From contig NZ_JACYVH010000001.1 in NCBI RefSeq assembly GCF_014842255.1, positions 600,475-664,474 of the forward strand: a stretch of DNA of 64,000 nt, read 5' to 3'. The notes under the pieces are model-generated. The model did not search any database. It saw nothing but the letters and a program-made list of their open reading frames with translations, and had not been told where the DNA came from. The stretch is from Frigoribacterium sp. CFBP 13712 (GTDB lineage Bacteria > Actinomycetota > Actinomycetes > Actinomycetales > Microbacteriaceae). The position numbers and the translations under genes were made by a program. Position 1 is the first letter of the stretch. Every line of letters starts with the position of its first letter. Positions 1 through 64,000 of the stretch are shown one piece after another.

Positions 1-26
1 TCGACGGAAACGAACGCGAGGTAGAG

Positions 27-497
27 ATGAGCGAGACATCCGTGGCCGTCGGCGCCTGGGAGGCGCTCTTCCGGGCGCAGGTGAGCGTGATGCGCGAACT
101 CACCGACTGCTTCCCGACGCAGGAGATCTCGTTCAACGAGTACGACGTGCTGTTCAACCTGTCGAGTCAGCCCGAGCGGCGCGCCCGCATCCGCGATCTG
201 ACCCGGCACCTCCTGCTCACCCAGCCGAGCATCAGTCGACTGGTCGACCGGCTCACCGCCCGGGGCATCGTCGAGAAGCTCAGCGACCCGGGCGACGCTC
301 GCGGCATCATCGTCGCCCTCACCGACTCCGGCTACGAGCTCTACCGGCGCACGGCGATCAGCCACGCCGCGACCATCCGTCGCCGCGTCGGCGGCAGCCT
401 CGACCACGACGAGCTCGTCACCCTCACCGACCTGTGCACGAGGCTCCGACTCGGCGACGGCTCGGCCACCCGCGCCGATCAGGAGCACCCCGCATGA
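27..497 (+). CDS. MarR family transcriptional regulator
   Basis: A 156-residue protein with the MarR winged-helix layout: an N-terminal dimerisation helix, a recognition helix around residues 65-80 (LLLTQPSISRLVDRLTARG), then the wing with the DPGDARG turn typical of the family. It should act as a small dimeric cytoplasmic DNA-binding repressor or activator, possibly ligand responsive. Its TGA overlaps the ATG of the photolyase gene (ATGA), so the two are translationally coupled and it may control that gene. A purine-rich GAGGTAGAG precedes the ATG. The window begins 26 bases upstream, so the promoter is not visible. The ligand and target are unknown. Confidence 0.85.
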   Translation: MSETSVAVGAWEALFRAQVSVMRELTDCFPTQEISFNEYDVLFNLSSQPERRARIRDLTRHLLLTQPSISRLVDRLTARGIVEKLSDPGDARGIIVALTDSGYELYRRTAISHAATIRRRVGGSLDHDELVTLTDLCTRLRLGDGSATRADQEHPA

Positions 498-1873
498 GCA
501 CCCCTTCCATCGTCTGGCTGCGCGACGACCTCCGCCTCGCCGACAACCCGGCGCTGAACGCCGCCGTCGACCGGGGCGAGCCCGTGGTGGTGCTCTACCT
601 GCTCGACGACGACACCGAGGGCATCCGACCCCTCGGCGGCGCCTCACGATGGTGGCTGCACCACAGCCTCACCGCCCTCGACGCCGATCTGCGAGCCAAG
701 GGCTCGAGTCTGACCCTCCGTCGGGGCGCCGCGGCGGTCGAGATCCCGCGCCTGGTGGACGACGTGTCGGCCGGGGCCGTCTACTGGAACCGCCGCTACG
801 GCAAGGCTGCGCGCGACGCCGACGCCGGGCTGAAGACCTCGCTGCGCGACCGCGGTCTCGTCGCCGACAGCTTCCAGGCCAACCTCCTCTTCGAGCCCTG
901 GACGATCCAGACCGGGCAGGGGCAGCCCTTCAAGGTCTTCACGCCGTTCTACCGCGCCTGCCTCGACCGACCCGAGCCGCGTCACCCCCTCGACGAGCCC
1001 GACGCCCTGACCTCGCCCGCCGACGTCGCGAGCGACCCGCTCGACGACTGGGGCCTCCTCCCGACCCGACCCGACTGGGCCGCGGGTCTCCGAGACACCT
1101 GGACCCCTGGCGAGGCCGCAGCCCACGACACGCTCGAGGCGTTCGCGACCGGCGCGCTGGCCGACTACGGGGACCGCGACTTCCCGGCGCAGGAGGCGAC
1201 GAGTCGACTGTCGCCGCGCCTCCGGTTCGGCGAGATCAGCCCGTTCCAGATCTGGCACCGGATGCGCGGGGCGCTGCCCGACGCATCGCGCGAGCGCGCC
1301 CAGTCATTCCTCCGCGAGGTCGTCTGGCGCGAGTTCAACCACACGATCCTGTTCACCTCGCCCGATCTGGCGACGGTCAGCTACCGACCCGAGTTCGACC
1401 GCTTCCCGTGGGCCGACGTGCCCGAGAGCGAGATCGACTCCTGGCGTCAGGGCCGCACGGGCATCCCCCTGGTCGACGCCGGCATGCGCCAGCTCTGGAC
1501 GACCGGCTGGATGCACAACCGGGTGCGCATGGTCACCGCGAGCTTCCTGATCAAGAACATGCTCGTCGACTGGCGCGTCGGCGAGGCCTGGTTCTGGGAC
1601 ACCCTCGTCGACGCGGACGAGGCCAACAACCCCGCCAACTGGCAGTGGACCGCCGGTTCGGGCGCGGATGCGGCACCGTACTTCCGGGTGTTCAACCCCG
1701 AGCTGCAGGCGACGAAGTTCGACAAGCACCGCGACTACATCCGGCAGTGGGTGCCCGAGATCGACGACGAGGACTACCCCGAGCCGCTCGTCGATCTCAA
1801 GGTCTCGCGACGTGCCGCTCTGGACGCGTACGAGACGATGCGTCGCACGTCGTCCGAGGGTGAGCAGTCGTGA
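494..1873 (+). CDS. phr: Deoxyribodipyrimidine photolyase / cryptochrome family (class I)
   Basis: A 459-residue protein of normal length for class I CPD photolyases, which use blue light and reduced FAD to split pyrimidine dimers. The N-terminal Rossmann-like antenna domain opens with SIVWLRDDLRLADNPAL. The helical FAD domain carries the family signature near residues 335-400, including TTGWMHNRVRMVTASFL and DADEANNPANWQW. The ATG at 494 overlaps the upstream MarR stop; an in-frame start at 434 would run through the MarR gene and lacks the family N-terminus, so I reject it. It overlaps the next gene by 4 bp. CPD repair is the usual activity, but a cryptochrome role cannot be excluded from sequence. 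Confidence 0.92.
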   Translation: MSTPSIVWLRDDLRLADNPALNAAVDRGEPVVVLYLLDDDTEGIRPLGGASRWWLHHSLTALDADLRAKGSSLTLRRGAAAVEIPRLVDDVSAGAVYWNRRYGKAARDADAGLKTSLRDRGLVADSFQANLLFEPWTIQTGQGQPFKVFTPFYRACLDRPEPRHPLDEPDALTSPADVASDPLDDWGLLPTRPDWAAGLRDTWTPGEAAAHDTLEAFATGALADYGDRDFPAQEATSRLSPRLRFGEISPFQIWHRMRGALPDASRERAQSFLREVVWREFNHTILFTSPDLATVSYRPEFDRFPWADVPESEIDSWRQGRTGIPLVDAGMRQLWTTGWMHNRVRMVTASFLIKNMLVDWRVGEAWFWDTLVDADEANNPANWQWTAGSGADAAPYFRVFNPELQATKFDKHRDYIRQWVPEIDDEDYPEPLVDLKVSRRAALDAYETMRRTSSEGEQS

Positions 1874-3303
1874 CCGAGCCGACCCGCGCCTCCGGGATCG
1901 ATGCGGTGTTCGCCGCCCGGCGGGCGGAGCGGAAGGCGCCGAGCGCGGTCTGGGCGACCTTCGACCGGCACGGGGTGACCCACCGGGGCGCCTCCGGGAC
2001 GCTCGGCGGTGACGGCGCGGACGGTGCCGCGCCCGGGCCGGACACCGCGTACCGCATCGCCTCGTGCACGAAGAGCTTCACGGCGACGGTGCTGCTGGCG
2101 CTCCGCGACACCGGGGCCCTCGACCTCGACGCACCCGTGACCGACTGGGTGCCGGCCTTCGCCGACGTCGCCCTGCCGACCGCCGACTCGCCCGTGCCCA
2201 CGCTGAGGATGCTCGCGACGATGTCGGCCGGGTTCCCGACCGACGACCCGTGGGGCGACCGACAGGAGTCGCTGACCGACGAGGGCCTCGACGCGCTGCT
2301 GCGTCGCGGGCTGAGCTTCGACAGCGTCCCCGGCACCGCGTTCGCCTACTCGAACCTCGGATACGCCCTGCTGGGCCGTGTCGTCGCCGAGGCCTCGGGT
2401 CGCCCGTACCGCGAGGTCGTCGAGCAGGACGTCCTGGCGCCGCTCGGTCTCGACTCCACCGGCTTCACGACCGACGTGCCCGCCGCCGGCGGTCTGGCGA
2501 TCGGACACCGACGCGTCGGCGACGGCTGGGAGCCCCTGCCGTTCTCGGGCCCCGGCGCCTTCTCGCCGATCGGCGGTCTGTTCAGCACCACCGACGATCT
2601 CGTTCGTTGGGCCCGCTGGCTCGGCTCGGCGTTCCACCCCGACGGCCAGGGCGACCTCGACGGCATCCTGTCGCGCGCCTCCCGACGCGAGATGCAGCAG
2701 CTGCAGCGCTTCGTCCCGGGGCTGGGCGCGCACCCGGGCGGCTACGGCCTCGGCCTCTTCGTCGAGCAGCACCCCGACCACGGCACGATCGTCTCGCACT
2801 CCGGCGGCTACCCCGGATTCTCCGCGCACATGCGCTGGCACCCCGCCACCGGCGTCGGTGCCGTCGGATTCGAGAACGCGACCTACGCCCAGGTGTCGGT
2901 GCCGATCACGCTCGCGCTCGACGGCCTGCTCGCCGAGACGGCCGCGCAGGGCACCGGGGTCGACAGCCGCGTGCGGCCGTGGCCCGAGACCCTCGCCGCC
3001 CGCGACGCGGTCGAGGAGCTGGTGCTCGGCGGCGGCGAACCGGGCGACTGGCTCGCCGAGAACATCGAGCTCGACATACCCCTCGAGCGACGCCGACGCA
3101 CCTGGGGCGAGGCCGTCGAGTCGGTCGGCGGCCTCGCGCCGACCTCGGCGGAGCCCCTCCCTGACGACGAGTCGAAGGCGCCCTCGCACCTGGTCTGGCG
3201 ACGGGCCGGAGCACGGGGTCTGCTGCGCTTCGAGATCCGTCTCACACCCGAGGCCCCGCCCCGGGTGCAGACCCTCACCGTCCGGGCCGAGACGGCGCAC
3301 TGA
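1870..3303 (+). CDS. Serine hydrolase, beta-lactamase class C / PBP-like
   Basis: A 477-residue protein with the class C beta-lactamase fold motifs: SCTK (SxxK, nucleophile Ser about 65), YSN near residue 158 and HSGG (the KTG-equivalent HxG) near residue 311. Members act as esterases, D-aminopeptidases or beta-lactamases; the substrate cannot be told here. There is no clear signal peptide, so it is probably cytoplasmic. The start is GTG at 1870, overlapping the photolyase TGA as GTGA, which makes this the third gene of a coupled MarR-phr-hydrolase operon. The C-terminal 120 residues form an additional domain after the hydrolase core. The dispersed motif occurs near the N-terminus (1885) and again at 2674. 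Confidence 0.85.
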   Translation: MTEPTRASGIDAVFAARRAERKAPSAVWATFDRHGVTHRGASGTLGGDGADGAAPGPDTAYRIASCTKSFTATVLLALRDTGALDLDAPVTDWVPAFADVALPTADSPVPTLRMLATMSAGFPTDDPWGDRQESLTDEGLDALLRRGLSFDSVPGTAFAYSNLGYALLGRVVAEASGRPYREVVEQDVLAPLGLDSTGFTTDVPAAGGLAIGHRRVGDGWEPLPFSGPGAFSPIGGLFSTTDDLVRWARWLGSAFHPDGQGDLDGILSRASRREMQQLQRFVPGLGAHPGGYGLGLFVEQHPDHGTIVSHSGGYPGFSAHMRWHPATGVGAVGFENATYAQVSVPITLALDGLLAETAAQGTGVDSRVRPWPETLAARDAVEELVLGGGEPGDWLAENIELDIPLERRRRTWGEAVESVGGLAPTSAEPLPDDESKAPSHLVWRRAGARGLLRFEIRLTPEAPPRVQTLTVRAETAH

Positions 3304-3372
3304 GGCCGGGCGGAGCCGCGCACCGAGGCCGGGGCGGGGCCGCGCACCGACGCCCGGGCGGGGCCGCGCACC
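3302..3372. repeat. Three tandem 23-24 bp repeats at a convergent gene junction
   Basis: Three direct copies of a GAGGCCGGGCGGGGCCGCGC-like unit begin at 3302, 3325 and 3349, between the convergent hydrolase (plus) and PfkB kinase (minus) genes. The last copy ends close to the kinase stop. No conventional hairpin plus T-run is present. The array may act as a G+C-rich transcription barrier or may be a neutral variable-number repeat. Confidence 0.7.
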
Positions 3373-3385
3373 GACGCCGTCGGCG

Positions 3386-4405
3386 TCAGGCGGGCGGGCG
3401 GCCTCCGGCGACGGCGAAGGCCCGGGCCGCGGCGCGAGCGCCCCGACGGGCTGCGACGCCCGGCTTGCGAGTCGTCCGCCACGAGTCGATGAACCCGGCG
3501 GCGAAGGCGTCGCCCACGCCCACGGGGTCGACCACGCGGGTCGTCACCGAGGGCACGTCGACGACCGAGCGTCCGTGTCGGGCCAGCACCGCGCCTCCGT
3601 CGTCCTGCACGAGGCAGACCACGCCGAAGCGCTCGGCGAGGGCCGTGGCGATCCCGTGCTCGTCGTCGAGACCGGTCAGCAGGCGACCCTCGGCCGGGCT
3701 CGCGAAGAACAGGTCGGCTCCGTCGATCGCGTCGAGGAACGCCGCGACGCCGAATCGGCCGATGAAGCCGCTGCTGCCCGGGTCGACGGAGACCGCCGCG
3801 CCGGCCTCGCGCGCTCTGGTCATGAGGCGGCGGAGCGGTACTGGAGTGCGCGAGTGGACCACCGAGTAGCCGGTGACGTGCAGCACGGCCGCGGACTCGA
3901 GCAGTTCGTCGGGGACGTCGTCGGGATCGAGTGCGGCGCTCGCCCCCCGGTCGGTGAACATCGACGACACCTCGCCCTCGACGGTGATGACGACCGTGCC
4001 GGTCGAGTCGTGGGCGTCGTAGCTCAGCCGGGGCAGCACGCCGGCGTCCGCCAGCAGCTGCGCGTGCCGGTGCCGGTCGGAGACCCCGACCCTCCCGACG
4101 AAGTCGACCTCGCCGCCGAGCGAACCGAGCCACGCCGCCGTGTTCGCCGCGGCGCCACCCGCGCGGTGCCGGATCAGCGCCTCCGTGTCCGTGCCCGTCG
4201 CCGCCGGCGTCGCGGCGGTGACGATGACGTCGTCGAGCACGTCGCCGAAGACCACCACCCTCGTGCGTGGCTCACCAGCGGATCTCGCCAGATCGCCCGC
4301 GTCGAGGACATCGATCGGATCGGTCGGGTCGACGGCGGGGGCGGCCGGGTCGGACGGCGCCACCGGGTCGGACGGGGTGAGGGGGTCGGAGTGGTCGGGG
4401 GACAT
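3386..4405 (-). CDS. PfkB family carbohydrate/nucleoside kinase
   Basis: A 339-residue ribokinase-family protein. It has the N-terminal substrate region VVVFGDVLDDVIV and the GGAAANTA glycine motif, and the C-terminal PfkB signature DPVGVGDAFAAGF, in which the usual DTxGAGD reads DPVGVGD with the catalytic Asp retained. It should phosphorylate a sugar or nucleoside (ribose, pseudouridine and related substrates are possible); no neighbour indicates which. Residues 1-45 are a Pro/Asp-rich low-complexity stretch not found in the family, so the true start may lie downstream of the ATG at 4405. It is transcribed towards, and converges on, the serine hydrolase gene. Confidence 0.8.
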   Translation of the reverse strand: MSPDHSDPLTPSDPVAPSDPAAPAVDPTDPIDVLDAGDLARSAGEPRTRVVVFGDVLDDVIVTAATPAATGTDTEALIRHRAGGAAANTAAWLGSLGGEVDFVGRVGVSDRHRHAQLLADAGVLPRLSYDAHDSTGTVVITVEGEVSSMFTDRGASAALDPDDVPDELLESAAVLHVTGYSVVHSRTPVPLRRLMTRAREAGAAVSVDPGSSGFIGRFGVAAFLDAIDGADLFFASPAEGRLLTGLDDEHGIATALAERFGVVCLVQDDGGAVLARHGRSVVDVPSVTTRVVDPVGVGDAFAAGFIDSWRTTRKPGVAARRGARAAARAFAVAGGRPPA

Positions 4406-4462
4406 GCGTCTTCCACGGGGCGCGATCGCGTTCGCGCGGGGGTCGGTCGGTCGGAGTCGGAT

Positions 4463-4497
4463 GGGTCGGGTCGGGTCGGGTCGGGTCGGGTCGGGTC
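4463..4497. repeat. GGGTC microsatellite, seven copies
   Basis: Seven perfect tandem copies of the 5-mer GGGTC. A pentanucleotide tract is prone to slippage and could be length-variable between strains. It lies about 60 bases upstream of the PfkB start on the minus strand, where it could affect promoter spacing. No regulatory role is shown. Confidence 0.85.
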
Positions 4498-4733
4498 TGA
4501 TCGGTCGGGCCGGGTGGGTCGGTCCGGACGACGTACAACACCATCACGCCACGGGCCGGGACGTGAGGCCCAGGGGGGAGAATCACCCGTCTACCCCCGT
4601 CAGCTTCACCCGCTGGCACCATCCGCCGCCGGAACGACACACGCGCCCAGGGGATCGGGGTACGAGGCGGGGGTACAAGAGGCGCGTCACCGGGAGAAGA
4701 GGATGTCGCGCTCGCGGTGTCGGGGGCCGCCGA

Positions 4734-4739
4734 TACCCT
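4734..4739 (+). promoter_or_regulatory. -10 hexamer TACCCT of a leaderless promoter
   Basis: TACCCT ends exactly six bases before the GTG start at 4746. The same -10 / six bases / start codon spacing recurs at many genes in this window that lack a Shine-Dalgarno, so I read it as a leaderless promoter. No strong -35 is visible. Confidence 0.55.
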
Positions 4740-4745
4740 GATCCC

Positions 4746-5201
4746 GTGAACGTCACCCTCCACACCGCGCCCCTCGCCGACATGCCGCCCGTCACCCTCT
4801 ACGAGCTGCTGAAGCTGCGCGTCGACGTCTTCGTCGTCGAACAGCGGTGCGCCTACCCCGAGCTCGACGGGCGCGACCTCGAGCCCGACGCCACGATGCT
4901 CTGGGCCGAGGTCGACGGCCGGGTGGCGGCCACCCTCCGCCTGCTGCACGACGGCGACGACCGTCGCATCGGGCGGGTCGCCACCGCTGCGACGGCGCGA
5001 GGTCGCGGGCTGGCCGCCCAGCTGATGGGCCTGGCGCTCGACCGGTGCGCGGGGCGACTCGTGCGGCTCGACGCCCAGGCGCACCTCGCCGACTGGTACG
5101 CGCGGTTCGGGTTCGTGCTCGACGGCGCCGAGTTCATCGAAGACGAGATCCCGCACGTGCCGATGGCCCGCTCGGCCGACGCGACCGGCGGCGGCCGCTG
5201 A
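4746..5201 (+). CDS. GNAT family N-acetyltransferase, ElaA type
   Basis: A 151-residue protein with the compact ElaA-type GNAT fold. It has the opening LYELLKLRVDVFVVEQ, the acetyl-CoA-binding segment RGRGLAAQLM near residue 85 and the family ending YARFGFVLDGAEFIEDEIPH. It should transfer an acetyl group from acetyl-CoA to an amine; ElaA substrates are not established. The GTG at 4746 is chosen because the ElaA N-terminus begins there and a -10 hexamer sits six bases upstream; the longer in-frame opening contributes no family sequence. It is followed 66 bases later by a TetR gene on the same strand that has its own -10 element. Confidence 0.88.
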   Translation: MNVTLHTAPLADMPPVTLYELLKLRVDVFVVEQRCAYPELDGRDLEPDATMLWAEVDGRVAATLRLLHDGDDRRIGRVATAATARGRGLAAQLMGLALDRCAGRLVRLDAQAHLADWYARFGFVLDGAEFIEDEIPHVPMARSADATGGGR

Positions 5202-5255
5202 CACCGCGCCTCCTCGGCCGCTCCGGGGCGTGCGCAGGACAGCGCACGACGGCCA

Positions 5256-5261
5256 TATGAT
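5256..5261 (+). promoter_or_regulatory. -10 hexamer TATGAT of a leaderless promoter
   Basis: TATGAT, close to the TATAAT consensus and conspicuous in this G+C-rich DNA, ends six bases before the ATG at 5268. There is no Shine-Dalgarno between them, so the transcript probably starts at or next to the ATG. Confidence 0.65.
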
Positions 5262-5267
5262 CTGGGG

Positions 5268-5825
5268 ATGCCCCGTCGCCCCACACCTCCGCGAGAGCGC
5301 CTGCTCGAGGCCGCGCGGTCGGAGTTCGCCGCCCGAGGTCTCGCCGGGGCCCGCATCGACACCATCGCCCGCGAGGCCGAGGCCAGCAAAGAACGGCTCT
5401 ACGCGCACTTCGCCACCAAGCGCGAGCTGTTCGACGCGACACTCGGCGAGAGCATCGATCGCTGGCTCGCCGCCATCCCCTTCGACGCCCACGATCTGCC
5501 CCGCTGGGCCTCCCGCCTCTACGACCACCTCGCCACCCACCCCGACGACGCCCGCCTGCTGCTCTGGGGGCAGATCGAGGGGGTGTCGCTGCCCAGCCCC
5601 GGCGTCGTCGACCACGATCAGCTCGAAGACCGTCGACGGGCGGTCCGTGAGGCTCAGCAGGCCGGCGCGATCCCCTCCGAGTGGGATGCCGACGAGCTGC
5701 TGACGATGGTCTTCGGCCTCGTGCTCGCCTGGTTCGTCACCCCCGACGCGTCGAATCTGCACACCGGGCCGCACGAACGCCGCTGCGAGGTCGTGCGGCA
5801 GGCGGTCACCCGGCTCGTCGGCTGA
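5268..5825 (+). CDS. TetR/AcrR family transcriptional regulator
   Basis: A 185-residue TetR-type repressor. The N-terminal helix-turn-helix spans about residues 8-52, with RERLLEAARSEFAARGLAG, then IDTIAREAEASKERLYAHF and the FATKRELF linker typical of the family. The C-terminal ligand domain is too divergent to suggest an inducer. The ATG at 5268 sits six bases after a TATGAT box, which fits a leaderless mRNA. A dienelactone-hydrolase-like gene follows on the same strand 132 bases later with its own -10 and may be a target, but no operator is obvious. Confidence 0.88.
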   Translation: MPRRPTPPRERLLEAARSEFAARGLAGARIDTIAREAEASKERLYAHFATKRELFDATLGESIDRWLAAIPFDAHDLPRWASRLYDHLATHPDDARLLLWGQIEGVSLPSPGVVDHDQLEDRRRAVREAQQAGAIPSEWDADELLTMVFGLVLAWFVTPDASNLHTGPHERRCEVVRQAVTRLVG

Positions 5826-5945
5826 CGCGACGCGCGGCCCCTGCGAGCCGCTGCCGCTGCCGTGCCGAGGAGGAACCGGGCGGGCGCGTCGGGGATCAGC
5901 CGGCTGTGTGCCGAGGAGGCGCGGCGACGGTCGAGCGGGCCGGAG

Positions 5946-5951
5946 TACCGT
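5946..5951 (+). promoter_or_regulatory. -10 hexamer TACCGT of a leaderless promoter
   Basis: TACCGT lies exactly six bases before the GTG at 5958, repeating the spacing seen at 4734 and 5256. A copy of the dispersed GGAGGCGCG motif lies just upstream at 5915. Confidence 0.5.
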
Positions 5952-5957
5952 GACGGC

Positions 5958-6761
5958 GTGACCGACAGCGAAGCACCCCTGACCCCCCTCTCCCCTGATC
6001 TCGAACGACTGCTTGCGACGGTGCCCGACCCGGGAGGCGTCGAATCGGGCGACGTCGTGTACCGGGACGGAGCGACCGATCTCGAAGGGTTCCTCGCGAC
6101 GCCGCCCCGCGCCTCCTCGGAGTCGGAGCTGCGCCCCGCAGTGCTCGTGCTGCACGACTGGTTCGGTGTCGTCGACCACGTCAAGGTGCGCGCGCAGATG
6201 CTCGCCCGACTCGGCTACGTCGCCCTCGCCGGAGACGTCTACGGCCAGGGCGTCCGCCCCGGGCCCGACGGCGCCGCCGCCGAGGCGGGCCGCTGGTACG
6301 GCGACGTGCCGGCCCTCCGCTCACGCCTCCTCGCCAGCCTCGAACGGCTACGCGCAGAACCCGGCGTGGACCCCGAGCGCATCGCCGTGATGGGCTACTG
6401 CTTCGGCGGATCGGCCGCGCTCGAACTCGCCCGGGCCGGGGCGCCCGTGGCCGGGGTCGCGGCGTTCCACGGCGGCCTGTCGACCGGTGCACCCGCGCTG
6501 CCCGGTGCGGTCAACGCGCCGATCCTCGTGATGACGGGCTCGGCCGACCCGGTCGTCCCCGACGAGGCCGTCGTCGCGTTCGAGGACGAGCTGCGGAACG
6601 CGGGCGCACCCGACTGGCAGATCGTGACCTACAGCGGCGCCATGCACGCGTTCGCCGTGCCCGAGGTCGACTCGCCCGAGCACGGGGCGCAGTACCAGGC
6701 CGTGGCCGATCGACGCTCGTGGGCGCAGATGCGCGCCTTCTTCGACGAGGTGCTCGCCTAG
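5958..6761 (+). CDS. Dienelactone hydrolase family protein
   Basis: A 267-residue alpha/beta hydrolase of the dienelactone hydrolase family. The nucleophile elbow reads GYCFGG (Cys about residue 145, the Cys nucleophile of this family), the acid is in GSADPVVPDEAV and the catalytic His in SGAMHAFAVPE. In aromatic degradation such enzymes open dienelactone to maleylacetate, but many homologues act on other esters or lactones, and no aromatic pathway is nearby. The GTG at 5958 is preferred over an in-frame ATG at 5862 because of the -10 box six bases upstream and the poor coding character of the extra segment. A hairpin terminator follows. Confidence 0.85.
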   Translation: MTDSEAPLTPLSPDLERLLATVPDPGGVESGDVVYRDGATDLEGFLATPPRASSESELRPAVLVLHDWFGVVDHVKVRAQMLARLGYVALAGDVYGQGVRPGPDGAAAEAGRWYGDVPALRSRLLASLERLRAEPGVDPERIAVMGYCFGGSAALELARAGAPVAGVAAFHGGLSTGAPALPGAVNAPILVMTGSADPVVPDEAVVAFEDELRNAGAPDWQIVTYSGAMHAFAVPEVDSPEHGAQYQAVADRRSWAQMRAFFDEVLA

Positions 6762-6799
6762 TCCACGAGGGCGTGGCCCTCGGGGCCTGACCCTCGGGG

Positions 6800-6819
6800 C
6801 CTGACCCTCGGGGGTCAGG
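6800..6819. terminator. Hairpin terminator between convergent genes
   Basis: CCTGACCC (6800-6807) and GGGTCAGG (6812-6819) form a perfect 8-bp stem around a TCGG tetraloop. It lies in a tandem 14-bp repeat (CCCTCGGGGCCTGA, copies at 6777, 6791 and a divergent third). It separates the dienelactone hydrolase (plus) from ribH (minus) and can serve both. Confidence 0.65.
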
Positions 6820-6842
6820 GCCCGGGGCCCAGCCCTCGGCCG

Positions 6843-7325
6843 TCAGGGCCGGGGCGCGGCCAGGGCTCGCAGCTGCACGGCGGTGGCGATGGCGGCGTGG
6901 GCGGCCTCGGCGCCCTTGTCCTCCTTCGAGCCGGGCAGACCGGCGCGATCGAGCCCCTGCTGCTCGTCGTCGAGGGTGAGCACCCCGAAGCCGACGGGCT
7001 TGCCCGTGTCGAGGCTGACCCGCAGGAGCCCGGAGGTCGCGGCGTCCGACACGTACTCGAAGTGCGGCGTGCCCCCGCGGATGATGACGCCGAGCGCCAC
7101 GACCGCGTCGGCCCCGGACTCGAGGGCCGCCTTCGCGACGACCGGCAGCTCGAAGCTGCCCGGCACGCGCAGCACGGTGGCCGTGGCGCCCAGTCGCTCG
7201 GCCGCGGCGAGCGCCCCGGCCAGCAGGCCGTCGCTGATCGTCTGGTGCCAGGTGCCGGCGACGATCGTGACGCGCACGCCCGTCCCGTCGACCTCGAGTT
7301 CGGTGGGTGAGCCTTCGCCGCTCAT
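6843..7325 (-). CDS. ribH: 6,7-dimethyl-8-ribityllumazine synthase
   Basis: A 160-residue lumazine synthase, the penultimate enzyme of riboflavin synthesis; it condenses 5-amino-6-ribitylamino-uracil with 3,4-dihydroxy-2-butanone 4-phosphate. Diagnostic segments are [31 protein letters not shown] (catalytic His in GGTPHFEYV) and [17 protein letters not shown]. It probably assembles into an icosahedral or pentameric cage. The ATG at 7325 overlaps the ribB stop as ATGA, making it the last gene of the ribE-ribB-ribH operon under the FMN riboswitch. The longer open frame to 7880 runs through ribB and is spurious. Confidence 0.95.
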
Positions 7326-8059
7326 GCGCGGTCTCCTTCGGTGAGAGTGTCGGTGGTGCCGGTGATGTCGGTGGTGTCGGTCGAGTCGGGAGCCGAGAGG
7401 TCGCGGTCGCCGAGCCACAGGATCAGCTCGGCGATGGTGATGACGGGGACGCCCTCGCGGGTTCCGAGCTCGAGCAGGCCGGGGAGGCGCATCATCTCGC
7501 CGTCGTCGGCCACGATCTCGCTGATGGCGGCCACCGGGCGCAGCCCCGCCGCCTTCATCAGATCGACCGACGCCTCGGTGTGGCCGTCGCGCTCGCGCAC
7601 TCCCCCGTCGCGTGCCCGCAGCGGGATGACGTGACCGGGGCGGTGCAGGTCGTCGCGCACGCTCGACGCCGACGCGAGGACGCGCAGGGTCGTGGCCCGG
7701 TCGGAGGCGCTGATCCCGGTGGTCACGCCGGTCGCCGCGTCGACGCTGACCGTGTAGGCCGTGCCGCGGTCGTCCTCGTTGCGGGCGACCATCGGGGGCA
7801 GGTCGAGCAGGTCGGCCTCGGCGTTCGTCATCGGGGCGCAGACGAAGCCCGACGAGACGCGCACCGTCCAGGCCAGCCACTCCTGCGAGGCGAGCTCGGC
7901 CGAGAGGACGACGTCGCCCTCGTTCTCACGCGACTCGTCGTCGACCACGATGACGGGTCGACCGCGCCGCAGGTGCTCGAGCGCGGTCTCGATCGACGCG
8001 AGGGGTGTGGTCGAGCCGACCCGCGCCTCCTCGGTCGTCGCGGTCGGCAGCCCGGTCAC
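7322..8059 (-). CDS. ribB: 3,4-dihydroxy-2-butanone 4-phosphate synthase
   Basis: A 245-residue DHBP synthase, which converts ribulose 5-phosphate to 3,4-dihydroxy-2-butanone 4-phosphate plus formate. Key segments are [16 protein letters not shown] (acidic metal-binding loop), [17 protein letters not shown], the [14 protein letters not shown]-like loop (here [14 protein letters not shown]) and [15 protein letters not shown]. It ends with a short Asp/Thr tail where a RibBA fusion would carry GTP cyclohydrolase II, so it is RibB alone. The start is GTG at 8059, overlapping the ribE stop. Residues 9-15 (TEEARVG) are encoded by a copy of the dispersed motif, in a non-conserved N-terminal tail. 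Confidence 0.93.
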
Positions 8060-8799
8060 GGTCGCTCCTCGCCGGCGGTCGGGTCGGTAGCGGTGAGGTG
8101 GTCGGGCGCGGCGGACGCGGCAGGAGCGGGTGCGGCGGGTGCGGCGGACTCGGAAGGTGCGGGAGGCGTGACCGGCGTGACCGGCGCTGCGAGCGCGTCG
8201 AGCCGGAGCATGCGGCGGACGTGCCGGGCCAGCACGTCGGTCTCGACGTTGACGGCGTCGCCGACGGTCTTGGCGCCGAGCGTCGTCACGGCGAGCGTCT
8301 CGGGGATGAGGCTGACCTCGAACCACCCGCTCGGGGCCCCCGGCTCGCTGATGGCGCTGACCGTGAGGCTGACCCCGTCGAGCGTGACGGACCCCTTGTC
8401 GACCAGGAGCGGTGCGAGATCGTCGGCGAGGTCGAAGCGCACGCGACGCCAGGCCTCGCCGTCTTCGATCTCGACGACCCTCGCGGTGCCGTCGATGTGG
8501 CCCTGCACGATGTGCCCGCCGAGGCGGTCGCCGACCCGGGCCGCCCGCTCGAGGTTGACCGCATCGCCGGGGCCGAACGACCCGATCGTGCTCATGACGA
8601 GGGTCTGCCGCATGACGTCGGCGGTGAACGTCTCGTCGTCGTGCTCGACCACGGTGAGGCACACCCCGCTGACCGAGATGCTGTCGCCGTGGTCGGCGTC
8701 GGCGACCGCGAGCGGGCCGCGCACCGTCAACCTCACGCTGTCGCCCTGATCGTCGATGCGGACGACGCTGCCGAGCTCTTCGACCAGACCGGTGAACAC
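8056..8799 (-). CDS. ribE: Riboflavin synthase alpha chain
   Basis: A 247-residue riboflavin synthase, which dismutates two lumazine molecules to riboflavin and the pyrimidine precursor. It shows the internal duplication of lumazine-binding domains: MFTGLVEELGSV at the N-terminus, VSGVCLTVVEHDDETF in the first half and GSVTLDGVSLTVSAIS in the second. The last 35 residues are a low-complexity Ala/Pro tail. The start is GTG at 8799, only one base after the stop of the small leader ORF, and its own upstream region has no convincing Shine-Dalgarno, so coupling is likely. No ribD or ribA gene is present in this cluster. Confidence 0.93.
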   Translation of the reverse strand: MFTGLVEELGSVVRIDDQGDSVRLTVRGPLAVADADHGDSISVSGVCLTVVEHDDETFTADVMRQTLVMSTIGSFGPGDAVNLERAARVGDRLGGHIVQGHIDGTARVVEIEDGEAWRRVRFDLADDLAPLLVDKGSVTLDGVSLTVSAISEPGAPSGWFEVSLIPETLAVTTLGAKTVGDAVNVETDVLARHVRRMLRLDALAAPVTPVTPPAPSESAAPAAPAPAASAAPDHLTATDPTAGEERP

Positions 8800-8800
8800 G

Positions 8801-8914
8801 TCAGCGCACCGCCCCGCGCACGATCGCGGCGGACCCGGCGAGGGGCTGAGCCCCGGACGGGCGGTCGAGCGTCGTCGCTGCGCATCGTGCGGCGGTTGCG
8901 GTGGTGCGGGTCAT
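8801..8914 (-). CDS. Putative 37-residue leader peptide between FMN riboswitch and ribE
   Basis: A short ORF with ATG at 8914 preceded by a strong Shine-Dalgarno (CCGGAGGACGAC before ATG). Its TGA at 8801-8803 is one base from the ribE GTG. The peptide starts MTRTTATAARCAATT and resembles nothing I recognise. Because ribE has only a weak ribosome site of its own, the ORF may deliver ribosomes to it, and the riboswitch could act by exposing or hiding the leader's Shine-Dalgarno. An alternative is that the ORF is incidental and only the ribosome site matters. Confidence 0.55.
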   Translation of the reverse strand: MTRTTATAARCAATTLDRPSGAQPLAGSAAIVRGAVR

Positions 8915-9002
8915 GTCGTCCTCCGGTCGTGGTGAACTCCGGGGACGCGACGCAGGGTCGCAACGGCCCACCGCTCGCTGACGAGTGGTCGGGCCCGCGC
9001 TG

Positions 9003-9138
9003 CCTCTCATCCGGACTATGACCGTCGGTACCGGGATTGCACCGGTTCAACCTCGGCGCCTCGGTGACGAGGTGCCTCGGGTCGCGGACTGTGACCGCCG
9101 GTTCAGATTTGCACTGACCCCGGAGCGCGTTGCTCTGC
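9003..9138 (-). ncRNA. FMN riboswitch (RFN element)
   Basis: Read on the minus strand, the region contains the conserved RFN blocks in order: a 5' segment with GGGTCAGTGCAAATCTGAAC and CGGCGGT, AGTCCGCGA, a variable hairpin, CCGGTGCAATCCCGGTACCG and ACGGTCATAGTCCGGATGAG. These are the hallmark junction sequences of the FMN aptamer. It lies about 90 bases upstream of the leader ORF and 200 upstream of ribE, so it should lower ribE-ribB-ribH expression when FMN is abundant. No T-run terminator follows it, so control of translation start is more likely than termination. Confidence 0.95.
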
Positions 9139-9143
9139 CTGCG

Positions 9144-9149
9144 ACGATA
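9144..9149 (-). promoter_or_regulatory. -10 element of the riboflavin operon promoter
   Basis: On the minus strand TGCTATCGT supplies an extended -10 (TATCGT) immediately 5' of the first RFN block, which fits a transcript beginning at the base of the aptamer. A perfect palindrome CCGGGGGCCCCCGG lies just upstream, in the -35/spacer area. Confidence 0.5.
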
Positions 9150-9219
9150 GCACCGGGGGCCCCCGGCGACCCCGGGTGTTCGACGTGGGCGTAGCACAGG
9201 GCAATACGCCGCCCCCCGG

Positions 9220-9954
9220 TCAGTCGACGACGAGCCCCAGATGCGCGGCGAGGACGGGGGCGAGCATCGACAGCTGATCGTCGTCGATCGTGGCGCCGCT
9301 GAGACCGGCGAGACCGTCGATGCGCGAGAACGACGTCGTGCGCAGGTCGGTATGAGCCAAGGAGGCGCGGGTGACGTCGAGCGTGCCGACCCGGCAGTCG
9401 ACGAGCGCGACCCGCAGCGCCGTGACCCCGCCGAGGTCGAGTTCGCCGATGCTGCACCCCTCGATGACGACGTCGGTCAGGCGCGCGCCGCGCAGATTGA
9501 GGTAGTCGATCTTGCCGCCGACGATGCGGACCGACCGCAGGTCGGCGTCGAACAGCTCGGCCGACCCCCATCGCGGTCGCTCGACCCGCACGTCGTGCCA
9601 GGTGCTGCGCGACGCCGCGAGCTCGGGGGCGAAGGAGTCGCTGAGCACCGACTCGACGAAGCGCGCCCCGCGCAGCCGGGCGGCGCCGAGGCGGGGCGAC
9701 TCGAAGACGCACTCGCTGAACGACGTGCCCTCGAGGTCTCGGTCGGTCAGGTCGGCGCCGACGTAGCGCTCGAGCTCGCGCGAGTCGTGCGGCCCGGGTA
9801 GATCGGTGCTGGGGTGGTCGGTGCCGGGCTGGTCAGAGCCGTCCGAGCCGACGTCGACGAGGCCGCGCGGGTCGACCGGGTCGAGGCGCGGGGCGTCGGT
9901 GCCGTACTCGACCGACGCGACGGAACGGGCGGCGGAGCGGCGAGGCGGTGTCAT
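9220..9954 (-). CDS. Pentapeptide repeat-containing protein
   Basis: A 244-residue protein. From about residue 65 it shows A(D/N)LxX-type pentapeptide units (GADLTDRDLEGTSFSECVFE, then GAARLRGARFVES, DADLRSVRIVGGKIDYLNLRGARLTDV and DLGGVTALRVALVDC), which fold as a right-handed quadrilateral beta-helix. Residues 1-60 are a Pro/Asp/Gly-rich tail. Members include DNA-mimic proteins that protect gyrase, but most are of unknown role, and nothing here selects one. A -10-like TAGCCT lies exactly six bases before the ATG (9961-9966), suggesting a leaderless mRNA. It has no operon partner. Confidence 0.85.
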   Translation of the reverse strand: MTPPRRSAARSVASVEYGTDAPRLDPVDPRGLVDVGSDGSDQPGTDHPSTDLPGPHDSRELERYVGADLTDRDLEGTSFSECVFESPRLGAARLRGARFVESVLSDSFAPELAASRSTWHDVRVERPRWGSAELFDADLRSVRIVGGKIDYLNLRGARLTDVVIEGCSIGELDLGGVTALRVALVDCRVGTLDVTRASLAHTDLRTTSFSRIDGLAGLSGATIDDDQLSMLAPVLAAHLGLVVD

Positions 9955-10077
9955 GCGACGAGGCTAGCGGCGGCCGCCGACATCACCCGCGCCTCCTCGG
10001 CTGGACGGCTCGGCGTGGGACGGGTCGGCGTGAGACGGCTCGGCGTGGGTCGTCTCAGCTCGGCGACTGGCGACGAA

Positions 10078-10137
10078 GAACCGCGTTCGCGAAGTCGAAC
10101 CGCGATATATCGCGGTTCATCGTCGCGAACGCGGTTC
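10078..10137. repeat. Concentric 60-bp palindrome with 19-bp internal periodicity
   Basis: Outer arms GAACCGCGTTCGCGA (10078-10092) and TCGCGAACGCGGTTC (10123-10137) are perfect. Within them lies a second perfect 22-bp palindrome (10097-10118) with the same centre. The unit GAACCGCG therefore occurs twice in each arm at a spacing of exactly 19 bp. It lies between the pentapeptide gene start and the sdaA stop. It could be a sdaA terminator, a cruciform or a protein-binding site. Two other palindromes in the window share the design. Confidence 0.85.
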
Positions 10138-10140
10138 ATG

Positions 10141-10226
10141 GGCGTGCGGGACGCGACTCAGCACGAACTCATTACTCGATGACGGCGTGCGGGACGCGAC
10201 TCGGCACGAACTCAGCACTCGATGAC
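10141..10226. repeat. 43-bp tandem duplication covering the 3' end of sdaA
   Basis: Two 43-bp direct copies (10141-10183 and 10184-10226) start with GGCGTGCGGGACGCGACTC and differ at only three positions. The second copy includes the last codons and TGA of sdaA; the first repeats the same stretch outside the gene. It looks like a local duplication of the gene end next to the palindrome at 10078. Confidence 0.85.
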
Positions 10227-11636
10227 GTTGACCGCGAGACCCGCCCGGCTCGTCTCCTTGTAGCTGTCTTTCATGTCGCGACCGGTCTGGCGCATCGTCT
10301 CGATCACGGTGTCGAGGCTGACGACGTGACTGCCGTCGCCGAGCAGCGCCATGCGGGTCGCCGCCACGGCCGTGCCGGCGGCGATCGCGTTGCGCTCGAT
10401 GCACGGCACCTGCACGAACCCGCCGACGGGGTCGCAGGTGAGGCCGAGGTGATGCTCCATCGCGATCTCGGCGGCGTTCTCGATCTGGCGCGGGGTGCCG
10501 CCGAGCAGCGCCGTCAACGCACCGGCAGCCATCGACGACGCCGACCCGACCTCGCCCTGGCAGCCGGCCTCGGCACCCGAGATCGAGGCGTTGCGCTTGT
10601 AGAGCGACCCGATCGCAGCCGCGGTCAGGAGGTAGGTGCGCGCGAGCTCATGATCGGTCGCCCCGTGGAACCGCATCGCGTAGTACGCCACCGCCGGGAT
10701 GATGCCGGCCGCCCCGTTGGTCGGCGCCGTGACGACGCGCCCGCCGCCGGCGTTCTCTTCGTTCACGGCCATCGCGTAGGCCTGCAGCCACTGAGCGGGC
10801 AGATCGGAGGCCAGCAGCGAGGAGGCGCGGCCCTGGTCGATCGCGGAGCCGCCGAGGGCGTAGCTCGTCGCCCGCTCTTCGTGCTGACGGAGCATCGACG
10901 CGAACTGCCGGGCACGCCGCGGCACCTTCATCCAGCCCGGGAGCACCCCCGTCGCCTCGAGACCGGCGTCGACGCAGGCCCGCATCGCGGCCCACCGCGC
11001 GTCGAGACCGGCCGAGGCCGCCTCGGCACCGTGCAGCGCGACCTCGTTGCGCCAGGCCAGCTCGGCGATCGACGCCCCCTCGGCGTCGCAGAGCCGGAGG
11101 AGGTCGTCGGCGTCGACGAAGGCGAAGGGCGCCTCGGCCGTCGGCACCGCGTGCTCGTCATCGCCGTCGCGGACGACGAAGCCGCCGCCGACCGAGAAGT
11201 AGACCTCGCGGGCGATGCTCGAGCCCTCGACGTCGAAGGCCTCGACGCTCAGGGCGTTGGGGTGACGGGGCATGCGCGTGAGCGGCGCCATGCGGAGGTC
11301 GTTGGGGGCGAACGCGATCTGGTGACGACCCAGCAGCCGCAGACCGCCGCCGTGCTCGACCGAGGCCTGCATGCCGGTGACCACGTCGGGGTCGCACGAC
11401 TCGGGGTCCATGCCCGCGAGACCGGCCAGCACCGCCGACGGGGTGCCGTGCCCGAGACCGGTCGCGGCGAGCGAGCCGTAGAGCACGGCCTCGACCCGTG
11501 CGACGTCGGTCAGACGCCCGTCGGCCTCGACGGCCAGCAGGAACTGCCGGGCTGCCCGCATGGGCCCCACGGTGTGCGAGCTCGACGGGCCGATGCCGAT
11601 CGAGAAGAGGTCGAGCGCCGAGACGTGGTCGGTCAC
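10212..11636 (-). CDS. sdaA: L-serine ammonia-lyase, single-chain, [4Fe-4S] type
   Basis: A 474-residue single-chain L-serine dehydratase, which deaminates L-serine to pyruvate and ammonia using an oxygen-labile [4Fe-4S] cluster rather than PLP. The N-terminal beta domain has [15 protein letters not shown]. The alpha domain carries the cluster cysteines in [30 protein letters not shown] and the C-terminal Cys of NVIEC, the cysteine tail known to enter the active site in this family. The start is GTG at 11636 with an AAGGCAGG-like ribosome site. The MarR gene upstream on the same strand ends 32 bases away, so the two may be co-transcribed. Confidence 0.94.
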
Positions 11637-11668
11637 GTGCCACCTGCCTTCCGAGTTCCCGGACGACG

Positions 11669-12298
11669 TTACCCGCTGCCGGCGACACCAGCCGAGGAGG
11701 CGCGGGTCGGCTGCGCGCCGCCGCCCACCTCGCGCGCACGCTCGGCCATCGCCCCCGACATCCCGTCGAGGAACCGGCGGACCGTCTCGAGCTCCCCCTC
11801 GTCGAACTCGGACATGACGCGGTCGCTCATGACGCCGAGCGGCCCGAAGAAGGCGCCCGCCACGGCACGCGCGCGGTCGGAGTAGCGGACGAGCACGCGG
11901 CGACGATCGGCGTCGTCGCGGCTGCGCTGCACATGACCGACGCGTTCGAGTCGGTCGATGACCCCGGTGGCGGCGCCCGACGTGACGCCGAGCAGCTCGC
12001 CGAGCCGCCCCGCCGTGACGGGGTCGCCGCCGCGCTCGGCCTGCATGACGTGCAGCAGCGCCTCGAGGTCGATGTGCCCGAGACCGTGCTGGGTCGCGAA
12101 GGCCTGCGCCACCTTCTGCGACTCGGTCGTGAGGCGCTGCATGTGGGTGACGATGTCGTCGGCCAGCGGCGAGCGGTCGGGCCGCCCCTGCCGGTCGGCC
12201 GGGCGGGGCCCGTCGGGCGGCAAGGGCTGCGCGGCGTCGTCGCGCGCTGCCCGCCCGGCGGGCACGGGGGACGTCGTGGGGTGGGTCGGGTCGGGCAT
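11669..12298 (-). CDS. MarR family transcriptional regulator, divergent to MMPL transporter
   Basis: A 209-residue MarR protein with winged-helix core at about residues 70-160 (LGELLGVTSGAATGVIDRLERVGHV and the DDADRRRVLV wing). The N-terminal 45 residues are Pro/Arg-rich and disordered, and the C-terminal tail QPTRASSAG is encoded by the dispersed motif. ATG at 12298 is chosen for the AGGAGGT Shine-Dalgarno seven bases upstream; the longer frame to 12397 would cross the operator. It is divergent from an MMPL exporter with a perfect inverted repeat between them, so it probably represses the exporter and itself. Confidence 0.88.
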   Translation of the reverse strand: MPDPTHPTTSPVPAGRAARDDAAQPLPPDGPRPADRQGRPDRSPLADDIVTHMQRLTTESQKVAQAFATQHGLGHIDLEALLHVMQAERGGDPVTAGRLGELLGVTSGAATGVIDRLERVGHVQRSRDDADRRRVLVRYSDRARAVAGAFFGPLGVMSDRVMSEFDEGELETVRRFLDGMSGAMAERAREVGGGAQPTRASSAGVAGSG

Positions 12299-12347
12299 CG
12301 GACCTCCTGCGTCTCGATTGTGGCGCACGCCCCTGTGATCTGCAATA

Positions 12348-12364
12348 GTCTTAGCCGCTAAGAC
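12348..12364. promoter_or_regulatory. MarR-type operator GTCTTAGCCGCTAAGAC
   Basis: A 17-bp inverted repeat (GTCTTAG / CTAAGAC around CCG) between the divergent MarR and MMPL genes. The TTAGC...GCTAA core matches operators bound by many MarR proteins. It overlaps a -10-like TAGTCT (12346-12351) reading towards the MMPL gene, so binding would block that promoter. Confidence 0.75.
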
Positions 12365-12387
12365 ATTCAGTGACCGAAGGATTCTCC

Positions 12388-14592
12388 GTGCGCACACTCG
12401 CCCGATTCGTCAGCGGCCGTCGGACCGCCTGGGCCGTCCTGGTCGCCACCGCGGTGGCCGTGGCCCTCCTCTTCGCCTTCCTGCCGTCGAGCGAGGGCGA
12501 CGCCGCGCCTCCTTCGGGCGTGCCCGCCTCCAGCCAGTCCGCCGAGGTGACCGCCCTGCTCGACCGGTTCCCGAGCTCGGACACGACCGTCGGCATCCTC
12601 GTCTTCAGCGACGGGGGCGACACCCTCGACGACCGGGCGCTCGCCGCGATCTCGGCCCGCGCCTCCGCCCTCGCCGAGCTGTCGACCGCCCCGCAGGCCG
12701 TCCGGCCCCAGATCAGCGACGACGGGACGGCCGCCCTGATCGCCGTGCCGCTCGACGCCGACGAAGCCGACGCCGACGTCGCGGGTACGGCGACGGCGCT
12801 CCGCGACGCGGCCGGCGCCGAACTCCCCGCCGGCCTCGAGGCATCGCTGACCGGTCCGATCGGGTTCCAGGACGACATCGCGAACGCGTTCGCCGGCGCC
12901 GACTTCCGGCTGCTGCTCGTCACCGTGATCGTGGTCGCCCTGCTGCTGATCGTCACCTACCGCAGCCCCGTGCTCTGGATCGTCCCCCTCGCCGTCGTCG
13001 GCGCCGCCGACGCGCTCGCCGGTCGTGTCGCCGCCGCCCTGGCCGAGCCCCTGGGCATCACCATCGACGCGTCGATCTCGGGGATCCTCTCGGTGCTCGT
13101 CTTCGGCGCCGGCACGAACTACGCCCTGCTGCTCGTCGCCCGCTACCGCGAGGAGCTGCTGCGCGAACCCGACCGGCACCGCGCCATGCGCACCGCCGTC
13201 ACGAGCGCCGGGCCCGCGATCGCCGCGAGCGGCGGCACGGTCGCCCTGAGCCTGCTGACCCTTCTGCTCGCGTCGCTGTCGGGCAACCGCGCCCTCGGCT
13301 TCGCCTGCGCGGTCGGCGTCGTCATCGCCATCGTCTTCGCCCTCGTGGCGCTGCCGGCGGCACTGGTGGTCTGCGGTCGCGGGCTCTTCTGGCCCTTCGT
13401 GCCCCGCGCCTCCTCGGAGGCCGTCGACCACCCGCAGACGACTGCAGGAGGCGCGACCCACCACGCGGCCCCGCGCCGCGGCTTCTGGGATCGACTCGGT
13501 CGCGGCGTCTCACGTCGTCCGGCCGTCGTGGCCGTGTCGGCCGTGGCGGGCATCGGCGTGCTCTGCCTCGGGCTCGGCGGCTACGCCGTCGGACTGTCGC
13601 AGACCGACCAGCTGCTCGGCGACCCCGAGTCCGTGTCGGCGCAGGTGATCGTCGACGAGTCGTTCTCGGCCGGGCTGACCAGCCAGACGGTCGTGCTCGT
13701 GCCGACGGACTCGGCCGACGCCGCCACGGCGCTGGCCGCCGACACCGCGGGCGTCGAGTCCGCGACCACCGGAGAATCGTCGGACGGGCTGACCCGCATC
13801 GATCTGCAGCTGACGGCCGAGCCCGAGAGCGACGAGGCCTTCGCGACGATCGACCGGCTGCGGACGGCGTACGCCGACGCCGACGGCGACGGCGCGGGCG
13901 CGGGCGCGGGCGACGGTGCTGGCGCGGGCGACGGGGCCGGCGCAGGCGACAAGGCCATGTCGGAGGCGCTGGTCGGCGGCAGCGACGCGACCGCATTCGA
14001 CACGAAGGTCGCCGCGCAGGCCGACATCGACCTGATCGCGCCGATCATCCTCGCGATCGTGTTCGTCATCCTCGCGCTGCTGCTGCGCTCGCTCGTCGCG
14101 CCCGTGCTGCTGATCGCGTCGGTGCTGGCGACGTTCTTCGCGAGCCTCGGGGCGTCGACGTGGCTGTTCCAGAACGTGCTGGGGTTCCCGGCGCTCGACA
14201 CCGCCGTGACGTTGTACGCGTTCCTGTTCCTGGTGGCGCTCGGGGTCGACTACAACATCTTCCTGACGACACGGGCCCGCGAGGAGGCGCTGGTGCACGG
14301 CACCCGCGAGGGCATGGTGCGCGCCCTCGCCTCGACGGGGGCCGTGATCACCAGCGCGGGCATCCTGCTCGCGGCCGTCTTCGCCGTGCTCGGGGTGCTG
14401 CCCGTGGTGGCGCTGACGCAGGTGGGCGTGATCGTCTGCATCGGCGTGCTGCTCGACACGCTCGTGGTGCGGACCGTGCTCGTGCCGGCCCTGGTCTTCC
14501 TGCTGGGCGATCGGTTCTGGTGGCCCGGACTGCGCCGGGTCGGCGACCCGGGTATCGGCGGGTCGGTGTCATCGGGGGCGGGTCAGCGCTGA
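12388..14592 (+). CDS. MMPL/RND family transporter
   Basis: About 734 residues with the MMPL topology: one N-terminal membrane helix, a periplasmic domain, a block of five or six helices, then a second copy of the same arrangement. The family motifs are FGAGTNYALLLVARYREEL in the first half (Asn where Asp is common) and GVDYNIFLTTRAREE in the second. It is probably a proton-driven exporter of lipids, drugs or metabolites. The GTG at 12388 follows GAAGGA at good spacing; GTG at 12370 is possible but sits next to the operator. A Gly/Ala/Asp repeat occurs near residue 500, and two dispersed motifs (13405, 13447) fall in the central cytoplasmic loop. Confidence 0.88.
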   Translation: MRTLARFVSGRRTAWAVLVATAVAVALLFAFLPSSEGDAAPPSGVPASSQSAEVTALLDRFPSSDTTVGILVFSDGGDTLDDRALAAISARASALAELSTAPQAVRPQISDDGTAALIAVPLDADEADADVAGTATALRDAAGAELPAGLEASLTGPIGFQDDIANAFAGADFRLLLVTVIVVALLLIVTYRSPVLWIVPLAVVGAADALAGRVAAALAEPLGITIDASISGILSVLVFGAGTNYALLLVARYREELLREPDRHRAMRTAVTSAGPAIAASGGTVALSLLTLLLASLSGNRALGFACAVGVVIAIVFALVALPAALVVCGRGLFWPFVPRASSEAVDHPQTTAGGATHHAAPRRGFWDRLGRGVSRRPAVVAVSAVAGIGVLCLGLGGYAVGLSQTDQLLGDPESVSAQVIVDESFSAGLTSQTVVLVPTDSADAATALAADTAGVESATTGESSDGLTRIDLQLTAEPESDEAFATIDRLRTAYADADGDGAGAGAGDGAGAGDGAGAGDKAMSEALVGGSDATAFDTKVAAQADIDLIAPIILAIVFVILALLLRSLVAPVLLIASVLATFFASLGASTWLFQNVLGFPALDTAVTLYAFLFLVALGVDYNIFLTTRAREEALVHGTREGMVRALASTGAVITSAGILLAAVFAVLGVLPVVALTQVGVIVCIGVLLDTLVVRTVLVPALVFLLGDRFWWPGLRRVGDPGIGGSVSSGAGQR

Positions 14593-14631
14593 CCCGCCGC
14601 GGATGACGGGGACCCGCCGAACCCGGGGGGC

Positions 14632-14720
14632 CGCACGCACTCGCTCACGCACGTGCACGCACGCACTCGCTCACGCAAGTGCGCGCACGCACGCACACAC
14701 GCAAGTGCGCGCACGCACGC
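14632..14720. repeat. 26-bp tandem repeats, alternating purine-pyrimidine
   Basis: Three 26-bp copies start at 14632, 14658 and 14684, followed by a partial fourth. They are rich in alternating CG/CA/TG steps (for example GTGCGCGCACGCACGCACAC), a sequence type that can adopt Z-DNA. The array fills the gap between the convergent MMPL and nuclease genes. Confidence 0.75.
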
Positions 14721-14723
14721 ACG

Positions 14724-15365
14724 TCAGCGGCAGGCGCCCCAGAGCCCGGTGCGGTCGCGTTCGGCACGGGCCTCGGCCGCCACGAACCGGTCTCGGTAGC
14801 GGTACGGGTCGTCGTAGGTGTCTTCGCGTCCGAAGCCGTCGGCGATGAGGTGCTCGTTGAGCATCGTGCCGTCGGGCGACCAGACGTAGCGCAGCAGCCG
14901 GTCGTACCGGTCGGCGTCGCCCTGCGAGGCGTCCGACTCGAGCCAGATCGTGGCCCCCTCGGGCAGCCGCTCGGTCGTCTCGGCGCTCGCCTCGGGCCCG
15001 AAGCAGTCGACGGGCGCGTCGGGCTTGACGGTCTCCGGGGTGTCGACGCCGATCAGCCTGATCCGCTCACGCTCGCCCCGCACCCGGACGACCACGGTGT
15101 CGCCGTCGACCACGCGCTCGACGACGGCCTCGGCCGCACCGGACGGGACGCTGGTCGGGACGGCCTCTCGACCCGCGCCTCCTGGGCCACCGGCGGATCC
15201 ACCCGCCGGATCGACGCCCGCCCCGTCGCCGAGGAGGCGCGGGAACGCCACGAGGACGACCCCGGCCAGCAGCACCACGAGGAGTCCGAGAGCCCTCCGC
15301 CGCGTCAGCGGGCGGCGACGCCCGAGCGGCCGCCGCGACCGGGCGGGCCGCCGTCGGGCGCTCAT
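14724..15365 (-). CDS. Thermonuclease family protein (SNase-like), membrane-anchored
   Basis: A 213-residue protein with a basic N-terminus, one membrane helix (about residues 26-42) and a Gly/Pro-rich linker, then an SNase OB-fold domain from about residue 75. The catalytic residues are recognisable: Arg and Glu in RIRLIGVDTPET, and the second Arg in DRYDRLLRYVW, matching Arg35, Glu43 and Arg87 of staphylococcal nuclease. It should be a surface-tethered Ca-dependent nuclease facing outward. The ATG at 15365 overlaps the MFS stop. Two dispersed motifs in opposite orientation (15174, 15233) fall in the linker between helix and domain. Confidence 0.85.
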   Translation of the reverse strand: MSARRRPARSRRPLGRRRPLTRRRALGLLVVLLAGVVLVAFPRLLGDGAGVDPAGGSAGGPGGAGREAVPTSVPSGAAEAVVERVVDGDTVVVRVRGERERIRLIGVDTPETVKPDAPVDCFGPEASAETTERLPEGATIWLESDASQGDADRYDRLLRYVWSPDGTMLNEHLIADGFGREDTYDDPYRYRDRFVAAEARAERDRTGLWGACR

Positions 15366-16741
15366 TCGGCCAACCGGGTTCCGCGCAGCTCGGGCAGCTG
15401 CGTCGCGGCCAGCGCGCCGACCACGAACACCGCACCGAACAGCACGAAGAGCGTGGGCGGACCCCCGAGGGCGAGCACGGGCGGCACCGAGAGCGGCGCG
15501 ACGATCGACGCGATGCGCCCCACGCCCGCGGCCCACCCGGCGCCCGTGCCGCGCAGGGCCGTCGGGTAGAGCTCGGGGGTCACGGCGTAGAGCGCGCCCC
15601 ACGCGCCGAGGTTGAAGAACGACAGGAGCATGCCCGAGATCAGGATCTGCGCGACGCTGCCGCTGACCGCTCCGAAGCCGAAAAACCCGGCGGCCACCGC
15701 AGACCCCAGCAGGAACGACGCGAGGGTGCCTCGGCGCCCCCACCTCTCGATCAGCCAGGCCGAGACGGCGTAGCCCGGCAGCTGCGCGAGCGTGATGATC
15801 AGCACGTACTCGAACGACCGCACGAGGGGGAACCCGGCGGCGACGAGCAGGGTCGGCAGCCAGACGAAGGCGCCGTAGTACGAGAAGTTCGTCATGAACC
15901 AGACGACCCAGATCGCGACCGTGCGACGCGCCATGCCCGCCCCGAAGAGCTGTGACCAGGAGGCGCGGGTCGGCCTGCTGACGGCCGCGGGCGGCTCGGT
16001 GGCCGGCTGAGCGGGTGCCGGCACCCCCGCGGCCTCCTCGAAGCCGCGGACGGTGCGCTCGGCCTCGGCATGCCGGCCCTTCGATTCGAGGAAACGCACC
16101 GACTCGGGCATGCGGAGCCGCACGAAGACCGCGTAGAGGGCGGGCGCGGCCCCGATCAGCAGCGCCCAGCGCCAGCCGTCGTCGCTGGTCGGGATGACCA
16201 GGTACCCCACGAGGGCGGCGCCGATCGAGCCGACCGCCCAGAACGCCTCGAGCAGCACGACGACCCTGCCGCGGATGCGTCGCGGCGAGAACTCGCTGAC
16301 GAGCGTCGAGGCGACGGGCAGCTCGGAGCCCAGACCGAGCCCGACGACGAAGCGCAGCACGAGCAGCACGCCGACCGACCACGACAGCGCCGACAGGCCG
16401 GTGGCCAGCCCGTAGAGCAGCAGGGTCAGGGCGAAGACCGTCTTGCGGCCGAGGCGGTCGGCGAGGGAGCCGCCGACGGCCGCGCCGATCGCCATGCCGG
16501 CGAACCCGGCCGAGGCGACCCAGGCGAGCTGCCCGGCCTGGTCGCTCCACACCACGGCGAGCTGCGCGATGACGAACGAGAGCAGCCCGACGTCGAGCGC
16601 GTCGAGGGCCCAGCCGATGCCGGAGCCAGCCAGCAGACGTCGGTGCTTCGAGGTGAAGGGGAGGTCGTCGAGACGCTCGCTGCGGGTGAGGGCCGCACCG
16701 GGCGGACGCGCGGTCGCGGGGGCGGTGAGGTCGTCGCTCAT
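15362..16741 (-). CDS. MFS transporter, metabolite:H+ symporter type
   Basis: A 459-residue, 12-helix major facilitator protein. The A-motif LADRLGRKTVFAL follows helix 2, and LGLGSELPVASTLVSEFSPRRIRGR at helix 4 and the following loop resembles the sugar/organic-acid symporter branch. An import role for a sugar, aromatic acid or other organic acid is likely, but the substrate cannot be assigned. The central cytoplasmic loop (about residues 235-265) contains the dispersed motif. The gene is coupled by ATGA overlap to the membrane-anchored nuclease downstream. The upstream gap of 184 bases separates it from a divergent small protein gene. Confidence 0.87.
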   Translation of the reverse strand: MSDDLTAPATARPPGAALTRSERLDDLPFTSKHRRLLAGSGIGWALDALDVGLLSFVIAQLAVVWSDQAGQLAWVASAGFAGMAIGAAVGGSLADRLGRKTVFALTLLLYGLATGLSALSWSVGVLLVLRFVVGLGLGSELPVASTLVSEFSPRRIRGRVVVLLEAFWAVGSIGAALVGYLVIPTSDDGWRWALLIGAAPALYAVFVRLRMPESVRFLESKGRHAEAERTVRGFEEAAGVPAPAQPATEPPAAVSRPTRASWSQLFGAGMARRTVAIWVVWFMTNFSYYGAFVWLPTLLVAAGFPLVRSFEYVLIITLAQLPGYAVSAWLIERWGRRGTLASFLLGSAVAAGFFGFGAVSGSVAQILISGMLLSFFNLGAWGALYAVTPELYPTALRGTGAGWAAGVGRIASIVAPLSVPPVLALGGPPTLFVLFGAVFVVGALAATQLPELRGTRLAE

Positions 16742-16877
16742 GTCGGTCTCTCGGGGATCGGGCGGGGTGCTCGGGCGGGGTGGTCGGCGGGGACCACGGT
16801 AGCGGCAGCCGCCGACACGGCGAGGTCACGAAGCTGCCAACCCGCCTGCCGGTGCGACCCGCGGCCGCCCGCACGCC

Positions 16878-16883
16878 TAGGCT
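16878..16883 (+). promoter_or_regulatory. -10 element TAGGCT
   Basis: TAGGCT lies 42 bases upstream of the small basic protein ATG at 16926. The same hexamer occurs upstream of several other genes here (57342, and 54546 on the minus strand). Assignment rests on sequence and position only. Confidence 0.45.
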
Positions 16884-16925
16884 CCAGCGACCGGGCCATC
16901 GAGGTCCAGGTACGGAGGCGACACC

Positions 16926-17066
16926 ATGGCAGAGAAATCAGCGAAGAAGGACAGCGCGAAGACGGCGGTCCGCTCCCTCAAGGAGAAGCGCGCCGACAAG
17001 AAGGGCAAGCGCGACGTCGCCAGCCACGCGGAGGACGCGGTCTCGAAGGTGAAGAAGCGCTCGTAG
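16926..17066 (+). CDS. Small basic lysine-rich protein, 46 residues
   Basis: This ORF encodes a 46-residue protein beginning MAEKSAKKDSAKTA; over one quarter of residues are Lys or Arg, with alternating Glu/Asp, suggesting a charged helix. It is supported by a strong Shine-Dalgarno (ACGGAGGCGACACC before ATG), a -10-like TAGGCT upstream and a strong hairpin terminator 20 bases after the stop, so it appears to be a monocistronic gene. I recognise no domain. A nucleic-acid-binding or ribosome-associated role is possible but unproven. Confidence 0.75.
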   Translation: MAEKSAKKDSAKTAVRSLKEKRADKKGKRDVASHAEDAVSKVKKRS

Positions 17067-17084
17067 CACCCCAGGACGACGCCT

Positions 17085-17147
17085 GACGACGAGCGGCACC
17101 GTGCGCCTCACCCTCGCGGGTGCGGTCGACGGTGCCGCGTCGTCGTC
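17085..17147 (+). terminator. Long hairpin terminator after the small basic protein gene
   Basis: GACGAC-GA-GCGGCACCGT (17085-17102) pairs with ACGGTGCCGC-G-TCGTCGTC (17129-17147), giving a 10-bp plus 8-bp stem with a small bulge, topped by an inner CACCC/GGGTG stem. There is no T-run. It isolates the small gene from the downstream surface-protein gene. Confidence 0.75.
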
Positions 17148-17261
17148 CATCGGCCGGGGGCGCGCGCTCCGGCAGGAATTGAACTAACGTCGGTTTCGCG
17201 GCGCGTATGAGGACGCGTCGCAGACTGGGGCGGCCGGGGGTCGCTCCCGACGGGAGCAGCC

Positions 17262-19448
17262 TTGAGCCGCGAGAAGTCCGCACCAGCCGAACCGCGCCTC
17301 CTCGGCTCGGGATCACCCCTCCGCGGCACGGTACGCCGCATAGCCGCCGCAGGCGTCGCCGTCCTCGTCGCGGTCGCGACGGCGCTCGGCGGGGTGACCA
17401 CCGCCTCCGCGGCGCAAGGCGGCGACTGGGGGGACTTCACGGTCGAGCGCCTGGCGTCCGGCACCGGCTCGGTCGGCACCATGACGCTCGACGGCGGGTT
17501 CCCCGCGACGTCGTTCACCACGAACGCCTCGTCGGCGACCGTCCCGAGCGGTGCGAGCGGCTGGCAGGGTCCGAACACCCCGCCCGGCCTCGAGTACGGC
17601 ACCAGTCGCGGCACCACGTACCTGAACCTCCGACCCATGCGCGACTCCCCCACCCCGCAGGCCGCCTCGGTCACCACGTACACCTTCGCCTCGGCCACCC
17701 CCACGGCCGGCTGGTCGTTCGTGCTGGGCGACGTCGACGCCGACCAGGCGACGATCACCGCGCTGGACGCCGAGGGAGCGCCCGTCGGTTCTGACGCCCT
17801 GGGGTTCCAGGGCGTCTACAACTCGTGCGGACTCGCCGGCAGCCCCTCGTGCGCCGGCGGCGGCACCGGCGACGTGCCGAGCTGGGATCCGGCCACCGCG
17901 ACCCTGACCGGCAACGCCGCAGCCGCGGACACCGAGGGCGCCACCGGCTGGTTCAGCCCGACCGTCGCACTGTCGAGTCTGACCATCACGTACCAGCAGC
18001 GCTCGGGGCGACCGATCTACCAGACCTGGTTCGCGACGAAGACGTTCGCCGCATCCGGTGTCGCGCAGAGCACCGTCGACGGCACGACGACGCCGTACGA
18101 AGGAGGCGCGGTGACGGTCGCGGACGCCACCGGACGCGTCGTCGCGACCACGACGACCGACGCCGACGGGCGCTACGCCTTCCCCGCCCTGACCGCGGCA
18201 CCCGGCTACACCGTCACGATCACTCCGCCCGACGGATCGACGGGTGCGACGACGCAGGACTTCTCGCTGGTCGCGGGCGACCGTGCCGACCTCGACTTCG
18301 CCTTCTCGGCCACGACGGCACCCGTCGACCCCGAACCGGACACGGTCGACATCGTCGGCACCATCACCGACGACACCGGCGACCCCGTCACCGACACCCC
18401 GATCACCATCATCGACACCGACACCCAGGACGTCGCGATCGAGACCACCACCGACGACACCGGCACCTTCGAAGCACCCGACCTCACCCCCGAGACCGAC
18501 TACACGATCATCGTCGACGGCGACACCGACCGACCCATCGAATTCACCACCCCCGCAGCCGGCGACCCCAACCCGCCCCTCGAACTCGAACAGCCCGCCG
18601 CACCCGTCGACCCCGAACCGGACACCGTCGACATCGTCGGCACCATCACCGACGACACCGGCGACCCCGTCACCGACACCCCGATCACCATCATCGACAC
18701 CGACACCCAGGACGTCGCGATCGAGACCACCACCGACGACACCGGCACCTTCGAAGCACCCGACCTCACCCCCGAGACCGACTACACGATCATCGTCGAC
18801 GGCGACACCGACCGACCCATCGAGTTCACCACCCCCGCAGCCGGGGCCCCGAACCCGCCCCTCGAACTCGAACAGCCCGCCGCACCCGTCGACCCCGAGC
18901 CGAGCCCGGAACCCACGCCCGGCCCGACACCGGAGCCGAGCCCGGAGCCGACACCCGGCCCGACACCGGAGCCGACGCCGGTCCCGAGCCCCGAGCCGAC
19001 ACCGGCACCCGCACCCCTCCCCGAGGTCGTGTCGGTTAGCGGGACGGTGCTCGACGTCGAGGACGCCCCCGTCTCCGACGCCCGGGTCGAGGTGCTGCCC
19101 GCCGACTCCGCCGACCCCTCCGACCCCGTCGCGGCGGCCATCACCGACGACGCCGGCGCCTTCGTCCTGACCGGTCTGGCCCCCGACACCACCTACCGGC
19201 TGGTCGTCGACGGCACCCCGGTCACCTCCTTCACGACCGGAACGGACGACATCTCCCTCGGCACGCTCGTCGTCGTGCCGGGCGTCGGCGCCGTGCCCCT
19301 CGTCCCCGTCGCGGATGGCGGACTCGCCTTCACCGGCTCCGATCCCGCTCTGCCGATCGGTCTCGCGAGCGGCCTGATCGCGCTCGGTCTCGTGCTGGCC
19401 GCGGGGGCGGCCGTCCGGCGTCGCGCCGGAGCCGCGGAACGGGAGTGA
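17262..19448 (+). CDS. LAFTG-anchored surface protein with carboxypeptidase-regulatory-like (CnaB-type) repeats
   Basis: A 728-residue secreted wall protein. TTG at 17262 follows GGGAGCAG. Residues 22-51 form a signal peptide ending near TTASAA. Residues 52-260 are a unique beta-rich domain of unknown binding function. Four regulatory-like beta-sandwich repeats follow: a divergent one, two nearly identical 94-residue copies, then a Pro-Glu-Thr-rich spacer and a last copy. The C-terminus has LAFTGSDP, a hydrophobic helix and [10 protein letters not shown], a sorting signal of LAXTG type, cleaved by class E sortases in actinobacteria. It is probably an adhesin or structural wall protein. The dispersed motif encodes PRLLG in the pre-signal tail. 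Confidence 0.88.
18321..18884 (+). repeat. Two 282-bp near-identical coding repeats
   Basis: Copies at 18321-18602 and 18603-18884, each 94 codons, differ at only a handful of positions (for example GAATTC versus GAGTTC near the end). A third copy starts at 18885 but diverges into the Pro-Glu spacer. Near identity at synonymous sites points to recent duplication or gene conversion, so copy number may vary between strains. Confidence 0.93.
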
Positions 19449-19453
19449 CCTCG

Positions 19454-19490
19454 GGAGGCGCGGTGCCGGGTCGACCGGCACCGCGCCTCC
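19454..19490. terminator. Bidirectional terminator with motif-derived arms
   Basis: GGAGGCGCGGTGCCGG (19454-19469) and CCGGCACCGCGCCTCC (19475-19490) form a perfect 16-bp stem around GTCGA. It lies six bases after the surface-protein stop and six bases before the convergent VOC stop. Both arms contain the dispersed 9-mer, so here two copies in opposite orientation make a terminator. Confidence 0.85.
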
Positions 19491-19495
19491 TCGGC

Positions 19496-19948
19496 TCAGG
19501 TCGTGGAGATGCCCGCCCGCAGCTCCTCGTCGGTGAGGGTCGGCCCGCCCACGGCCGCAGCGGCCTCGTCCATCCACATGACGTCCCAGTGGTGGCCGTC
19601 GAGATCGTCGAACGACTTGCTGTACATGAAGCCGAAGTCCTGGCTGCCCGACGCGGTGCCGCCGGCGGCGAGCGCCTTGGCGAGCATCTCGTCGACCTCG
19701 TCCTTGCTCTCAGCGCTGACGGAGAGCTGCATCTCGTTGCCGACGGTCGCGTCGACGATCTGCTTGCTCGTGAACTGCTGGAAGAACGGCTTGACGAGGA
19801 TCATGACGTAGATGGTGTCGCTGATGACGATGCAGGCCGCGTTCGCGTCGGTGAAGGCGGGGTTGATCGACCAGCCGAGCGCCTCGTAGAAGGCCTTCGA
19901 GGCCTCGAGGTCGTCGACGGCGATGTTGACGAAGATCATCGTGGGCAT
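19496..19948 (-). CDS. VOC family (glyoxalase-like) protein
   Basis: A 150-residue vicinal oxygen chelate protein of the PhnB/YaeR-like branch: [23 protein letters not shown] at the N-terminus and [20 protein letters not shown] at the C-terminus, with betaalphabetabetabeta modules between. Such proteins bind a metal and act as lyases, dioxygenases or resistance proteins; several relatives are annotated as extradiol-like without proof. The function here is unknown. ATG at 19948 is preferred to one six codons earlier because the family N-terminus starts there and AACCAGG lies upstream. It converges with the surface-protein gene and is divergent from the aldo/keto reductase. Confidence 0.82.
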
Positions 19949-20119
19949 GACGCACCTGGTTCCCATCGTCCCGGAGGCCCGGTGCCGCCGGTCGTGGGGT
20001 CAGCATGGCCCCGGCACGAGCGGCGGTCAAGGAACCCGCGGCATTCGGTGCGGTCGGCGTCGGCGTCGGCGTCGGCGAGCCTGTGCGGCCGGTCGGTTCG
20101 GGGGTGCAGTCTCGACGTC

Positions 20120-21106
<987 letters not shown>

Positions 21107-21136
21107 CACGGCGACCGACGTCCCTGGGTGAGCCGC

Positions 21137-21204
21137 CACCCCGCCACGAAATGAACATCCCGCCACGTTTTCTCGTGGCGTGATGTGCACATCGTGGCGG
21201 GGTG
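21137..21204. repeat. Concentric 68-bp palindrome with 19-bp internal periodicity
   Basis: Outer arms CACCCCGCCACGA (21137-21149) and TCGTGGCGGGGTG (21192-21204) are perfect. Inner arms CGCCACG (21161-21167) and CGTGGCG (21174-21180) flank TTTTCT and share the same centre. The unit CCCGCCACG recurs at 21140 and 21159, 19 bp apart, and its complement likewise. It lies between the aldo/keto reductase stop and the acylphosphatase promoter and may terminate the former. Confidence 0.85.
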
Positions 21205-21254
21205 AGACGTCCACGCGCGGGGCGAGGCCGAGGAGGCGCGGGTACGGTCGAGCG

Positions 21255-21533
21255 ATGGACGACGTGATCAGACGCCGGGCACTCGTGCACGGCCTCGTGC
21301 AGGGTGTGGGGTTCCGTTTCTCGACCGAGGGCGAGGCCGATCGCCTCGACGTGGGCGGTTTCGTCCGCAACCTGCCCGACGGAGACGTCGAGGTGGAGAT
21401 CGAGGGGCGACCCGACCGCGTCGCCTTGATGCTCGAATGGCTGGAGCAGGGCCCGCAGGGGGCGACGGTCGACTCCGTCGAGGTACGGGAGCTCGGTCCG
21501 ATCGGCGAGACGGAGTTCACCACCCGGCGCTGA
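21255..21533 (+). CDS. acyP: Acylphosphatase
   Basis: A 92-residue acylphosphatase, which hydrolyses carboxyl-phosphate bonds such as those in acetyl phosphate or 1,3-bisphosphoglycerate. The signature VHGLVQGVGFRFST holds the catalytic Arg, and GGFVRNLPDGDVEVEIEG holds the catalytic Asn. Size and fold match the family. A TACGGT -10-like hexamer (21243-21248) lies exactly six bases upstream of the ATG, so the mRNA is probably leaderless. Overlapping long frames in this region are shadows. A 170-base gap separates it from the alkylation-repair operon. Confidence 0.92.
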   Translation: MDDVIRRRALVHGLVQGVGFRFSTEGEADRLDVGGFVRNLPDGDVEVEIEGRPDRVALMLEWLEQGPQGATVDSVEVRELGPIGETEFTTRR

Positions 21534-21706
21534 CGGGGACGACTCGGCTCGCGCGACGCCTCGGCTCGCGCGACGCCGGGGTCGCGCTCGGACTGCGGCG
21601 CGGGTCGCGCACGGACCGCGGCGACGATCTCCGACCGGCACCTCACATACGGGGCTCGAGCACCGTCTACAGGGTGAGTAGCATCGCCGAGGGTGAGGAG
21701 CCGACC

Positions 21707-22243
21707 GTGACGACCGAGACAGACCTGCCGCCGACCGTCCATACGACCGTGCCGAGCCCGCTGGGCGATCTCACGCTCGTGGCCTCCGAAGACGGCCTCG
21801 CCGGGCTGTACTTCGCCGAGCACCGCAACCTCCCCGACCCGGCCGGTTTCGGGCGGGCGTCGCCGACGGGCGTCGGGGTCGTCGACTTCGACGAGGTCGA
21901 GCACCAGCTCGGCGAGTACTTCGCGGGCGAGCGTCGTCGATTCGACCTCCCGCTGGCGCCGCGCGGCAACGAGTTCCGCCGACGGGTCTGGGCCCTGCTG
22001 CGCGACATCCCCTACGGCGAGACGCGCAGCTACGGCCAGCTGGCGCGAGAGCTCGGCGACGTCGGCCTCGCCCGGGCCGTCGGGGCGGCCAACGGGCTGA
22101 ACCCGCTCAGCATCGTCGTGCCGTGCCACCGGGTCGTCGGCGCCGCCGGTGCCCTCGTCGGCTACGCCGGGGGTCTCGACCGCAAGCGGCGGCTGCTCGA
22201 TCTCGAAGAGCCCGAGAGCGCCTCCTCGGGCCGCCTGTTCTGA
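21707..22243 (+). CDS. ogt: Methylated-DNA-[protein]-cysteine S-methyltransferase (first of two)
   Basis: A 178-residue O6-alkylguanine-DNA alkyltransferase, which removes O6-methyl groups from guanine by irreversible transfer to Cys. The active site IVVPCHRVVG is intact, preceded by RSYGQLARELGDVGLARAVG and ANGLNPLS of the DNA-binding helix-turn-helix. GTG at 21707 is chosen for the GAGGAG ribosome site six bases upstream; GTG at 21674 directly after TACAGG is a leaderless alternative. It is the first gene of a five-gene operon: its TGA is one base from the sigma-factor GTG. Its promoter would be in 21534-21700. Confidence 0.92.
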   Translation: MTTETDLPPTVHTTVPSPLGDLTLVASEDGLAGLYFAEHRNLPDPAGFGRASPTGVGVVDFDEVEHQLGEYFAGERRRFDLPLAPRGNEFRRRVWALLRDIPYGETRSYGQLARELGDVGLARAVGAANGLNPLSIVVPCHRVVGAAGALVGYAGGLDRKRRLLDLEEPESASSGRLF

Positions 22244-22244
22244 C

Positions 22245-22745
22245 GTGCTGCCGTTCGCCCGCGTCGTCGAGATGCACGGGGCCACCGTGTGGCGCGTCTG
22301 CCGTGCGGTGCTCGACGAGCACGACACCGACGACGCCTGGTCCGAGACGTTCGTCGCAGCCCTCGTCGCCTACCCCTCGCTGCCCGAGACGGCCAACGTC
22401 GAGGCGTGGCTGGTGACCATCGCGCACCGCAAGGCGATCGACATCGCGCGGGCCACGACACGTCGTCCGCAGCCGGTCGAGGTCGTGCCCGAGCGGCGAC
22501 CCGCGCCTCCGGCGGACGAGGCGCTGGCCCGGCGCGACGAGTTGATCCGCGCCCTCGACCGTCTGCCTCCCGGTCAACGCCGGGCCGTCGTCCACCACCA
22601 CCTCGTCGGGCTCTCGCACGCCGAGGCGGCGGAGCTCACCGGCATCACCCCGGCCGCCGCCCGCCGCGCCTCGGCCGACGGCATCGCCCGGCTCCGAACC
22701 CTCCTCAGCCCACCCGACCCGCGAGCACCGTCAGGGGCCTCATGA
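22245..22745 (+). CDS. ECF-type RNA polymerase sigma factor within alkylation-repair operon
   Basis: A 166-residue sigma-70 family protein of ECF size. Region 2 covers about residues 10-70 (VWRVCRAVLDEHDTDDAWSE, then AWLVTIAHRKAIDIARA). Region 4 covers about 105-155 (LDRLPPGQRRAVVHHHLVGL, then HAEAAELTGITPAAARRA). The linker between them is Pro/Arg-rich and carries a dispersed motif (22502). GTG at 22245 is one base after the first MGMT stop, and its TGA overlaps the second MGMT ATG. No classical anti-sigma gene is adjacent. It probably directs transcription of a stress regulon, plausibly this operon. Confidence 0.87.
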   Translation: MLPFARVVEMHGATVWRVCRAVLDEHDTDDAWSETFVAALVAYPSLPETANVEAWLVTIAHRKAIDIARATTRRPQPVEVVPERRPAPPADEALARRDELIRALDRLPPGQRRAVVHHHLVGLSHAEAAELTGITPAAARRASADGIARLRTLLSPPDPRAPSGAS

Positions 22746-23416
22746 CCGACACACCAGAAACCGCCGCGAGCATCCCCGAAGGCGAGGCCTCGCGGTCTGC
22801 CGCAGCCGAGCTCGATGCCGTGCTGCGGCAGCGGCTCGGGGGCTTCGCTCCGAGAGACGACCGTCTCGCCGCCCTGCACGCCCGGTTCGTCCGCTCGGCG
22901 ATGGACGCCGACGCCGTCGACGTGGCGTACCGCACGGTCGACTCCCCCGTCGGCCGGCTCCTGGTCTGCACGACGACCGTCGGCATCGTGCGGATCGCCT
23001 TCGACGTCGAAGGGCTCGACACCGTGCTCGACCGGCTGGCCGCGGTCATCAGCCCGCGGATCATCGAGGCGCCCGACGCCCTCGACACGGCGGCGGGTCA
23101 GCTCGACGAGTACTTCCGCGGCGAGCGCCGGTCGTTCGATCTGCCGCTCGACCGCCGGCTGTCGAGGGGGTTCCAGCGCACCGTGCTCGAGCATCTGCCC
23201 GAGATCGGCTACGGGGCGACCGAGTCGTACGCGTCGGTCGCTCGGGCATCGGGCAGCCCCAAGGCCGTCCGCGCCGTGGGCACCGCCTGCGCGACGAACC
23301 CGCTGCCCGTCGTCGTCCCGTGCCATCGGGTCGTGCGGAGCGACGGCGCCCCCGGGAACTACCGTGGGGGGATGGCCGCCAAGCAGACCCTCCTCGCGCT
23401 CGAGGCCACGTCGTGA
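22742..23416 (+). CDS. Second MGMT paralogue with N-terminal extension, coupled to sigma factor
   Basis: A 224-residue MGMT family protein. The active-site motif VVVPCHRVVRSDG and the helix-turn-helix (ESYASVARASGSPKAVRAVG) are intact, so alkyl transfer is likely. Residues 1-55 are an additional N-terminal segment (ELDAVLRQRLGGFAPRDDRLAALHARF) absent from the first paralogue. Because its ATG overlaps the sigma-factor stop and no anti-sigma is present, the extension may contact the sigma factor and link methylation state to transcription; this is inference. Its TGA overlaps the TagI GTG. Confidence 0.88.
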   Translation: MTDTPETAASIPEGEASRSAAAELDAVLRQRLGGFAPRDDRLAALHARFVRSAMDADAVDVAYRTVDSPVGRLLVCTTTVGIVRIAFDVEGLDTVLDRLAAVISPRIIEAPDALDTAAGQLDEYFRGERRSFDLPLDRRLSRGFQRTVLEHLPEIGYGATESYASVARASGSPKAVRAVGTACATNPLPVVVPCHRVVRSDGAPGNYRGGMAAKQTLLALEATS

Positions 23417-24072
23417 GCCCCGCCGACGATCCCTCGGTCGTGATCGGCGACGACGGGCTCGCACGACCCGTCTGGGCCTCGACCGACCCTCTGATGCGCG
23501 AGTACTACGACAACGAGTGGGGCATGCCCGTCCGCGACGAACGCGGGCTCTTCGAGCGACTGAGTCTCGAGGCGTTCCAGTCGGGCCTCTCGTGGGCGAC
23601 CATCCTGCGCAAGCGCCCGGCGTTCCGCTCAGCGTTCGCCGACTTCGACCCCGACGCCGTGGCGCTCTTCGACGACGCCGATCGTGCTCGGCTGATGGGC
23701 GACGCCGGCATCGTCCGCAACCGGCTGAAGATCGACGCGACCATCCAGAACGCGCGAGCCGTGGTCGGACTGCGCGCCGACGAGGGCCTGGTCGACTTCG
23801 TCTGGTCGTTCCGACCGGCCGAGACCCCGTCGCCGCAGACCATGGCCGAGGTGCCCACGACGTCGCCCGAGTCCGTGGCGCTGTCGAAGGCCCTCAAGAA
23901 GCGCGGGTTCACGTTCGTCGGGCCGACCACCATGCACGCGCTGATGGAGGCCGTCGGGCTCGTCGACACGCACCTCGTGGGCAGCCACCGACGCGGCACG
24001 TCGGGGGTCTGGGTCGACGCCCCGCGGCCGGGCGCCCGGCAGGCAGCCTCGGCTCCGGGCCACGACTCGTGA
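23413..24072 (+). CDS. tag: DNA-3-methyladenine glycosylase I (TagI family), zinc ligands replaced
   Basis: A 219-residue TagI-type glycosylase that excises 3-methyladenine. It has YYDNEWGMPVRDERGLFE, the catalytic region LSLEAFQSGLSWATILRKR (conserved Glu) and LSKALKKRGFTFVGPTTMHA. In E. coli Tag a zinc is held by Cys4, His17, His175 and Cys179; the equivalents here read Pro (ARPVWAS), Tyr (YYDNEWG), His (DTHLVGS) and Ser, so three of four are lost and zinc binding is unlikely. GTG at 23413 overlaps the MGMT stop and TGA overlaps the AlkA GTG. Confidence 0.92.
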   Translation: MSPADDPSVVIGDDGLARPVWASTDPLMREYYDNEWGMPVRDERGLFERLSLEAFQSGLSWATILRKRPAFRSAFADFDPDAVALFDDADRARLMGDAGIVRNRLKIDATIQNARAVVGLRADEGLVDFVWSFRPAETPSPQTMAEVPTTSPESVALSKALKKRGFTFVGPTTMHALMEAVGLVDTHLVGSHRRGTSGVWVDAPRPGARQAASAPGHDS

Positions 24073-24983
24073 CGCGTCTCGACGTGCGGGCGGTCGGCGA
24101 GTACGACCACCGGCACGCCGTGGGTCTGCTCGCGGCCCACAGCATCCCCGGGGCCGAGGCCACCGACATCGGCGCGGCCTCGCATTCGCGGCTGGTCGAG
24201 GCGGGCGACGGGGCCTCCCGCGCCTCCTACCGGGTCGATCTGACCTTCACGGCCGACGGCGTCTCGGTCGACGTGGCGACCGACGACGAGAGGGTGCTCG
24301 CCCAGCTCGAGACGGTCGTCCGCCGATGGCTCGACCTCGACGCCGACATCGCCGCCGTGCACGACGCGTTCTCGAGCGACCCCGTGCTCGGCCCGCTGGT
24401 GACGGCACGACCCGGCATCCGCATCACCGGCAACCCCGACGGCTTCGAGACCGCCGTCGTCACCGTGCTGGGCCAGCAGGTGTCGTTGGCGGCCGCCCGC
24501 ACCTTCAGCGGGCGACTCGTCTCGGCGTACGGCGAACCCGTCGAGGGCACCGGGCTGACGAGGTTCCCCCGGGCCGACGTCCTGGCCGCCGCCGACGTCG
24601 ACGAGCTGCGATCGGCCGCCGGCATCACGAACAGTCGAGCGCGCACCGTTCAGGCCCTCGCCGTGGCCGTCGCCGACGGTCTCGTCATCGCACCGGGCGA
24701 CGATGCGACCGAGGTGCGGCGCCGGCTGCTGGCCCTCCCCGGCATCGGCCCGTGGACCGTCGACTACCTGGCCGTCCGCGCCCTCGGCGACCGCGACGCC
24801 TGGCCCGCAGGCGACCTCGTGCTGCGGCGCGTGCTCGGCGGCCTGACCACGCGACAGGCCGAGACCGCCGGTGCCGCCTGGTCGCCGTGGCGGGCCTACG
24901 CGCTCTTCCACCTCTGGGCCGCCGTGCTGCCCACCGCACCCGCGGCGACGGCGCAGACGCCGGCGACGGCGACGGCGACGTAG
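24069..24983 (+). CDS. alkA: DNA-3-methyladenine glycosylase II (AlkA-like)
   Basis: A 304-residue AlkA-type glycosylase, which removes N3- and N7-alkylated purines and other alkylated bases. The N-terminal beta domain (residues 1-100) is followed by the HhH-GPD domain: the hairpin LLALPGIGPWTVDYLAVRAL and the catalytic Asp in WPAGDLVLRR. No Cys cluster follows, as expected for AlkA. It resembles the C-terminal half of actinobacterial Ada-AlkA fusions, here as a separate protein. GTG at 24069 overlaps the TagI stop as GTGA. It is the last gene of the operon. The Ala/Thr-rich tail (about 15 residues) is low complexity. Confidence 0.92.
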   Translation: MTRLDVRAVGEYDHRHAVGLLAAHSIPGAEATDIGAASHSRLVEAGDGASRASYRVDLTFTADGVSVDVATDDERVLAQLETVVRRWLDLDADIAAVHDAFSSDPVLGPLVTARPGIRITGNPDGFETAVVTVLGQQVSLAAARTFSGRLVSAYGEPVEGTGLTRFPRADVLAAADVDELRSAAGITNSRARTVQALAVAVADGLVIAPGDDATEVRRRLLALPGIGPWTVDYLAVRALGDRDAWPAGDLVLRRVLGGLTTRQAETAGAAWSPWRAYALFHLWAAVLPTAPAATAQTPATATAT

Positions 24984-25314
24984 CCGCCCAGCGCACCGCA
25001 CGCCGAACCTGGGAGCCGGTCACCGCCGCGGCGCGTAGCGTCACACGGGTCGAAGGCGTTTCTTTCGTCTTCTCTGGCCGGTGTTGCTCGCATCCCTGCC
25101 CGTGAAGCTCAACTGCGACAACATCGGCACGAGGGGCACGGACGGCGGCATCGCCACGACCGTGCCCCTCATCTCTTTTCATGTGACCAGTGAGCAGCGC
25201 CACTCAGTCGGAAGACGTGGGCCGGGCGACATGACAGCCGCGGGGATCTCGGACATCCTGGAGACCCGACCGGTGTCGACGTGTCGACCACCCCCGAGCC
25301 GACCGAGAGCACCG
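24984..25314 (+). other. Intergenic region after alkA with a candidate small RNA
   Basis: This 331-base gap has no convincing protein gene. It contains a -10-like TAGCGT (25036-25041), a pyrimidine-rich tract (about 25060-25076), and a hairpin with a T-rich tail ending near 25180. Together these could define a transcript of about 130 nt. The open frame from 25081, in frame with the next gene, would read through the hairpin and has no family similarity. The rest (25180-25314) presumably holds the promoter of the histidine phosphatase. Confidence 0.5.
25131..25178 (+). terminator. Rho-independent terminator with T-rich tail
   Basis: GAGGGGCACGG (25131-25141) and CCGTGCCCCTC (25160-25170) are perfect 11-bp arms with an 18-base loop, followed by ATCTCTTTTC. 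A T-rich tail is uncommon in this G+C-rich window. It terminates either alkA read-through or a short RNA starting near 25048. Confidence 0.8.
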
Positions 25315-25926
25315 ATGCGACTCCTCCTCATCCGCCACGGCGAGACCGCCGACAACGTCGCCCAGACGATCGGCTCGCGGCCGCCCGGCCCTCCCCTGTC
25401 GCCGGTCGGCGTCGATCAGGCTCGAGCCCTGGCGGGTCGACTCGACGGCGAGCCGATCGCCGCCGTGCACTCGTCACGGGCCCTCCGCGCCGCCGAGACC
25501 GCCGCCGTCGCCGCGGCAGCGCTGGGCGTGCCGCACCACGAGCTCGACGGCCTGCTCGAGATCGACGCGGGCGACCTCGAGGGTCTCTCGTACGCCGACG
25601 CCCTGCCCGGGTACATGGGCACCATGCAGAAGTGGTGGACGGACCGCGACGCGCGCATCCCCGGCGGCGAGAGCGGCAGCGAGTTCGTGGCCCGCTACGA
25701 CGCCGCCGTCGCCTCCGTGGTCTCGACCACCGACCCGGCGTCCACCGCGGTGATCGTCTCGCACGAGGCCGCGATCTGCGTCTGGGCGGCGAACACCGCC
25801 GACAATCTCGACGCCGAGTTCAGCCGCACCCACGGGCTCCGCAACACCGGCGTGGTCGCCCTCGAGGGGTCGCCCGACCGGGGCTGGGTCGCCGTCTCGT
25901 GGGACGACGACCTGCTCTCGCGCTGA
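25315..25926 (+). CDS. Histidine phosphatase family protein
   Basis: A 203-residue phosphoglycerate-mutase-like phosphatase. The catalytic motif LLLIRHGETADN is at the N-terminus, the second Arg in VHSSRALRAAETA, the acidic LLEIDAGDLEG and the second His in VIVSHEAAICVW. Substrates of this superfamily include phosphosugars, cofactor precursors and proteins; none can be assigned here. ATG at 25315 is chosen because the family begins MRLLLIRHGE; GAGAG lies upstream. A paralogue on the minus strand at 55836 shares the same start and overall layout. A possible T-tailed terminator follows at 26016-26070. Confidence 0.88.
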   Translation: MRLLLIRHGETADNVAQTIGSRPPGPPLSPVGVDQARALAGRLDGEPIAAVHSSRALRAAETAAVAAAALGVPHHELDGLLEIDAGDLEGLSYADALPGYMGTMQKWWTDRDARIPGGESGSEFVARYDAAVASVVSTTDPASTAVIVSHEAAICVWAANTADNLDAEFSRTHGLRNTGVVALEGSPDRGWVAVSWDDDLLSR

Positions 25927-26255
25927 GCGTCGTCGGTCGAGCACCTCCTGCGGAGGTCGTCGCTTTTCGGCCATCGCACCGACGAACGCGCGATCGACCG
26001 GGATCGCCGAAACAGCCGGTCAGAGGGCGTAGTTAGAGCGACTAGGCAAAATCGACCACTGACCGGGGTTTTCTTGATTTGTCACCGCCCCTCCGGGGAC
26101 GTATTTTCGAAGGGTGCCGACCATCTCGATGGCTCGGCGGGTCGCACCTCCGACCGAGCTTGCACGGGCAGGGAGCGGAGGCGCGACCCTCCCCGCCGGC
26201 CTCGCCTCAGGCGGCTCGCCTCGTTCACAGCTCGCCCCGCGCCTCCCGGACACAG
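25927..26255. other. Intergenic region with terminator and AraC-gene promoter area
   Basis: This 329-base region is locally less G+C-rich than its surroundings. CCGGTCAG (26016-26023) and CTGACCGG (26059-26066) can pair, followed by GGTTTTCTTGATTT, a plausible terminator for the histidine phosphatase. After it lie CGCCCCTCCGGGGACG (a short hairpin) and TATTTTCG, possible promoter material for the AraC gene. Two dispersed motifs (26177, 26238) lie close to the AraC start. No gene is supported; open frames across it lack family similarity. Confidence 0.5.
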
Positions 26256-27227
26256 ATGCCAACGACTCCCCCCGCCCCTCTCTCGACCTTCTCTCGTCAC
26301 GAGGAGTCCGGCACGGACCTGGCCGAGGCGGTGCGGGTGCGTTCGTCGCGCCACGGCGGCCGCGACTTCCGGGCGTGGCTGGCCGACGAGCCGTTCTCGT
26401 ATCACTACGTCACCGTCGGCGATTCGCGGCTGGGGCTCCAGACGACGCGCTTCACCGCCTATCTGCAGGGCACCGTGCCGTATCCCGAGCAGTACGCGCT
26501 CATGTGGTTCCGTCGCGGCAGCGCCACCATCGACCATGGTGGGCGGACCTTCACGAGCCACGGCGCCGATCCCTTCCTGGTGCCCGCCGAAGATCCGTAC
26601 TCGTTCTCGCTGACCCCCCGGCACAGTCAGCTCGTGCGCGTGGGCCGGGACTTCCTCGAGGAGACCGCCGCCGATCTGCACGGCGGACCACCGCAGCGCA
26701 TCGTCTTCGACCACACGACGGCCCCCTCCGCCGCCGCCCTCCGACGGTGGCGGTCGGTCACCGCCGCGGCCACCCCGAACATCGTCGACGCGGCCACCGA
26801 GCCGCTGCTGCGCCTCGAGTCGCAGCTCAGCATCGTGCGGGCCATGCTCGAGCTGTTCCCGTGGCGGCCGCTCGACCTGCCCGCGAGCGTCCGCACCGAG
26901 CGCGGCGTCAAGGTGCGCCTCGCCGCGGAGTACATCCACGCCCACGCCGGTCAGGCCATCACGCCGGCCGACATCGGGCGAGCGGCGGGGCTCAGCCCGC
27001 GGGCCCTGCAGCTGGCGATGAACGAGCACTTCGAATCGTCGCCGACGAACTACCTGCGGCAGGTGCGACTCGACCGCGCGCACGCCGAGCTGCTCACGTC
27101 GCCGCCGGGCACCGCCCGCGTGTCGGACGTCGCACGGCGCTGGGGGTTCGGCAACCTCGGCCGATTCGCGGCCGCGTACGCCGCTCGGTTCGGCGAGTAC
27201 CCGCGCACCACGCTGCGCCGCTTCTGA
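26256..27227 (+). CDS. AraC family transcriptional regulator
   Basis: A 323-residue regulator. The C-terminal 100 residues form the double helix-turn-helix: ITPADIGRAAGLSPRALQLAMNEHF as the first and SDVARRWGFGNLGRFAAAYAARFGEYPRTTL as the second, the AraC/XylS signature. The N-terminal 200 residues resemble the ligand-sensing domain of AraC-type regulators with a beta-barrel (cupin-like) start. The ligand is unknown. ATG at 26256 begins the recognisable protein, but no strong ribosome site precedes it, so a further upstream in-frame start cannot be excluded. The small membrane protein gene lies downstream. Confidence 0.85.
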   Translation: MPTTPPAPLSTFSRHEESGTDLAEAVRVRSSRHGGRDFRAWLADEPFSYHYVTVGDSRLGLQTTRFTAYLQGTVPYPEQYALMWFRRGSATIDHGGRTFTSHGADPFLVPAEDPYSFSLTPRHSQLVRVGRDFLEETAADLHGGPPQRIVFDHTTAPSAAALRRWRSVTAAATPNIVDAATEPLLRLESQLSIVRAMLELFPWRPLDLPASVRTERGVKVRLAAEYIHAHAGQAITPADIGRAAGLSPRALQLAMNEHFESSPTNYLRQVRLDRAHAELLTSPPGTARVSDVARRWGFGNLGRFAAAYAARFGEYPRTTLRRF

Positions 27228-27331
27228 GCGCCGCACCGCGCCTCCTCGGGGGCGGGGGTGGACGCTGGTGGCCCTGGTGGCGGGTGGCCCTGCTCGCTAG
27301 GGTGACAGGACCGATCGAGGGGACTGGTCAC

Positions 27332-27559
27332 ATGAACACCGCAATCGTCGTCATCGCCCTGGTGGTCGTCGGCATCGTCGCCGCCACCATCGCCATCGTC
27401 GTCCGCGAGCGCCGTGACCGCGCGGTCGCCGCCCGTCTCGACGAGGCGGACCCCGGGGCCGGCGTGCGCGCCCACGCCGACGCCGAGCGGCAGCAGGCCG
27501 GCCCCCGCGGCGAGGCCGGCGGCATGTCGTGGTCGGCCGGCGGCCAGAACTCGGCCTGA
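27332..27559 (+). CDS. Small single-pass membrane protein, 75 residues
   Basis: A 75-residue protein with one N-terminal membrane helix (TAIVVIALVVVGIVAATIAI, residues 3-22) followed by a charged, Arg/Asp-rich cytoplasmic tail. I recognise no domain. ATG at 27332 follows GAGGGG at about nine bases, and a -10-like TAGGGT lies at 27298-27303, so it seems to have its own promoter. It converges on the GrpB gene with 48 bases between stops; a short GCCGGC-CTCA-GCCGGC hairpin lies there. Confidence 0.65.
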   Translation: MNTAIVVIALVVVGIVAATIAIVVRERRDRAVAARLDEADPGAGVRAHADAERQQAGPRGEAGGMSWSAGGQNSA

Positions 27560-27607
27560 GCATCCCGCAGCCGCGCGCATGCCCGCCTGCGCGCCGGCCT
27601 CAGCCGG

Positions 27608-28183
27608 CTACCGGGGCGCGTCGCGGGCGGCTCGAGCCCGGGTCTTGATCGCGGCGATGACCTCGTCCTTCGCGTCGGCGTAGTCGTTCGAGTCGCCCCA
27701 GCTGCGAGTCATGAGGCCCTGCTTCACGGACTCGTACAGAGCGCGGTCGGCGGCGTCGGAGCGGAGACGATCGCGCAGGAGGCGGTAGTCGTCGACCGCC
27801 GGATCCCCGCGTCGGTAGACGTGCACGTGCACGTCGCGAGCTGGCGTCCGCACGAGTCGGTGCCCCGGCTCGCGCACCCGCAGCTCGTACCCGGCGGCGA
27901 GCAGGGGCTCGAGGTAGTCCTCCTCCGCCGTGATGTCGGCCACGACCACCACGAGATCGATGATCGGCTTGGCCGCCAGGCCGGGCACCGAGGTCGATCC
28001 GATGTGGTCCACCTCGATCTCCTGCCCCGCCAGCGCCTCGAGGATCCGATCGCGGTGCGCGACGAAGTCGGCGGCCCATCGAGGGTCGTACGGCTCGAGC
28101 GTCACATGGAGCGGCTGCGGGCCGCCGACGAGCTCGAGAGTCGTGACATCCGGTCGGCGCGGGTTCCCGCTGTTCGTCGCCAT
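27608..28183 (-). CDS. GrpB family protein (UPF0157, nucleotidyltransferase fold)
   Basis: A 191-residue GrpB-family protein. The nucleotidyltransferase-like motif is HIGSTSVPGLAAKPIIDLVVVV (Gly-Ser followed by the metal-binding Asp), preceded by LEPYDPRWAADFVAHRDRI, and RDVHVHVYRRGDP follows in the core. The family is structurally a nucleotidyltransferase; some actinobacterial members are fused to dephospho-CoA kinase, but this one stands alone. Its role is unknown. ATG at 28183 is chosen for a GGAGG ribosome site six bases upstream. It has no obvious partner. Confidence 0.85.
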   Translation of the reverse strand: MATNSGNPRRPDVTTLELVGGPQPLHVTLEPYDPRWAADFVAHRDRILEALAGQEIEVDHIGSTSVPGLAAKPIIDLVVVVADITAEEDYLEPLLAAGYELRVREPGHRLVRTPARDVHVHVYRRGDPAVDDYRLLRDRLRSDAADRALYESVKQGLMTRSWGDSNDYADAKDEVIAAIKTRARAARDAPR

Positions 28184-28312
28184 GTGCATCCTCCGCTTCG
28201 GCCAGCCGGACAACGTAACCCACGCGGCGGCGCGGTGCAACAGCGGGGCGGGCCGGTCAGCCGGGTCGGTTCACCGTCGACTCGCGACCCGACGATGCGC
28301 GGGGAGCCGTCG

Positions 28313-28987
28313 TCAGGCCTCGGCCGCGGCCCGGCCGCGTACTGCCGCGACATGCGCCCGCATGGCCGCCTCGGCCGCGTCGGCATCCCCCGAGTCGAGG
28401 GCCTCGAGCACGGCCCGGTGCTCGCGGATGGCGTGGTCGGCGTCGCTGACGCCCAGCCCGCCGAACATGCGGAACCGTTGCGCCTGACCACCCAGCGAGT
28501 CGAACGCCCGGTGCAGGAACGGGTTGGCGGCCTGCTGCGCGATGAGCTCGTGGAAGGTCTCGTCGGCCTCCCAGTACGCGTGGTACTCCGCGAAGGTCGG
28601 GCCCTTCGGCGCCTCGGCGAGCCGGGTGAGGGTCTCGGCGAGCGCGTCGATGAAGGCGTCGGTGCGCCGAGGAGCCGCGAGCCGCGCGACCGCAGGCTCG
28701 ATGACGCCCCGGGCGTGCATGAGGTCGTCGAGTTCGGCCCCCGTCAGCAGGGGCGCCGCGCGATAGCCGCGCAATGCCGCCCGGGTGACGAGACCGGTCG
28801 ACTCCAGGCGCGCCAGCGCCTCGCGGATCGGCGTCTGCGACACGTCGAGGTCGCGAGCCAGAGCGTCGATGTTGAGCGGCGTGCCCGGCGGCAGGGTGTC
28901 GTCGAACAGTCGGCGCAGCAGTTCGTCGTAGACGCCGTCCGACAACGAGACACGCTGGGGTCGGCGCGGGCCGTCACTGGGTGGCAT
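28313..28987 (-). CDS. GntR family (FadR/FCD subfamily) regulator, likely of the tct/tetrose operon
   Basis: A 224-residue GntR protein. The N-terminal winged helix (VYDELLRRLFDDTLPPGTPL, then LARDLDVSQTPIREALARLESTGLV) is followed by an all-helical FCD ligand domain with the metal/ligand His and Asp residues in ADETFHELIAQQAANP and IREHRAVLEALDSGD. FCD regulators usually respond to sugar acids, organic acids or fatty acyl ligands. It is 3' of the catabolic operon and on the same strand; a CCTATAGG-type site upstream resembles one before tctC, so it probably represses both. A possible -10 AACACT lies six bases before the ATG. Confidence 0.88.
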   Translation of the reverse strand: MPPSDGPRRPQRVSLSDGVYDELLRRLFDDTLPPGTPLNIDALARDLDVSQTPIREALARLESTGLVTRAALRGYRAAPLLTGAELDDLMHARGVIEPAVARLAAPRRTDAFIDALAETLTRLAEAPKGPTFAEYHAYWEADETFHELIAQQAANPFLHRAFDSLGGQAQRFRMFGGLGVSDADHAIREHRAVLEALDSGDADAAEAAMRAHVAAVRGRAAAEA

Positions 28988-29022
28988 CCGACCAGTGTTC
29001 CACACGTCGGGGCGTGTCGTCT

Positions 29023-29034
29023 TTCCTATAGGCG
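29023..29034. promoter_or_regulatory. Putative GntR operator TTCCTATAGGCG
   Basis: TTCCTATAGGCG contains the palindrome CCTATAGG and lies about 36 bases upstream of the GntR start. It shares TCCTAT(A/C)GG with ATCCTATCGGAT upstream of tctC. It may mediate autoregulation. Confidence 0.5.
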
Positions 29035-29037
29035 GTG

Positions 29038-29790
29038 TCATCGACCTCGTGTCGACGAGGCGTCCGAAGCCCGGCCGGAGGCGCGGGTCGCCTCATCGAG
29101 GACACTCGCCACCGCCGCGACGTCGTGGGCTCGTCGCCCCAGGAACAGACCGTCCACCGCGGGTGCTGTCCGTGTCAGCAGTCCCGGCCCCGCACTGCCG
29201 CCGTAGACGAGGCGCGTGGTCGGGGGCAGCCCGGCGCGCAGAGCGCGGGCCACGCCGACGATGTGCTCGACCGGAGCCGGCTCGGGTGCGCCGATCGCCC
29301 ACACGGGCTCGTGGGCGACGACCAGCGGCTCGGCGGCGGCCGCACCGACCTGCGCCAGGCACGACGCCGCGGCCTCTGCGGGGCCGATCCGCGCCTCCTC
29401 CCCCACGCAGAGCCAGGGCACGAGGCCGACTTCGCGGCACCGGTCGATCTTCGCCCGGATGACGGCGTCGGTCTCGCCGAGGAGCCCGCGACGTTCCGCG
29501 TGACCGACCTCGACGTAGGCGACGCCGATGTCCGCGAGGAGCGAGGCGACGTCCTCACCCGTCACCGCGCCTCCGGCGAATCGACTGACGTCCTGCGCCA
29601 TGACCTCCACGCCGGTGCCGTCGAGCAGCCGCACGGCCGCCTCCAGGAGCGGCGTCGAGGGGGCCACGACGAGCTCGACCGCGCTGCTCCGCACGGCAGC
29701 GTGCCCCTGAGCGAGGTCCGCGACCGCCGCCAGCCAGTCGAGGGTGCGGGCACGGGACAGATAGGCCTTCGTGCTGATGCCGACGAGCAC
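29038..29790 (-). CDS. Triose-phosphate isomerase family protein (tetrulose-phosphate isomerase candidate)
   Basis: A 250-residue TPI-fold enzyme. The catalytic Lys is in GISTKAYLS (GxSxKMYLS in glycolytic TPI), His in VEVGHAERR and Glu in VVAHEPVWAIG, with the phosphate loop YGGSAGPG. It lacks normal glycolytic context and sits in a catabolic operon with RpiB, PdxA and a DhaK-type kinase. In Brucella the TPI-like EryH interconverts tetrulose 4-phosphates, so a C4 substrate is plausible, or it could channel dihydroxyacetone phosphate to glyceraldehyde 3-phosphate. GTG at 29790 is two bases after the pdxA stop. It is the last gene of the operon. Confidence 0.82.
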   Translation of the reverse strand: MLVGISTKAYLSRARTLDWLAAVADLAQGHAAVRSSAVELVVAPSTPLLEAAVRLLDGTGVEVMAQDVSRFAGGAVTGEDVASLLADIGVAYVEVGHAERRGLLGETDAVIRAKIDRCREVGLVPWLCVGEEARIGPAEAAASCLAQVGAAAAEPLVVAHEPVWAIGAPEPAPVEHIVGVARALRAGLPPTTRLVYGGSAGPGLLTRTAPAVDGLFLGRRAHDVAAVASVLDEATRASGRASDASSTRGR

Positions 29791-29792
29791 GG

Positions 29793-30830
29793 TCAGGGCT
29801 GACGGAGGATCCGGCGACCGGCCACCGCGATGGCCACGTCGAGGGCGCGCTGACTCGAGGTGACGCTCGCGACGCCGGTCCCGGCGATGTCGAAGGCGGT
29901 GCCGTGCGCCGGGGTCGCGATGACCACGGGCAGGCCGCCCTGCACCGTCACCCCGCCGTCGAAGCCCAGCAGCTTTATGGCGATCTGACCCTGGTCGTGG
30001 TACATCGTCACGATGCCGTCGTAGCGCTCCCGCGCGCCGACGAAGATCGTGTCGGAGGGGAACGGGCCGACGACGTCGATGCCGCCCGCCGCCGCCTCGG
30101 CGACGCCCGGGGCGATGACGTCGATCTCCTCGCGGCCGAAGATGCCGTTCTCGCCGTTGTGCGGGTTGAGACCGCAGACGCCCAGTCGGGGGCGTTCGAC
30201 GCCGGAGTCGCGCAGCAGCTCGTCGAGCAGACGGACGGCGTCGACCACGCCCTGCGTCGTGATGCGGTCGGCGACGTCGCGGATGCCGATGTGCGACGTC
30301 ACCCTGGCGGTCCACAGGCCCGGGATGATGTTGATCTCGCTCGTGACGCCGTCGCAGTGCAGCTCCTTCGCGAACCAGCGCAGTTCGTCCTCCTCGGTCA
30401 TGCCTCCGAGGTGCAGGCTCGTCTTGTTGAGGGGTGTGAACACGATTGCGCCGACCTTGCCGGCGTTGGCCAGGTCGATGGCGCGCCGCAGCTGATGCAG
30501 GGCGCGCTCCCCAGCCTCCTTGCTGACCTGACGCGGCGGGATGGGCTCGGCGGGCGCCGACCCGTCGTCGAGGAGGGTGGCGAAACCGGGGCGCGGCTCG
30601 TCGCTGAGCGGGATCGTGACTCCGATGACCGCCGCGGCGGCGTCGAGCTCGGCGCGGTCGGCGAGCACCACGATGTCGGCCGCCTCGAGGTTCGCGGGGT
30701 CGGAGAGCAGGCGGGCCGCGAGTTCGGGGCCGACGCCCGCGGGATCACCCAGGGTGAGGGCGATGCGGGGGCGGCGTACCGATCCGTCGGCGGGATCGGC
30801 GAGGGCGGGGGCGGGTCTGCTGACGGTCAT
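29793..30830 (-). CDS. PdxA family dehydrogenase (PdxA2-like)
   Basis: A 345-residue NAD-dependent dehydrogenase of the PdxA family (4-hydroxythreonine-4-phosphate dehydrogenase and its catabolic PdxA2 relatives). Motifs are [12 protein letters not shown] at the N-terminus, the metal-binding [27 protein letters not shown] and [17 protein letters not shown]. In vitamin B6 synthesis PdxA works with PdxJ; here it lies among sugar catabolism genes, so a role like PdxA2 (oxidative decarboxylation of a 4-phospho-tetronate to dihydroxyacetone phosphate) is more likely. The ATG overlaps the RpiB stop. No DUF1537 kinase, the usual PdxA2 partner, is visible. Confidence 0.85.
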
Positions 30831-31306
30831 GCTGGGGATCCTTCCGGGGATGCCTCGTAGGTGCTGATGACGTCGACCTTGGCGGCCGATGCGCTGGTGG
30901 GGTCGAAGCGGTGGTCGAGCCACTCCGACGCGAGGCGCCGGGCGAGCTCGATGCCGACGACGCGCTGGCCGAAGCAGAGCACCTGCGCATCGTTCGAGAG
31001 CACGGCCCGTTCGACCGAGAAGCCGTCGTGGGCGGTCACGGCACGGATGCCGGGCACCTTGTTCGCGGCGATGGCCACCCCGAGCCCTGTGCCGCAGACC
31101 AGCAGCGCCCGGTCGGCCCGGCCGTCGGCGACCATGCGGGCCGCCTCGATCGCGACATGCGGGTAGGCCGTGTGCCCGTCGGGCCCGACGCCGACGTCGA
31201 CCACGCTCGCGACGCGGTCGTCGCCCTCGAGGTCGGCCCGCAGGCGCTCCTTGTACTCGTAGCCGGCGTCGTCGCAGCCGACGACGATCCTCAGCGGTTC
31301 GTTCAC
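30827..31306 (-). CDS. RpiB/LacAB family sugar-phosphate isomerase
   Basis: A 159-residue RpiB-type isomerase. Hallmarks are [13 protein letters not shown], the catalytic Cys loop [20 protein letters not shown] and the C-terminal Arg/His segment. RpiB proteins interconvert ribose and ribulose 5-phosphate; family members of the EryI type convert D-erythrulose 4-phosphate to D-erythrose 4-phosphate. The context (TPI-like, DhaK-like, PdxA) favours a C4 substrate here. The start is GTG at 31306, three bases after the kinase stop; the stop overlaps the pdxA ATG. It is cytoplasmic. Confidence 0.87.
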
Positions 31307-31309
31307 GGT

Positions 31310-33091
31310 TCAGGCCTCCTGGTGGATGGGGTTCGCGGTCGGGGTGTCTCCGGCCGTGTCGACTGTGATCGCGCCGCTCTGCGCCTCGACCTCGCGGGCG
31401 GCGACGCCGGCGATGCGCGCGAACGACACCGCGCCCGCGTCGGGGTGACCGAGGCTCTTCTCGGCGAGCGGTCGCGCACGGCCGAGTCGGGGCCGGAGGC
31501 GCGCGGTCGCGTCCGCGGCCTCGCTCGCCGCCGCTGCGGCCCGCGCCCACGCCTCGGGCAGGTCGAGCCCCTCGTCGGCCGCGCGACCGAGCGCGTCGAC
31601 CAGGGGGACGAACGCGTCGACCAGGGTCTTGTCGCCGACCTCGGCCCCGCCGAGACGCTGGATGGCCTCGAGCCCCGCCGCAGCGGCCCGGGCCGACGCC
31701 TGCGGGTCGCGGAGGTCGGGTTCGGCGGCCAGAGCGGCGCCGGCGCTGGTCAGGCAGACGCCCCACAGCGCACCGGAGGTGCCGCCCGCGTGCTCGGCCC
31801 AGCCCTCTCCGGCCTCGGCGAACACGGTCGAGACGCCGGCGCCGCGCTCGACGGCGGCGCGGGCCGACGCCAGTCCGGCGGTGATGCCGCGAGCCATGCC
31901 GATGCCGTGGTCGCCGTCGCCGGCCACCGCGTCGAGACGGCCGAACTCCTCCTCCGAGGCGACGACCATCTCGGCGACGTGCTCGAATCCCTCGAGCAGG
32001 GGCCGACCGGCGCCCACATGACGATCGTCGTCGGCCGGGGCGACCGACGGGGGCGCCTCGAGACCGGGGCCGCCCCCTGCGTCGTCGACCCGCGCCTCCA
32101 CGGCTCCCTTCCGGAAGGCGGGGCTCGAGGCCGGGCTCCCCCAGAGCTGCTCGAGTTCGTCGTCGACCCAGAAGAAGGTCGCCGAGACGCCCGACATGTC
32201 GAGGCTCGTGACGAGCTCGCCCACCTCGGGCTGCACGACGGTGACGCCGGCCTCGTCGAGCAGGCGCCGGACGTGGCCGTAGAGCACGAAGAGCTCCTCG
32301 TACTTGTAGGTGCCGAGTCCGTTGAGCAGGACGACGATCCGGTCTCCGGCGCCTTCCGGGGCCTCGGCGAGCAGCGATCCGACGAGCAGTTCGGCCAGTC
32401 CGCGGGCCGACGGCAGGTCGGCCTCGCCGATGCCCGGTTCGCCGTGGATGCCGAGGCCGATGGACATCCGACCCTCGGGCACCGTGAAGAGCGGCTCCGT
32501 CGCGCCGGGCAGGGTGCATCCGGAGAACGCGACGCCGAACGAGCGCGTGCGGTCGTTCGCCCGTCGCCCGAGCTCCTCGACGCGGTCGAGGTCGAGACCG
32601 GCCTCGGACGCGGAGCCGAGCACCTTGAAGACCGTGAGGTCGCCCGCGATGCCTCGACGCTTGGCGATCTCGTCGCGGCTGCCGCTGGCGATGTCGTCGG
32701 TGACCGCGACCACGCGGACGTCGACTCCCTCGGCCCGGAGGCGCTCGGCGGCCTGGCCGAAGTTCAGGACGTCGCCGGCGTAGTTGCCGAACGACAGCAC
32801 GACCCCGCCGCCGCGCTGAGCGGCCCGGGCCACACGGCACACCTGACCGGCGGACGGCGAGGCGAAGATGTTGCCGTAGGCGACACCGGCGGCGAGGCCC
32901 GGACCGACGAGGCCGGCGAAGGCCGGGTAGTGGCCGGAGCCGCCGCCCACCACGACGGCGACCTGGCCGTCCGCGAGGGGTGTGCGCCGCACGACGCCGC
33001 CCTCCACACGGCGCAGGGAGTCATGGGCCGCCGCGAAGCCGTCCAGGGCCTCGTCGGCGAAGGTGGTCGCGTCGTAGTCGAGGATGGTCAC
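31310..33091 (-). CDS. Fused DhaK-DhaL kinase (dihydroxyacetone/L-erythrulose kinase type)
   Basis: A 593-residue ATP-dependent ketose kinase with DhaK and DhaL domains in one chain. The DhaK half (1-330) has VVGGGSGHYPAFAG and the substrate-binding His in GIHGEPGIG. The DhaL half (from about 380) has the Mg-ATP motif VAGDGDHGIGMARG and GGTSGALWG. This fused form phosphorylates dihydroxyacetone or, in LerK-type enzymes, L-erythrulose; the neighbours suggest a C4 ketose. The linker near residues 330-335 (GAVEARVDD) is encoded by a dispersed motif (32091). The start is GTG at 33091, overlapping the isomerase stop. Confidence 0.9.
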   Translation of the reverse strand: MTILDYDATTFADEALDGFAAAHDSLRRVEGGVVRRTPLADGQVAVVVGGGSGHYPAFAGLVGPGLAAGVAYGNIFASPSAGQVCRVARAAQRGGGVVLSFGNYAGDVLNFGQAAERLRAEGVDVRVVAVTDDIASGSRDEIAKRRGIAGDLTVFKVLGSASEAGLDLDRVEELGRRANDRTRSFGVAFSGCTLPGATEPLFTVPEGRMSIGLGIHGEPGIGEADLPSARGLAELLVGSLLAEAPEGAGDRIVVLLNGLGTYKYEELFVLYGHVRRLLDEAGVTVVQPEVGELVTSLDMSGVSATFFWVDDELEQLWGSPASSPAFRKGAVEARVDDAGGGPGLEAPPSVAPADDDRHVGAGRPLLEGFEHVAEMVVASEEEFGRLDAVAGDGDHGIGMARGITAGLASARAAVERGAGVSTVFAEAGEGWAEHAGGTSGALWGVCLTSAGAALAAEPDLRDPQASARAAAAGLEAIQRLGGAEVGDKTLVDAFVPLVDALGRAADEGLDLPEAWARAAAAASEAADATARLRPRLGRARPLAEKSLGHPDAGAVSFARIAGVAAREVEAQSGAITVDTAGDTPTANPIHQEA

Positions 33092-34092
33092 GACACCATC
33101 TCCTCTCTCGGGTCGGTGACGGCGGAGGCGACCAGCGCCTCCCGCCCGTCGAGGACGGCCATCCGCTCGGCGCTGGGCAGCACGCGGCGGAGGTAGTCCC
33201 GGTTCAGGGCGGCGACGGAGAGCCCGTCGCCGCCGTAGTGCTCGCAGACGAAGGTGCCGCGGAAGCCCGCCTCGACGGCGTCGCGCACGGCGTGCCGGTA
33301 GTTGATGAGGCCGAGCTCGAGCGGGGCGGGCAGGGCCGTGTAGGCGCCCGTCGCCGGGTCCTCGTCACGGTGGTAGTTCTTGACGTGCCAGTAGTTGGCG
33401 TGCGGCAGGGTGGCGGCCAGGGTCTCGCGCCAGTCGTCGATCGGCCGATGCAGACGGACGAGGTTGCCCACGTCGGGATTGAGACCGACGTTGTCCAGTC
33501 CGACCTCGGTGACGAGACGCACCGAGCTGGCAGCGGTGCCGAGATAGGTGTCCTCGTACATCTCGAGCGTCAGGTCCAGGCCCAGTTGAGCGGCGTGCCG
33601 CCCGAGCTCCGTGATCCGCGCCACGGCGAGCTGCCAGTTCTCGGGGTCGTCCGGCGCGTCGATCTCGCCCTGCGCCGTCCAGAACCACAGCCGATCCCGC
33701 TGCTCGCTCGTGAGCGGCCGGTGGAAGCCGACGGAGACGACCCCCGCCCCCAGACGGGCCGCGGCCTCGAGGGTGCGGTGGCTGTAGGCGAGGTTCTCGA
33801 GACCGACCTCGGGGTCGATGACGCTCGACCGCACCACGCAGACGCTCGTGAGGTCGACGCCGGCATCCCGGCCGGCACCCGCCAGCTCGTCGAGACGCCG
33901 GCCGGACAGATCGCCGACCCGCAGCCAGTTGTCGTTGATCTCGACGAGGTCGAAGCCCGTCTCGCGGATCTCCTCGAACGAGGCCCGCCAGGCCTCCGGC
34001 GCGGCGTCGAGGGTGCTCGTGCCGTCGCGGTCGACCGCCGGGAACTGCAGCATCGCGGCCGCGATGGGCCAGTCGTCGCGCGAGGGGCTCAT
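33088..34092 (-). CDS. Sugar phosphate isomerase/epimerase family TIM-barrel protein
   Basis: A 334-residue AP-endonuclease-2-type TIM barrel (xylose isomerase-like domain). Metal-site features include the Glu in FDLVEINDNWLRVG, Glu in LEMYEDTYLGTA, Asp and Asn in GLNPDVGNLVRLH, HVKNYHRD and the final Glu in TFVCEHYGGDG. Family members isomerise or epimerise sugars and sugar acids (hydroxypyruvate isomerase, 2-oxotetronate isomerase, tagatose epimerase); one step on the transported compound is likely. ATG at 34092 overlaps the tctA stop, and its own stop overlaps the kinase GTG, so it is fully coupled in the operon. Confidence 0.85.
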   Translation of the reverse strand: MSPSRDDWPIAAAMLQFPAVDRDGTSTLDAAPEAWRASFEEIRETGFDLVEINDNWLRVGDLSGRRLDELAGAGRDAGVDLTSVCVVRSSVIDPEVGLENLAYSHRTLEAAARLGAGVVSVGFHRPLTSEQRDRLWFWTAQGEIDAPDDPENWQLAVARITELGRHAAQLGLDLTLEMYEDTYLGTAASSVRLVTEVGLDNVGLNPDVGNLVRLHRPIDDWRETLAATLPHANYWHVKNYHRDEDPATGAYTALPAPLELGLINYRHAVRDAVEAGFRGTFVCEHYGGDGLSVAALNRDYLRRVLPSAERMAVLDGREALVASAVTDPREEMVS

Positions 34093-35630
34093 CGTCCGGC
34101 CTCTTCCCGGGCGTGATCGCGCGTCTCGGCGTCGTCGGTCGCTGCGACACGGGGGCTGCGGCGGACCGCGAAGCGCCCGGCGATCTTCGGGCCGACCATC
34201 AGGGCGGCGGCGAAGAGGAGGATGCCGACGCTGATCGGGCTCTGGAGCAGGACGAGGAAGCTGCCCTGGCCGATGGCGGAGGTCTGCACGAGCGCCTTCT
34301 CGAACAGCGGGCCGAGCACGAGGCCCAGCACGAGCGGCGCCATGGGCAGGTCGAGCTCCTTCATGATCCAGCCGACCACCCCGAAGATCAGGACGAGCAC
34401 GACGCTGAACATGTTGTTGCTGACCGAGTAGGCGCCGACGAAGCTGGTCAGCAGGATGATCGGATAGAGGTAGCCGTAGGGGATGCGCAGCATCTGGGCG
34501 AACACCGGCGCGAGCGGCAGGTTCAGCACGAGCAGCATCACGTTGCCGATGAAGAACGACACGAGAAGACCCCAGATCAGCGTGGGCTGCGTCTCGAACA
34601 GGCGGGGTCCGGGCTGGAGCCCGTACACGGTGAAGGCGCCCAGCAGGACCGCCGTCGTGCCGCCTCCGGGGATTCCGAGTGCGAGGGTCGGCACGAAGTT
34701 CGCGTTGGCCGCGGCGTTGTTGGCGCTCTCGGGGGCGGCGACGCCCTCGATGGCGCCCTTGCCGAACATCGCCTTGCGGGGCGACACGCGCTTCTCGATG
34801 CCGTACGCCATGAACGAGGCGAGGGTCGAGCCGGCGCCGGGCAGGATTCCCAGCACGAAGCCGATGCCGCTGCCGCGGAGGATCGGACCGGCGCTGCGCT
34901 TCAGTTCGCCGCGGCTGATGACCATGTCGCGGAACCGGGTGCGGATTGGGGCGTCGGCCCCGCGTCGGATCTGGTGCAGCACCTCTCCGACGGCGAAGAG
35001 ACCGATCATCACCTCGATGAAGGGGATGCCGCTCAGCAGGTTGATGCTGCCGAAGGTGAAGCGCGCGTCGCTGAAGCCGGTCGCGACCCCGACGGTGGAG
35101 ATGAGCAGACCCGCCGCCGCCATCATGAGCCCACGGGACAACGAGCCCCCGGCGAAGCTGACGACGATGACGAGACCGAGGATCATGATCGCGAGGTTCT
35201 GCACCGGTCCGAAGTTGAGGGCCAGGTCCGCGAGCGGAGGGGCGAGCCACATGAGCAGCGCGAGCGAGATGATCGCCGCGACGAACGAGCCGATGGCGCT
35301 GATCGCGAGGGCCGATCCGGCCTTGCCGTTCTTGGCCATCTGATAGCCGTCGAGCGTGGTGACCACGCTCGCGGCCTCGCCGGGCGTCGAGATCAGCACC
35401 GACGTGATCGTGCCGCCGTACTGGGCGCCGTAGTAGATGCCCGCCAGCATGATGAGCGCCGTGACGGGTTCGAGGGTGAGGGTCAGGGGGATGAGGATCG
35501 CGACGCCGGTGGTCGAGCCGAGACCGGGCATCAGCCCGATGATCGTTCCGAGCAGCACGCCGATGAAGCACCAGAGGAGGTTCTCGGGCGTGAAGGCCGT
35601 CGAGAAGCCGAGTGCGAGGTTGTCGAGCAT
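34089..35630 (-). CDS. tctA: Tripartite tricarboxylate transporter, large membrane subunit TctA
   Basis: A 513-residue TctA-type permease with about 12 membrane helices. Conserved segments are FIGVLLGTIIGLMPGLGSTT at the N-terminus, IYYGAQYGGTITSVLISTPGE and GIGFVLGILPGAGSTLASF in the second repeat, and the AAPESANNAAANANFVPTLALG loop. It forms the translocation channel with TctB and receives cargo from the periplasmic-type binding protein TctC; these systems import citrate and other carboxylates or sugar acids. Its ATG is nine bases after the tctB stop, and its stop overlaps the isomerase ATG. Confidence 0.93.
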   Translation of the reverse strand: MLDNLALGFSTAFTPENLLWCFIGVLLGTIIGLMPGLGSTTGVAILIPLTLTLEPVTALIMLAGIYYGAQYGGTITSVLISTPGEAASVVTTLDGYQMAKNGKAGSALAISAIGSFVAAIISLALLMWLAPPLADLALNFGPVQNLAIMILGLVIVVSFAGGSLSRGLMMAAAGLLISTVGVATGFSDARFTFGSINLLSGIPFIEVMIGLFAVGEVLHQIRRGADAPIRTRFRDMVISRGELKRSAGPILRGSGIGFVLGILPGAGSTLASFMAYGIEKRVSPRKAMFGKGAIEGVAAPESANNAAANANFVPTLALGIPGGGTTAVLLGAFTVYGLQPGPRLFETQPTLIWGLLVSFFIGNVMLLVLNLPLAPVFAQMLRIPYGYLYPIILLTSFVGAYSVSNNMFSVVLVLIFGVVGWIMKELDLPMAPLVLGLVLGPLFEKALVQTSAIGQGSFLVLLQSPISVGILLFAAALMVGPKIAGRFAVRRSPRVAATDDAETRDHAREEAGR

Positions 35631-35639
35631 GGTCGTCCT

Positions 35640-36254
35640 TCAGATCAGGCCGAGCAGACCCTGCGGCAGCGGCACGCGCAGCAGGGCGACGAAGATGGCG
35701 TAGGTCACGACGCCCGCGGCGACCGCCACGAGGGCGGACGGGAGGACTCGGCGGTGCTCCACGAAGACGGCGACCACGAAGAGCAGCAGCACGAAGGCGA
35801 GGAGGAAGCCGACCACCTGCACCATGGCGAGCGTGACGACGACGAGGCCGAGCACGACCGCCAGCATGCGGTTGCGCTGACGCTGGGTGCGGCCGAGGAT
35901 GTCGACTCCGTCGTCGTCGTCCGTCGCCAGGGGCGAGTGGATCCACTGGGTGCTGGTCGTGGGAGCACCCGGGTCGAGCGGGTCGCCGAGGACGATGCCG
36001 TCGTCGGGCCGGGAGCGCGTGTCGAGGATGAGCTCGGCCTGGGAGGGCCGGTCGGGACGTCGACGGAGGCGCCCCACCAGATCGAGGACGGCGAACACGG
36101 CGACCAGGCCGCCGGCCATGGCGGGCAGGAAGCCCGGGCCGATCTCGCCTCCCTCGACCGTCACGCCGTACCCGAGACCCCCGACGAGGGCGGCGGAGCC
36201 GATCGCCGCGAGGACGGCGCTGGCGGCGAGTCCGCCGCGGTGGACGGCCGTCAC
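35640..36254 (-). CDS. tctB: Tripartite tricarboxylate transporter, small membrane subunit TctB
   Basis: A 204-residue TctB-type protein with four predicted helices: residues 10-30, 40-60, and two in the C-terminal third (LAVVLGLVVVTLAMVQVVG and beyond). The middle 60-residue Asp-rich loop is poorly conserved. The GEIGPGFLPAMAGGL stretch is typical of the family (GPGFFP). It supports TctA in the membrane. GTG at 36254 overlaps the tctC stop as GTGA. It is less conserved than TctA or TctC, as is usual. Confidence 0.88.
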   Translation of the reverse strand: MTAVHRGGLAASAVLAAIGSAALVGGLGYGVTVEGGEIGPGFLPAMAGGLVAVFAVLDLVGRLRRRPDRPSQAELILDTRSRPDDGIVLGDPLDPGAPTTSTQWIHSPLATDDDDGVDILGRTQRQRNRMLAVVLGLVVVTLAMVQVVGFLLAFVLLLFVVAVFVEHRRVLPSALVAVAAGVVTYAIFVALLRVPLPQGLLGLI

Positions 36255-37216
36255 TCGGCGAACACCTTCTCGAGGTCGGCCGTGTTCTCGCCGAGGTAGG
36301 TGCCGAACTCGTCGCCGTACTGGGCGTTCGGCTGCAGGTAGTTGCTCTCGACGTACTCGGTGTACGCGTCGCTGTCGGCGTACGCCTCTCCCGCGTCGAT
36401 CCAGAACTGCTCGGTCTCGGCGCTGATGCCACCCGGGGCGATGAAGCCGCGGAACTGCGCGAACGACACGTCGATGCCCTGCTCGGCGGCCGTGGGGATG
36501 TCGGCGAGCGCCTCGTACTCGTAACGGTCTTCGGCGACGGCGCACAGCGCCTTGAGGTCGCCGGCCTCGAGCTGGGCGATGACCTCCGCCGGGTTGAGCG
36601 ACGCGACGTCCACCTGGCCGCCGAGCAGACCCGTGAGCACCTCGCTGCCGGACTCGAACGGCACGCGGTCGAACTCGACGTCCTCCTCCTGCTCGATGAG
36701 GGTGAAGACGATCTCGTCGAGCGACGTCGATCCCGACACCGCGGCGACGACGCGCTCGTCGGCGGCCGCATCCACGACGTCGGTGCAGGTGTCGTACTCG
36801 CTGTCGGCCGGGACGACGATCAGAGTGAAGTCGTCGCCTACCTTCATGATCGGCGTGAAGTCCTCGTAGGTGAACTGGACGTCCTGGGTGACGGGCAGCG
36901 CGAGCATCGCCGTCTCGGCCGCGAGCAGCAGATCGTTGCGGCCCTCCTGTCCGAGGAAGTACGAGTAACCGATGGCGCCCGAACCGCCTTCGCGGTTCTC
37001 GACGCTGACGTTCAGGCCGGTGCCGCCTTCGAGGCCCGAGGCGATCGCGCGACCCGAGAGGTCGCTGCCGCCACCGGCGCCCATCGGGACGAGCATCGTG
37101 ACGTTGCCCGTGGGGGCGCCGTCGGCGGTGCTGCCTCCCGCAGCGGAACCGCAGGCGGTGAGGCAGAGCAGGGACGCCGCGGCAAGGCCGGCGACGAGGG
37201 GGGTACGTGACTTCAT
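36251..37216 (-). CDS. tctC: Tripartite tricarboxylate transporter substrate-binding lipoprotein TctC
   Basis: A 321-residue binding protein. The signal peptide ends in a lipobox LCLTAC (Cys 22), so it is a lipoprotein on the outer face of the membrane. The body has the Bug/TctC fold: VTMLVPMGAGGGSDLSGRAIA, NREGGSGAIGY and FESGSEVLTGLLGGQVD. It binds a carboxylate-containing substrate and feeds TctAB. It is the first gene of the minus-strand operon tctC-tctB-tctA-isomerase-dhaKL-rpiB-pdxA-tpi. A GGAGA ribosome site precedes the ATG, and a palindromic site 65-77 bases upstream probably binds the GntR regulator. Confidence 0.92.
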   Translation of the reverse strand: MKSRTPLVAGLAAASLLCLTACGSAAGGSTADGAPTGNVTMLVPMGAGGGSDLSGRAIASGLEGGTGLNVSVENREGGSGAIGYSYFLGQEGRNDLLLAAETAMLALPVTQDVQFTYEDFTPIMKVGDDFTLIVVPADSEYDTCTDVVDAAADERVVAAVSGSTSLDEIVFTLIEQEEDVEFDRVPFESGSEVLTGLLGGQVDVASLNPAEVIAQLEAGDLKALCAVAEDRYEYEALADIPTAAEQGIDVSFAQFRGFIAPGGISAETEQFWIDAGEAYADSDAYTEYVESNYLQPNAQYGDEFGTYLGENTADLEKVFAE

Positions 37217-37280
37217 CGTCTTGATCTCCAGTGATCGGGTCCACCCGGGTGCGAACCACCCGCTTCAGGAACTATCGCAT

Positions 37281-37292
37281 ATCCTATCGGAT
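37281..37292. promoter_or_regulatory. Putative GntR operator ATCCTATCGGAT upstream of tctC
   Basis: An inverted repeat ATCC-TATC-GGAT upstream of the first gene of the tct operon, in an A+T-richer patch (GCATATCCTATCGGATTCGC). It resembles the site upstream of the GntR gene (TTCCTATAGGCG), supporting control by that regulator. Confidence 0.55.
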
Positions 37293-37352
37293 TCGCGCCA
37301 GCCCTGTGTCGATGGTCTCTGGTCAGCCCCCCCGGTCAGATCCCCGCGAGGC

Positions 37353-38441
37353 TCACCCGCGCCTCCTGAGCTCCCGCGACAGCAGCCAGACGAGGTAGCA
37401 GCCGCCGACGACGACCGTCACGACGCCGACCGGCACCGTGACCGGCAGCACGTGCTGCGCGATCAGGTCCGAGCCGAGCAGGACGACGGCACCGGTCAGC
37501 GCCGACGCGACCAGCGGCACGTGCGCCGTGCGCGTGAGACGCCTCGCGATCTGCGGGGCGGCCAGGGCGACGAACGCGACCGGACCGGAGACGGTCGTGG
37601 CCACGCAGACCAGCGCGACGCCGATCACCAGCGAGGAGGCGCGCAGCCGTTCGACCCGCACCCCCGTCACCGCGGCGAGGTCGTCTCCGATGCCCAGCTG
37701 CCGGAGCCCCGGAGCCAGCACCGGCACAACGAGCAGGAGGAGCACCACGAGCACGCCCGCCGCCCCGACCCCCGTCGCCTCGACACCCGCCAGCGTGCCG
37801 GCACCCCACGCCGACGCGAACAGCGCCGTGTCGAGCTCGACCTGCAGCAGCAGCCAGGTGCCGAGCGACGCCGCCATCGACGACACCGCGATGCCCACCA
37901 CGATGAACCGGAACCCGCCGGCCGACGTCCCGCTCGAGAGCAGGGCGATCAGCAGGGCCGTCACGAGACCGCCGATCAGAGCTCCGAGGGTTCGCGACTC
38001 CCACGACGGCCCGACGACGATCAGCGCGCCGAGCATCCCGACGAACGCGCCGTTCGACAGACCCATGATGTCGGGGCTCGCGAGGGGATTCCGGGTCACG
38101 GTCTGGAACAGCCCGCCGGCGACCCCGAGCGCGATCCCCACCACCGCGGCGGCCGCGATGCGCGGCAGCCGCCACTCGAGCACGATCGTGCGAGGCAGAC
38201 CCTCTGTCGACCCGGTGACGATGCCGAGCACGTCGGGCAGAGAGACGGCGAAGTCGCCCGACATCGACCCGACGACGGCCAGGGCGAGCGCGGCGGCGAT
38301 GAGCGAGACCGAGACCGCCACGACACGATGCCGTCCGGGGCCGGGCCGCCCGCTGGCTGGACGATCGGCACCAGCCGCACCAGGCGCACCGGCCCCACCG
38401 GCCGCGCCGACCGCCCGCTCGCGCCGCGACGTCCCGCTCAC
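37353..38441 (-). CDS. FecCD-type iron-siderophore permease (second of two)
   Basis: A 362-residue BtuC/FecCD-family permease with about ten membrane helices. Conserved pieces are WRLPRIAAAAVVGIALGVAGGLFQTVTRNPLASPDIMG, and GPVAFVALAAPQIARRLTRTAH near the C-terminus, the ATPase-coupling region. Residues 1-40 are a low-complexity Ala/Gly/Arg tail. It pairs with the upstream permease and binding protein to import a ferric siderophore. The start is GTG at 38441, overlapping the first permease stop. A dispersed motif (37358) marks the 3' end. No ATPase gene follows. Confidence 0.9.
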   Translation of the reverse strand: MSGTSRRERAVGAAGGAGAPGAAGADRPASGRPGPGRHRVVAVSVSLIAAALALAVVGSMSGDFAVSLPDVLGIVTGSTEGLPRTIVLEWRLPRIAAAAVVGIALGVAGGLFQTVTRNPLASPDIMGLSNGAFVGMLGALIVVGPSWESRTLGALIGGLVTALLIALLSSGTSAGGFRFIVVGIAVSSMAASLGTWLLLQVELDTALFASAWGAGTLAGVEATGVGAAGVLVVLLLLVVPVLAPGLRQLGIGDDLAAVTGVRVERLRASSLVIGVALVCVATTVSGPVAFVALAAPQIARRLTRTAHVPLVASALTGAVVLLGSDLIAQHVLPVTVPVGVVTVVVGGCYLVWLLSRELRRRG

Positions 38442-39529
38442 AGCGCCGTGGCCCCGCGTCGGCGCCGCACCAGCACGACGAGCACGGGCGCTCCGACGAA
38501 CGCGGTGACGATCCCGACCGGCATCTCGGACGGCGACACGAGCACCCGTCCGACGACGTCCGACACGAGCACGAGCACGGGCGCGACCAGCATCGAGCCG
38601 ACGACGATGCGGCGGTGGTCGACGCCGATCCCCCAGCGCACCACGTGCGGGATCATCAGGCCGACGAACGAGATCGGGCCGGCGAGCGCCGTGGCCGTGC
38701 CGGCGAGCAGGGTGATGGCGGCGAGCGAGAGGAGGCGCGTGCGCGCGAGGTGCACCCCCTGACTCACCGCGGTGTCGTCGCCGAGCGCGACCGCATTCAG
38801 GGCGGGCGCGACGACGAGGGCGAGCATCGCGCCGAGGGCGACGAGGGGCGCGACCGAGGCGAGCCCGTCGAGACCGCGACCGACGAGACTCCCGGCCGAC
38901 CAGCCGAGGAGGCGCTCGAACGCATCCGGGTTCGTCAACGTCAGCCCCGTGGTGACGCCCGAGAGCACCGCCCCGACCGCGAGACCGGCGAGCGTCAGCC
39001 GGACGGGGTCGGCGCGGCCCCGGCCCGCCGACCCGAGCACGGAGACCACGGCGGTCAGCACGAGCGCCCCGCCGAAGGCGAACCAGACGTACTGACCGAT
39101 CTCGACGACGCCGAAGAAGACGACGGCGACGGCCACCGCGGCCGCGGCGCCCGCATTGACACCGAGGATGCCCGGGTCGGCCAGCGGGTTCCGGGTCAGC
39201 GCCTGCATCAGGGCCCCGGCTCCGCCCAGCCCGACGCCGACCACCGCACCGACCAGCGTGCGCGGCAGCCGCTGCTCGATCACGACGAAGCGGGACTCGT
39301 CGGTGCCGCCCCCGGCGAGGGTGTCGAGCACGAGCCGCGGGCTCAGCGCGTTGGCGCCGAGCGCGAGCGACAGCAGGGCGGCGACCAGCAGCGCGACGAC
39401 GGCGACGGCGATCCCGACGCCGACCCTCATCCGCCTCGCCTGCGGTTGCTCAGCCAGGCGGCGCTCAGCCAGGCGGCGCTCAGCCAGGCGGCGCCCAGCC
39501 AGGCGGCGATCGTCGGGGAGGCGCGTCAC
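38438..39529 (-). CDS. FecCD-type iron-siderophore permease (first of two)
   Basis: A 363-residue FecCD-family permease; its helices parallel those of the next gene (RLPRTLVGAVVGVGLGGAGALMQALTRNPLADPGILG, then SFVGLMIPHVVRWG). GTG at 39529 overlaps the binding-protein stop and is therefore preferred, but it adds a 33-residue tail of RRLAE-type repeats encoded by a 15-bp tandem repeat; an ATG at 39430 starts directly at the first helix (MRVGVGIAV) and is a reasonable alternative. It forms a heterodimeric channel with its downstream partner. Expression should be iron-repressed through the box upstream of the binding protein. Confidence 0.9.
   Translation of the reverse strand: MTRLPDDRRLAGRRLAERRLAERRLAEQPQARRMRVGVGIAVAVVALLVAALLSLALGANALSPRLVLDTLAGGGTDESRFVVIEQRLPRTLVGAVVGVGLGGAGALMQALTRNPLADPGILGVNAGAAAAVAVAVVFFGVVEIGQYVWFAFGGALVLTAVVSVLGSAGRGRADPVRLTLAGLAVGAVLSGVTTGLTLTNPDAFERLLGWSAGSLVGRGLDGLASVAPLVALGAMLALVVAPALNAVALGDDTAVSQGVHLARTRLLSLAAITLLAGTATALAGPISFVGLMIPHVVRWGIGVDHRRIVVGSMLVAPVLVLVSDVVGRVLVSPSEMPVGIVTAFVGAPVLVVLVRRRRGATAL
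39448..39507 (-). repeat. 15-bp tandem repeat in the permease N-terminus
   Basis: Four tandem copies of GCTCAGCCAGGCGGC (39448, 39463, 39478, 39493; the last has one change). On the coding strand they give a repeated five-residue RRLAE-type unit. Because the unit is a multiple of three, copy-number change would keep the frame. Confidence 0.9.
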
Positions 39530-40458
39530 CGGGTGCGGCTCAGGACGCCCTCGATGTCGTCGAGCACGGCCAGACCGCCGAGCGGACCGACCCCGGTGAT
39601 CCAGTACGACTGGTCGACGAGGTGCAGCTCGGGGAACGCCGAGGCGTTGTCGCTGATCGCCTCGGGCGTCGTCGACTCGTCGGAGACGTCGGTGGTCGTG
39701 ACGAAGACCTGGTCGGCCGTCGCGTCGAGCACCTTCTCGGGTGAGAGGTCCACCGAGATCGAGTCCTCCCAGTCGCGCTCGGGAGTCTCGAAGCCCACGC
39801 ACTCGAGGGTGCTGCCGGCGAACGACTCGGGGCCGTAGAGGGTCAGCAGGCCGTCGCGGGGCCTGATCAGCTGCGCCGTGCCCGAGACGTCGAACTCGGA
39901 GGCGATCTCGTCGCAGCGTGCCTGGTAGTCGGCCAGCAGCGCCGTCGCCTCGTCGGCCCGGCCGAGCGCCTCGCCGACGAGAGCCACGTTGTCCTTCCAG
40001 GGGTCGGCCTGCGAGGCCAGGAAGACCGTCGGCGCGACCGCGCTGAGCTGGTCGTAGAGCGCCGAGTGGCGCGACTCGGTGCCGATCACGAGATCGGGGG
40101 CGAGCGAGGCGATCTTCTCGACGTCGGGCTCGGTGACGGTGCCGACCGTCTCGATCGACGCCGCCTCGTCGCCCAGGTAGGCCGGCACACCGGCCGCTTC
40201 GTTGAGCACCGCGGCACCGACCGGCACGATGCCGAGCGCGATGGTGGTGTCGAGGGCGACGGGTTCGAGCACGACCACGCGCTGCGGCGCGGCCGGGACG
40301 GCCGTCTCGCCGCGGGCGTGCGCGACCGTCCGGGCGGACGACGACGAGGACGCGTCGGCCTCGGAGCCGTCGGCGGCCGAGCCGACACCGGTCGTGCAGG
40401 CGGACAACGCGACCGAGAGGGCGACGGCGACCGATGCGGACGCGAGGCGGATGAGCAT
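39526..40458 (-). CDS. Iron-siderophore ABC transporter substrate-binding lipoprotein
   Basis: A 310-residue FepB/FhuD-like binding protein. The signal peptide ends in lipobox LSAC (Cys about 20), then a Ser/Asp-rich linker and the two-lobed Fe-siderophore fold: QRVVVLEPVALDTTIALGI, LAPDLVIGTESRHSALYDQL, and ATADQVFVTTTDV in the second lobe. ATG at 40458 begins a proper lipoprotein signal; the longer frame starts at 40581, within three bases of the iron box, and has no ribosome site. It delivers ferric siderophore to the two FecCD permeases downstream. Control should be by DtxR/IdeR through the box at 40584. Confidence 0.9.
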   Translation of the reverse strand: MLIRLASASVAVALSVALSACTTGVGSAADGSEADASSSSSARTVAHARGETAVPAAPQRVVVLEPVALDTTIALGIVPVGAAVLNEAAGVPAYLGDEAASIETVGTVTEPDVEKIASLAPDLVIGTESRHSALYDQLSAVAPTVFLASQADPWKDNVALVGEALGRADEATALLADYQARCDEIASEFDVSGTAQLIRPRDGLLTLYGPESFAGSTLECVGFETPERDWEDSISVDLSPEKVLDATADQVFVTTTDVSDESTTPEAISDNASAFPELHLVDQSYWITGVGPLGGLAVLDDIEGVLSRTR

Positions 40459-40583
40459 CGGGGACCGCCCGGACGGGGAGATCGACGGGGAGGAGGGGCG
40501 AGGGAGAACCACGGGGAGAGCCTTCGATCGTCTGACGAGAGGGGGAGCCGGGTCGGGACCGGCTGGAACGGGGACGACCATAG

Positions 40584-40600
40584 TAGGTAAGCCTTACCTA
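40584..40600. promoter_or_regulatory. DtxR/IdeR-type iron box
   Basis: TAGGTAAGCCTTACCTA is a 17-bp inverted repeat with 8-bp arms, close to the actinobacterial DtxR/IdeR consensus TWAGGTWAGSCTWACCTWA. It lies upstream of the siderophore-uptake operon, as expected for iron-dependent repression. Confidence 0.85.
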
Positions 40601-40639
40601 ACACAACTGGGCGTCGGGGCGCCGTCGACGGCGAGCGCC

Positions 40640-40645
40640 TAGCGT
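40640..40645 (+). promoter_or_regulatory. -10 element TAGCGT
   Basis: TAGCGT lies 28 bases upstream of the ATG at 40674. The same hexamer is found before the CitE-like gene (48593-48598) and the candidate small RNA (25036-25041). Confidence 0.4.
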
Positions 40646-40673
40646 CGACCGCACCCAGCACGAGAGGACCCCC

Positions 40674-41078
40674 ATGAGCGAGAGCACCGACCGCACCGAC
40701 GGCCCGAACGCCGCACGACCCGACGACGAGCGCGCCGCCGTGGATCAGGCGACCCTCGAGGCGGCCGCCGTCGAGACCTACCGCGCCAGCCAAGGCGACG
40801 GCAGCCCCGACGCGAGCGACCGCGACGGCACCGCCGACACCGAGACCGACACTCAGGGGGCGCCCGCGACCGGCGACGAGGCGACCCCCGACGGCGACGT
40901 CGCGCAGCCCCTCGGCGGCACGCTCTCGGGCGAGGAGGACTACGTCGCGGCGAGCCCGGCCGGGCTCTCGGGCGAGCAGGACGCCGCCCTCGCCGCGGAT
41001 GTGCGCTCCGACGACCCCGAGGCCGGTGCCCACCGCGGTGACATCGGCGCGAACCGCGGCGGCAGCGGCGGCCGCTGA
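40674..41078 (+). CDS. Acidic, disordered hypothetical protein
   Basis: A 134-residue protein rich in Asp, Glu, Ala, Gly and Thr with no hydrophobic core or membrane helix; it looks largely disordered. The middle contains LSGEEDYVAASPAGLSGEQDAALAADVRSDDPEAG, a mildly repetitive LSGE pattern. I recognise no family. It is supported by a GAGAGGA ribosome site, a -10-like TAGCGT and a strong palindromic terminator immediately after the stop. It is divergent from the iron-siderophore operon and shares its 215-base control region, which includes the iron box. Confidence 0.6.
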   Translation: MSESTDRTDGPNAARPDDERAAVDQATLEAAAVETYRASQGDGSPDASDRDGTADTETDTQGAPATGDEATPDGDVAQPLGGTLSGEEDYVAASPAGLSGEQDAALAADVRSDDPEAGAHRGDIGANRGGSGGR

Positions 41079-41085
41079 CCCCGCG

Positions 41086-41155
41086 GCGAGACACCACGGA
41101 GTCACCGAGACCCCGGCGCGCGCACCGGGGTCTCCACGACTTCGTGGGGTCTCGC
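41086..41155. terminator. Concentric 70-bp palindrome with 19-bp internal periodicity (terminator)
   Basis: Inner arms GAGACCCCGG (41107-41116) and CCGGGGTCTC (41125-41134) are perfect. Outer arms GCGAGACACCACGGAGTC (41086-41103) and its near-complement (41138-41155) share the same centre with two mismatches. GAGACMCC recurs at 41088 and 41107, and GGGGTCTC at 41127 and 41146, both 19 bp apart. It follows a gene stop by about 8 bases and should terminate that gene; it has the same layout as the elements at 10078 and 21137. Confidence 0.8.
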
Positions 41156-41184
41156 GGGCGACCAGGTGGTGCATGCTGGTTTCG

Positions 41185-42483
41185 ATGACTTCTTCACGCC
41201 CTCACCTCGACGATCTCGCCCGCTTCATCACCGCCTCCCCCTCGTCGTTCCACGCCGCGGCCGAGGCCGCCCGGCGTCTCGACGAGGCCGGCTTCACCCG
41301 ACTCGTCGAGACCGACGCCTGGCCGACCGGCCCGGGTGCCCGCTACATCGTGCGCGACGGCGCCGTCGTCGCCTGGATCGAGCCGACCGGAGCGGGCGCG
41401 ACCACGCCGTTCCGCGTGGTCGGCGCGCACACCGACTCCCCCGGATTCAAGCTCAAGCCGAAGCCGACGACCGGCACGCGCGGCTGGCTGCAGGCCGGCG
41501 TCGAGGTCTACGGCGGGCCGCTGTTCAACTCGTGGCTCGACCGCGACCTCGAGTTCGCGGGGCGCCTCGTCACCCGCACCGGCGAGACGCGCCTCGTGCG
41601 GACCGGCCCGCTGCTGAGGTTCCCGCAGCTGGCCGTGCACCTCGATCGCGGTGTCAACGCCGAGGGTCTGAAGCTCGACCCCCAGCGCCACCTGAACCCC
41701 GTCGTCGGGGCCGGCCCGCTCGACGAGGCCGACGTGCTCGGCCACCTGGCGGCGTTGGCGGGTCTGGCGCCCGCCGACGTGACCGGGTACGACGTGGTCG
41801 TGGCCGACACCGCGCCTCCTGCACGTCTCGGTCTCGACGGCGAGCTCTTCGCGGCCGGCCGCATGGACAACCTCACGTCGACCCACGCCGGGCTCGTCGC
41901 CCTGATCGAGACCGCGGCGAGCGCAGGAGGCGCGGGTGCTGAACTCGATCACGTCGCCGTGTTCGCCGCCTTCGACCACGAGGAGGTCGGTTCGGCGACG
42001 CCCTCGGGCGCCGCGGGTCCGATGCTCGAGGATGTGCTGGCCCGCGTCTCGGACGGCCTCGGAGCGACCGCCACGGATCACCGGCGCGCCCTCGCGGCGT
42101 CGTGGTGCCTCAGCGCCGACGCCGGTCACGCCGTGCACCCGAACTACCCCGAGCGCCACGACCCCGCCAACCAGCCGATCGTGAACGGCGGTCCGCTGCT
42201 GAAGATCAACGCCAACCAGCGATATGCGACCGACGGGCTCGGGGCCGCCGAGTGGTCGAGGGCGTGCGAGCAGGCCGGGGTGCCGTTCCAGGAGTTCGTG
42301 TCGAGCAACGCCGTGCCCTGCGGCTCGACGATCGGGCCCATCACGGCGACGCGGCTGGGCATCCGCACCATCGACGTCGGGGTGCCGTTGCTCGGCATGC
42401 ACTCGGCCCGCGAGCTGTGCGGCGCCGACGACCCCGGGTACCTGTCGCGCGCCGCCGCGGCGTTCCTCGCCCCCGTCGCCTAG
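41185..42483 (+). CDS. apeB: M18 family aminopeptidase
   Basis: A 432-residue M18 metallo-aminopeptidase. The di-zinc site is visible: His in VVGAHTDSPGFKLKP, Asp in LFAAGRMDNLTS, Glu pair in FAAFDHEEVGS, Asp in SADAGHAVHPNY and the final His in GVPLLGMHSARE. It removes N-terminal acidic or neutral residues and normally forms a dodecamer. ATG at 41185 lies seven bases after a CATGCT -10-like hexamer; an ATG at 41173 is an alternative. Two dispersed motifs in opposite orientation (41811, 41926) fall in loops flanking the Asp motif. Confidence 0.93.
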   Translation: MTSSRPHLDDLARFITASPSSFHAAAEAARRLDEAGFTRLVETDAWPTGPGARYIVRDGAVVAWIEPTGAGATTPFRVVGAHTDSPGFKLKPKPTTGTRGWLQAGVEVYGGPLFNSWLDRDLEFAGRLVTRTGETRLVRTGPLLRFPQLAVHLDRGVNAEGLKLDPQRHLNPVVGAGPLDEADVLGHLAALAGLAPADVTGYDVVVADTAPPARLGLDGELFAAGRMDNLTSTHAGLVALIETAASAGGAGAELDHVAVFAAFDHEEVGSATPSGAAGPMLEDVLARVSDGLGATATDHRRALAASWCLSADAGHAVHPNYPERHDPANQPIVNGGPLLKINANQRYATDGLGAAEWSRACEQAGVPFQEFVSSNAVPCGSTIGPITATRLGIRTIDVGVPLLGMHSARELCGADDPGYLSRAAAAFLAPVA

Positions 42484-42525
42484 GCCCCCGAGGGCGCTCG
42501 CGTCGGCGGACCCCCGACGGTCGGC

Positions 42526-43110
42526 TCAGGCGAACGCGTCCGCGGCCGGGGTGCCGAGCGCCCAGGCGAGCATCTCGGGCCAGGGCCCGAACCCCGAGTC
42601 GGGGGTGAGGTGACCGCCTCGGGGCACGAGGTGGAGCGGGGCGTCGACCCGCGCCTCCCACGTGTCCTGCAGACCGAGCGGCAGCCACTCGTCGTCGTCG
42701 CCCGCCACCACCACCGCTTCGGCGGCACCCGCGGGCAGGAGCCGCCCGTCGAAGGCCTCGCCGGCGACGAACGCGCGGATGCTCTGGCCCGCCACGAGCT
42801 CGGGCGACGGCGGCGACACCAGCGCGACGCGATCCACCCGAGGAGGCGCGTCGCCGGTCTGCAGACGCAGCCAGAGCACCGACGCGAGGCTGTGGCAGAT
42901 CACGGTGACCGGGCCCTCGGGCAGGGCGGCGAGCTCGGCGCGCACGCTCTCCTCCCAGACCGCGAGGTCGGGATCGTCGGCGTCGGGCAGCTGCGGGTAG
43001 CGGACCACGAGGCCGCGCGCGGTCAGCTCGTCGGCCAGCCGATGCTGCCAGTGATCCGCAGGCCGGTGGTTCTGCCAGCCGTGCAGCACGAGATACGAGG
43101 GAGCGGTCAC
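42526..43110 (-). CDS. RBBP9/YdeN family alpha/beta hydrolase
   Basis: A 194-residue serine hydrolase of the RBBP9/YdeN family. It shows YLVLHGWQNHRPADHWQ, the nucleophile elbow in VICHSLASVLW, the acid region VVAGDDDEWLPL and the catalytic His in VPRGGHLTPDSGFGPWPE. Substrates are unknown. GTG at 43110 is preceded six bases upstream by CAGGAT (43117-43122), a leaderless pattern. It converges on apeB and is divergent from the DUF1990 gene, which also appears leaderless. Dispersed motifs occur at 42650 and 42842. Confidence 0.87.
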   Translation of the reverse strand: MTAPSYLVLHGWQNHRPADHWQHRLADELTARGLVVRYPQLPDADDPDLAVWEESVRAELAALPEGPVTVICHSLASVLWLRLQTGDAPPRVDRVALVSPPSPELVAGQSIRAFVAGEAFDGRLLPAGAAEAVVVAGDDDEWLPLGLQDTWEARVDAPLHLVPRGGHLTPDSGFGPWPEMLAWALGTPAADAFA

Positions 43111-43158
43111 GCGTCGATCCTGCCCCGTCGACGCGACTCGTCGTGGCAGGCTCGACCC

Positions 43159-43692
43159 ATGACGTCATACGCGGCTCGCGGATTCGGCGAGGCCCTGACC
43201 GTCGACGGCCCGATCGGCTTCGACGCCCCGCCGCCTCACGGGTTCCGGGTCACGCGTCGATCGCGGGTGATCGGCCGCGGCGACGCCGTGTTCCGAACCG
43301 CCGGCGACGCCGTGCTGCGCTTCGAGGTGCACCGCGGCTCGGGCTTCGTGCCGCTCGACGTGCCCGCGCGGGTCGCGCCGGGGGCCTCGAGCATGTGGGC
43401 GGTGACCCTCGGCCCCCTCCGCCCCGCGGTGGCCTGCCGCGTGATCGACGTCGTCGACTCGCCCGCCGAGATCGGATTCGTCCACGCCGCGCTCGTCGGC
43501 CACCCGCAGCGCGGCTTCGAGAGCTACGTCGTGCGACGGCACCCCGACGGCACGGTCACCCTCGACATCCGCGTCGTCTGGCGCCCCGCCGCCTGGTGGA
43601 TGCGCGCGGCCGGCCCGCTCGGAGCCCTGGCCCTGTCGCTCATCCTGCGCCGCAACCTGCGCGCCCTCGACCCGGTCGTCGCCCGCGCCTGA
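43159..43692 (+). CDS. DUF1990 family protein
   Basis: A 177-residue protein with the DUF1990 pattern: YAARGFGEALTVDGPIGFD near the start, HGFRVTRRSRVIGRGDAVFR, GFVHAALVGHPQRGFESYVV and VVWRPAAWWMRAAGPLGALA at the end. Function of the family is unknown; the last 25 residues may be a membrane-associated helix. ATG at 43159 follows CAGGCT (43147-43152) by six bases, consistent with leaderless transcription. It is followed closely by an alpha/beta hydrolase on the same strand with its own -10-like element. Confidence 0.82.
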   Translation: MTSYAARGFGEALTVDGPIGFDAPPPHGFRVTRRSRVIGRGDAVFRTAGDAVLRFEVHRGSGFVPLDVPARVAPGASSMWAVTLGPLRPAVACRVIDVVDSPAEIGFVHAALVGHPQRGFESYVVRRHPDGTVTLDIRVVWRPAAWWMRAAGPLGALALSLILRRNLRALDPVVARA

Positions 43693-43720
43693 GCCGCCGG
43701 GCTCGTGCCACACTGTGTCG

Positions 43721-44812
43721 ATGACCGCCCGACGCCGCCATGCCGGCTCCCCCAGGCGCGCCGCCGCACGCGACGCCGCCCGTGCGTCGGGGGTCGATAC
43801 GACCGTCAGGGTCGAACGGATCCGCAGCGGCGACCTGTACGTGCGCGTCAACACCATCGGCCAGTCGGGCGAGCGGCCCTTCGTGCTGGTGCCCGGCATC
43901 GGGGTGTCGTCCGACTACTTCGAGCGTCTCGCGCCGAACCTGAACGAGTTCGGCCCCGTGCACGCGCTCGATCTGCCCGGCTTCGCCGGCGTGGCGCACC
44001 CGGGGCACGCCCTGACGATCCGCGAGTACGCCGACCTGGTCGGCGCCGCGATCGACGGCCTCGGGCTCGACGACCCCGTGCTGGTCGGCCACTCGATGGG
44101 CACCCAGATCGTCACCGACCTGGCCGCCCGACGCCCCGACCTCTCGACCCTCGTGCTGATCGGCCCGGTGATCAACCCCGCCGAACGCCGCGTCGTGACC
44201 CAGGCGCTGCGGTTCGCGCGGGCCGCCTGGCACGAGCCGGGGCGCGTGAAGTTCCTGGCCGTCAGCGCCTACGTGCTCTGCGGGGTGCGGTGGTTCTCGC
44301 GGATCCTGCCGAAGATGATGACGTACCCGATCGAGGACCACCTGCCCGACGTGCGGGCCGACACCCTCGTGATCCGCGGCGAGTTCGACGCCGTGGCCCC
44401 CCGCGACTGGGTGCGACGAGTGGGCGAGCTGCTGCCGTCGTCACGACTCTGGGAGATGCCCGGCGCGGCGCATTCGGTCATGCACGCCCACGCCGAGGAG
44501 GTCGCGAAGCTCTGCGTCGAGCACGCTCAGCAGCCCATCGACACCGACGAGGGCGAGCAGCTGCACCACTACGACGATGCGAGCGACGGCGACGAGAGCG
44601 ACGACTTCAGCCCCAGCCCGAGCGACTTCGCCAAGGCCGTCGGGGCGCGGCTGCGGGCGACCGTCGCGACGCTGAAAGGCGACGACGAGGCCCTGGCCGC
44701 GGCCAAGACCGACCACGCCGAGTCGATGCAGGCCGCCTTCGATCGGCGCCAGGCCGAGAAGGCGGCGGCCGGGGTCGCACCCGACGACGGCCCCCACATC
44801 GACCCCGCCTGA
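43721..44812 (+). CDS. Alpha/beta hydrolase
   Basis: A 363-residue alpha/beta hydrolase. It has FVLVPGIGVSSDYFERLAP (oxyanion region), the nucleophile elbow LVGHSMGTQI, the acid Asp in IRGEFDAVAPRDW and the catalytic His in PGAAHSVMHAHAEE. The N-terminal 30 residues are basic and the C-terminal 90 are acidic and helical, beyond the normal hydrolase fold. The substrate is unknown. ATG at 43721 sits six bases after CACACT (43709-43714); GTG at 43715 is an alternative two codons longer. A strong bidirectional hairpin follows. Confidence 0.85.
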   Translation: MTARRRHAGSPRRAAARDAARASGVDTTVRVERIRSGDLYVRVNTIGQSGERPFVLVPGIGVSSDYFERLAPNLNEFGPVHALDLPGFAGVAHPGHALTIREYADLVGAAIDGLGLDDPVLVGHSMGTQIVTDLAARRPDLSTLVLIGPVINPAERRVVTQALRFARAAWHEPGRVKFLAVSAYVLCGVRWFSRILPKMMTYPIEDHLPDVRADTLVIRGEFDAVAPRDWVRRVGELLPSSRLWEMPGAAHSVMHAHAEEVAKLCVEHAQQPIDTDEGEQLHHYDDASDGDESDDFSPSPSDFAKAVGARLRATVATLKGDDEALAAAKTDHAESMQAAFDRRQAEKAAAGVAPDDGPHIDPA

Positions 44813-44860
44813 GCCCCCGCGGCCGCTCGACCCACGGCCCCTCTTGCTCGATGAGTCACG

Positions 44861-44893
44861 ACACGCCGCGCCCCCACGCGACGCGCGGCGTGT
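44861..44893. terminator. Bidirectional hairpin terminator
   Basis: ACACGCCGCGC (44861-44871) and GCGCGGCGTGT (44883-44893) are perfect 11-bp arms with an 11-base loop, lying between the convergent hydrolase and mntH genes. There is no T-run; in G+C-rich genomes such stems often act alone. Confidence 0.75.
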
Positions 44894-44938
44894 CTCGACT
44901 CCCCGACCCGCGCCTCCCCGGCCCGCGGCGTCCGCGGC

Positions 44939-46216
44939 TCAGGCCCCGGTCACCGTCAGCCAGATGAGCGCGAGGTTGAGCGCGACGACCACGCCGACCG
45001 CGATCCACGCCGCGATGCGGATGCCCAGCACGTTGCGGCTCTCGCCCATCAGCGACGCGTCGCTGGTCGCCCGGACGAGCGGCACCAGCGCGAACGCGAT
45101 GCCGAAGCTCAGCACGACCTGACTCAGCACCAGCAGCCACGTCGGGCTGATCCCGGTCGCGAGCAGGACGAGCGCCGGCACCAGCGTGACGACCCGCCGC
45201 ACGAACAGCGGGATGCGGATCTTCAGCAGACCGCGCATGATCTCGGCGCCCGCCATCGACCCGACCGACGTCGAGGCGAGCCCCGAGGCGAGCAGCCCGA
45301 CTCCGAACAGCACCCCGACCAGCGGGCCGAGCGCCTCGGTGATCGCCGCATGGGCGCCCGGGATGGTGTCGGTGCCGGTCCGCCCCTGCAACGTCGAGGC
45401 CGCGAGCACGAGCATCGCGATGTTCACCCCTCCGGCGACGAGGAGGGCGAGCACGACGTCCCACCGGGTGGCCTTCAGCACCCGCCGACGGTCGGCGCCC
45501 ACGGCGACGTCCCCGTGGTGGTCGCGGACCAGCGCCGAGTGCAGGTACACGGCGTGGGGCATGACCGTCGCGCCGAGCATCGACGCCGCCAGCAGCACCG
45601 ACTGCGCGTCGTCGAAGCGGGGCACGATGCCCGCGAGCATGCCGCCGGCCGACGGCGGCGCGAAGAGCAGACCCGCGCAGAAGCCGATCGTCAGCACGGC
45701 CAGCAGACCGATGATGATCGTCTGGAAGACGTGACCGCCGCGGTAGCGCGTCAGCATCAGGATGCCGAGCGACACGACGCCGGTGATGACGCCCCCGAGC
45801 ACCAGCGGCACCCCGAAGAGCAGCTGCAGCGCGAGGGCCCCGCCGATCACCTCGGCGACGTCGGTCGCCGCGGCCACCAGCTCGGCCTGGCCCCAGTAGG
45901 CCAGGCGGCGCTTGCGCGGCAGGCGCCGACCCATCACCTCGGGCAGCGACTGCCCGGTGACGATGCCGAGCTTCGCCGACAGGTACTGCACGAGCACGGC
46001 CATCGCGTTCGCCGCGACGAGCACCCAGAGCAGCAGGTAGCCGTACTGGGCACCCGCCGTCAGGTTGGCCGCGACGTTGCCGGGGTCGACGTACGCGATC
46101 GCGGCGATGAAGGCCGGGCCGAGCAGTACACCGCGGGGTCTCGGGTGGGCGGGGGCGCGGCGGTCGTCGACCCGCGCCTCCTCGGTGTCCGTCGGTCGTG
46201 CGTCATCTGTCGCCAT
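44939..46216 (-). CDS. mntH: Nramp family divalent metal (Mn2+) transporter
   Basis: A 425-residue, 11-helix Nramp transporter that imports Mn2+ (and Fe2+) with protons. The metal site is visible in helix 1 (YVDPGNVAANLTAGA) and helix 6 (MLGATVMPHAVYLHSALVRD, with Met and His). Residues 11-17 (TEEARVD) in the disordered N-terminus come from a dispersed motif. A -10-like TAGGGT lies six bases before the ATG, indicating a leaderless mRNA, and a perfect 22-bp operator overlaps the promoter. It should be repressed by manganese through an MntR-type protein. Confidence 0.93.
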   Translation of the reverse strand: MATDDARPTDTEEARVDDRRAPAHPRPRGVLLGPAFIAAIAYVDPGNVAANLTAGAQYGYLLLWVLVAANAMAVLVQYLSAKLGIVTGQSLPEVMGRRLPRKRRLAYWGQAELVAAATDVAEVIGGALALQLLFGVPLVLGGVITGVVSLGILMLTRYRGGHVFQTIIIGLLAVLTIGFCAGLLFAPPSAGGMLAGIVPRFDDAQSVLLAASMLGATVMPHAVYLHSALVRDHHGDVAVGADRRRVLKATRWDVVLALLVAGGVNIAMLVLAASTLQGRTGTDTIPGAHAAITEALGPLVGVLFGVGLLASGLASTSVGSMAGAEIMRGLLKIRIPLFVRRVVTLVPALVLLATGISPTWLLVLSQVVLSFGIAFALVPLVRATSDASLMGESRNVLGIRIAAWIAVGVVVALNLALIWLTVTGA

Positions 46217-46231
46217 ACGACGACCCTACAC

Positions 46232-46253
46232 AAAGTTCGGTGACCCGAACTTT
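46232..46253. promoter_or_regulatory. Palindromic operator upstream of mntH
   Basis: Arms AAAGTTCGG and CCGAACTTT, perfectly complementary, separated by TGAC. It is centred about 26 bases upstream of the mntH ATG and directly upstream of the -10-like TAGGGT. The position and symmetry fit an MntR (DtxR family) site. Confidence 0.7.
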
Positions 46254-46271
46254 CACTCTCGGCACAGAGAA

Positions 46272-46295
46272 ATGCCCGGGTCGAGACCCGGGCAT
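46272..46295 (-). terminator. Rho-independent terminator of the lipoprotein gene
   Basis: ATGCCCGGGTC (46272-46282) and GACCCGGGCAT (46285-46295) form a perfect stem with a very short loop. On the minus strand it is followed by TTCTCTGTG, a partial T-run. It lies 26 bases after the lipoprotein stop and close to the mntH operator. Confidence 0.8.
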
Positions 46296-46321
46296 CACTC
46301 GTGCGTCCGTGCGGTGAGGAC

Positions 46322-47029
46322 CTACTGCGTGGCGACGGTGATCGTCGCGACGCCGACGAGCAGCTCGTCGGGCACCAGGTCCGTCTCGAACGTGGTGTTC
46401 AGCAGCTCGGCCGCCTCGGAGCTGACGTGGACCGTCGTGCCCTCGAGGACGGCGTCGGTGCCCTCGGTGCGTAGCGGCTCGAGCGTGCCGCCCCAGAGGT
46501 TGAAGAGGTAGGCGTGCCCGGCGGCCGGCTCGCCGTTGACCGAGACGTCGCCGTAGAGCTTCGAGGCACCGGGGTCGATGTCGAAGTTCGTCAGCTCGAC
46601 GACCGTGTCGCCCGAGCTGAGGCTGATGCCCGAGCCGTCGTGCTGGATGTCGCCCTGCACGTACGGCCGCACCTCGCCCTCGGGGTCGTAGTACGAGACG
46701 TTGCCGCCCGTGATCGGGAACGAGAACGCGCCGTCGGCGAAGGTCGCGTCGCCGACGGGGGCCGGCGTGAGACCGAGCAGCGTGAGCGCGCTGGTGAAGC
46801 TCTCGTCGACGGCGACCTGCGTGTCGACGCCGCCGCTCAGATCGGGCACGACGGCCAGCGGGGTGGCCTCCGATTCGGGCAGCTCGGGGTTCTCGCGGTG
46901 GATCGGGGCCGTGTTGTTGCTCTCGGAGTCCGACGTCGAGTAGCACGCCGTCAGCGAGAGGGCGAGGCCGCCGGCGACGGCGACACCGAGGACGGTGCGG
47001 ACGAGTGACGGGCGTGAGGTGAGGCGCAT
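46322..47029 (-). CDS. Putative lipoprotein, beta-rich (HtaA-like pattern possible)
   Basis: A 235-residue exported protein. The signal peptide (GVAVAGGLALSLTAC) ends in a lipobox with Cys at about residue 29. The mature part is beta-rich: ALTLLGLTPAPVGDATFADG, then FSFPITGGNVSYYD, DIQHDGSGISLSSGD and VVELTNFDIDPGASKLYGDV. The order of these elements recalls HtaA-type domains of actinobacterial haem uptake, but no haem-binding Tyr/His pattern is clear, so this is only a suggestion. ATG at 47029 follows GAAGGA. A T-tailed terminator follows. Confidence 0.7.
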   Translation of the reverse strand: MRLTSRPSLVRTVLGVAVAGGLALSLTACYSTSDSESNNTAPIHRENPELPESEATPLAVVPDLSGGVDTQVAVDESFTSALTLLGLTPAPVGDATFADGAFSFPITGGNVSYYDPEGEVRPYVQGDIQHDGSGISLSSGDTVVELTNFDIDPGASKLYGDVSVNGEPAAGHAYLFNLWGGTLEPLRTEGTDAVLEGTTVHVSSEAAELLNTTFETDLVPDELLVGVATITVATQ

Positions 47030-47061
47030 GGTGGTTCCTTCGTTCGGTCGGGTCGAGCTAA

Positions 47062-48465
47062 TCACACCTGGTCGGACGGGATGAAACGGTCGACCTTGCG
47101 GTGCCAGCGCTGCCCGAGCAGGCCGCCGAGCACGGCGCCGACGAAGCTCAGCACCACGACGAGGCCGATGAACACGATCGACTCGATCGACATGGCCGAG
47201 GCGTCCGTCGCGCCGTCCGCTGCGGTCGCGCCGCCCAGCGACGAGAAGTCCGCGCCGAGCGACACGTAGGCGACGACCGCGAGGATCAGCCCCACGACGA
47301 CACCCCAGAGCCAGGTGGCCAGACCCTGCTTGAAGCCCGAGAAGCGGGCGACACGCGAGGCGGTGAACCCGCCGATCAGGTAGCCGAAGAACACGACGGC
47401 GAGCACGACGACGGCGGTCACGATCGACAGCACGTCGCCGTTGTCGGTGGCGAACCGCTGCATGCCGGTGAAGGCGTTCGACGAGCCGTCGGCCGATGCG
47501 GCGACCCAGGCGCCGACGATGCCTCCGTAGATCGCCATGATGACGAAGCCGAAGCCCGTGGCGGCGAACCAGCCGAGCAGACCGGCGCCGAAGCGGATGC
47601 CGCTGAACTCCTCCTTCTGCTGCGTGAGCAGATCGCGACGGACGGCCACGTGGTTGATCCCGCCGTCGGCGACGAGCGGGTACGAGCCCGTGCCGGGCTG
47701 AGCCGGGTACGAGGCGGAGCCCTGAGTCGGGCCGGCGACGGTGGGGGCGTCGTCGCGCGAACGCGAGCCGTGCTCCGCAGCCGAGGAGGCGCGGGTCGGG
47801 TCGGACGCGATCGGCGCGACCACGGTGGGGGCGTCTCCGTCGCGGTCGGTGCGGTCGGTGCGGTCGTCGCCCGCGGTGCGGTCGCGGTCACGGTCGCTCG
47901 CGTCGCCGCGCGAGGCCTCGGCGGCACGGAGGGCCTCGTCGTCGTGCAGCGTGCGGCGCTGGTTGTCGTCACCGCTCGTGGCGGACCAGGCGCGTGCGGG
48001 CGGAGCCGTGGGGGCGACCATCGGCGGCACGGCCGCGGTCGGCGCGTCGGCGTCGCGGGTGTCGCGGGTGCCGTCGTCGTCGCGTGCGTCGGCGGGGACG
48101 GGCTCGATGACCTCGGTCTCGCCGTCGCGGGCGCTGCCGTCACGGTCGCCATCGCGGACGTCACCGTCGCGGTCGCGGACGTCACTGCCGTCGCGGTCGG
48201 CGGCCACCGGCGCGGCGAACGGGTCGTTCGAGGGCACGGGCGCGCCGGCCTCCGAGGCGTCGGCGGGGGCGGTCGCCGGGAACGCCGGGGCGCCGAAGTC
48301 GACGGCGGGCGCGTCGGCCGGTGCGGACGCCCCGCGGTCGTCGTAGGCGCCGTCCGACTCGTCTCGGCGGTCCTCCGGGGCGACCGCGGGCTCGCGCGGT
48401 GTCGTCTCGTCGGCGTCTCGGTCGTGGTCGGGGCGGTCGCTCCCGGGAGTGCGTGCGTCCGTCAT
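47062..48465 (-). CDS. Membrane protein with long disordered acidic N-terminus
   Basis: A 467-residue protein. Residues 1-270 are Asp/Arg/Ala/Pro-rich and disordered, with repeated RDGD segments and a dispersed motif encoding PTRASSAAE (47785). Residues 290-460 contain four membrane helices: LLGWFAATGFGFVIMAIYGG, IVTAVVVLAVVFFGYLIGG, LWGVVVGLILAVVAYVSLG and IVFIGLVVVLSFVGAVLGG. It resembles TIGR04086/YrzE-like integral membrane proteins only in general layout. The function is unknown. GAGGAG precedes the ATG. It is divergent from the CitE-like gene and lies 32 bases upstream of the lipoprotein gene on the same strand. Confidence 0.7.
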   Translation of the reverse strand: MTDARTPGSDRPDHDRDADETTPREPAVAPEDRRDESDGAYDDRGASAPADAPAVDFGAPAFPATAPADASEAGAPVPSNDPFAAPVAADRDGSDVRDRDGDVRDGDRDGSARDGETEVIEPVPADARDDDGTRDTRDADAPTAAVPPMVAPTAPPARAWSATSGDDNQRRTLHDDEALRAAEASRGDASDRDRDRTAGDDRTDRTDRDGDAPTVVAPIASDPTRASSAAEHGSRSRDDAPTVAGPTQGSASYPAQPGTGSYPLVADGGINHVAVRRDLLTQQKEEFSGIRFGAGLLGWFAATGFGFVIMAIYGGIVGAWVAASADGSSNAFTGMQRFATDNGDVLSIVTAVVVLAVVFFGYLIGGFTASRVARFSGFKQGLATWLWGVVVGLILAVVAYVSLGADFSSLGGATAADGATDASAMSIESIVFIGLVVVLSFVGAVLGGLLGQRWHRKVDRFIPSDQV

Positions 48466-48635
48466 GTCAGGCTCCTCGTACGTCGTAGCCCGTGGTCCGG
48501 GCCCTGTGATCCTCCTGAACGGTACGCCCCGCGGGCTCCCGAGGCCGGGAGGCCCGCCCGACCGAGGGAGGACTCCGCACCGGGGCGACCGGTAGCGTGG
48601 TGCCGACCGACGAGCGAACCGAAGACGAGGACGTC

Positions 48636-49538
48636 ATGACCGACACCGCCGACAGCACTCCGACGGGGGCCATCCCCACGCAGACCCCCGGGTCGTCCGA
48701 CCGTGCGGCGCGCCGCCGGCCGAACCCCGACATCGCCCGTTCCTGGCTGCTGGTGCCGGGCACGGCGCCCGACCGCTTCGACTCCGCGGCCGCCTCGCGC
48801 GCCGACCAGATCGTGCTCGACATCGAGGACGCCGTCGACCCGGCCCGCAAGCCCGCCGCCCGGGCCGACGTGGTGTCGTGGCTGCGCGACGGCGGCAGGG
48901 CCTGGGTCCGCATCAACGACCACTCCACCGAGTTCTGGTCGGACGACGTCGACGCGCTGCTCGGACTCCCGGGTCTGCAGGGCGTGATGCTCGCGAAGAC
49001 CGAGGCCCCGGAGGACGTCACCGAGACCTTCGACCGGCTCGGCGGCTCGCTCCCCGTGCTGGCGCTCGTCGAGTCCGCCCTCGGCATCGAGGAGAGCCCC
49101 GCGATCGCGAAGGCCCGCGGCGCCTACCGCCTCGCGTTCGGCAGCGGCGACTACCGCCGCGACACCGGCACCAGCGCTGACGACCTGGCGATGGCCTACC
49201 CCCGATCGCGCCTCGTGGTCGCCAGCCGCATCGGCGGTCTGCCCGGCCCGATCGACGGTCCGACCGTCGGCAGCAGCCACCCGGTGCTGCGCGAGCAGTC
49301 GTCGGTCGCCGTCGCCCTCGGCATGACCGGCAAGCTCTGCCTCGACGTCGAGCAGCTGCCCGTCATCAACGAGGTCATCAGCCCCACGCCGTCGGACGTC
49401 GCCTGGGCGCAGGACTTCCTGGCCGACTTCGAGAGCCGCGGCCGCGTCATCCGCGACGGCAGCGACCTGCCCCGCCTGGGCCGCGCGCAGAAGATCGAGA
49501 AGCTCGCCTCGGCGTTCGGCGTGCTGCCCTCGAGCTGA
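48636..49538 (+). CDS. HpcH/HpaI aldolase / CitE-like lyase
   Basis: A 300-residue TIM-barrel protein of the citrate lyase beta/malyl-CoA lyase family. The typical start RSWLLVPGTAPDRFDSAAAS is followed by the metal-binding IVLDIEDAVDPARKPAAR, RINDHSTEFWSDDV, ALVESALGIEE and FGSGDYRRDTG. It should catalyse C-C cleavage of a CoA thioester or similar; free-standing CitE-like proteins are often of unknown function. ATG at 48636 follows GAGGA, and a -10-like TAGCGT lies at 48593-48598. A very strong terminator follows the stop. Confidence 0.87.
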   Translation: MTDTADSTPTGAIPTQTPGSSDRAARRRPNPDIARSWLLVPGTAPDRFDSAAASRADQIVLDIEDAVDPARKPAARADVVSWLRDGGRAWVRINDHSTEFWSDDVDALLGLPGLQGVMLAKTEAPEDVTETFDRLGGSLPVLALVESALGIEESPAIAKARGAYRLAFGSGDYRRDTGTSADDLAMAYPRSRLVVASRIGGLPGPIDGPTVGSSHPVLREQSSVAVALGMTGKLCLDVEQLPVINEVISPTPSDVAWAQDFLADFESRGRVIRDGSDLPRLGRAQKIEKLASAFGVLPSS

Positions 49539-49549
49539 CCCGCCGATCC

Positions 49550-49597
49550 ACAGACAGAAGGAGGCGCACCCACCCGGGCGCGCCTCCTTCTGTCTGT
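49550..49597 (+). terminator. Strong 18-bp stem terminator
   Basis: ACAGACAGAAGGAGGCGC (49550-49567) and GCGCCTCCTTCTGTCTGT (49580-49597) are perfect 18-bp arms around a 12-base loop. It lies 11 bases after the CitE-like stop. The arms contain the dispersed motif core GGAGGCGC / GCGCCTCC. Confidence 0.92.
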
Positions 49598-49605
49598 CCG
49601 GACGC

Positions 49606-49634
49606 TTGACAGACGATAGTCGGCGACATATCTT
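49606..49634 (+). promoter_or_regulatory. Sigma-70-type promoter of the PadR gene
   Basis: A perfect -35 TTGACA (49606-49611), 17-bp spacer and -10 TATCTT (49629-49634) lie about 55 bases upstream of the PadR ATG. This is the best consensus promoter in the window. The A+T-rich sequence around it is a likely site for PadR autoregulation. Confidence 0.8.
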
Positions 49635-49689
49635 TGACGCATCGCGACACGTTGTCACGAGCAGACCACATCCCCGAGAGGAGTACCCC

Positions 49690-50382
49690 ATGGGTACCGA
49701 CACCATCTTCGAGAACGACGGCGACCCTCGTCGCCACCACCATGACTCCGACGAGCGCGGCGCGACGTCCGGCTCCGACCCGTTCGGCCACGGCTCCGGC
49801 GGTCGGGGTCGCTTCGGTCGGCCCTTCGGGCGCGGCTTCCGCCCCGGCCAGGGCTTCGGCGGCTTCGGCCCCGGCGGCCCCGGGTTCGGCGGCCCCGGGT
49901 TCGGCGGCCCCGGCTTCGGCCCGGGTCGCGGCGGGCGTGGCCGTGCCCGCCGCGGCGACGTGCGCCTCGCCATCCTGTCGCTGCTCGCCGACGCCCCGTC
50001 GAACGGCTACGGCCTGATCAAGTCGATCGCCGAGCGCACCGACGGCGCCTGGAAGCCGAGCCCCGGGTCCGTCTACCCGACGCTGCAGCAGCTCGTCGAC
50101 GAAGAGCTGATCGTCTCCGACGAGGCCGCGTCGAAGAGCGTCTTCAGCCTCACCGACGCCGGCCGCGCCCACGTCGCCGAGCACTCCGCCGAGATCGAGA
50201 AGGCGTGGGCCGCGACGGCCGACGACGCCAGCGACTCCGACCGCGAGTTCCAGACCAGCCTGATGAAGCTGATGGGCGTCGTGAAGCAGTTCCACCACGA
50301 CGGCAGCGAGGCGCAGCGCGTCGCCGCCACCGCGAAGCTGGACGAGACCCGGCGCGCGCTCTACGCGATCCTGGCCGACTGA
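49690..50382 (+). CDS. PadR family transcriptional regulator with Gly/Phe-rich N-terminus
   Basis: A 230-residue PadR protein. Residues 1-90 are disordered: His/Asp-rich at first, then Gly-Phe-Pro repeats (FGGFGPGGPGFGGPGF). The winged helix starts with RRGDVRLAILSLLADAPSNGYGLIKSI and continues with WKPSPGSVYPTLQQLVDEEL and the C-terminal dimerisation helices. PadR repressors usually control stress or efflux genes and often themselves; no exporter is adjacent. ATG at 49690 follows GAGAGGAG, and a strong promoter lies upstream. The Gly/Phe segment resembles low-complexity regions that can promote protein assembly. Confidence 0.9.
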   Translation: MGTDTIFENDGDPRRHHHDSDERGATSGSDPFGHGSGGRGRFGRPFGRGFRPGQGFGGFGPGGPGFGGPGFGGPGFGPGRGGRGRARRGDVRLAILSLLADAPSNGYGLIKSIAERTDGAWKPSPGSVYPTLQQLVDEELIVSDEAASKSVFSLTDAGRAHVAEHSAEIEKAWAATADDASDSDREFQTSLMKLMGVVKQFHHDGSEAQRVAATAKLDETRRALYAILAD

Positions 50383-50487
50383 CCCGCGCCGCGCCTCCTC
50401 GGCGGCGGGCGCGAGCCCTCGCGGCACGGGCTCTCGGAGCACGGGCTCTCGGCGGGCGCGCAAGGTGCCGTGCCAGAATCTCGCGCC

Positions 50488-51324
50488 GTGACCGACTCGA
50501 CCCCGCGCCCGCCCCTGCCCGACGACATGTCGCAGGCGGTCACCGTGCGGAGAGACGACGACGTCGCGCCGAGTCTCGCCAGCCCGTGGCGTGAGGTCCG
50601 CATCGACTTCGTCGTCCCCGAATCGTCGGCGGCCGCGGCAGGGGAGGTCCGGCGGCTGCTGCCCGAACCCGAGCTGCACTGGGCGCCGGGGCTGCGACGG
50701 GGCACCCTCGCCGTGCTGCCGCACCCCGCCGCGCTGACCCGCGTGCTGCTGAGCTGGGAGTGGACCGTCGCCGCGGCGGACTTCTCGGTGCACTCGTTCG
50801 ACGACGCACCGTTCTCCGCCGACGAGAGGGCGGCACTCGAGAGCTGGCTGCGCAGCGCCGCTGCGCGCCTGCAGCTGCTCGACGGCGCGCTCGAGGCGGC
50901 CGTGGAGCGGGCCGTGACCGACGTGGCGTCCGGCAGCGACCGGAGCGCGCCTCCTGCAGGGGTCCCCGACGGGCCGGTGGTCGGAGCCGTCCTCGGCACG
51001 CGGGTCGCCGTGCCCGACGCCCGTTCGGCGCACCCGCGGGTCGACGTCGCACTGCCCGACGGGGCCGACCCGGGGTGGGAGGTCTTCGTCGACGCCGTCG
51101 ACGGCGAGCGACTCGGCTATCGCCGCACCCTCGACGACGACGGCGAGCCCTACGCGTTCAGCTATCTCGTCGCCGACCATGTCGACGACGTCTCACCCGA
51201 CGACCTCCGGCACTGGCACGATCAGCACATCCACCGGCAGCTGCTCGCCGACGACGTGCGGCAGGCCTACGTGCACCTGCTGGCGGGTCTCGACGCGCCC
51301 GCATCGGTGACGTACTCGGGCTGA
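50488..51324 (+). CDS. Hypothetical protein
   Basis: A 278-residue soluble protein with no signal peptide or membrane helix. I recognise no family. Visible features are an N-terminal segment WREVRIDFVVPESSAAAAGEV, a Trp/Pro-rich stretch (PEPELHWAPGLRRGTLAVLP), a helical middle and an acidic C-terminal half (GERLGYRRTLDDDGEPYAFSY, then HWHDQHIHRQLLADD). GTG at 50488 follows CAGAAT (50474-50479) by eight bases, which fits a leaderless promoter. A dispersed motif (50946) lies in the inter-half linker. Confidence 0.6.
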   Translation: MTDSTPRPPLPDDMSQAVTVRRDDDVAPSLASPWREVRIDFVVPESSAAAAGEVRRLLPEPELHWAPGLRRGTLAVLPHPAALTRVLLSWEWTVAAADFSVHSFDDAPFSADERAALESWLRSAAARLQLLDGALEAAVERAVTDVASGSDRSAPPAGVPDGPVVGAVLGTRVAVPDARSAHPRVDVALPDGADPGWEVFVDAVDGERLGYRRTLDDDGEPYAFSYLVADHVDDVSPDDLRHWHDQHIHRQLLADDVRQAYVHLLAGLDAPASVTYSG

Positions 51325-51381
51325 CAGCGGCCCGGCGACCCGGCGACGGACCCGACCCCGTCGATCCCGTCGGCCCCGTCG

Positions 51382-51741
51382 CTACGGGCGCTCGTCGACG
51401 ATCGCGACGAACCGGCTGCCGACGCCGGCGACCTCGCGACGGGCGAGCCCGGGCTGAGGGTCGGGGAGCTCGTCGACGCCGTGGTCGTCGCAGCTGAGCC
51501 AGGTGTAGTCGGGCCACCACTTCTTGGGCCGGGCGGCCTCGTGGAACCCGCAGACGACGCAGGCGAGGTCGACCCAGACCGGCTTGCCGGTGCGGTTGGC
51601 ACGCGACTGCACGAGCCAGGCTGGCGGCGACTTCTCGAGCTCGACCAGCTCATCGACGGTCAACCGGGCGGGGATGCCGTGCCGCTTGGCCATCTCGAGC
51701 GGGATGTCGAGTTGCAGGGCGGCGTCTCGTCGCGTGATCAC
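51382..51741 (-). CDS. Hypothetical protein with Cys/His metal-site pattern
   Basis: A 119-residue protein. The N-terminal half looks like a small helix-turn-helix-type segment (RRDAALQLDIPLEMAKRHGI and LTVDELVELEKSPPAWL). The C-terminal half has CVVCGFHEAARPKKWWPDYT and a following SCDDH, so a CxxC plus C/H pair that could bind zinc. I recognise no family. GTG at 51741 follows AAGGTGGG at seven bases. It lies upstream of, and converges with, the preceding hypothetical gene. Confidence 0.6.
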   Translation of the reverse strand: MITRRDAALQLDIPLEMAKRHGIPARLTVDELVELEKSPPAWLVQSRANRTGKPVWVDLACVVCGFHEAARPKKWWPDYTWLSCDDHGVDELPDPQPGLARREVAGVGSRFVAIVDERP

Positions 51742-51798
51742 GGCACCCACCTTAAGCGACCGACGACCGCGACGCAGCACCCGTGAGGCGGTCGGCGC

Positions 51799-52317
51799 TC
51801 AGGCGAGCACCCGCTCGAAGCAGATCGACGTCGGGATGGTCGTGATGTATGGCTCGTAGGTCGGGATCGGAGTCCAGCCGACCTTCTCGTAGAGCGCGAC
51901 GGCGTCGGGCTGACGGTCGCCCGTCTGCAGGATGAGCCGTCGAGCCCCGGCGGCGCGGCCGATCGAGTCGAGCTCGGCCATGATGAGCCGACCGATGCCC
52001 CGGCCACGACGGGCGCCGTCGACGATGACCCTCTTGACCTCCCATTCGCCGTCGCGGTCATAGAGAACGGCGTGCCCGACGGCCTCTCCGTCGTCGGCCA
52101 CGACCAGCACGGTCGCTCGGACGTTCTCGGGGTGGACCGTCAGTGCGGCGTCACGGGCCGCGGCCTTCTCGGCGGGCTCGTGGGGGTCGCGGCCGACCGA
52201 GTAGACGGCCGTCATCTCGGCGTCCATGCGGGCGCGGAGCTCGCAGGCGCGGGGGTCGTCGTAGTCGACGCGTTCGAGGTGGAGGGGAGGGAGCTCGGTA
52301 CGGGGTGCGTTCGTCAC
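51799..52317 (-). CDS. GNAT family N-acetyltransferase
   Basis: A 172-residue GNAT acetyltransferase. Motif A is VKRVIVDGARRGRGIGRLIMAEL near residue 110 (acetyl-CoA pyrophosphate loop RRGRGIG), then ARRLILQTGDRQPDAVALYEKVGW of motif B. The substrate is not known. GTG at 52317 is chosen for an AAGGAGGAG ribosome site; the longer frame extends into the motif cluster upstream and is not coding-like. It is followed by the hypothetical gene at 51382 on the same strand. Confidence 0.87.
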   Translation of the reverse strand: MTNAPRTELPPLHLERVDYDDPRACELRARMDAEMTAVYSVGRDPHEPAEKAAARDAALTVHPENVRATVLVVADDGEAVGHAVLYDRDGEWEVKRVIVDGARRGRGIGRLIMAELDSIGRAAGARRLILQTGDRQPDAVALYEKVGWTPIPTYEPYITTIPTSICFERVLA

Positions 52318-52337
52318 CCGACGATTCTCCTCCTTCT

Positions 52338-52403
52338 CGCGCCTCCTCCGTGCCGCCGAGGAGGCGCGGTTCGAGTCCGCGAGGAGGCGCGGGTCGAGCC
52401 CGC
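52338..52403. repeat. Cluster of three dispersed motifs forming a hairpin and a tandem repeat
   Basis: CGCGCCTCCTC (52338-52348) and GAGGAGGCGCG (52358-52368) are perfect inverted arms with a nine-base loop. A second 23-bp copy of the right half follows directly (52381-52403). It lies between the M23 peptidase stop and the GNAT start on the same strand. It is the densest local cluster of the motif and may terminate the M23 transcript. Confidence 0.85.
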
Positions 52404-52412
52404 GAGCGGCGA

Positions 52413-53822
52413 CTAGCGGAGGCTGACGCCTCGTGCCGACATGAACGGCACCGGGTCGGTCGAGCCGCCGTTGATGCGCGTCTCGAAGTGCAGGTGGCAA
52501 CCGGTCGAGTTGCCGGTGGAGCCGACGAGGGCGATCAGCTGACCGGCGGCGACCGACTGGCCGTTCGCGACTCGGATGCCGCCGTTGACGATGTGTCCGT
52601 AGGCGGTGCTGACGCCGCCGCCGTGGCTGATGCGGACGTAGTTGCCGTACCCGCCGTAGTAGCCGGCGTAGCTCACGGTGCCCGACGACGCGGCGTAGAT
52701 CGGGGTCGAGCAGCCCGGTGCCAGGTCGACGCCGTCGTGCAGCTTGTAGACGCCGGTGACCGGGTTGATGCGATAGCCGTAGGGGCTCGACATGTAGCCG
52801 CCGCTCGGGCGGACCCAGCCGCCACCGCCGCCACCGCCACCGCCACCGATCGAGGGGGCCGGGGTCGAGGGTCGGCTCGGCGCCGGGGCCGACGGGGTCG
52901 GGGCGCTCGGGCGGGCGGCTGCTGCGGCCTGAGCGGCTCGAGCGGCCTCGGCCGCTGCGGCGGCAGCCTGCTGCTGCTGACGCTGCAGCTCGGCGGCGAC
53001 CCGGGCGGCCTCCTCTTCGCGGGCCTTCTTCTCGGCGGCCAGACGCTGGCGCTCGGCCTCGACGCCGGCCTCGTAGTCCTGCTGGGTCTTGGCGGTGGTG
53101 TCTTGCAGCACGGCGAGCTGGGCCTGCAGGGTCGCCTCGTTCTCCTGCTGCGCGGTGACGGCGGCGAGGGCGGCGTCCGACGCGGCCTGCGCCTCCTGCA
53201 TGGAGCTCTCGGCGTCGTTCCGCAGACCGACCAGCGCCTTCTCGGCGACGGCGGCCTGATCGCTCAGCGACGCGGCGACGTTGCGGTCGGTGACCGCCTG
53301 CTCGCGGATTCCGTCGGCCTGCTCGGTGATCTTGCTCATCGCGCCGAGGCGGTAGAGCAGATCGCCGGCACCGGCCGAGTCGCCGACCAGCTGGGTCGAG
53401 ACGTCGCCGCCGCCGGTGCGGGCGAGCTGAGCCGAGACCTGACCGGCCCGCTGCTCGCTCTGGTCGGCGACCCTGTTCTGCTCGTCGACCTGCTTCTGAA
53501 GCTCAGCCAGCTTCGATGCGGCCTCGTCGGCGTCGCTCTGGGCCGCTTCGAACTCGGCGCCCTTCGCCTCGGCCTCGGCCTGGGCGTTCGCGGCGTCGCT
53601 CTGCAGCTGGCCGAGCAGCGACTGGAGCTCCCGGATCTGAGCGGCCTTGGTGTTCTCGTTCGCGACCGCGGCTCGGACGTCGTCCCAGCTCGGGTACGTC
53701 GCGGCCTTCGCCGGCGAGGCGCCCATCACCGTCCCGCTGACCACGAACGCCAGGGCGAGCAGCACCGTCAGGACGGCGGCGGGCAGGCTCCGGAGGTGGG
53801 AGGCGGACGCGGGGGAAGTCAC
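52413..53822 (-). CDS. M23 family peptidoglycan endopeptidase with coiled-coil N-terminus
   Basis: A 469-residue secreted protein. A signal peptide (about residues 12-41, ending SPAKA) is followed by a long coiled coil (50-300, EnvC/RipA-like), an Ala/Gln/Pro linker, a poly-Gly run and the M23 LytM domain. The zinc site is complete: His and Asp in LHDGVDLAPG and the HLHFE motif near the C-terminus. It should cleave peptidoglycan cross-bridges or stems, probably regulated by the coiled coil as in cell-division hydrolases. The start is GTG at 53822; no good Shine-Dalgarno is visible. Confidence 0.92.
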   Translation of the reverse strand: MTSPASASHLRSLPAAVLTVLLALAFVVSGTVMGASPAKAATYPSWDDVRAAVANENTKAAQIRELQSLLGQLQSDAANAQAEAEAKGAEFEAAQSDADEAASKLAELQKQVDEQNRVADQSEQRAGQVSAQLARTGGGDVSTQLVGDSAGAGDLLYRLGAMSKITEQADGIREQAVTDRNVAASLSDQAAVAEKALVGLRNDAESSMQEAQAASDAALAAVTAQQENEATLQAQLAVLQDTTAKTQQDYEAGVEAERQRLAAEKKAREEEAARVAAELQRQQQQAAAAAAEAARAAQAAAAARPSAPTPSAPAPSRPSTPAPSIGGGGGGGGGGWVRPSGGYMSSPYGYRINPVTGVYKLHDGVDLAPGCSTPIYAASSGTVSYAGYYGGYGNYVRISHGGGVSTAYGHIVNGGIRVANGQSVAAGQLIALVGSTGNSTGCHLHFETRINGGSTDPVPFMSARGVSLR

Positions 53823-54080
53823 GGAGGTGGAACCAATCTCGAAGTCGACACCGGTACGGGGAGGCAGGAAGCGACCGCACGAAGTCCGGGGAACCCGCTC
53901 AGCCTAAGTGCCAGACCACCGAAGGGTAAAGCCTGGGATGAATGTTGACGCAGGGCGGCCTGTCCCCAATCGGGGTGTCTCATGCGTTCACACGAGTCAC
54001 ACGAGTCACACCCGTTCGCCGAGATGTACCCCGCGGTGTCCCCGCAGCGGCACCTGGGAGGGCAGGAGGCGCGGGCCGGG
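53823..54080. other. Upstream region of the M23 peptidase gene
   Basis: A 258-base region between the M23 start and the MarR stop (both minus strand). It holds a candidate promoter reading to the M23 gene (TTTACC about 17 bases from TTAGGC near 53904), a duplicated ACACGAGTC (about 53994-54010) and a dispersed motif at 54065. I looked for a c-di-AMP riboswitch, which can precede cell-wall hydrolases in actinobacteria, and could not match its conserved blocks. Confidence 0.4.
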
Positions 54081-54539
54081 TCAGACCGTCGGGCGGCCGC
54101 TCGGCTCGTCGTCGCGGTAGGCCGAGTTGAGGCGTCCGAGCGACTCGGCGAGGGCCGCGACGTCCGCGGCCTCCCACCCCTCGAGGCGGGCGGCGAGAGC
54201 CTCGCGATTGGCCTCGATCGATCGGGCGAGGAGCGAGAGCCCGGCCTGCGTGACCGACAGCGCGCGCCCTCGTCGCGGCTCGCGGTCGTCGTCGCCCTGG
54301 ATGAGCCCGAGCTCGGCGAGGTTCGCGAGCTGCCGCGACACCGTCGACCGGTTGAGCGAGAACTCGGCCGCGAGGTCGATGGCCCGACGACCCGGCTCGG
54401 CCGCGATGACGTCGAGCAGCGAGTGCTCGACGAAGGTCAGCGGCGAGCTGCGACGACGCGCCCGGGCCACGGCCCGGCGCGAGACCAGCTCGAGCTCGGC
54501 GTAGACGTCGTCGATGCCGGTCGGTGCGGGGTCGGTCAC
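54081..54539 (-). CDS. MarR family transcriptional regulator
   Basis: A 152-residue MarR protein: helix PLTFVEHSLLDVIAAEPGRR, recognition region AIDLAAEFSLNRSTVSRQLANLAELGLI and wing GDDDREPRRGRALSVTQAG. It is divergent from the alditol oxidase gene with 55 bases between starts. Both genes show the same leaderless pattern: here TAGGCT (54546-54551, minus strand) lies six bases before the GTG at 54539. The two -10 elements face each other, so a repressor bound between them could control both. No clear palindrome is seen in this short space. Confidence 0.85.
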   Translation of the reverse strand: MTDPAPTGIDDVYAELELVSRRAVARARRRSSPLTFVEHSLLDVIAAEPGRRAIDLAAEFSLNRSTVSRQLANLAELGLIQGDDDREPRRGRALSVTQAGLSLLARSIEANREALAARLEGWEAADVAALAESLGRLNSAYRDDEPSGRPTV

Positions 54540-54594
54540 GGTCCGAGCCTAGGCCGCACGGGCGCGACTCGGATCGGGCGGGCAGACTGCGGCC

Positions 54595-55839
54595 ATGGCG
54601 ACGACGCGGAACTGGTCAGGCACCCTCACGTACTCCGCCTCGCGCATCGTCAGGCCCGAGTCCGTCGCCGAGCTGCAGGAGGCGGTGGCCGGCTCGACGC
54701 GGATCCGCGCCCTCGGCACCCGCCACTCGTTCAGCGACGTCGCCGACGGCACCGGGGTGCTCGTGTCGACCACGGCCCTCCCCCTCGACCTCGTCGTGTC
54801 CGCCGACCGCCGGTCGGCGACCGTGGGCGCGGGCGCCACGTACGGCGCCGTGGCGCAGGCGCTCGAGGCCGAGGGTCTCGCCCTCGCGAACATGGGGTCG
54901 TTGCCGCACATCTCGGTCGGCGGCGCCGTCTCGACCGGCACGCACGGCTCGGGTCGTCGGCTGCAGAGCCTCGCCGGCTCGGTCGCCGCCCTCGAGATCG
55001 TGGGCCCCGACGGTGCGATCCGCTCGGTGCGGCGCGGCGACGCGGAGTTCGCCGGCAGCGTCGTCGCGCTGGGGGCGCTGGGGGTCGTGGTCCGCATCAC
55101 CCTCGACGTCGAGCCGTCGTACCGCATGCGGCAGGACACCTTCGTGGGGCTGCCCTGGTCGAGCGTCGACGACCACCTCGTCGAGGTCATGTCGGCCGGG
55201 GCGAGCGTCTCGTTCTTCCATGAGTTCGACGACCGCATCCGCGAGGTGCTCGTGAAGTCCCGGGTGCCGGCCGATGCGCACGACGTGACGGTGCCCCGGC
55301 GGCTCTTCGGCGCCTCCCGGGCTCCGGTCGACGAGCACACCGAGGTGACGGGCGGCTCGCAGACGCCGATGGACGGCAGCGTCGGCGCGTGGCTCGACCG
55401 GCTGCCCCACTTCCGCCTCGATGCCACGCCGTCGAACGGGTCCGAGCTGCAGAGCGAGCACTTCGTCGCACTCGGCGACGGTGCGGTGGCGCTGCGGGCC
55501 GTCCAGCTGCTCGGAGACGACCTCCGCCCGCACCTGCACACCTGCGAGACCCGCACGGTCGCCGGCGACGACCTGTGGTTGAGCCCCACCCCCGTCGACA
55601 GCCTCGCCATCGCGTTCACGTGGCGGAAGCACCCCGTCGAGGTGGCGGCCCTCGTCGAGCGGGTCGAGGAGGCGCTGCGTCCCTTCGCACCGCGCCCGCA
55701 CTGGGGCAAGCTGACGTCTCTCCCGCCCGCGTCGATCGTCTCGCGGTATCCGCGGTTCGGCTCGTTCGTCGAGCTGATGCACGACGTCGACCCGGGTGGC
55801 ACGTTCCGCAGCCCCTACGTGGACCGACTGCTCGGCTAG
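54595..55839 (+). CDS. FAD-dependent alditol oxidase (AldO-like)
   Basis: A 414-residue VAO-family oxidase, closely matching Streptomyces alditol oxidase in length and order of motifs. It has the FAD-attachment His in IRALGTRHSFSDVADG, the flavin-binding NMGSLPHISVGGAVSTGTHG, ATPSNGSELQSEHFVAL, and TCETRTVAGDDLWLSP with FTWRKHP in the substrate domain. It should oxidise xylitol, sorbitol or a similar polyol at C1 with release of hydrogen peroxide; D-arabinono-lactone oxidase is a related alternative. ATG at 54595 is six bases after CAGACT (54583-54588). Its TAG overlaps the next gene's stop within CTAG. Confidence 0.9.
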   Translation: MATTRNWSGTLTYSASRIVRPESVAELQEAVAGSTRIRALGTRHSFSDVADGTGVLVSTTALPLDLVVSADRRSATVGAGATYGAVAQALEAEGLALANMGSLPHISVGGAVSTGTHGSGRRLQSLAGSVAALEIVGPDGAIRSVRRGDAEFAGSVVALGALGVVVRITLDVEPSYRMRQDTFVGLPWSSVDDHLVEVMSAGASVSFFHEFDDRIREVLVKSRVPADAHDVTVPRRLFGASRAPVDEHTEVTGGSQTPMDGSVGAWLDRLPHFRLDATPSNGSELQSEHFVALGDGAVALRAVQLLGDDLRPHLHTCETRTVAGDDLWLSPTPVDSLAIAFTWRKHPVEVAALVERVEEALRPFAPRPHWGKLTSLPPASIVSRYPRFGSFVELMHDVDPGGTFRSPYVDRLLG

Positions 55840-56489
55840 AAGCCCTCGCCGGTCGGGTCGGCGTCGGTATCGTCGTCGAGCTCGGGGCCGCCGACCGGGG
55901 CGCCCTGCCAGGCGACGAGCCGCCAGCCCGACGCCGGATCGCCCTCGAGCACGACGACACCGGTGTTCTCGAGCGGATGCTGCGCCACGAACTCGGCGGA
56001 CCCGTGCGATCGGGAGCCGCACCAGCCGCGGATCGCGGCACCGTGGCTGACCACCGCGACCGTCTCGTGACCCGAGGCGACGGCGCCCGCCACGGCGGCG
56101 TCGAAGCGGGCGAAGAACTCGTGGCCGTCTTCGGAGCCGGGCAGCCGACGGTCGAGATCGCCGGACACCCACGACACGACGGCGCCCAGGTAGTTCGACA
56201 CCGCGTCGTGATCGCTGCGCGCCTCGAGCTCGCCGGCGATCACCTCACGGAAGCCGGCGACCTCGATCGGCTCGAGGCCGAGCGCTGCGGCGAGGGGTGC
56301 CGCCGTCTCGTGCGTGCGTCGCAGCGTGCTCACGTAGAGGGCGCCGATGGACTCGTCGGCGAGCGCCGCGGGCACCGCTGCGGCCTGCCGTCGACCGAGG
56401 TCGGTGAGACCCGGGCCGGGTGCGGCGGTGCCGAGTCGGCCGACGACGTTGTCGGGGGTCTGACCGTGGCGGATGAGGAGGAGGCGCAT
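55836..56489 (-). CDS. Histidine phosphatase family protein
   Basis: A 217-residue phosphoglycerate-mutase-like phosphatase. It has MRLLLIRHGQTPDNVVGRLG, YVSTLRRTHETAAPLA, the acidic FREVIAGELEARSD and the second His in VAVVSHGAAIRGW. It is a paralogue of the gene at 25315, with the same start and spacing. The substrate is unknown. ATG at 56489 is preceded by TAGGGT seven bases upstream. It is convergent with alditol oxidase: both use TAG, read from opposite strands of the same CTAG, so the coding regions overlap by four bases. Confidence 0.87.
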   Translation of the reverse strand: MRLLLIRHGQTPDNVVGRLGTAAPGPGLTDLGRRQAAAVPAALADESIGALYVSTLRRTHETAAPLAAALGLEPIEVAGFREVIAGELEARSDHDAVSNYLGAVVSWVSGDLDRRLPGSEDGHEFFARFDAAVAGAVASGHETVAVVSHGAAIRGWCGSRSHGSAEFVAQHPLENTGVVVLEGDPASGWRLVAWQGAPVGGPELDDDTDADPTGEGF

Positions 56490-56522
56490 GCCGACCACCC
56501 TAGAGGGGGCCTCCGACACTCC

Positions 56523-57227
56523 TCAGCGGCGGTCGGTGGAGGTGGCGCCGGCCACCGCGTCGGCCGCGGCGCGCTCGCGGCGGCCCCGCAGCACGCTCCG
56601 CAGCCCGGCGATCAGGACGGGTGTCACCGAGAGCAGTACGAGCACGATCGCCCACACGTCCACGTGGTCGCGGATCAGCGGGATGCCGCCGAGCAGCGAG
56701 CCGAGCACCACCATGCCGACGGCCCACACGAAGGCGCCGACGACGTTGAAGAGGAGGAACTTCGGGTAGCGGTAGCCCGCCGTGCCCGCCGCGAGGGGCA
56801 CGTAGGTGCGGACGATCGGGACGAACCGGCCGAGGATCAACGAGACGCCGCCGTACTTGGCGAAGAACGCCTCGGCCTTCTCGAGGTGCGCCGTCTTGAG
56901 GATCCGCGCGTCGGGCGTGAACCAGCGCCGGCCGAAGCGGTTGCCGAGGAGGTACCCGACCTGGTCGCCGAGGAACGCCGCGACGAAGGCGCAGAGCGCG
57001 ATCGTCCAGACCTGAAGGCCCAGGGCCTCGTGCAGCAGCCCGGCGGTGAAGAGCAGCGAGTCGCCGGGCAGGAACGGGAACAGCACCCCCGACTCGATGA
57101 AGATCATGATCGAGATCCCGGCGAGGGCCCACGGCCCGAGCGCGGGCAGCAGCGACTCGGGGTCGAAGAGCAGGAATCCGCCCGAGGCGGCGGGCAGGGC
57201 GGAGGCGAGGAGGGAGGCGGTGGTCAC
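56523..57227 (-). CDS. DedA family membrane protein
   Basis: A 234-residue DedA/VTT-domain protein with about five helices. Family features are IMIFIESGVLFPFLPGDSLL (the Glu and Pro-Gly-Asp region), AAFLGDQVGYLLGNRFGRRW, and LILGRFVPIVRTYVPLAAG with the conserved FxPxxR motif. DedA proteins help transport lipid carriers such as undecaprenyl phosphate or phospholipids across membranes. GTG at 57227 is chosen because it opens the conserved N-terminus; no strong ribosome site is visible. It lies 33 bases upstream of the histidine phosphatase gene on the same strand. Confidence 0.88.
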   Translation of the reverse strand: MTTASLLASALPAASGGFLLFDPESLLPALGPWALAGISIMIFIESGVLFPFLPGDSLLFTAGLLHEALGLQVWTIALCAFVAAFLGDQVGYLLGNRFGRRWFTPDARILKTAHLEKAEAFFAKYGGVSLILGRFVPIVRTYVPLAAGTAGYRYPKFLLFNVVGAFVWAVGMVVLGSLLGGIPLIRDHVDVWAIVLVLLSVTPVLIAGLRSVLRGRRERAAADAVAGATSTDRR

Positions 57228-57341
57228 CGGAGGACTGTAGCGTCCGCGCCTCCGGACACCGCGCCTCCTCGTCCCTTCGGAGGACTCCCGCCCCGCCCGA
57301 TCTCGTCCGCCCGAGGGATATCGCCCGTGAGGGCCGGCTCC

Positions 57342-57347
57342 TAGGCT
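57342..57347 (+). promoter_or_regulatory. -10 element TAGGCT of the ABC transporter promoter
   Basis: TAGGCT lies 62 bases upstream of the ATP-binding protein ATG. The leader contains an inverted GGCCGCC/GGCGGCC (57361-57377) and GAGGAG close to the start. Two dispersed motifs (57245, 57260) lie upstream. Confidence 0.45.
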
Positions 57348-57409
57348 GACCTCTGGACGAGGCCGCCGCTGGCGGCCCCACGACCTGCGACAGAGGAGAC
57401 ATCCCACCG

Positions 57410-58360
57410 ATGATCGAAGCCCATGGCTTGACCAAGAGGTACGGCGCCAAGCTCGCCCTCGACGACGTGTCGTTCACCGTCAGGCCCGGTCTCGTGACCG
57501 GGTTCCTCGGACCGAACGGCGCCGGCAAATCGACCACGATGCGCATGATCGTCGGGCTCGACCGGCCGACGGCCGGCTCGGTGACGGTCAACGGCCGTCG
57601 CTACGCCGACCACACCGCACCCCTGCACGAGGTCGGCGTGCTGCTCGACGCCAAGGCCGTGCACAGCGGCCGCTCGGCGGCGGACCACCTGCTCGCCATG
57701 GCGGCGACCCACGGCATCGGCAGATCCCGCGTCAAGGAGGTCATCGCCCTGACCGGTCTCGAATCGGTGGCGAAGAAGCGCGTCGGCGGCTTCTCGCTCG
57801 GCATGGGGCAGCGCCTCGGCATCGCGGCGGCCCTGCTCGGCGACCCGGCCACGGTCATCCTCGACGAGCCCGTCAACGGCCTCGACCCCGAGGGCGTCGT
57901 CTGGGTGCGCACCCTGGCGCGGCACCTCGCGGGCGAAGGGCGCACCGTGTTCCTCTCGTCGCACCTGATGAGCGAGATGGCGCAGACCGCCGACCACCTC
58001 ATCGTCCTCGGCCGGGGCCGCGTGCTCGCCGACTCCCCCGTCAGCGACGTCATCGCCCAGGCCTCGGGCGAAGCCGTGCGCGTCCGCAGCCCGCGGGCCG
58101 ACGACCTCGTCCGACTCGCGCAGACGCACGACGTCGCCGTCACCCCCGTCGAGCCCGGCCTCGTCGAGCTGCGCGGCATCACCGCCGAGCGCGTCGGCGA
58201 ACTCGCCGCCTCGTCCGGCATCGTCCTCCACGAGCTGACCCCGCTGGTCCGCTCGCTCGAAGACGCCTACATGACCCTGACGCAAGACTCGGTCGACTAC
58301 CACGCCGGAGGCGCGCCCACCACGGCCGCGTCCCCCACCACCGAAGGGGCCCAGCGATGA
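57410..58360 (+). CDS. ABC transporter ATP-binding protein (exporter type)
   Basis: A 316-residue ATPase of the CcmA/drug-exporter class. Walker A is FLGPNGAGKSTTMRM, the signature SLGMGQRLGIAAALL, Walker B VILDEPVNGLDPEG and the H-loop SSHLMSEMAQ. It ends with a C-terminal domain of about 90 residues and a Thr/Ala-rich tail holding a dispersed motif (58307). It probably energises export of an antibiotic, lipid or peptide with the membrane protein encoded next, whose ATG overlaps its TGA. Confidence 0.9.
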   Translation: MIEAHGLTKRYGAKLALDDVSFTVRPGLVTGFLGPNGAGKSTTMRMIVGLDRPTAGSVTVNGRRYADHTAPLHEVGVLLDAKAVHSGRSAADHLLAMAATHGIGRSRVKEVIALTGLESVAKKRVGGFSLGMGQRLGIAAALLGDPATVILDEPVNGLDPEGVVWVRTLARHLAGEGRTVFLSSHLMSEMAQTADHLIVLGRGRVLADSPVSDVIAQASGEAVRVRSPRADDLVRLAQTHDVAVTPVEPGLVELRGITAERVGELAASSGIVLHELTPLVRSLEDAYMTLTQDSVDYHAGGAPTTAASPTTEGAQR

Positions 58361-59232
58361 GCACCAGCGCTCCCACCAGACAGTCCCGCCAGCGCTCGGC
58401 CGGGGGCGGGGTCACCTTCGGGGGCGTCCTGCGCTCCGAGTGGATCAAGCTCCGGAGCCTCCGCTCCACCGTGTGGTGCTTCGCCATCATCGCCGTGCTG
58501 ATCATCGGATTCGGGACGCTGTTCAGCGCCGTCGCCTCCGGCTTCGAGGGCATGGAGTCCACGCCCGAGCAGCAGCAGTCGCTCGCGGCGTCGGTCACCA
58601 CCATCGGCGTCGCCTTCGCGCAGCTGGTCGCCGCCGTGCTCGGCGCGCTGATCATCACAGGCGAGTTCGGCACCGGCATGATCCGCTCGACCTTCGCCGC
58701 CGTGCCCCGCCGCACCCCGGCGCTCATCGCGAAGCTCATCATCGTGGCCATCGGCACCTTCGTCGTCTCGGCCATCAGCCTCGCCATCACGTCGCTGCTC
58801 GCCGTGCCCCTGCTGCGCGGCGTCGACATCGAGCTCGACCTCGCCGACGGGAAGTACTGGCTCTCGATGCTCGGCGCGGCCGCCTCGGTCGCGTTCATGG
58901 CCATGATCGCGTTCGGTCTCGGCATGATCATCCGCAACAGCACGGGCGCCATCGCTGCGGCCATCGGAGTCGTCTTCGTGGTGCCGATCCTGTTCTCGAT
59001 CGCCATGGGCCTCGTCTCGGGCACCTGGGTGTACTCGCTCAACGAGTTCATCCCGCCGACCGCCGCCTCGCGGATCTACGAGTACGTGGTCGACGGCAGC
59101 TCTATGCTGACCGCTCCCGCCGTCGACGGAGCGATCCGCCTCGAGCCCTGGCAGGCGCTGCTCGTGCTCGTCGGCTGGGTCGTGGCGCTGTTCGCGGCCG
59201 GGCTCGCCCTCGTCAAGCGCCGCGACGTCTGA
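58357..59232 (+). CDS. ABC transporter permease (ABC-2 type)
   Basis: A 291-residue ABC-2-type permease with six helices. The N-terminal FGGVLRSEWIKLRSLRSTVW is typical of this class, followed by a large external loop and helices such as LVAAVLGALIITGEFGTGMIRSTF. The last helix ends with a basic KRRDV. It works with the upstream ATPase; the pair resembles small-molecule or lantibiotic exporters, but no substrate gene is nearby. The ATG overlaps the ATPase stop. A dispersed motif lies 11 bases after the stop, then a long inverted repeat. Confidence 0.88.
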   Translation: MSTSAPTRQSRQRSAGGGVTFGGVLRSEWIKLRSLRSTVWCFAIIAVLIIGFGTLFSAVASGFEGMESTPEQQQSLAASVTTIGVAFAQLVAAVLGALIITGEFGTGMIRSTFAAVPRRTPALIAKLIIVAIGTFVVSAISLAITSLLAVPLLRGVDIELDLADGKYWLSMLGAAASVAFMAMIAFGLGMIIRNSTGAIAAAIGVVFVVPILFSIAMGLVSGTWVYSLNEFIPPTAASRIYEYVVDGSSMLTAPAVDGAIRLEPWQALLVLVGWVVALFAAGLALVKRRDV

Positions 59233-59263
59233 CCCACCCGCACCGCGCCTCCTCGGCGCTCTG

Positions 59264-59312
59264 GACGGTCCGGTTCGACCCATCCTCACGGATCGGGAAG
59301 AACCGGACCGTC
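59264..59312. repeat. Long inverted repeat between the ABC and MFS genes
   Basis: GACGGTCCGGTTC (59264-59276) and GAACCGGACCGTC (59300-59312) are perfect 13-bp arms with a 23-base loop that itself contains ATCC-TCAC-GGAT. It lies 52 bases before the MFS TTG and could be a terminator of the ABC operon or an operator for the MFS gene. It does not show the 19-bp internal period seen in three other palindromes. Confidence 0.75.
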
Positions 59313-59364
59313 TCGTGCGTTCGGACGCACAGGCACACCCGCCGTCACCCTCGAGGAGCCCCAT

Positions 59365-60828
59365 TTGACCAGCGCGACATCCCCGGCGACGACCACCGAG
59401 CCCCTCGACGACGACGGGACGGCGGCGCGCAACAAGCTCGTCATCGGCCTCCTGCTCGTCTCGGCGTTCGTCGTCATCCTGAACGAGACGATCATGGGCG
59501 TGGCCCTGCCGAGCCTCACCCGCGACCTCGACATCACGGTCACGGCCGGCCAGTGGCTGACCACCGGCTTCATGCTGACGATGGCGGTCGTCATCCCGAT
59601 CACCGGGTTCCTCCTGCAGCGGTTCAACACCCGACCCGTGTTCATCACGGCCATGAGCCTGTTCAGCCTCGGCACCGCCATCTCGGCCGTCGCACCCGGG
59701 TTCGGCGTGCTGCTGCTCGGCCGCGTCGTCCAGGCCTCGGGCACGGCCATCATGATGCCGCTGCTCATGACGACGGTGCTCACCCTCGTGCCGCCGGCGA
59801 CCCGCGGGCGCACGATGGGCAACATCTCGATCGTCATCTCGGTCGCTCCGGCGATCGGACCGACCATCTCGGGCGTCATCCTCAGCGTGCTCGAGTGGCG
59901 CTTCATGTTCATCCTCGTGCTGCCCATCGCGCTCGCCGCGCTGGCGCTCGGAGCGGCCCGCGTGAAGAACGTGACCACACCGAAGAAGGTGCCGCTCGAC
60001 GTGCTGTCGGTGATCCTGTCGGCCTTCGCCTTCGGCGGCATCGTGTTCGGGCTCAGCTCGATCGGCGAGGGCGCCGAGGCGGCCGTGCCGGCGTGGGTGC
60101 CGCTCGCCGTGGGCGCCGCCGCGCTCGTCGTCTTCGTGCTGCGTCAGCGTTCGCTGCAGCGCCACGACCGCGCCCTGCTCGACCTGCGCACCTTCTCGTC
60201 GCGCACCTTCACCATCTCGGCGACCGTGCTCGGCATCGGCATGATCGCCCTGTTCGGCACGTTGATCGTGCTGCCGATCTACCTCCAGAACGTGCACGGC
60301 CTCGACCCGCTGTCGACCGGTCTGCTGCTGCTGCCCGGCGGGCTCGTGCAGGGGCTGCTGTCGCCCGTGGTCGGTCGCCTGTTCGACAAGCACGGCCCCA
60401 CCGTCCTGCTGGTGCCCGGCACCATCCTGGTCAGCGCCGTGCTGTGGTTCATGTCGACCGTCTCGGAGGCGACCCCGATCCCGATGATCCTCGGCGCGCA
60501 CGTCGCCCTCAGCATCGGACTCGCGTTGATGTTCACCCCGCTCTTCACGTCGGGGCTCGGCTCGTTGCCGTCGAACCTGTACTCGCACGGCAGTGCGATC
60601 GTCGGCACGGTGCAGCAGCTGGCCGGCGCAGCCGGGACGGCGGTGTTCATCACGGTCATGACCCTCGCGACGACGGCCGCCGCGCGCGGTGGCGTGGTCG
60701 ACGTCGCCGCGACCGGCGCTGGCGTGCGGGCGGCGTTCCTCGTCGGAGCGATCATCTCGGTGTTCGCCGTCGTCGGAGCGTTCTTCGTCCGCCGCCCCGC
60801 ACAGGACGCCCCGCCCGTCGCGCACTAG
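59365..60828 (+). CDS. MFS transporter, DHA2 (EmrB/QacA) family
   Basis: A 487-residue, 14-helix drug:proton antiporter. Features include NETIMGVALPSLTRDLDITVTAGQWLTTGFML at helices 1-2, LLLGRVVQASGTAIMMPLL and the C-motif-like VISVAPAIGPTISGVILS. It probably exports drugs or toxic metabolites. The start is TTG at 59365 with GAGGAG eight bases upstream; no ATG lies near. A strong hairpin follows the stop. It may be controlled through the inverted repeat upstream; no regulator is adjacent. Confidence 0.9.
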   Translation: MTSATSPATTTEPLDDDGTAARNKLVIGLLLVSAFVVILNETIMGVALPSLTRDLDITVTAGQWLTTGFMLTMAVVIPITGFLLQRFNTRPVFITAMSLFSLGTAISAVAPGFGVLLLGRVVQASGTAIMMPLLMTTVLTLVPPATRGRTMGNISIVISVAPAIGPTISGVILSVLEWRFMFILVLPIALAALALGAARVKNVTTPKKVPLDVLSVILSAFAFGGIVFGLSSIGEGAEAAVPAWVPLAVGAAALVVFVLRQRSLQRHDRALLDLRTFSSRTFTISATVLGIGMIALFGTLIVLPIYLQNVHGLDPLSTGLLLLPGGLVQGLLSPVVGRLFDKHGPTVLLVPGTILVSAVLWFMSTVSEATPIPMILGAHVALSIGLALMFTPLFTSGLGSLPSNLYSHGSAIVGTVQQLAGAAGTAVFITVMTLATTAAARGGVVDVAATGAGVRAAFLVGAIISVFAVVGAFFVRRPAQDAPPVAH

Positions 60829-60838
60829 CCCCGCCCCT

Positions 60839-60868
60839 GGCGCCCCGTGGCCTCGCTCACGGGGCGCC
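60839..60868 (+). terminator. Hairpin terminator of the MFS gene
   Basis: GGCGCCCCGTG (60839-60849) and CACGGGGCGCC (60858-60868) are perfect 11-bp arms with an eight-base loop, 10 bases after the stop. Confidence 0.82.
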
Positions 60869-60929
60869 GGGCCCCTGGCGGAGCGCCCGCCCGGGCGCCC
60901 CGGGCGTGGCGCGCCCTGTCTGTGACGCC

Positions 60930-61097
60930 CCGCCTCCCCCAGCGCCGCTCACCCCGTCGCCGCCTCCGCCTCCCCCAGCCCCGCTCACCCCGTCGCCGCC
61001 TCCGCCTCCCCCAGCCCCGCTCACCCCGTCGGCGCCTCCGCCTCCCCCGCGCCGCTCGTCCGTCGGCGCCTCCGCCTCTGCCGGCGCCGCTCACCCC
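60930..61097. repeat. 36-bp tandem repeat array, five copies
   Basis: Copies begin at 60930, 60966, 61002, 61038 and, after a 34-bp copy, at 61072. The unit begins CCGCCTCCCCCAGCCCCGCT and ends with CCCCGTCGCCGCCT. Copies 1-3 are almost identical. There are no variable spacers, so this is a tandem array and not CRISPR. The last copy runs into the GGCAACTCC element and the end of the DUF559 gene. Confidence 0.9.
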
Positions 61098-62050
61098 GTC
61101 GGCAACTCCTGCTCCCTGCGGCGCCGCGGAACGGCGAGCCGCCAGTGTCTGCGCCCCCGCGGCCCGAGGACTCGCGGCAGGCAGGAGTTGCCGACGTGTG
61201 CGACGGGTCTCGGCCCTCCCGCGGTTGAGATCAGAGCATCGATCGCCGCTGCCGTCTCCTCCCACGTGTCGCGCACCATCAGCGTGCCCGCCCGGAACGG
61301 GATGCGGCCCTCGCGCGCGATCGCGGCGTCCTTGAGGCGGTCCTCGTGGAACCTCTCCTCGTGGTGCTGCCGCCCGTCCGTCTCGAACCCGATGATCCCG
61401 TCGACGACCATGTCGATGATCCTCCGCGAACGTCCGACGGGCACCTGACGGCGCACATGGTGCCCGGCGCACCTGAGGCGAGTGCCGGCGGCGCTCTCGA
61501 GAATGCTCTCCGCGCCTCCCTCGCTCCACGCGACGAGGCCCGCTGCGTCGGCGTGTTTCCGAGACAGGACCTCCGCGGCATCGTCGTCATCGAGAACCAC
61601 ACCGGCCTGCCGGGCCCAGTCCACGAGGATCACGGCGTCTTCGAGTGATCGTGCCTCGACGACGGCCCTGGCGAGAGCGTCACGGGGGTCGACCGACCAG
61701 GCGGTGCCCCTCTCGCTGAGATCGAGCGGGTCCCAGACGACCCGGATGCCGCGACGCCGCCGGAGGCGCGAAGCCGTCTCGGGCACGGACACGGTGATCG
61801 GCGGGCGCGTCCACGCCCAGGCACCCAGCGCGTGGAGAGCCGCGGCCCCGGTCAGTCGCCCGCCGATGCTGACGGCCACGTATCGCGGATCGGTTCGGTC
61901 CCAGGTGGAGTACCAGCCCCTTCGGGGCCGTGTCACTCCTCGAGAGCGGACGGCGGCCGTGAGGTGCCGGTCGGTGGCTCCGTGAGCCACCAGGTCGCGC
62001 TTGTGCAGGAGGCCCCCGGCGGAGATGACGAGTTCGGCGATCGTGGTCAT
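61091..62050 (-). CDS. AbiEi-type N-terminus / DUF559 nuclease-like protein flanked by inverted-repeat pairs
   Basis: A 319-residue protein. The first 60 residues form a winged helix of the type found in AbiEi-like antitoxins (ISAGGLLHKRDLVAHGATDR). The C-terminal half (from about 190) is a DUF559/Vsr-like PD-(D/E)xK domain: GGAESILESAAG, RIIDMVVDGIIGFETDGRQH. Such proteins are numerous in actinobacteria and their role is unknown. The last 40 residues (from VAHVGNSCLP) are encoded by the inverted-repeat pair at 61098-61195 and should be an acquired tail. ATG at 62050 begins the AbiEi-like domain. Two further repeat pairs lie upstream. Confidence 0.82.
   Translation of the reverse strand: MTTIAELVISAGGLLHKRDLVAHGATDRHLTAAVRSRGVTRPRRGWYSTWDRTDPRYVAVSIGGRLTGAAALHALGAWAWTRPPITVSVPETASRLRRRRGIRVVWDPLDLSERGTAWSVDPRDALARAVVEARSLEDAVILVDWARQAGVVLDDDDAAEVLSRKHADAAGLVAWSEGGAESILESAAGTRLRCAGHHVRRQVPVGRSRRIIDMVVDGIIGFETDGRQHHEERFHEDRLKDAAIAREGRIPFRAGTLMVRDTWEETAAAIDALISTAGGPRPVAHVGNSCLPRVLGPRGRRHWRLAVPRRRREQELPTG
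61098..61195. repeat. GGCAACTCCTGC inverted pair 1 (3' end of DUF559 gene)
   Basis: GTCGGCAACTCCTGC (61098-61112) and GCAGGAGTTGCCGAC (61181-61195) are perfect 15-bp arms, 68 bases apart. The pair overlaps the coding 3' end of the DUF559 gene. Pairs 2 and 3 share the same arm core. Confidence 0.9.
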
Positions 62051-62188
62051 GCCGACACAGCGTGCCCAAGACCCGCCCGGCTCCGTGCCGAAGACCTCCG
62101 CACTGTGGAGAGACGGGGAATCGGCCCGTCTGGGGACGAGGGATCGACCACGCACGGCCTTCACCTGGGGATGACGAGACCCGACGCT

Positions 62189-62268
62189 GGCAACTCCTGC
62201 CTCCTGCGCACACGAGGGCAGCCGCCCGGCGAACGCACCGGCCGAGACGACCGCAGCCAGGAGTTGCC
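62189..62268. repeat. GGCAACTCCTGC inverted pair 2
   Basis: GGCAACTCCTG (62189-62199) and CAGGAGTTGCC (62258-62268) are perfect 11-bp arms with a 58-base spacer. The left arm continues as CCTCCTGC, similar to pair 1. Confidence 0.88.
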
Positions 62269-62357
62269 GACCAGCCGCCGGAGCGGAGTGCGGGTGTCGG
62301 ACGCACCGTTCAGGTGCGCATCGGTACCGCCGCCCGGGTCGAGACCCAGAGGCCGGC

Positions 62358-62440
62358 GTCGGAAACTCCTGCTCGCTGCAGCACGTCACGGGGGCACGGC
62401 CTGTTCCGGCCCGTGCAGGCGACTGGAGGCAGGAGTTGCC
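62358..62440. repeat. GGCAACTCCTGC inverted pair 3
   Basis: GTCGGAAACTCCTGC (62358-62372, one change from pair 1) and GCAGGAGTTGCC (62429-62440). The spacer contains a smaller GCACGG/CCGTGC hairpin. Confidence 0.85.
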
Positions 62441-62508
62441 AGCGGGGGCGGGGGCGCGGCGCGGGCAGGGGCGCGGGGCGGGGCGGGAGCGGGCGGGGGC
62501 GCCGGGGG
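62441..62508. repeat. G-rich tract with quadruplex potential
   Basis: Several runs of four or five G (GCGGGGGCGGGGGCGCGG and later GGGGCGGGGCGGG) on the plus strand, directly after repeat pair 3 and before the NnrE stop. Such runs can form G-quadruplexes; no function is shown. Confidence 0.5.
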
Positions 62509-63252
62509 CTAGGGGGTGGAGAGCTCGGGGGCTCCGAGGCGGAGACCGATGTCGATCAGGACTACGCGGCCAGCGAGCATCGGCCCGCTGCCGCGAAGGA
62601 GCCCCGCCTTGCGTCCGCCGAAGGTGACGGTCACGTCCGCCGGCAGCACCAGCTCGGCCGATCCGTCGTCGGGATGGAGGCCGCTGGGGAGGTCGACCGC
62701 GACCACCAGCGGACGCCCCAGCACCGGCCCCGAGGGCACCGGCCCACCAGCCCCCGGTCCCGCAGACCCCGCACCAGCCCCCTCCCCGCCGGACCCCGCA
62801 CCCCCGCCCAGCGCCGCCACCACGCGCCGTGCGTCCCCTCGCAACCCGCCGCTGGCGCCCGTGCCCACCATCCCGTCGAGCACCACGTCGTACTCGCGCA
62901 GCAGTCCGGGCGCCGCCGCGGGGTCCGTCCAGGGGCCCAGCGCGTCGACCGTCGCGCCGGCGACCAGGGCGGCATCGAGCCCCGCCTCGTGCAGTCGCGA
63001 TCCCGTGGGCACCACGGTCACCACGCCCCCGGGCACGAACTCCTGCGCCAGCGATGCGCCGGCGTAGAGGGCGTCCCCGCCGTTGTCGCCGCTGCCGACG
63101 AGCAGCAGGATCCGCGGGGCCGAGGAGGCGCGCAGCAGCCCGGACACGACCCCCGCGAGTCCGTCGGCGGCCCGCTGCATGAGCGGCTCCCCGGCCTCGA
63201 GCAGCGGCTTCTCGGCGGCACGGATCTGGGCGGCGGTCCAGGCATCGGTCAT
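62509..63252 (-). CDS. nnrE: NAD(P)H-hydrate epimerase
   Basis: A 247-residue YjeF_N-type epimerase, which interconverts R and S forms of hydrated NAD(P)H so that the repair dehydratase can act on them. Motifs are AAQIRAAEKPLLEAGEPLMQRA, LLLVGSGDNGGDALYAG, VVLDGMVGTGASGGLRG (catalytic Asp) and VAVDLPSGLHPDDG. A Gly/Ala/Pro-rich insertion of about 30 residues follows GALGG-like sequence at 150-180. The dehydratase domain often fused to it (NnrD) is absent. ATG at 63252 lies six bases after CAGAGT, another leaderless pattern. Confidence 0.9.
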   Translation of the reverse strand: MTDAWTAAQIRAAEKPLLEAGEPLMQRAADGLAGVVSGLLRASSAPRILLLVGSGDNGGDALYAGASLAQEFVPGGVVTVVPTGSRLHEAGLDAALVAGATVDALGPWTDPAAAPGLLREYDVVLDGMVGTGASGGLRGDARRVVAALGGGAGSGGEGAGAGSAGPGAGGPVPSGPVLGRPLVVAVDLPSGLHPDDGSAELVLPADVTVTFGGRKAGLLRGSGPMLAGRVVLIDIGLRLGAPELSTP

Positions 63253-63263
63253 GCCTCCACTCT

Positions 63264-63313
63264 GCCCCTCGCCGCACGCGAGGCGCCGACTCGCCGCACG
63301 CGAGGCGCCGACA
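63264..63313. repeat. Direct repeat upstream of the terminal hydrolase
   Basis: CTCGCCGCACGCGAGGCGCC is present twice in tandem between the divergent NnrE and hydrolase starts, each copy containing a small CTCGC/GCGAG hairpin. It could be a regulatory site for either gene. Confidence 0.6.
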
Positions 63314-63338
63314 CCCGCCCTGCTGCCAGACTGGACGG

Positions 63339-64000
63339 ATGCGTGCTCAGGCGAACAACCCCGTCGACGGAACCGAGATCGCCTACGAGGTGGACGGCGA
63401 CGGCCCTCCCCTGGTGCTGGTGCACGGCTCCGGCCTCTCGCGCGGCACCTGGCGCGGGCTCGGCTATCTGCGCGATCTGCAGCGCGACTTCACGGTGGTC
63501 GCGCTCGACATGCGGGGTCACGGCAAGAGCGGCAAGCCGCATGATCCCGCGTCGTACACGATGGACCTCCACCGCGGCGACGTCGAGGCCGTGCTCACCG
63601 CGACCGGGCTCGAGCCGGCGCACTACGTCGGCTACTCGTTCGGCGCCCGGATCGGCCTCTCGATCGCGGCCCACACTCCGCGGCTGCTGCGCACGCTGAC
63701 GACGATCGGCGGCAGCTGGGCCCCCATGAACGGCAACATCGGCGCCACGTTCGCCCCCGACTGGCACGAGGCGCTCACCACCGGCGGCATGGCCCGCTTC
63801 GTCGACCGGTGGGGCGAGACCATCGGCCGTCCGATCGACCCCGAGACCCGTCTCGCCTTCATGCAGGACGACCCCGAGGCGCTGGCCGCCTTCTTCACCG
63901 CGGCCGAGACCGGCGGCGGCCTGACCGTCGACCAGCTCGACTCGGTGACCGTGCCCACCCTCCTGCTCGCCGGCACCCGCGACGTCGACCGGCACCGCGA
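63339..64000 (+). CDS. Alpha/beta hydrolase, 3' end beyond the window
   Basis: The first 220 residues of an alpha/beta hydrolase; the gene continues past the window. It has LVLVHGSGLSRGTWRGLGYL, VVALDMRGHGKSGKP, the nucleophile elbow in YVGYSFGARIGLSIA, and the acid region LLAGTRDVDRHR at the end. It resembles proline iminopeptidase or haloalkane dehalogenase-like and other small hydrolases; the substrate is unknown. ATG at 63339 follows CAGACT (63327-63332) by six bases, consistent with a leaderless mRNA. The catalytic His is not yet reached. Confidence 0.85.
   Translation, partial: MRAQANNPVDGTEIAYEVDGDGPPLVLVHGSGLSRGTWRGLGYLRDLQRDFTVVALDMRGHGKSGKPHDPASYTMDLHRGDVEAVLTATGLEPAHYVGYSFGARIGLSIAAHTPRLLRTLTTIGGSWAPMNGNIGATFAPDWHEALTTGGMARFVDRWGETIGRPIDPETRLAFMQDDPEALAAFFTAAETGGGLTVDQLDSVTVPTLLLAGTRDVDRHR

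Follow-up and report, generated by a model that had tools for sequence, protein, structure and literature searches.

The analysed window, a stretch of 64,000 nucleotides at C1:600475-664474 of the 3.16-Mb genome (40 contigs) of Frigoribacterium sp. CFBP 13712, carries near its end a gene of 319 codons for a predicted nuclease, accompanied by three inverted pairs of one short repeat. The neighbours of the gene encode an MFS transporter and a YjeF_N protein (Pfam). The features of the locus are as follows:

61091-62050, minus strand: predicted nuclease gene, 319 codons; ORF with its ATG at 62050-62048 and its stop codon at 61091-61093
61520-62050, minus strand: AbiEi-antitoxin-like, putatively DNA-binding part (winged helix and second domain), from Foldseek, VIA-align, and PADLOC
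61214-61513, minus strand: predicted nuclease domain with invariant residues, from alignments of 27 (A1) and 42 (A3) sequences
61098-61195, no strand assigned: 3' inverted pair, 92-bp class (12-mer outer ends), encoding the tail of the gene
62189-62268, no strand assigned: upstream inverted pair 1, 80-bp class, 139-218 bp before the start codon
62361-62440, no strand assigned: upstream inverted pair 2, 80-bp class

The 12-mer GGCAACTCCTGC occurs six times around the gene, as inverted pairs at 61101/61181, 62189/62257, and 62361/62429, with four exact arms and two arms of one mismatch (GGCAACTCCTGG at 62257 and GGAAACTCCTGC at 62361). These three pairs had been reported in the first-pass annotation, and their positions were confirmed; two are upstream of the gene as described there, but the other, which had been placed at its 3' end, lies within its last codons, and the C-terminus of the protein is encoded across it (VGNSC...QELPTG). 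With up to one mismatch, the 12-mer is found seven times in the window against 0.26 expected, a number reached in 0 of 100 shuffles; the seventh copy is distant, at position 205, and has no partner within one mismatch. The conserved arm, GTCGGCAACTCCTGC, is about 15 nt and thus longer than the 12-mer. Next to the 3' pair is a C-rich tandem repeat. An Rfam scan of positions 58000-64000 returned a single match, far under the score of its family, and a tRNA search of positions 55000-64000 found none.

The 319-aa protein consists of an AbiEi-like part (residues 1-177), a PD-(D/E)xK nuclease domain of the Vsr/DUF559/MTES_1575 type (residues 180-279), and a basic tail (residues 280-319). The match of the window protein to the Pfam family MTES_1575 (PF18741) is 19.8 bits, under the cut-off of 38.2; in a Pfam scan of 27 aligned homologs, MTES_1575 was found in 20, AbiEi_4 in 11, and DUF559 in 6, and the PADLOC AbiEi model gave weak matches in 26 of the 27. 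In the AlphaFold2 model of the window protein (mean pLDDT 89.6, pTM 0.87), residues 1-177 resemble the AbiEi antitoxin 6y8q with moderate scores (Foldseek E 6.3e-4; VIA-align Z 6.8, 176 aligned residues, rmsd 4.6). For residues 180-279, VIA-align, whose ranking covers only Foldseek's own candidates, matched NGO0050 (3hrl, Z 11.9), the homing endonuclease I-Bth0305I (3r3p, Z 11.7 over 95 residues at 2.6 A), Vsr with DNA (1cw0, Z 9.8), and Holliday-junction resolvases (Z 7.3-8.4). The earlier call of a winged helix joined to a PD-(D/E)xK-like domain is therefore borne out by the Pfam and PADLOC scans, the AlphaFold2 model, and the structure matches alike. Residues E185, Q202, D213, E223, H230, F234, and D237 are invariant in both alignments (27 and 42 sequences). 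The acidic, Gln, and His residues among these are putatively catalytic, by analogy with the family, and the invariance is as expected of an active enzyme. No Y1 transposase model in Pfam matched the window protein (E up to 1) or the 27 members (E up to 0.01).

The genome of the window contains the exact 12-mer 16 times and, with two mismatches allowed per arm, 15 pairs at eight places. Two of these places are at homologs, namely the window gene and a gene at C1:31k (70% identical), and the other six are between or in ordinary genes, for example beside leuA. At first sight this single-genome picture favours a simple repeat family; a survey of the genus alters it. All 16 Frigoribacterium genomes, so called because a protein search gave Frigoribacterium (Microbacteriaceae) as the nearest named relatives, carry exact pairs (1-10 each, with 0 in the reversed control) and all 16 have homologs. 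Across these genomes, 78 of the 84 pairs of the first arm type are no more than 100 kb from the cognate gene, where 9.4 would be expected, as are 33 of the 37 solo places (those over 2.5 kb away from it; 3.9 expected), counts that are not independent across genomes because the sites are inherited. The remaining six pairs are on contigs that lack such a gene. A second paralog, which has diverged (44-51% identity with the query, in a two-segment alignment in seven genomes), has another arm. The GGCAACTCMGG pair, found in 10 of the 16 genomes, lies just upstream of this paralog in the window's genome (pair at C2:173179, gene at C2:173409), and in some other genomes the upstream arm of the paralog is GTCGACGGTTCAGG. 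The GGCAACTCMGG pairs number 35; 25 of them are no more than 100 kb from their paralog (2.1 expected) and 10 are distant from it or on other contigs, and 17 of the 24 solo places of this type are within the same distance (1.4 expected). The two types do not mix: the 100 kb to either side of the second paralog contain none of the 84 first-type pairs (5.0 expected), and those around first-type genes contain none of the 35 second-type pairs (4.7 expected). The first-pass annotation had proposed that pairs equally common far from such genes would speak against a link, and the pairs are instead concentrated near them.

The layout extends well beyond the genus. An upstream pair and a 3' pair with a shared arm, taken as at least 10 of 12 positions equal in all four arms (N4), are present in 73 of 150 homologs and in just 1 of the 324 control ORFs (Fisher p 4e-42), the homologs being those kept after removal of near-identical proteins, partial domains, and short flanks, and the controls coming from the same loci at 1.3 kb or more from any homolog. 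The window gene itself has an N4 of 11, and the 77 homologs below the threshold include some with an upstream pair only. These control ORFs replaced an earlier cross-locus null (N4 of at least 10 in 65/137 vs 33/411, with 8/145 homologs dropped for lacking flank) because related loci share arms. The upstream pair also has a preferred position, as 75 of 147 homologs have a strong pair with its midpoint at -200 to -101, compared with 29 of 429 controls, and the other 100-bp bins have pairs in 1-8% of homologs. The arms differ between subfamilies, even at one glyS-gene-DsbA locus. Homologs in other genera of the same family have the arms TCGGAAATTCAGGA, CGGCAATTCAGG, CACAATTCAGG, CTGGCAAAACCGGC, CATAACTCCTGC, ACAGATGTCGGG, and more, those in other families have GATCGTACTGAC, GCATAACCGTCA, GGAACACAAACG, and GCCGTCGTGACC, and GGAAATTCAGG designates an arm family. 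Single-linkage clustering of the arms merged 67 of 78 and is not a basis for counting arm types. At the class level, an alignment profile found the protein in 40 of 296 genomes at E 1e-25.

Presence and absence across genomes were less informative. Among 299 family genomes, 28 contain the GGAAAYTCAGG pair, and BLAST gives a homolog at E 1e-20 in 26 of these 28; a profile search of 21 further or doubtful genomes gave some homolog in 18, with both exceptions and pair-negative genomes among them. Because the profile finds some homolog in most genomes tested, presence/absence is weak evidence, and co-occurrence was set aside as proof. The exact Frigoribacterium pair was found in 0 of 292 genomes of other genera, and phylogeny alone could be sufficient to explain this together with the co-presence in 16/16 genomes of the genus. 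Some genomes depart from the general picture: G055 has seven GGAAAYTCAGG pairs, yet the only homolog found there has GAAAACTGAGGA arms; G252 has one such pair and no matching-arm homolog among those examined; and in G156, G094, and G036 the copies are scattered rather than local, among the matches listed. The number of exact pairs is low throughout, reaching up to 22 per genome outside Frigoribacterium.

The distance between the two arms of a pair is quantised. All 229 distinct pairs of 61-115 bp are within 2 bp of 69, 80, 91, 102, or 112 bp end to end, lengths that make up 45% of that range, with a best spacing period of 11.0 bp (resultant 0.85), although the 229 lengths are not independent since related pairs inherit their length. 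These elements were drawn from five arm families; the rows of two of them overlap (all rows sum to 241), and the distinct count was used. A free search at 25-200 bp gave lengths of 69-70, 78-82, 89-92, 100-103, and 112 bp, with nothing in the gaps between, and three additional pairs of 180 bp. In 72 of the 73 homologs for which pairs were defined without reference to the arm sequence, the difference between upstream and 3' spacing was 0 (within 2), 10-13, or 22-23 bp; in the remaining one it was 19. Steps of 11 bp put both arms on one side of duplex DNA; such helical spacing is characteristic of two sites kept on the same face of the duplex and points to binding of this kind over a single-stranded hairpin. 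The arms are able to pair, and the interior folds with a mean z of -0.4 (90 elements) or -0.9 (93 elements). At the solo site beside leuA, 7-8 kb from the gene, the arms have been retained with 99% identity in 12 Frigoribacterium genomes (11 nt per arm, chosen with up to two mismatches per arm), and the insides are 54% identical vs 50% when shuffled. The interior has drifted but is not quite free: GACACGCC is found within 36 of the 229 elements against 1.1 expected after shuffling, and the inner positions hold more information than shuffled ones in all seven subsets tested.

The window gene is not the main copy of its type. At the main locus in the window's genome, the neighbours are a class II tRNA synthetase (glyS-like) and DsbA, and the order glyS-like - gene - DsbA/c0 is found in all 16 Frigoribacterium genomes, with the DsbA gene uncalled in some. 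The names glyS, EDxHD, and TRIC are in part ones that we presume to apply. A glyS or DsbA relative is in the flank of 46 of 114 homolog loci, and both are in 42. The main locus is vertically inherited, with the arm changing between genera. Genomes have 1-3 copies of the main gene type, and the window copy is the extra gene beside YjeF, which is present in 9 of the 16 genomes; in the other seven, no such gene was found within 1.2 kb after YjeF. The upstream arms at the YjeF copies are imperfect in several genomes, which looks like decay. Between main and extra copies, DNA likeness starts within 27 bp of the start codon. Its end falls at +916 to +959, in the 3' pair or slightly beyond it, in four of five genomes, and at +788, before the 3' pair, in G000. 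As the stretch up to the 3' pair is coding, this likeness alone defines no mobile unit. The stop codon is inside or after the 3' pair in 61 of the 78 homologs with matching pairs (N4 of at least 9), and readable GGNAAYTC arms are in a Gly-Asn-Ser frame in 32 of 35, so that gene and element are interlocked.

Solo loci were placed relative to genes with our own GC3-based gene caller, and 4 of 55 inside called ORFs were left out. The 51 placed loci comprise 33 tandem, 17 convergent, and 1 divergent gaps, compared with 168 tandem, 45 convergent, and 32 divergent among 245 background gaps (p 0.02 for each contrast, the loci not being independent). Solo pairs are mostly at gene ends, like REPs, which argues against a plain operator role. 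Pairs recur as tandem copies at these sites, and no gene remains were seen at those that were read. Many solo sites are conserved between species; in G051, G180, and G124, whose DNA is about 80% identical, many of them occupy syntenic positions and have unrelated insides. Among the relatives, with one genome per species, neither a clean empty site nor a target duplication was found. Candidate insertions were not used as evidence for transposition: the difference between G005 and G006 is one of tandem copies only, at an assembly gap (Ns) in G005, and where presence and absence differ at the c25/c26 and c22/c34 sites and in G051/G180/G124, the flanks are too diverged to read a junction. It had been suggested that the repeat is a recognition or mobility signal for the protein; recognition is strongly supported by the cognate pairs, but mobility is not, many solo sites being shared between species and no clean empty site having been found.

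REP/RAYT is the best known example of an enzyme of bacteria that coexists with a whole population of short repeats. Its enzyme gene is mostly vertical and flanked by inverted-pair repeats that also occur solo between genes, each enzyme subfamily has a distinct repeat type, and repeats cluster near the enzyme gene (PMC3116915, PMC8049555). REP/RAYT shares with the present genes vertical descent, flanking and solo inverted pairs, subfamily-specific repeats, and clusters near the gene, and the flanking of the enzyme gene by cognate inverted doublets is the feature tested here by the control ORFs (73/150 vs 1/324). In contrast to REP/RAYT, the enzyme is a Vsr-type PD-(D/E)xK protein with an AbiEi-like part instead of an HUH tyrosine enzyme, the spacing is phased to the duplex helix and inner folding is weak, the copies are few (1-22 exact) and for the most part no further than 100 kb from the gene in Frigoribacterium, and one pair is in or at the coding end in those 61 of 78 homologs. 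REP/RAYT is the closest analogue, yet membership fails because the enzyme is unrelated, and the RAYT comparison of the first-pass annotation is accordingly retained as an analogy of layout only, with neither the enzyme nor the duplex-phased spacing in agreement.

Other known systems share individual parts. AbiEi binds inverted repeats before its own gene, described as 23-bp repeats 3 or 13 bp apart (PMC7319586). The AbiEi antitoxins (type IV AbiE; Rv2827c) resemble the window protein in the fold of the N-terminal 177 residues and in having inverted repeats before the gene, but here the protein is fused to a nuclease domain, the arms are about 15 bp and 69-112 bp end to end in place of the 23-bp repeats of that description, and there are additional 3' and solo pairs. 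No AbiEii-type nucleotidyltransferase partner was found among the identified neighbours at the window and main loci. Homing endonucleases of the I-Bth0305I type (EDxHD) and Vsr have the same catalytic-domain fold, whereas the DNA-binding part, the flanking pairs, and the vertical main locus are different here. The MTES_1575 Vsr-REase has been described from giant HEPN fusion proteins (PMC3710099); the Pfam nuclease family is shared (PF18741, sub-threshold for the window protein), but the present protein is small and stand-alone, without the HEPN, helicase, or transglutaminase part of those fusions. No description of repeats linked to AbiEi/DUF559/MTES_1575 genes was found in the open-licence PMC literature.

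Matching arms, cognate clustering, and helical phasing together argue for a protein that holds two duplex arms, and the AbiEi-like part would be a suitable reader because AbiEi binds to inverted repeats that precede its own gene (PMC7319586). That the protein recognises its own pair is highly probable, and it is likely, if less firmly so, that the pair is bound as bridged duplex DNA. The element would be an inverted pair of arms of about 15 bp, measuring about 69, 80, 91, 102, or 112 bp end to end and lying on one helix face. Each AbiEi-like half of a dimer, or of a higher complex, may bind one arm and bridge the DNA between, and binding at the upstream pair may repress the gene itself, as AbiEi does. 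The Vsr-type nuclease domain could nick or cut at pairs generally, and repair could then copy or duplicate a pair locally, as the tandem arrays and clustering suggest. The outcome would be a small local set of pairs coevolving with the protein, like REPINs with RAYTs. Binding, cutting, and copying by the predicted nuclease are all inferred; cutting at pairs with repair copying would be the best joint account of the tandem arrays, the clusters, and the invariant residues. The step by which cutting maintains or spreads the pairs is put forward tentatively, with a chance of being right that falls slightly short of even, and the whole two-part account of a nuclease and its own recognition element stands no higher than this least certain step.

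The chief alternative is that the protein is only a regulator and the pairs are its long-standing binding sites: an AbiEi-like autorepressor would have a nuclease domain that is idle or otherwise used, the solo pairs would be regulatory or chromosome-organising sites, and no copying would take place. Such a regulator would fit the resemblance of the N-terminal part to AbiEi, an antitoxin that binds inverted repeats ahead of its gene (PMC7319586), the upstream pair at a fixed place, which is the clearest feature of the layout, and the conservation of many solo sites over long times. It would not lead one to expect a 3' pair in the coding end, tandem arrays, or invariant residues of catalytic type; solo pairs are in divergent (promoter-only) gaps in 1 of 51 cases against 32 of 245 in the background (p 0.02, not independent), and AbiEi operators have the other form of closely set 23-bp repeats (3 or 13 bp apart). 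We regard this rival as rather unlikely. Homing, in which a Vsr/EDxHD-type endonuclease cuts gene-less alleles and is copied in by repair, with the pairs as borders of the unit and the solo pairs as remnants, is less probable still. The catalytic domain is near those of I-Bth0305I (Z 11.7) and Vsr (Z 9.8), the extra copy with its pairs is beside YjeF in 9/16 genomes and unseen there in 7, and the likeness between copies extends to the 3' pair in 4/5 genomes, though this stretch is also coding. The main locus, however, is vertical, being present in 16/16 genomes of the genus and with a glyS or DsbA relative at 46/114 loci, the solo sites that were read recur in tandem without gene remains, and the arms are still conserved at an old solo site.

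Two further explanations dispense with recognition altogether. REP-like terminators or hairpins that hitchhike with the gene, without being recognised by the protein, would suit solo pairs that are mostly at gene ends and arms that can pair, but they leave unexplained the cognate arms of two paralogs in one genus, the agreement of four arms at each locus, and the quantised 11-bp spacing, and the interior folds little better than shuffled sequence (mean z -0.4 and -0.9); this explanation is very improbable. A chance repeat-rich region, which the first-pass annotation had offered as its plainer option and to which the C-rich tandem repeat beside the 3' pair might lend some colour, is contradicted by the excess of the 12-mer in the window, the genus survey, the cognate clustering, and the control ORFs, and its probability is negligible.

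The preferred reading, of a nuclease with its own recognition element, may describe a class of repeat-associated nucleases unrelated to RAYTs, in which an AbiEi and Vsr fusion bridges arms on one face, spaced by whole helical turns, cuts there, and so maintains pairs and multiplies them locally, with arm and protein changing together across actinobacterial evolution and the coding end bearing one pair; this generalisation is offered with somewhat more reserve than the mechanism itself. If true, it would add a second, unrelated class of enzyme that lives with short repeats, and the arrangement would have arisen more than once. Each subfamily would be a natural protein-site pair with a different arm, which makes the rules of recognition testable, and the 11-bp spacing provides a direct and cheap geometric prediction. 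It would also give a role to actinobacterial genes of the AbiEi/DUF559 type that resemble orphan antitoxins, perhaps as a set of nucleases that bridge DNA, with a specificity that has been naturally varied many times over.

The coordinates of several pairs in the loci examined, together with those of a repeat beside the 3' pair of the gene under study, are as follows.

Pairs and associated repeats (coordinates within each locus or the window)
L018, 2545-2636: pair in ligD, 92 bp
L192, 4291-4382: pair in ligD, 92 bp
L014, 2395-2474: pair following a DNA polymerase III alpha-like gene
L174, 3878-4376: tandem array of pair units in genome G001
Window, 60918-61116: C-rich tandem repeat in 36-bp steps
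L067, 4563-4642: example of an element with the central motif

The coding sequence of ligD (NHEJ polymerase-ligase) holds a pair in two Frigoribacterium genomes, located between the 3'-phosphoesterase and ligase domains at both loci; the L018 copy carries one mismatch in one arm and two in the other. The L014 pair begins about 10 bp past the end of the polymerase gene, and the corresponding gap in G002 also contains a pair. The G001 array repeats at a period of about 140-150 bp and comprises four pair units and a recurrent spacer; its two bordering genes are separated by about 120 bp in G005. The C-rich repeat of the window reaches the 3' pair and extends into its outer edge.

Genome G055 contains seven GGAAAYTCAGG pairs, and the arm of the sole homolog found there (L285) is GAAAACTGAGGA, not GGAAAYTCAGG. 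These pairs are either an orphan repeat population or belong with a gene that was missed.

Several arm families have in common a GACACGCC / GGCGTGTC motif near the pair centre, which was present in 36 of the 229 elements compared to 1.1 expected, mostly in those of the Frigoribacterium and ACAAYTCAGG types. This central motif could be a cutting site or an assembly site.
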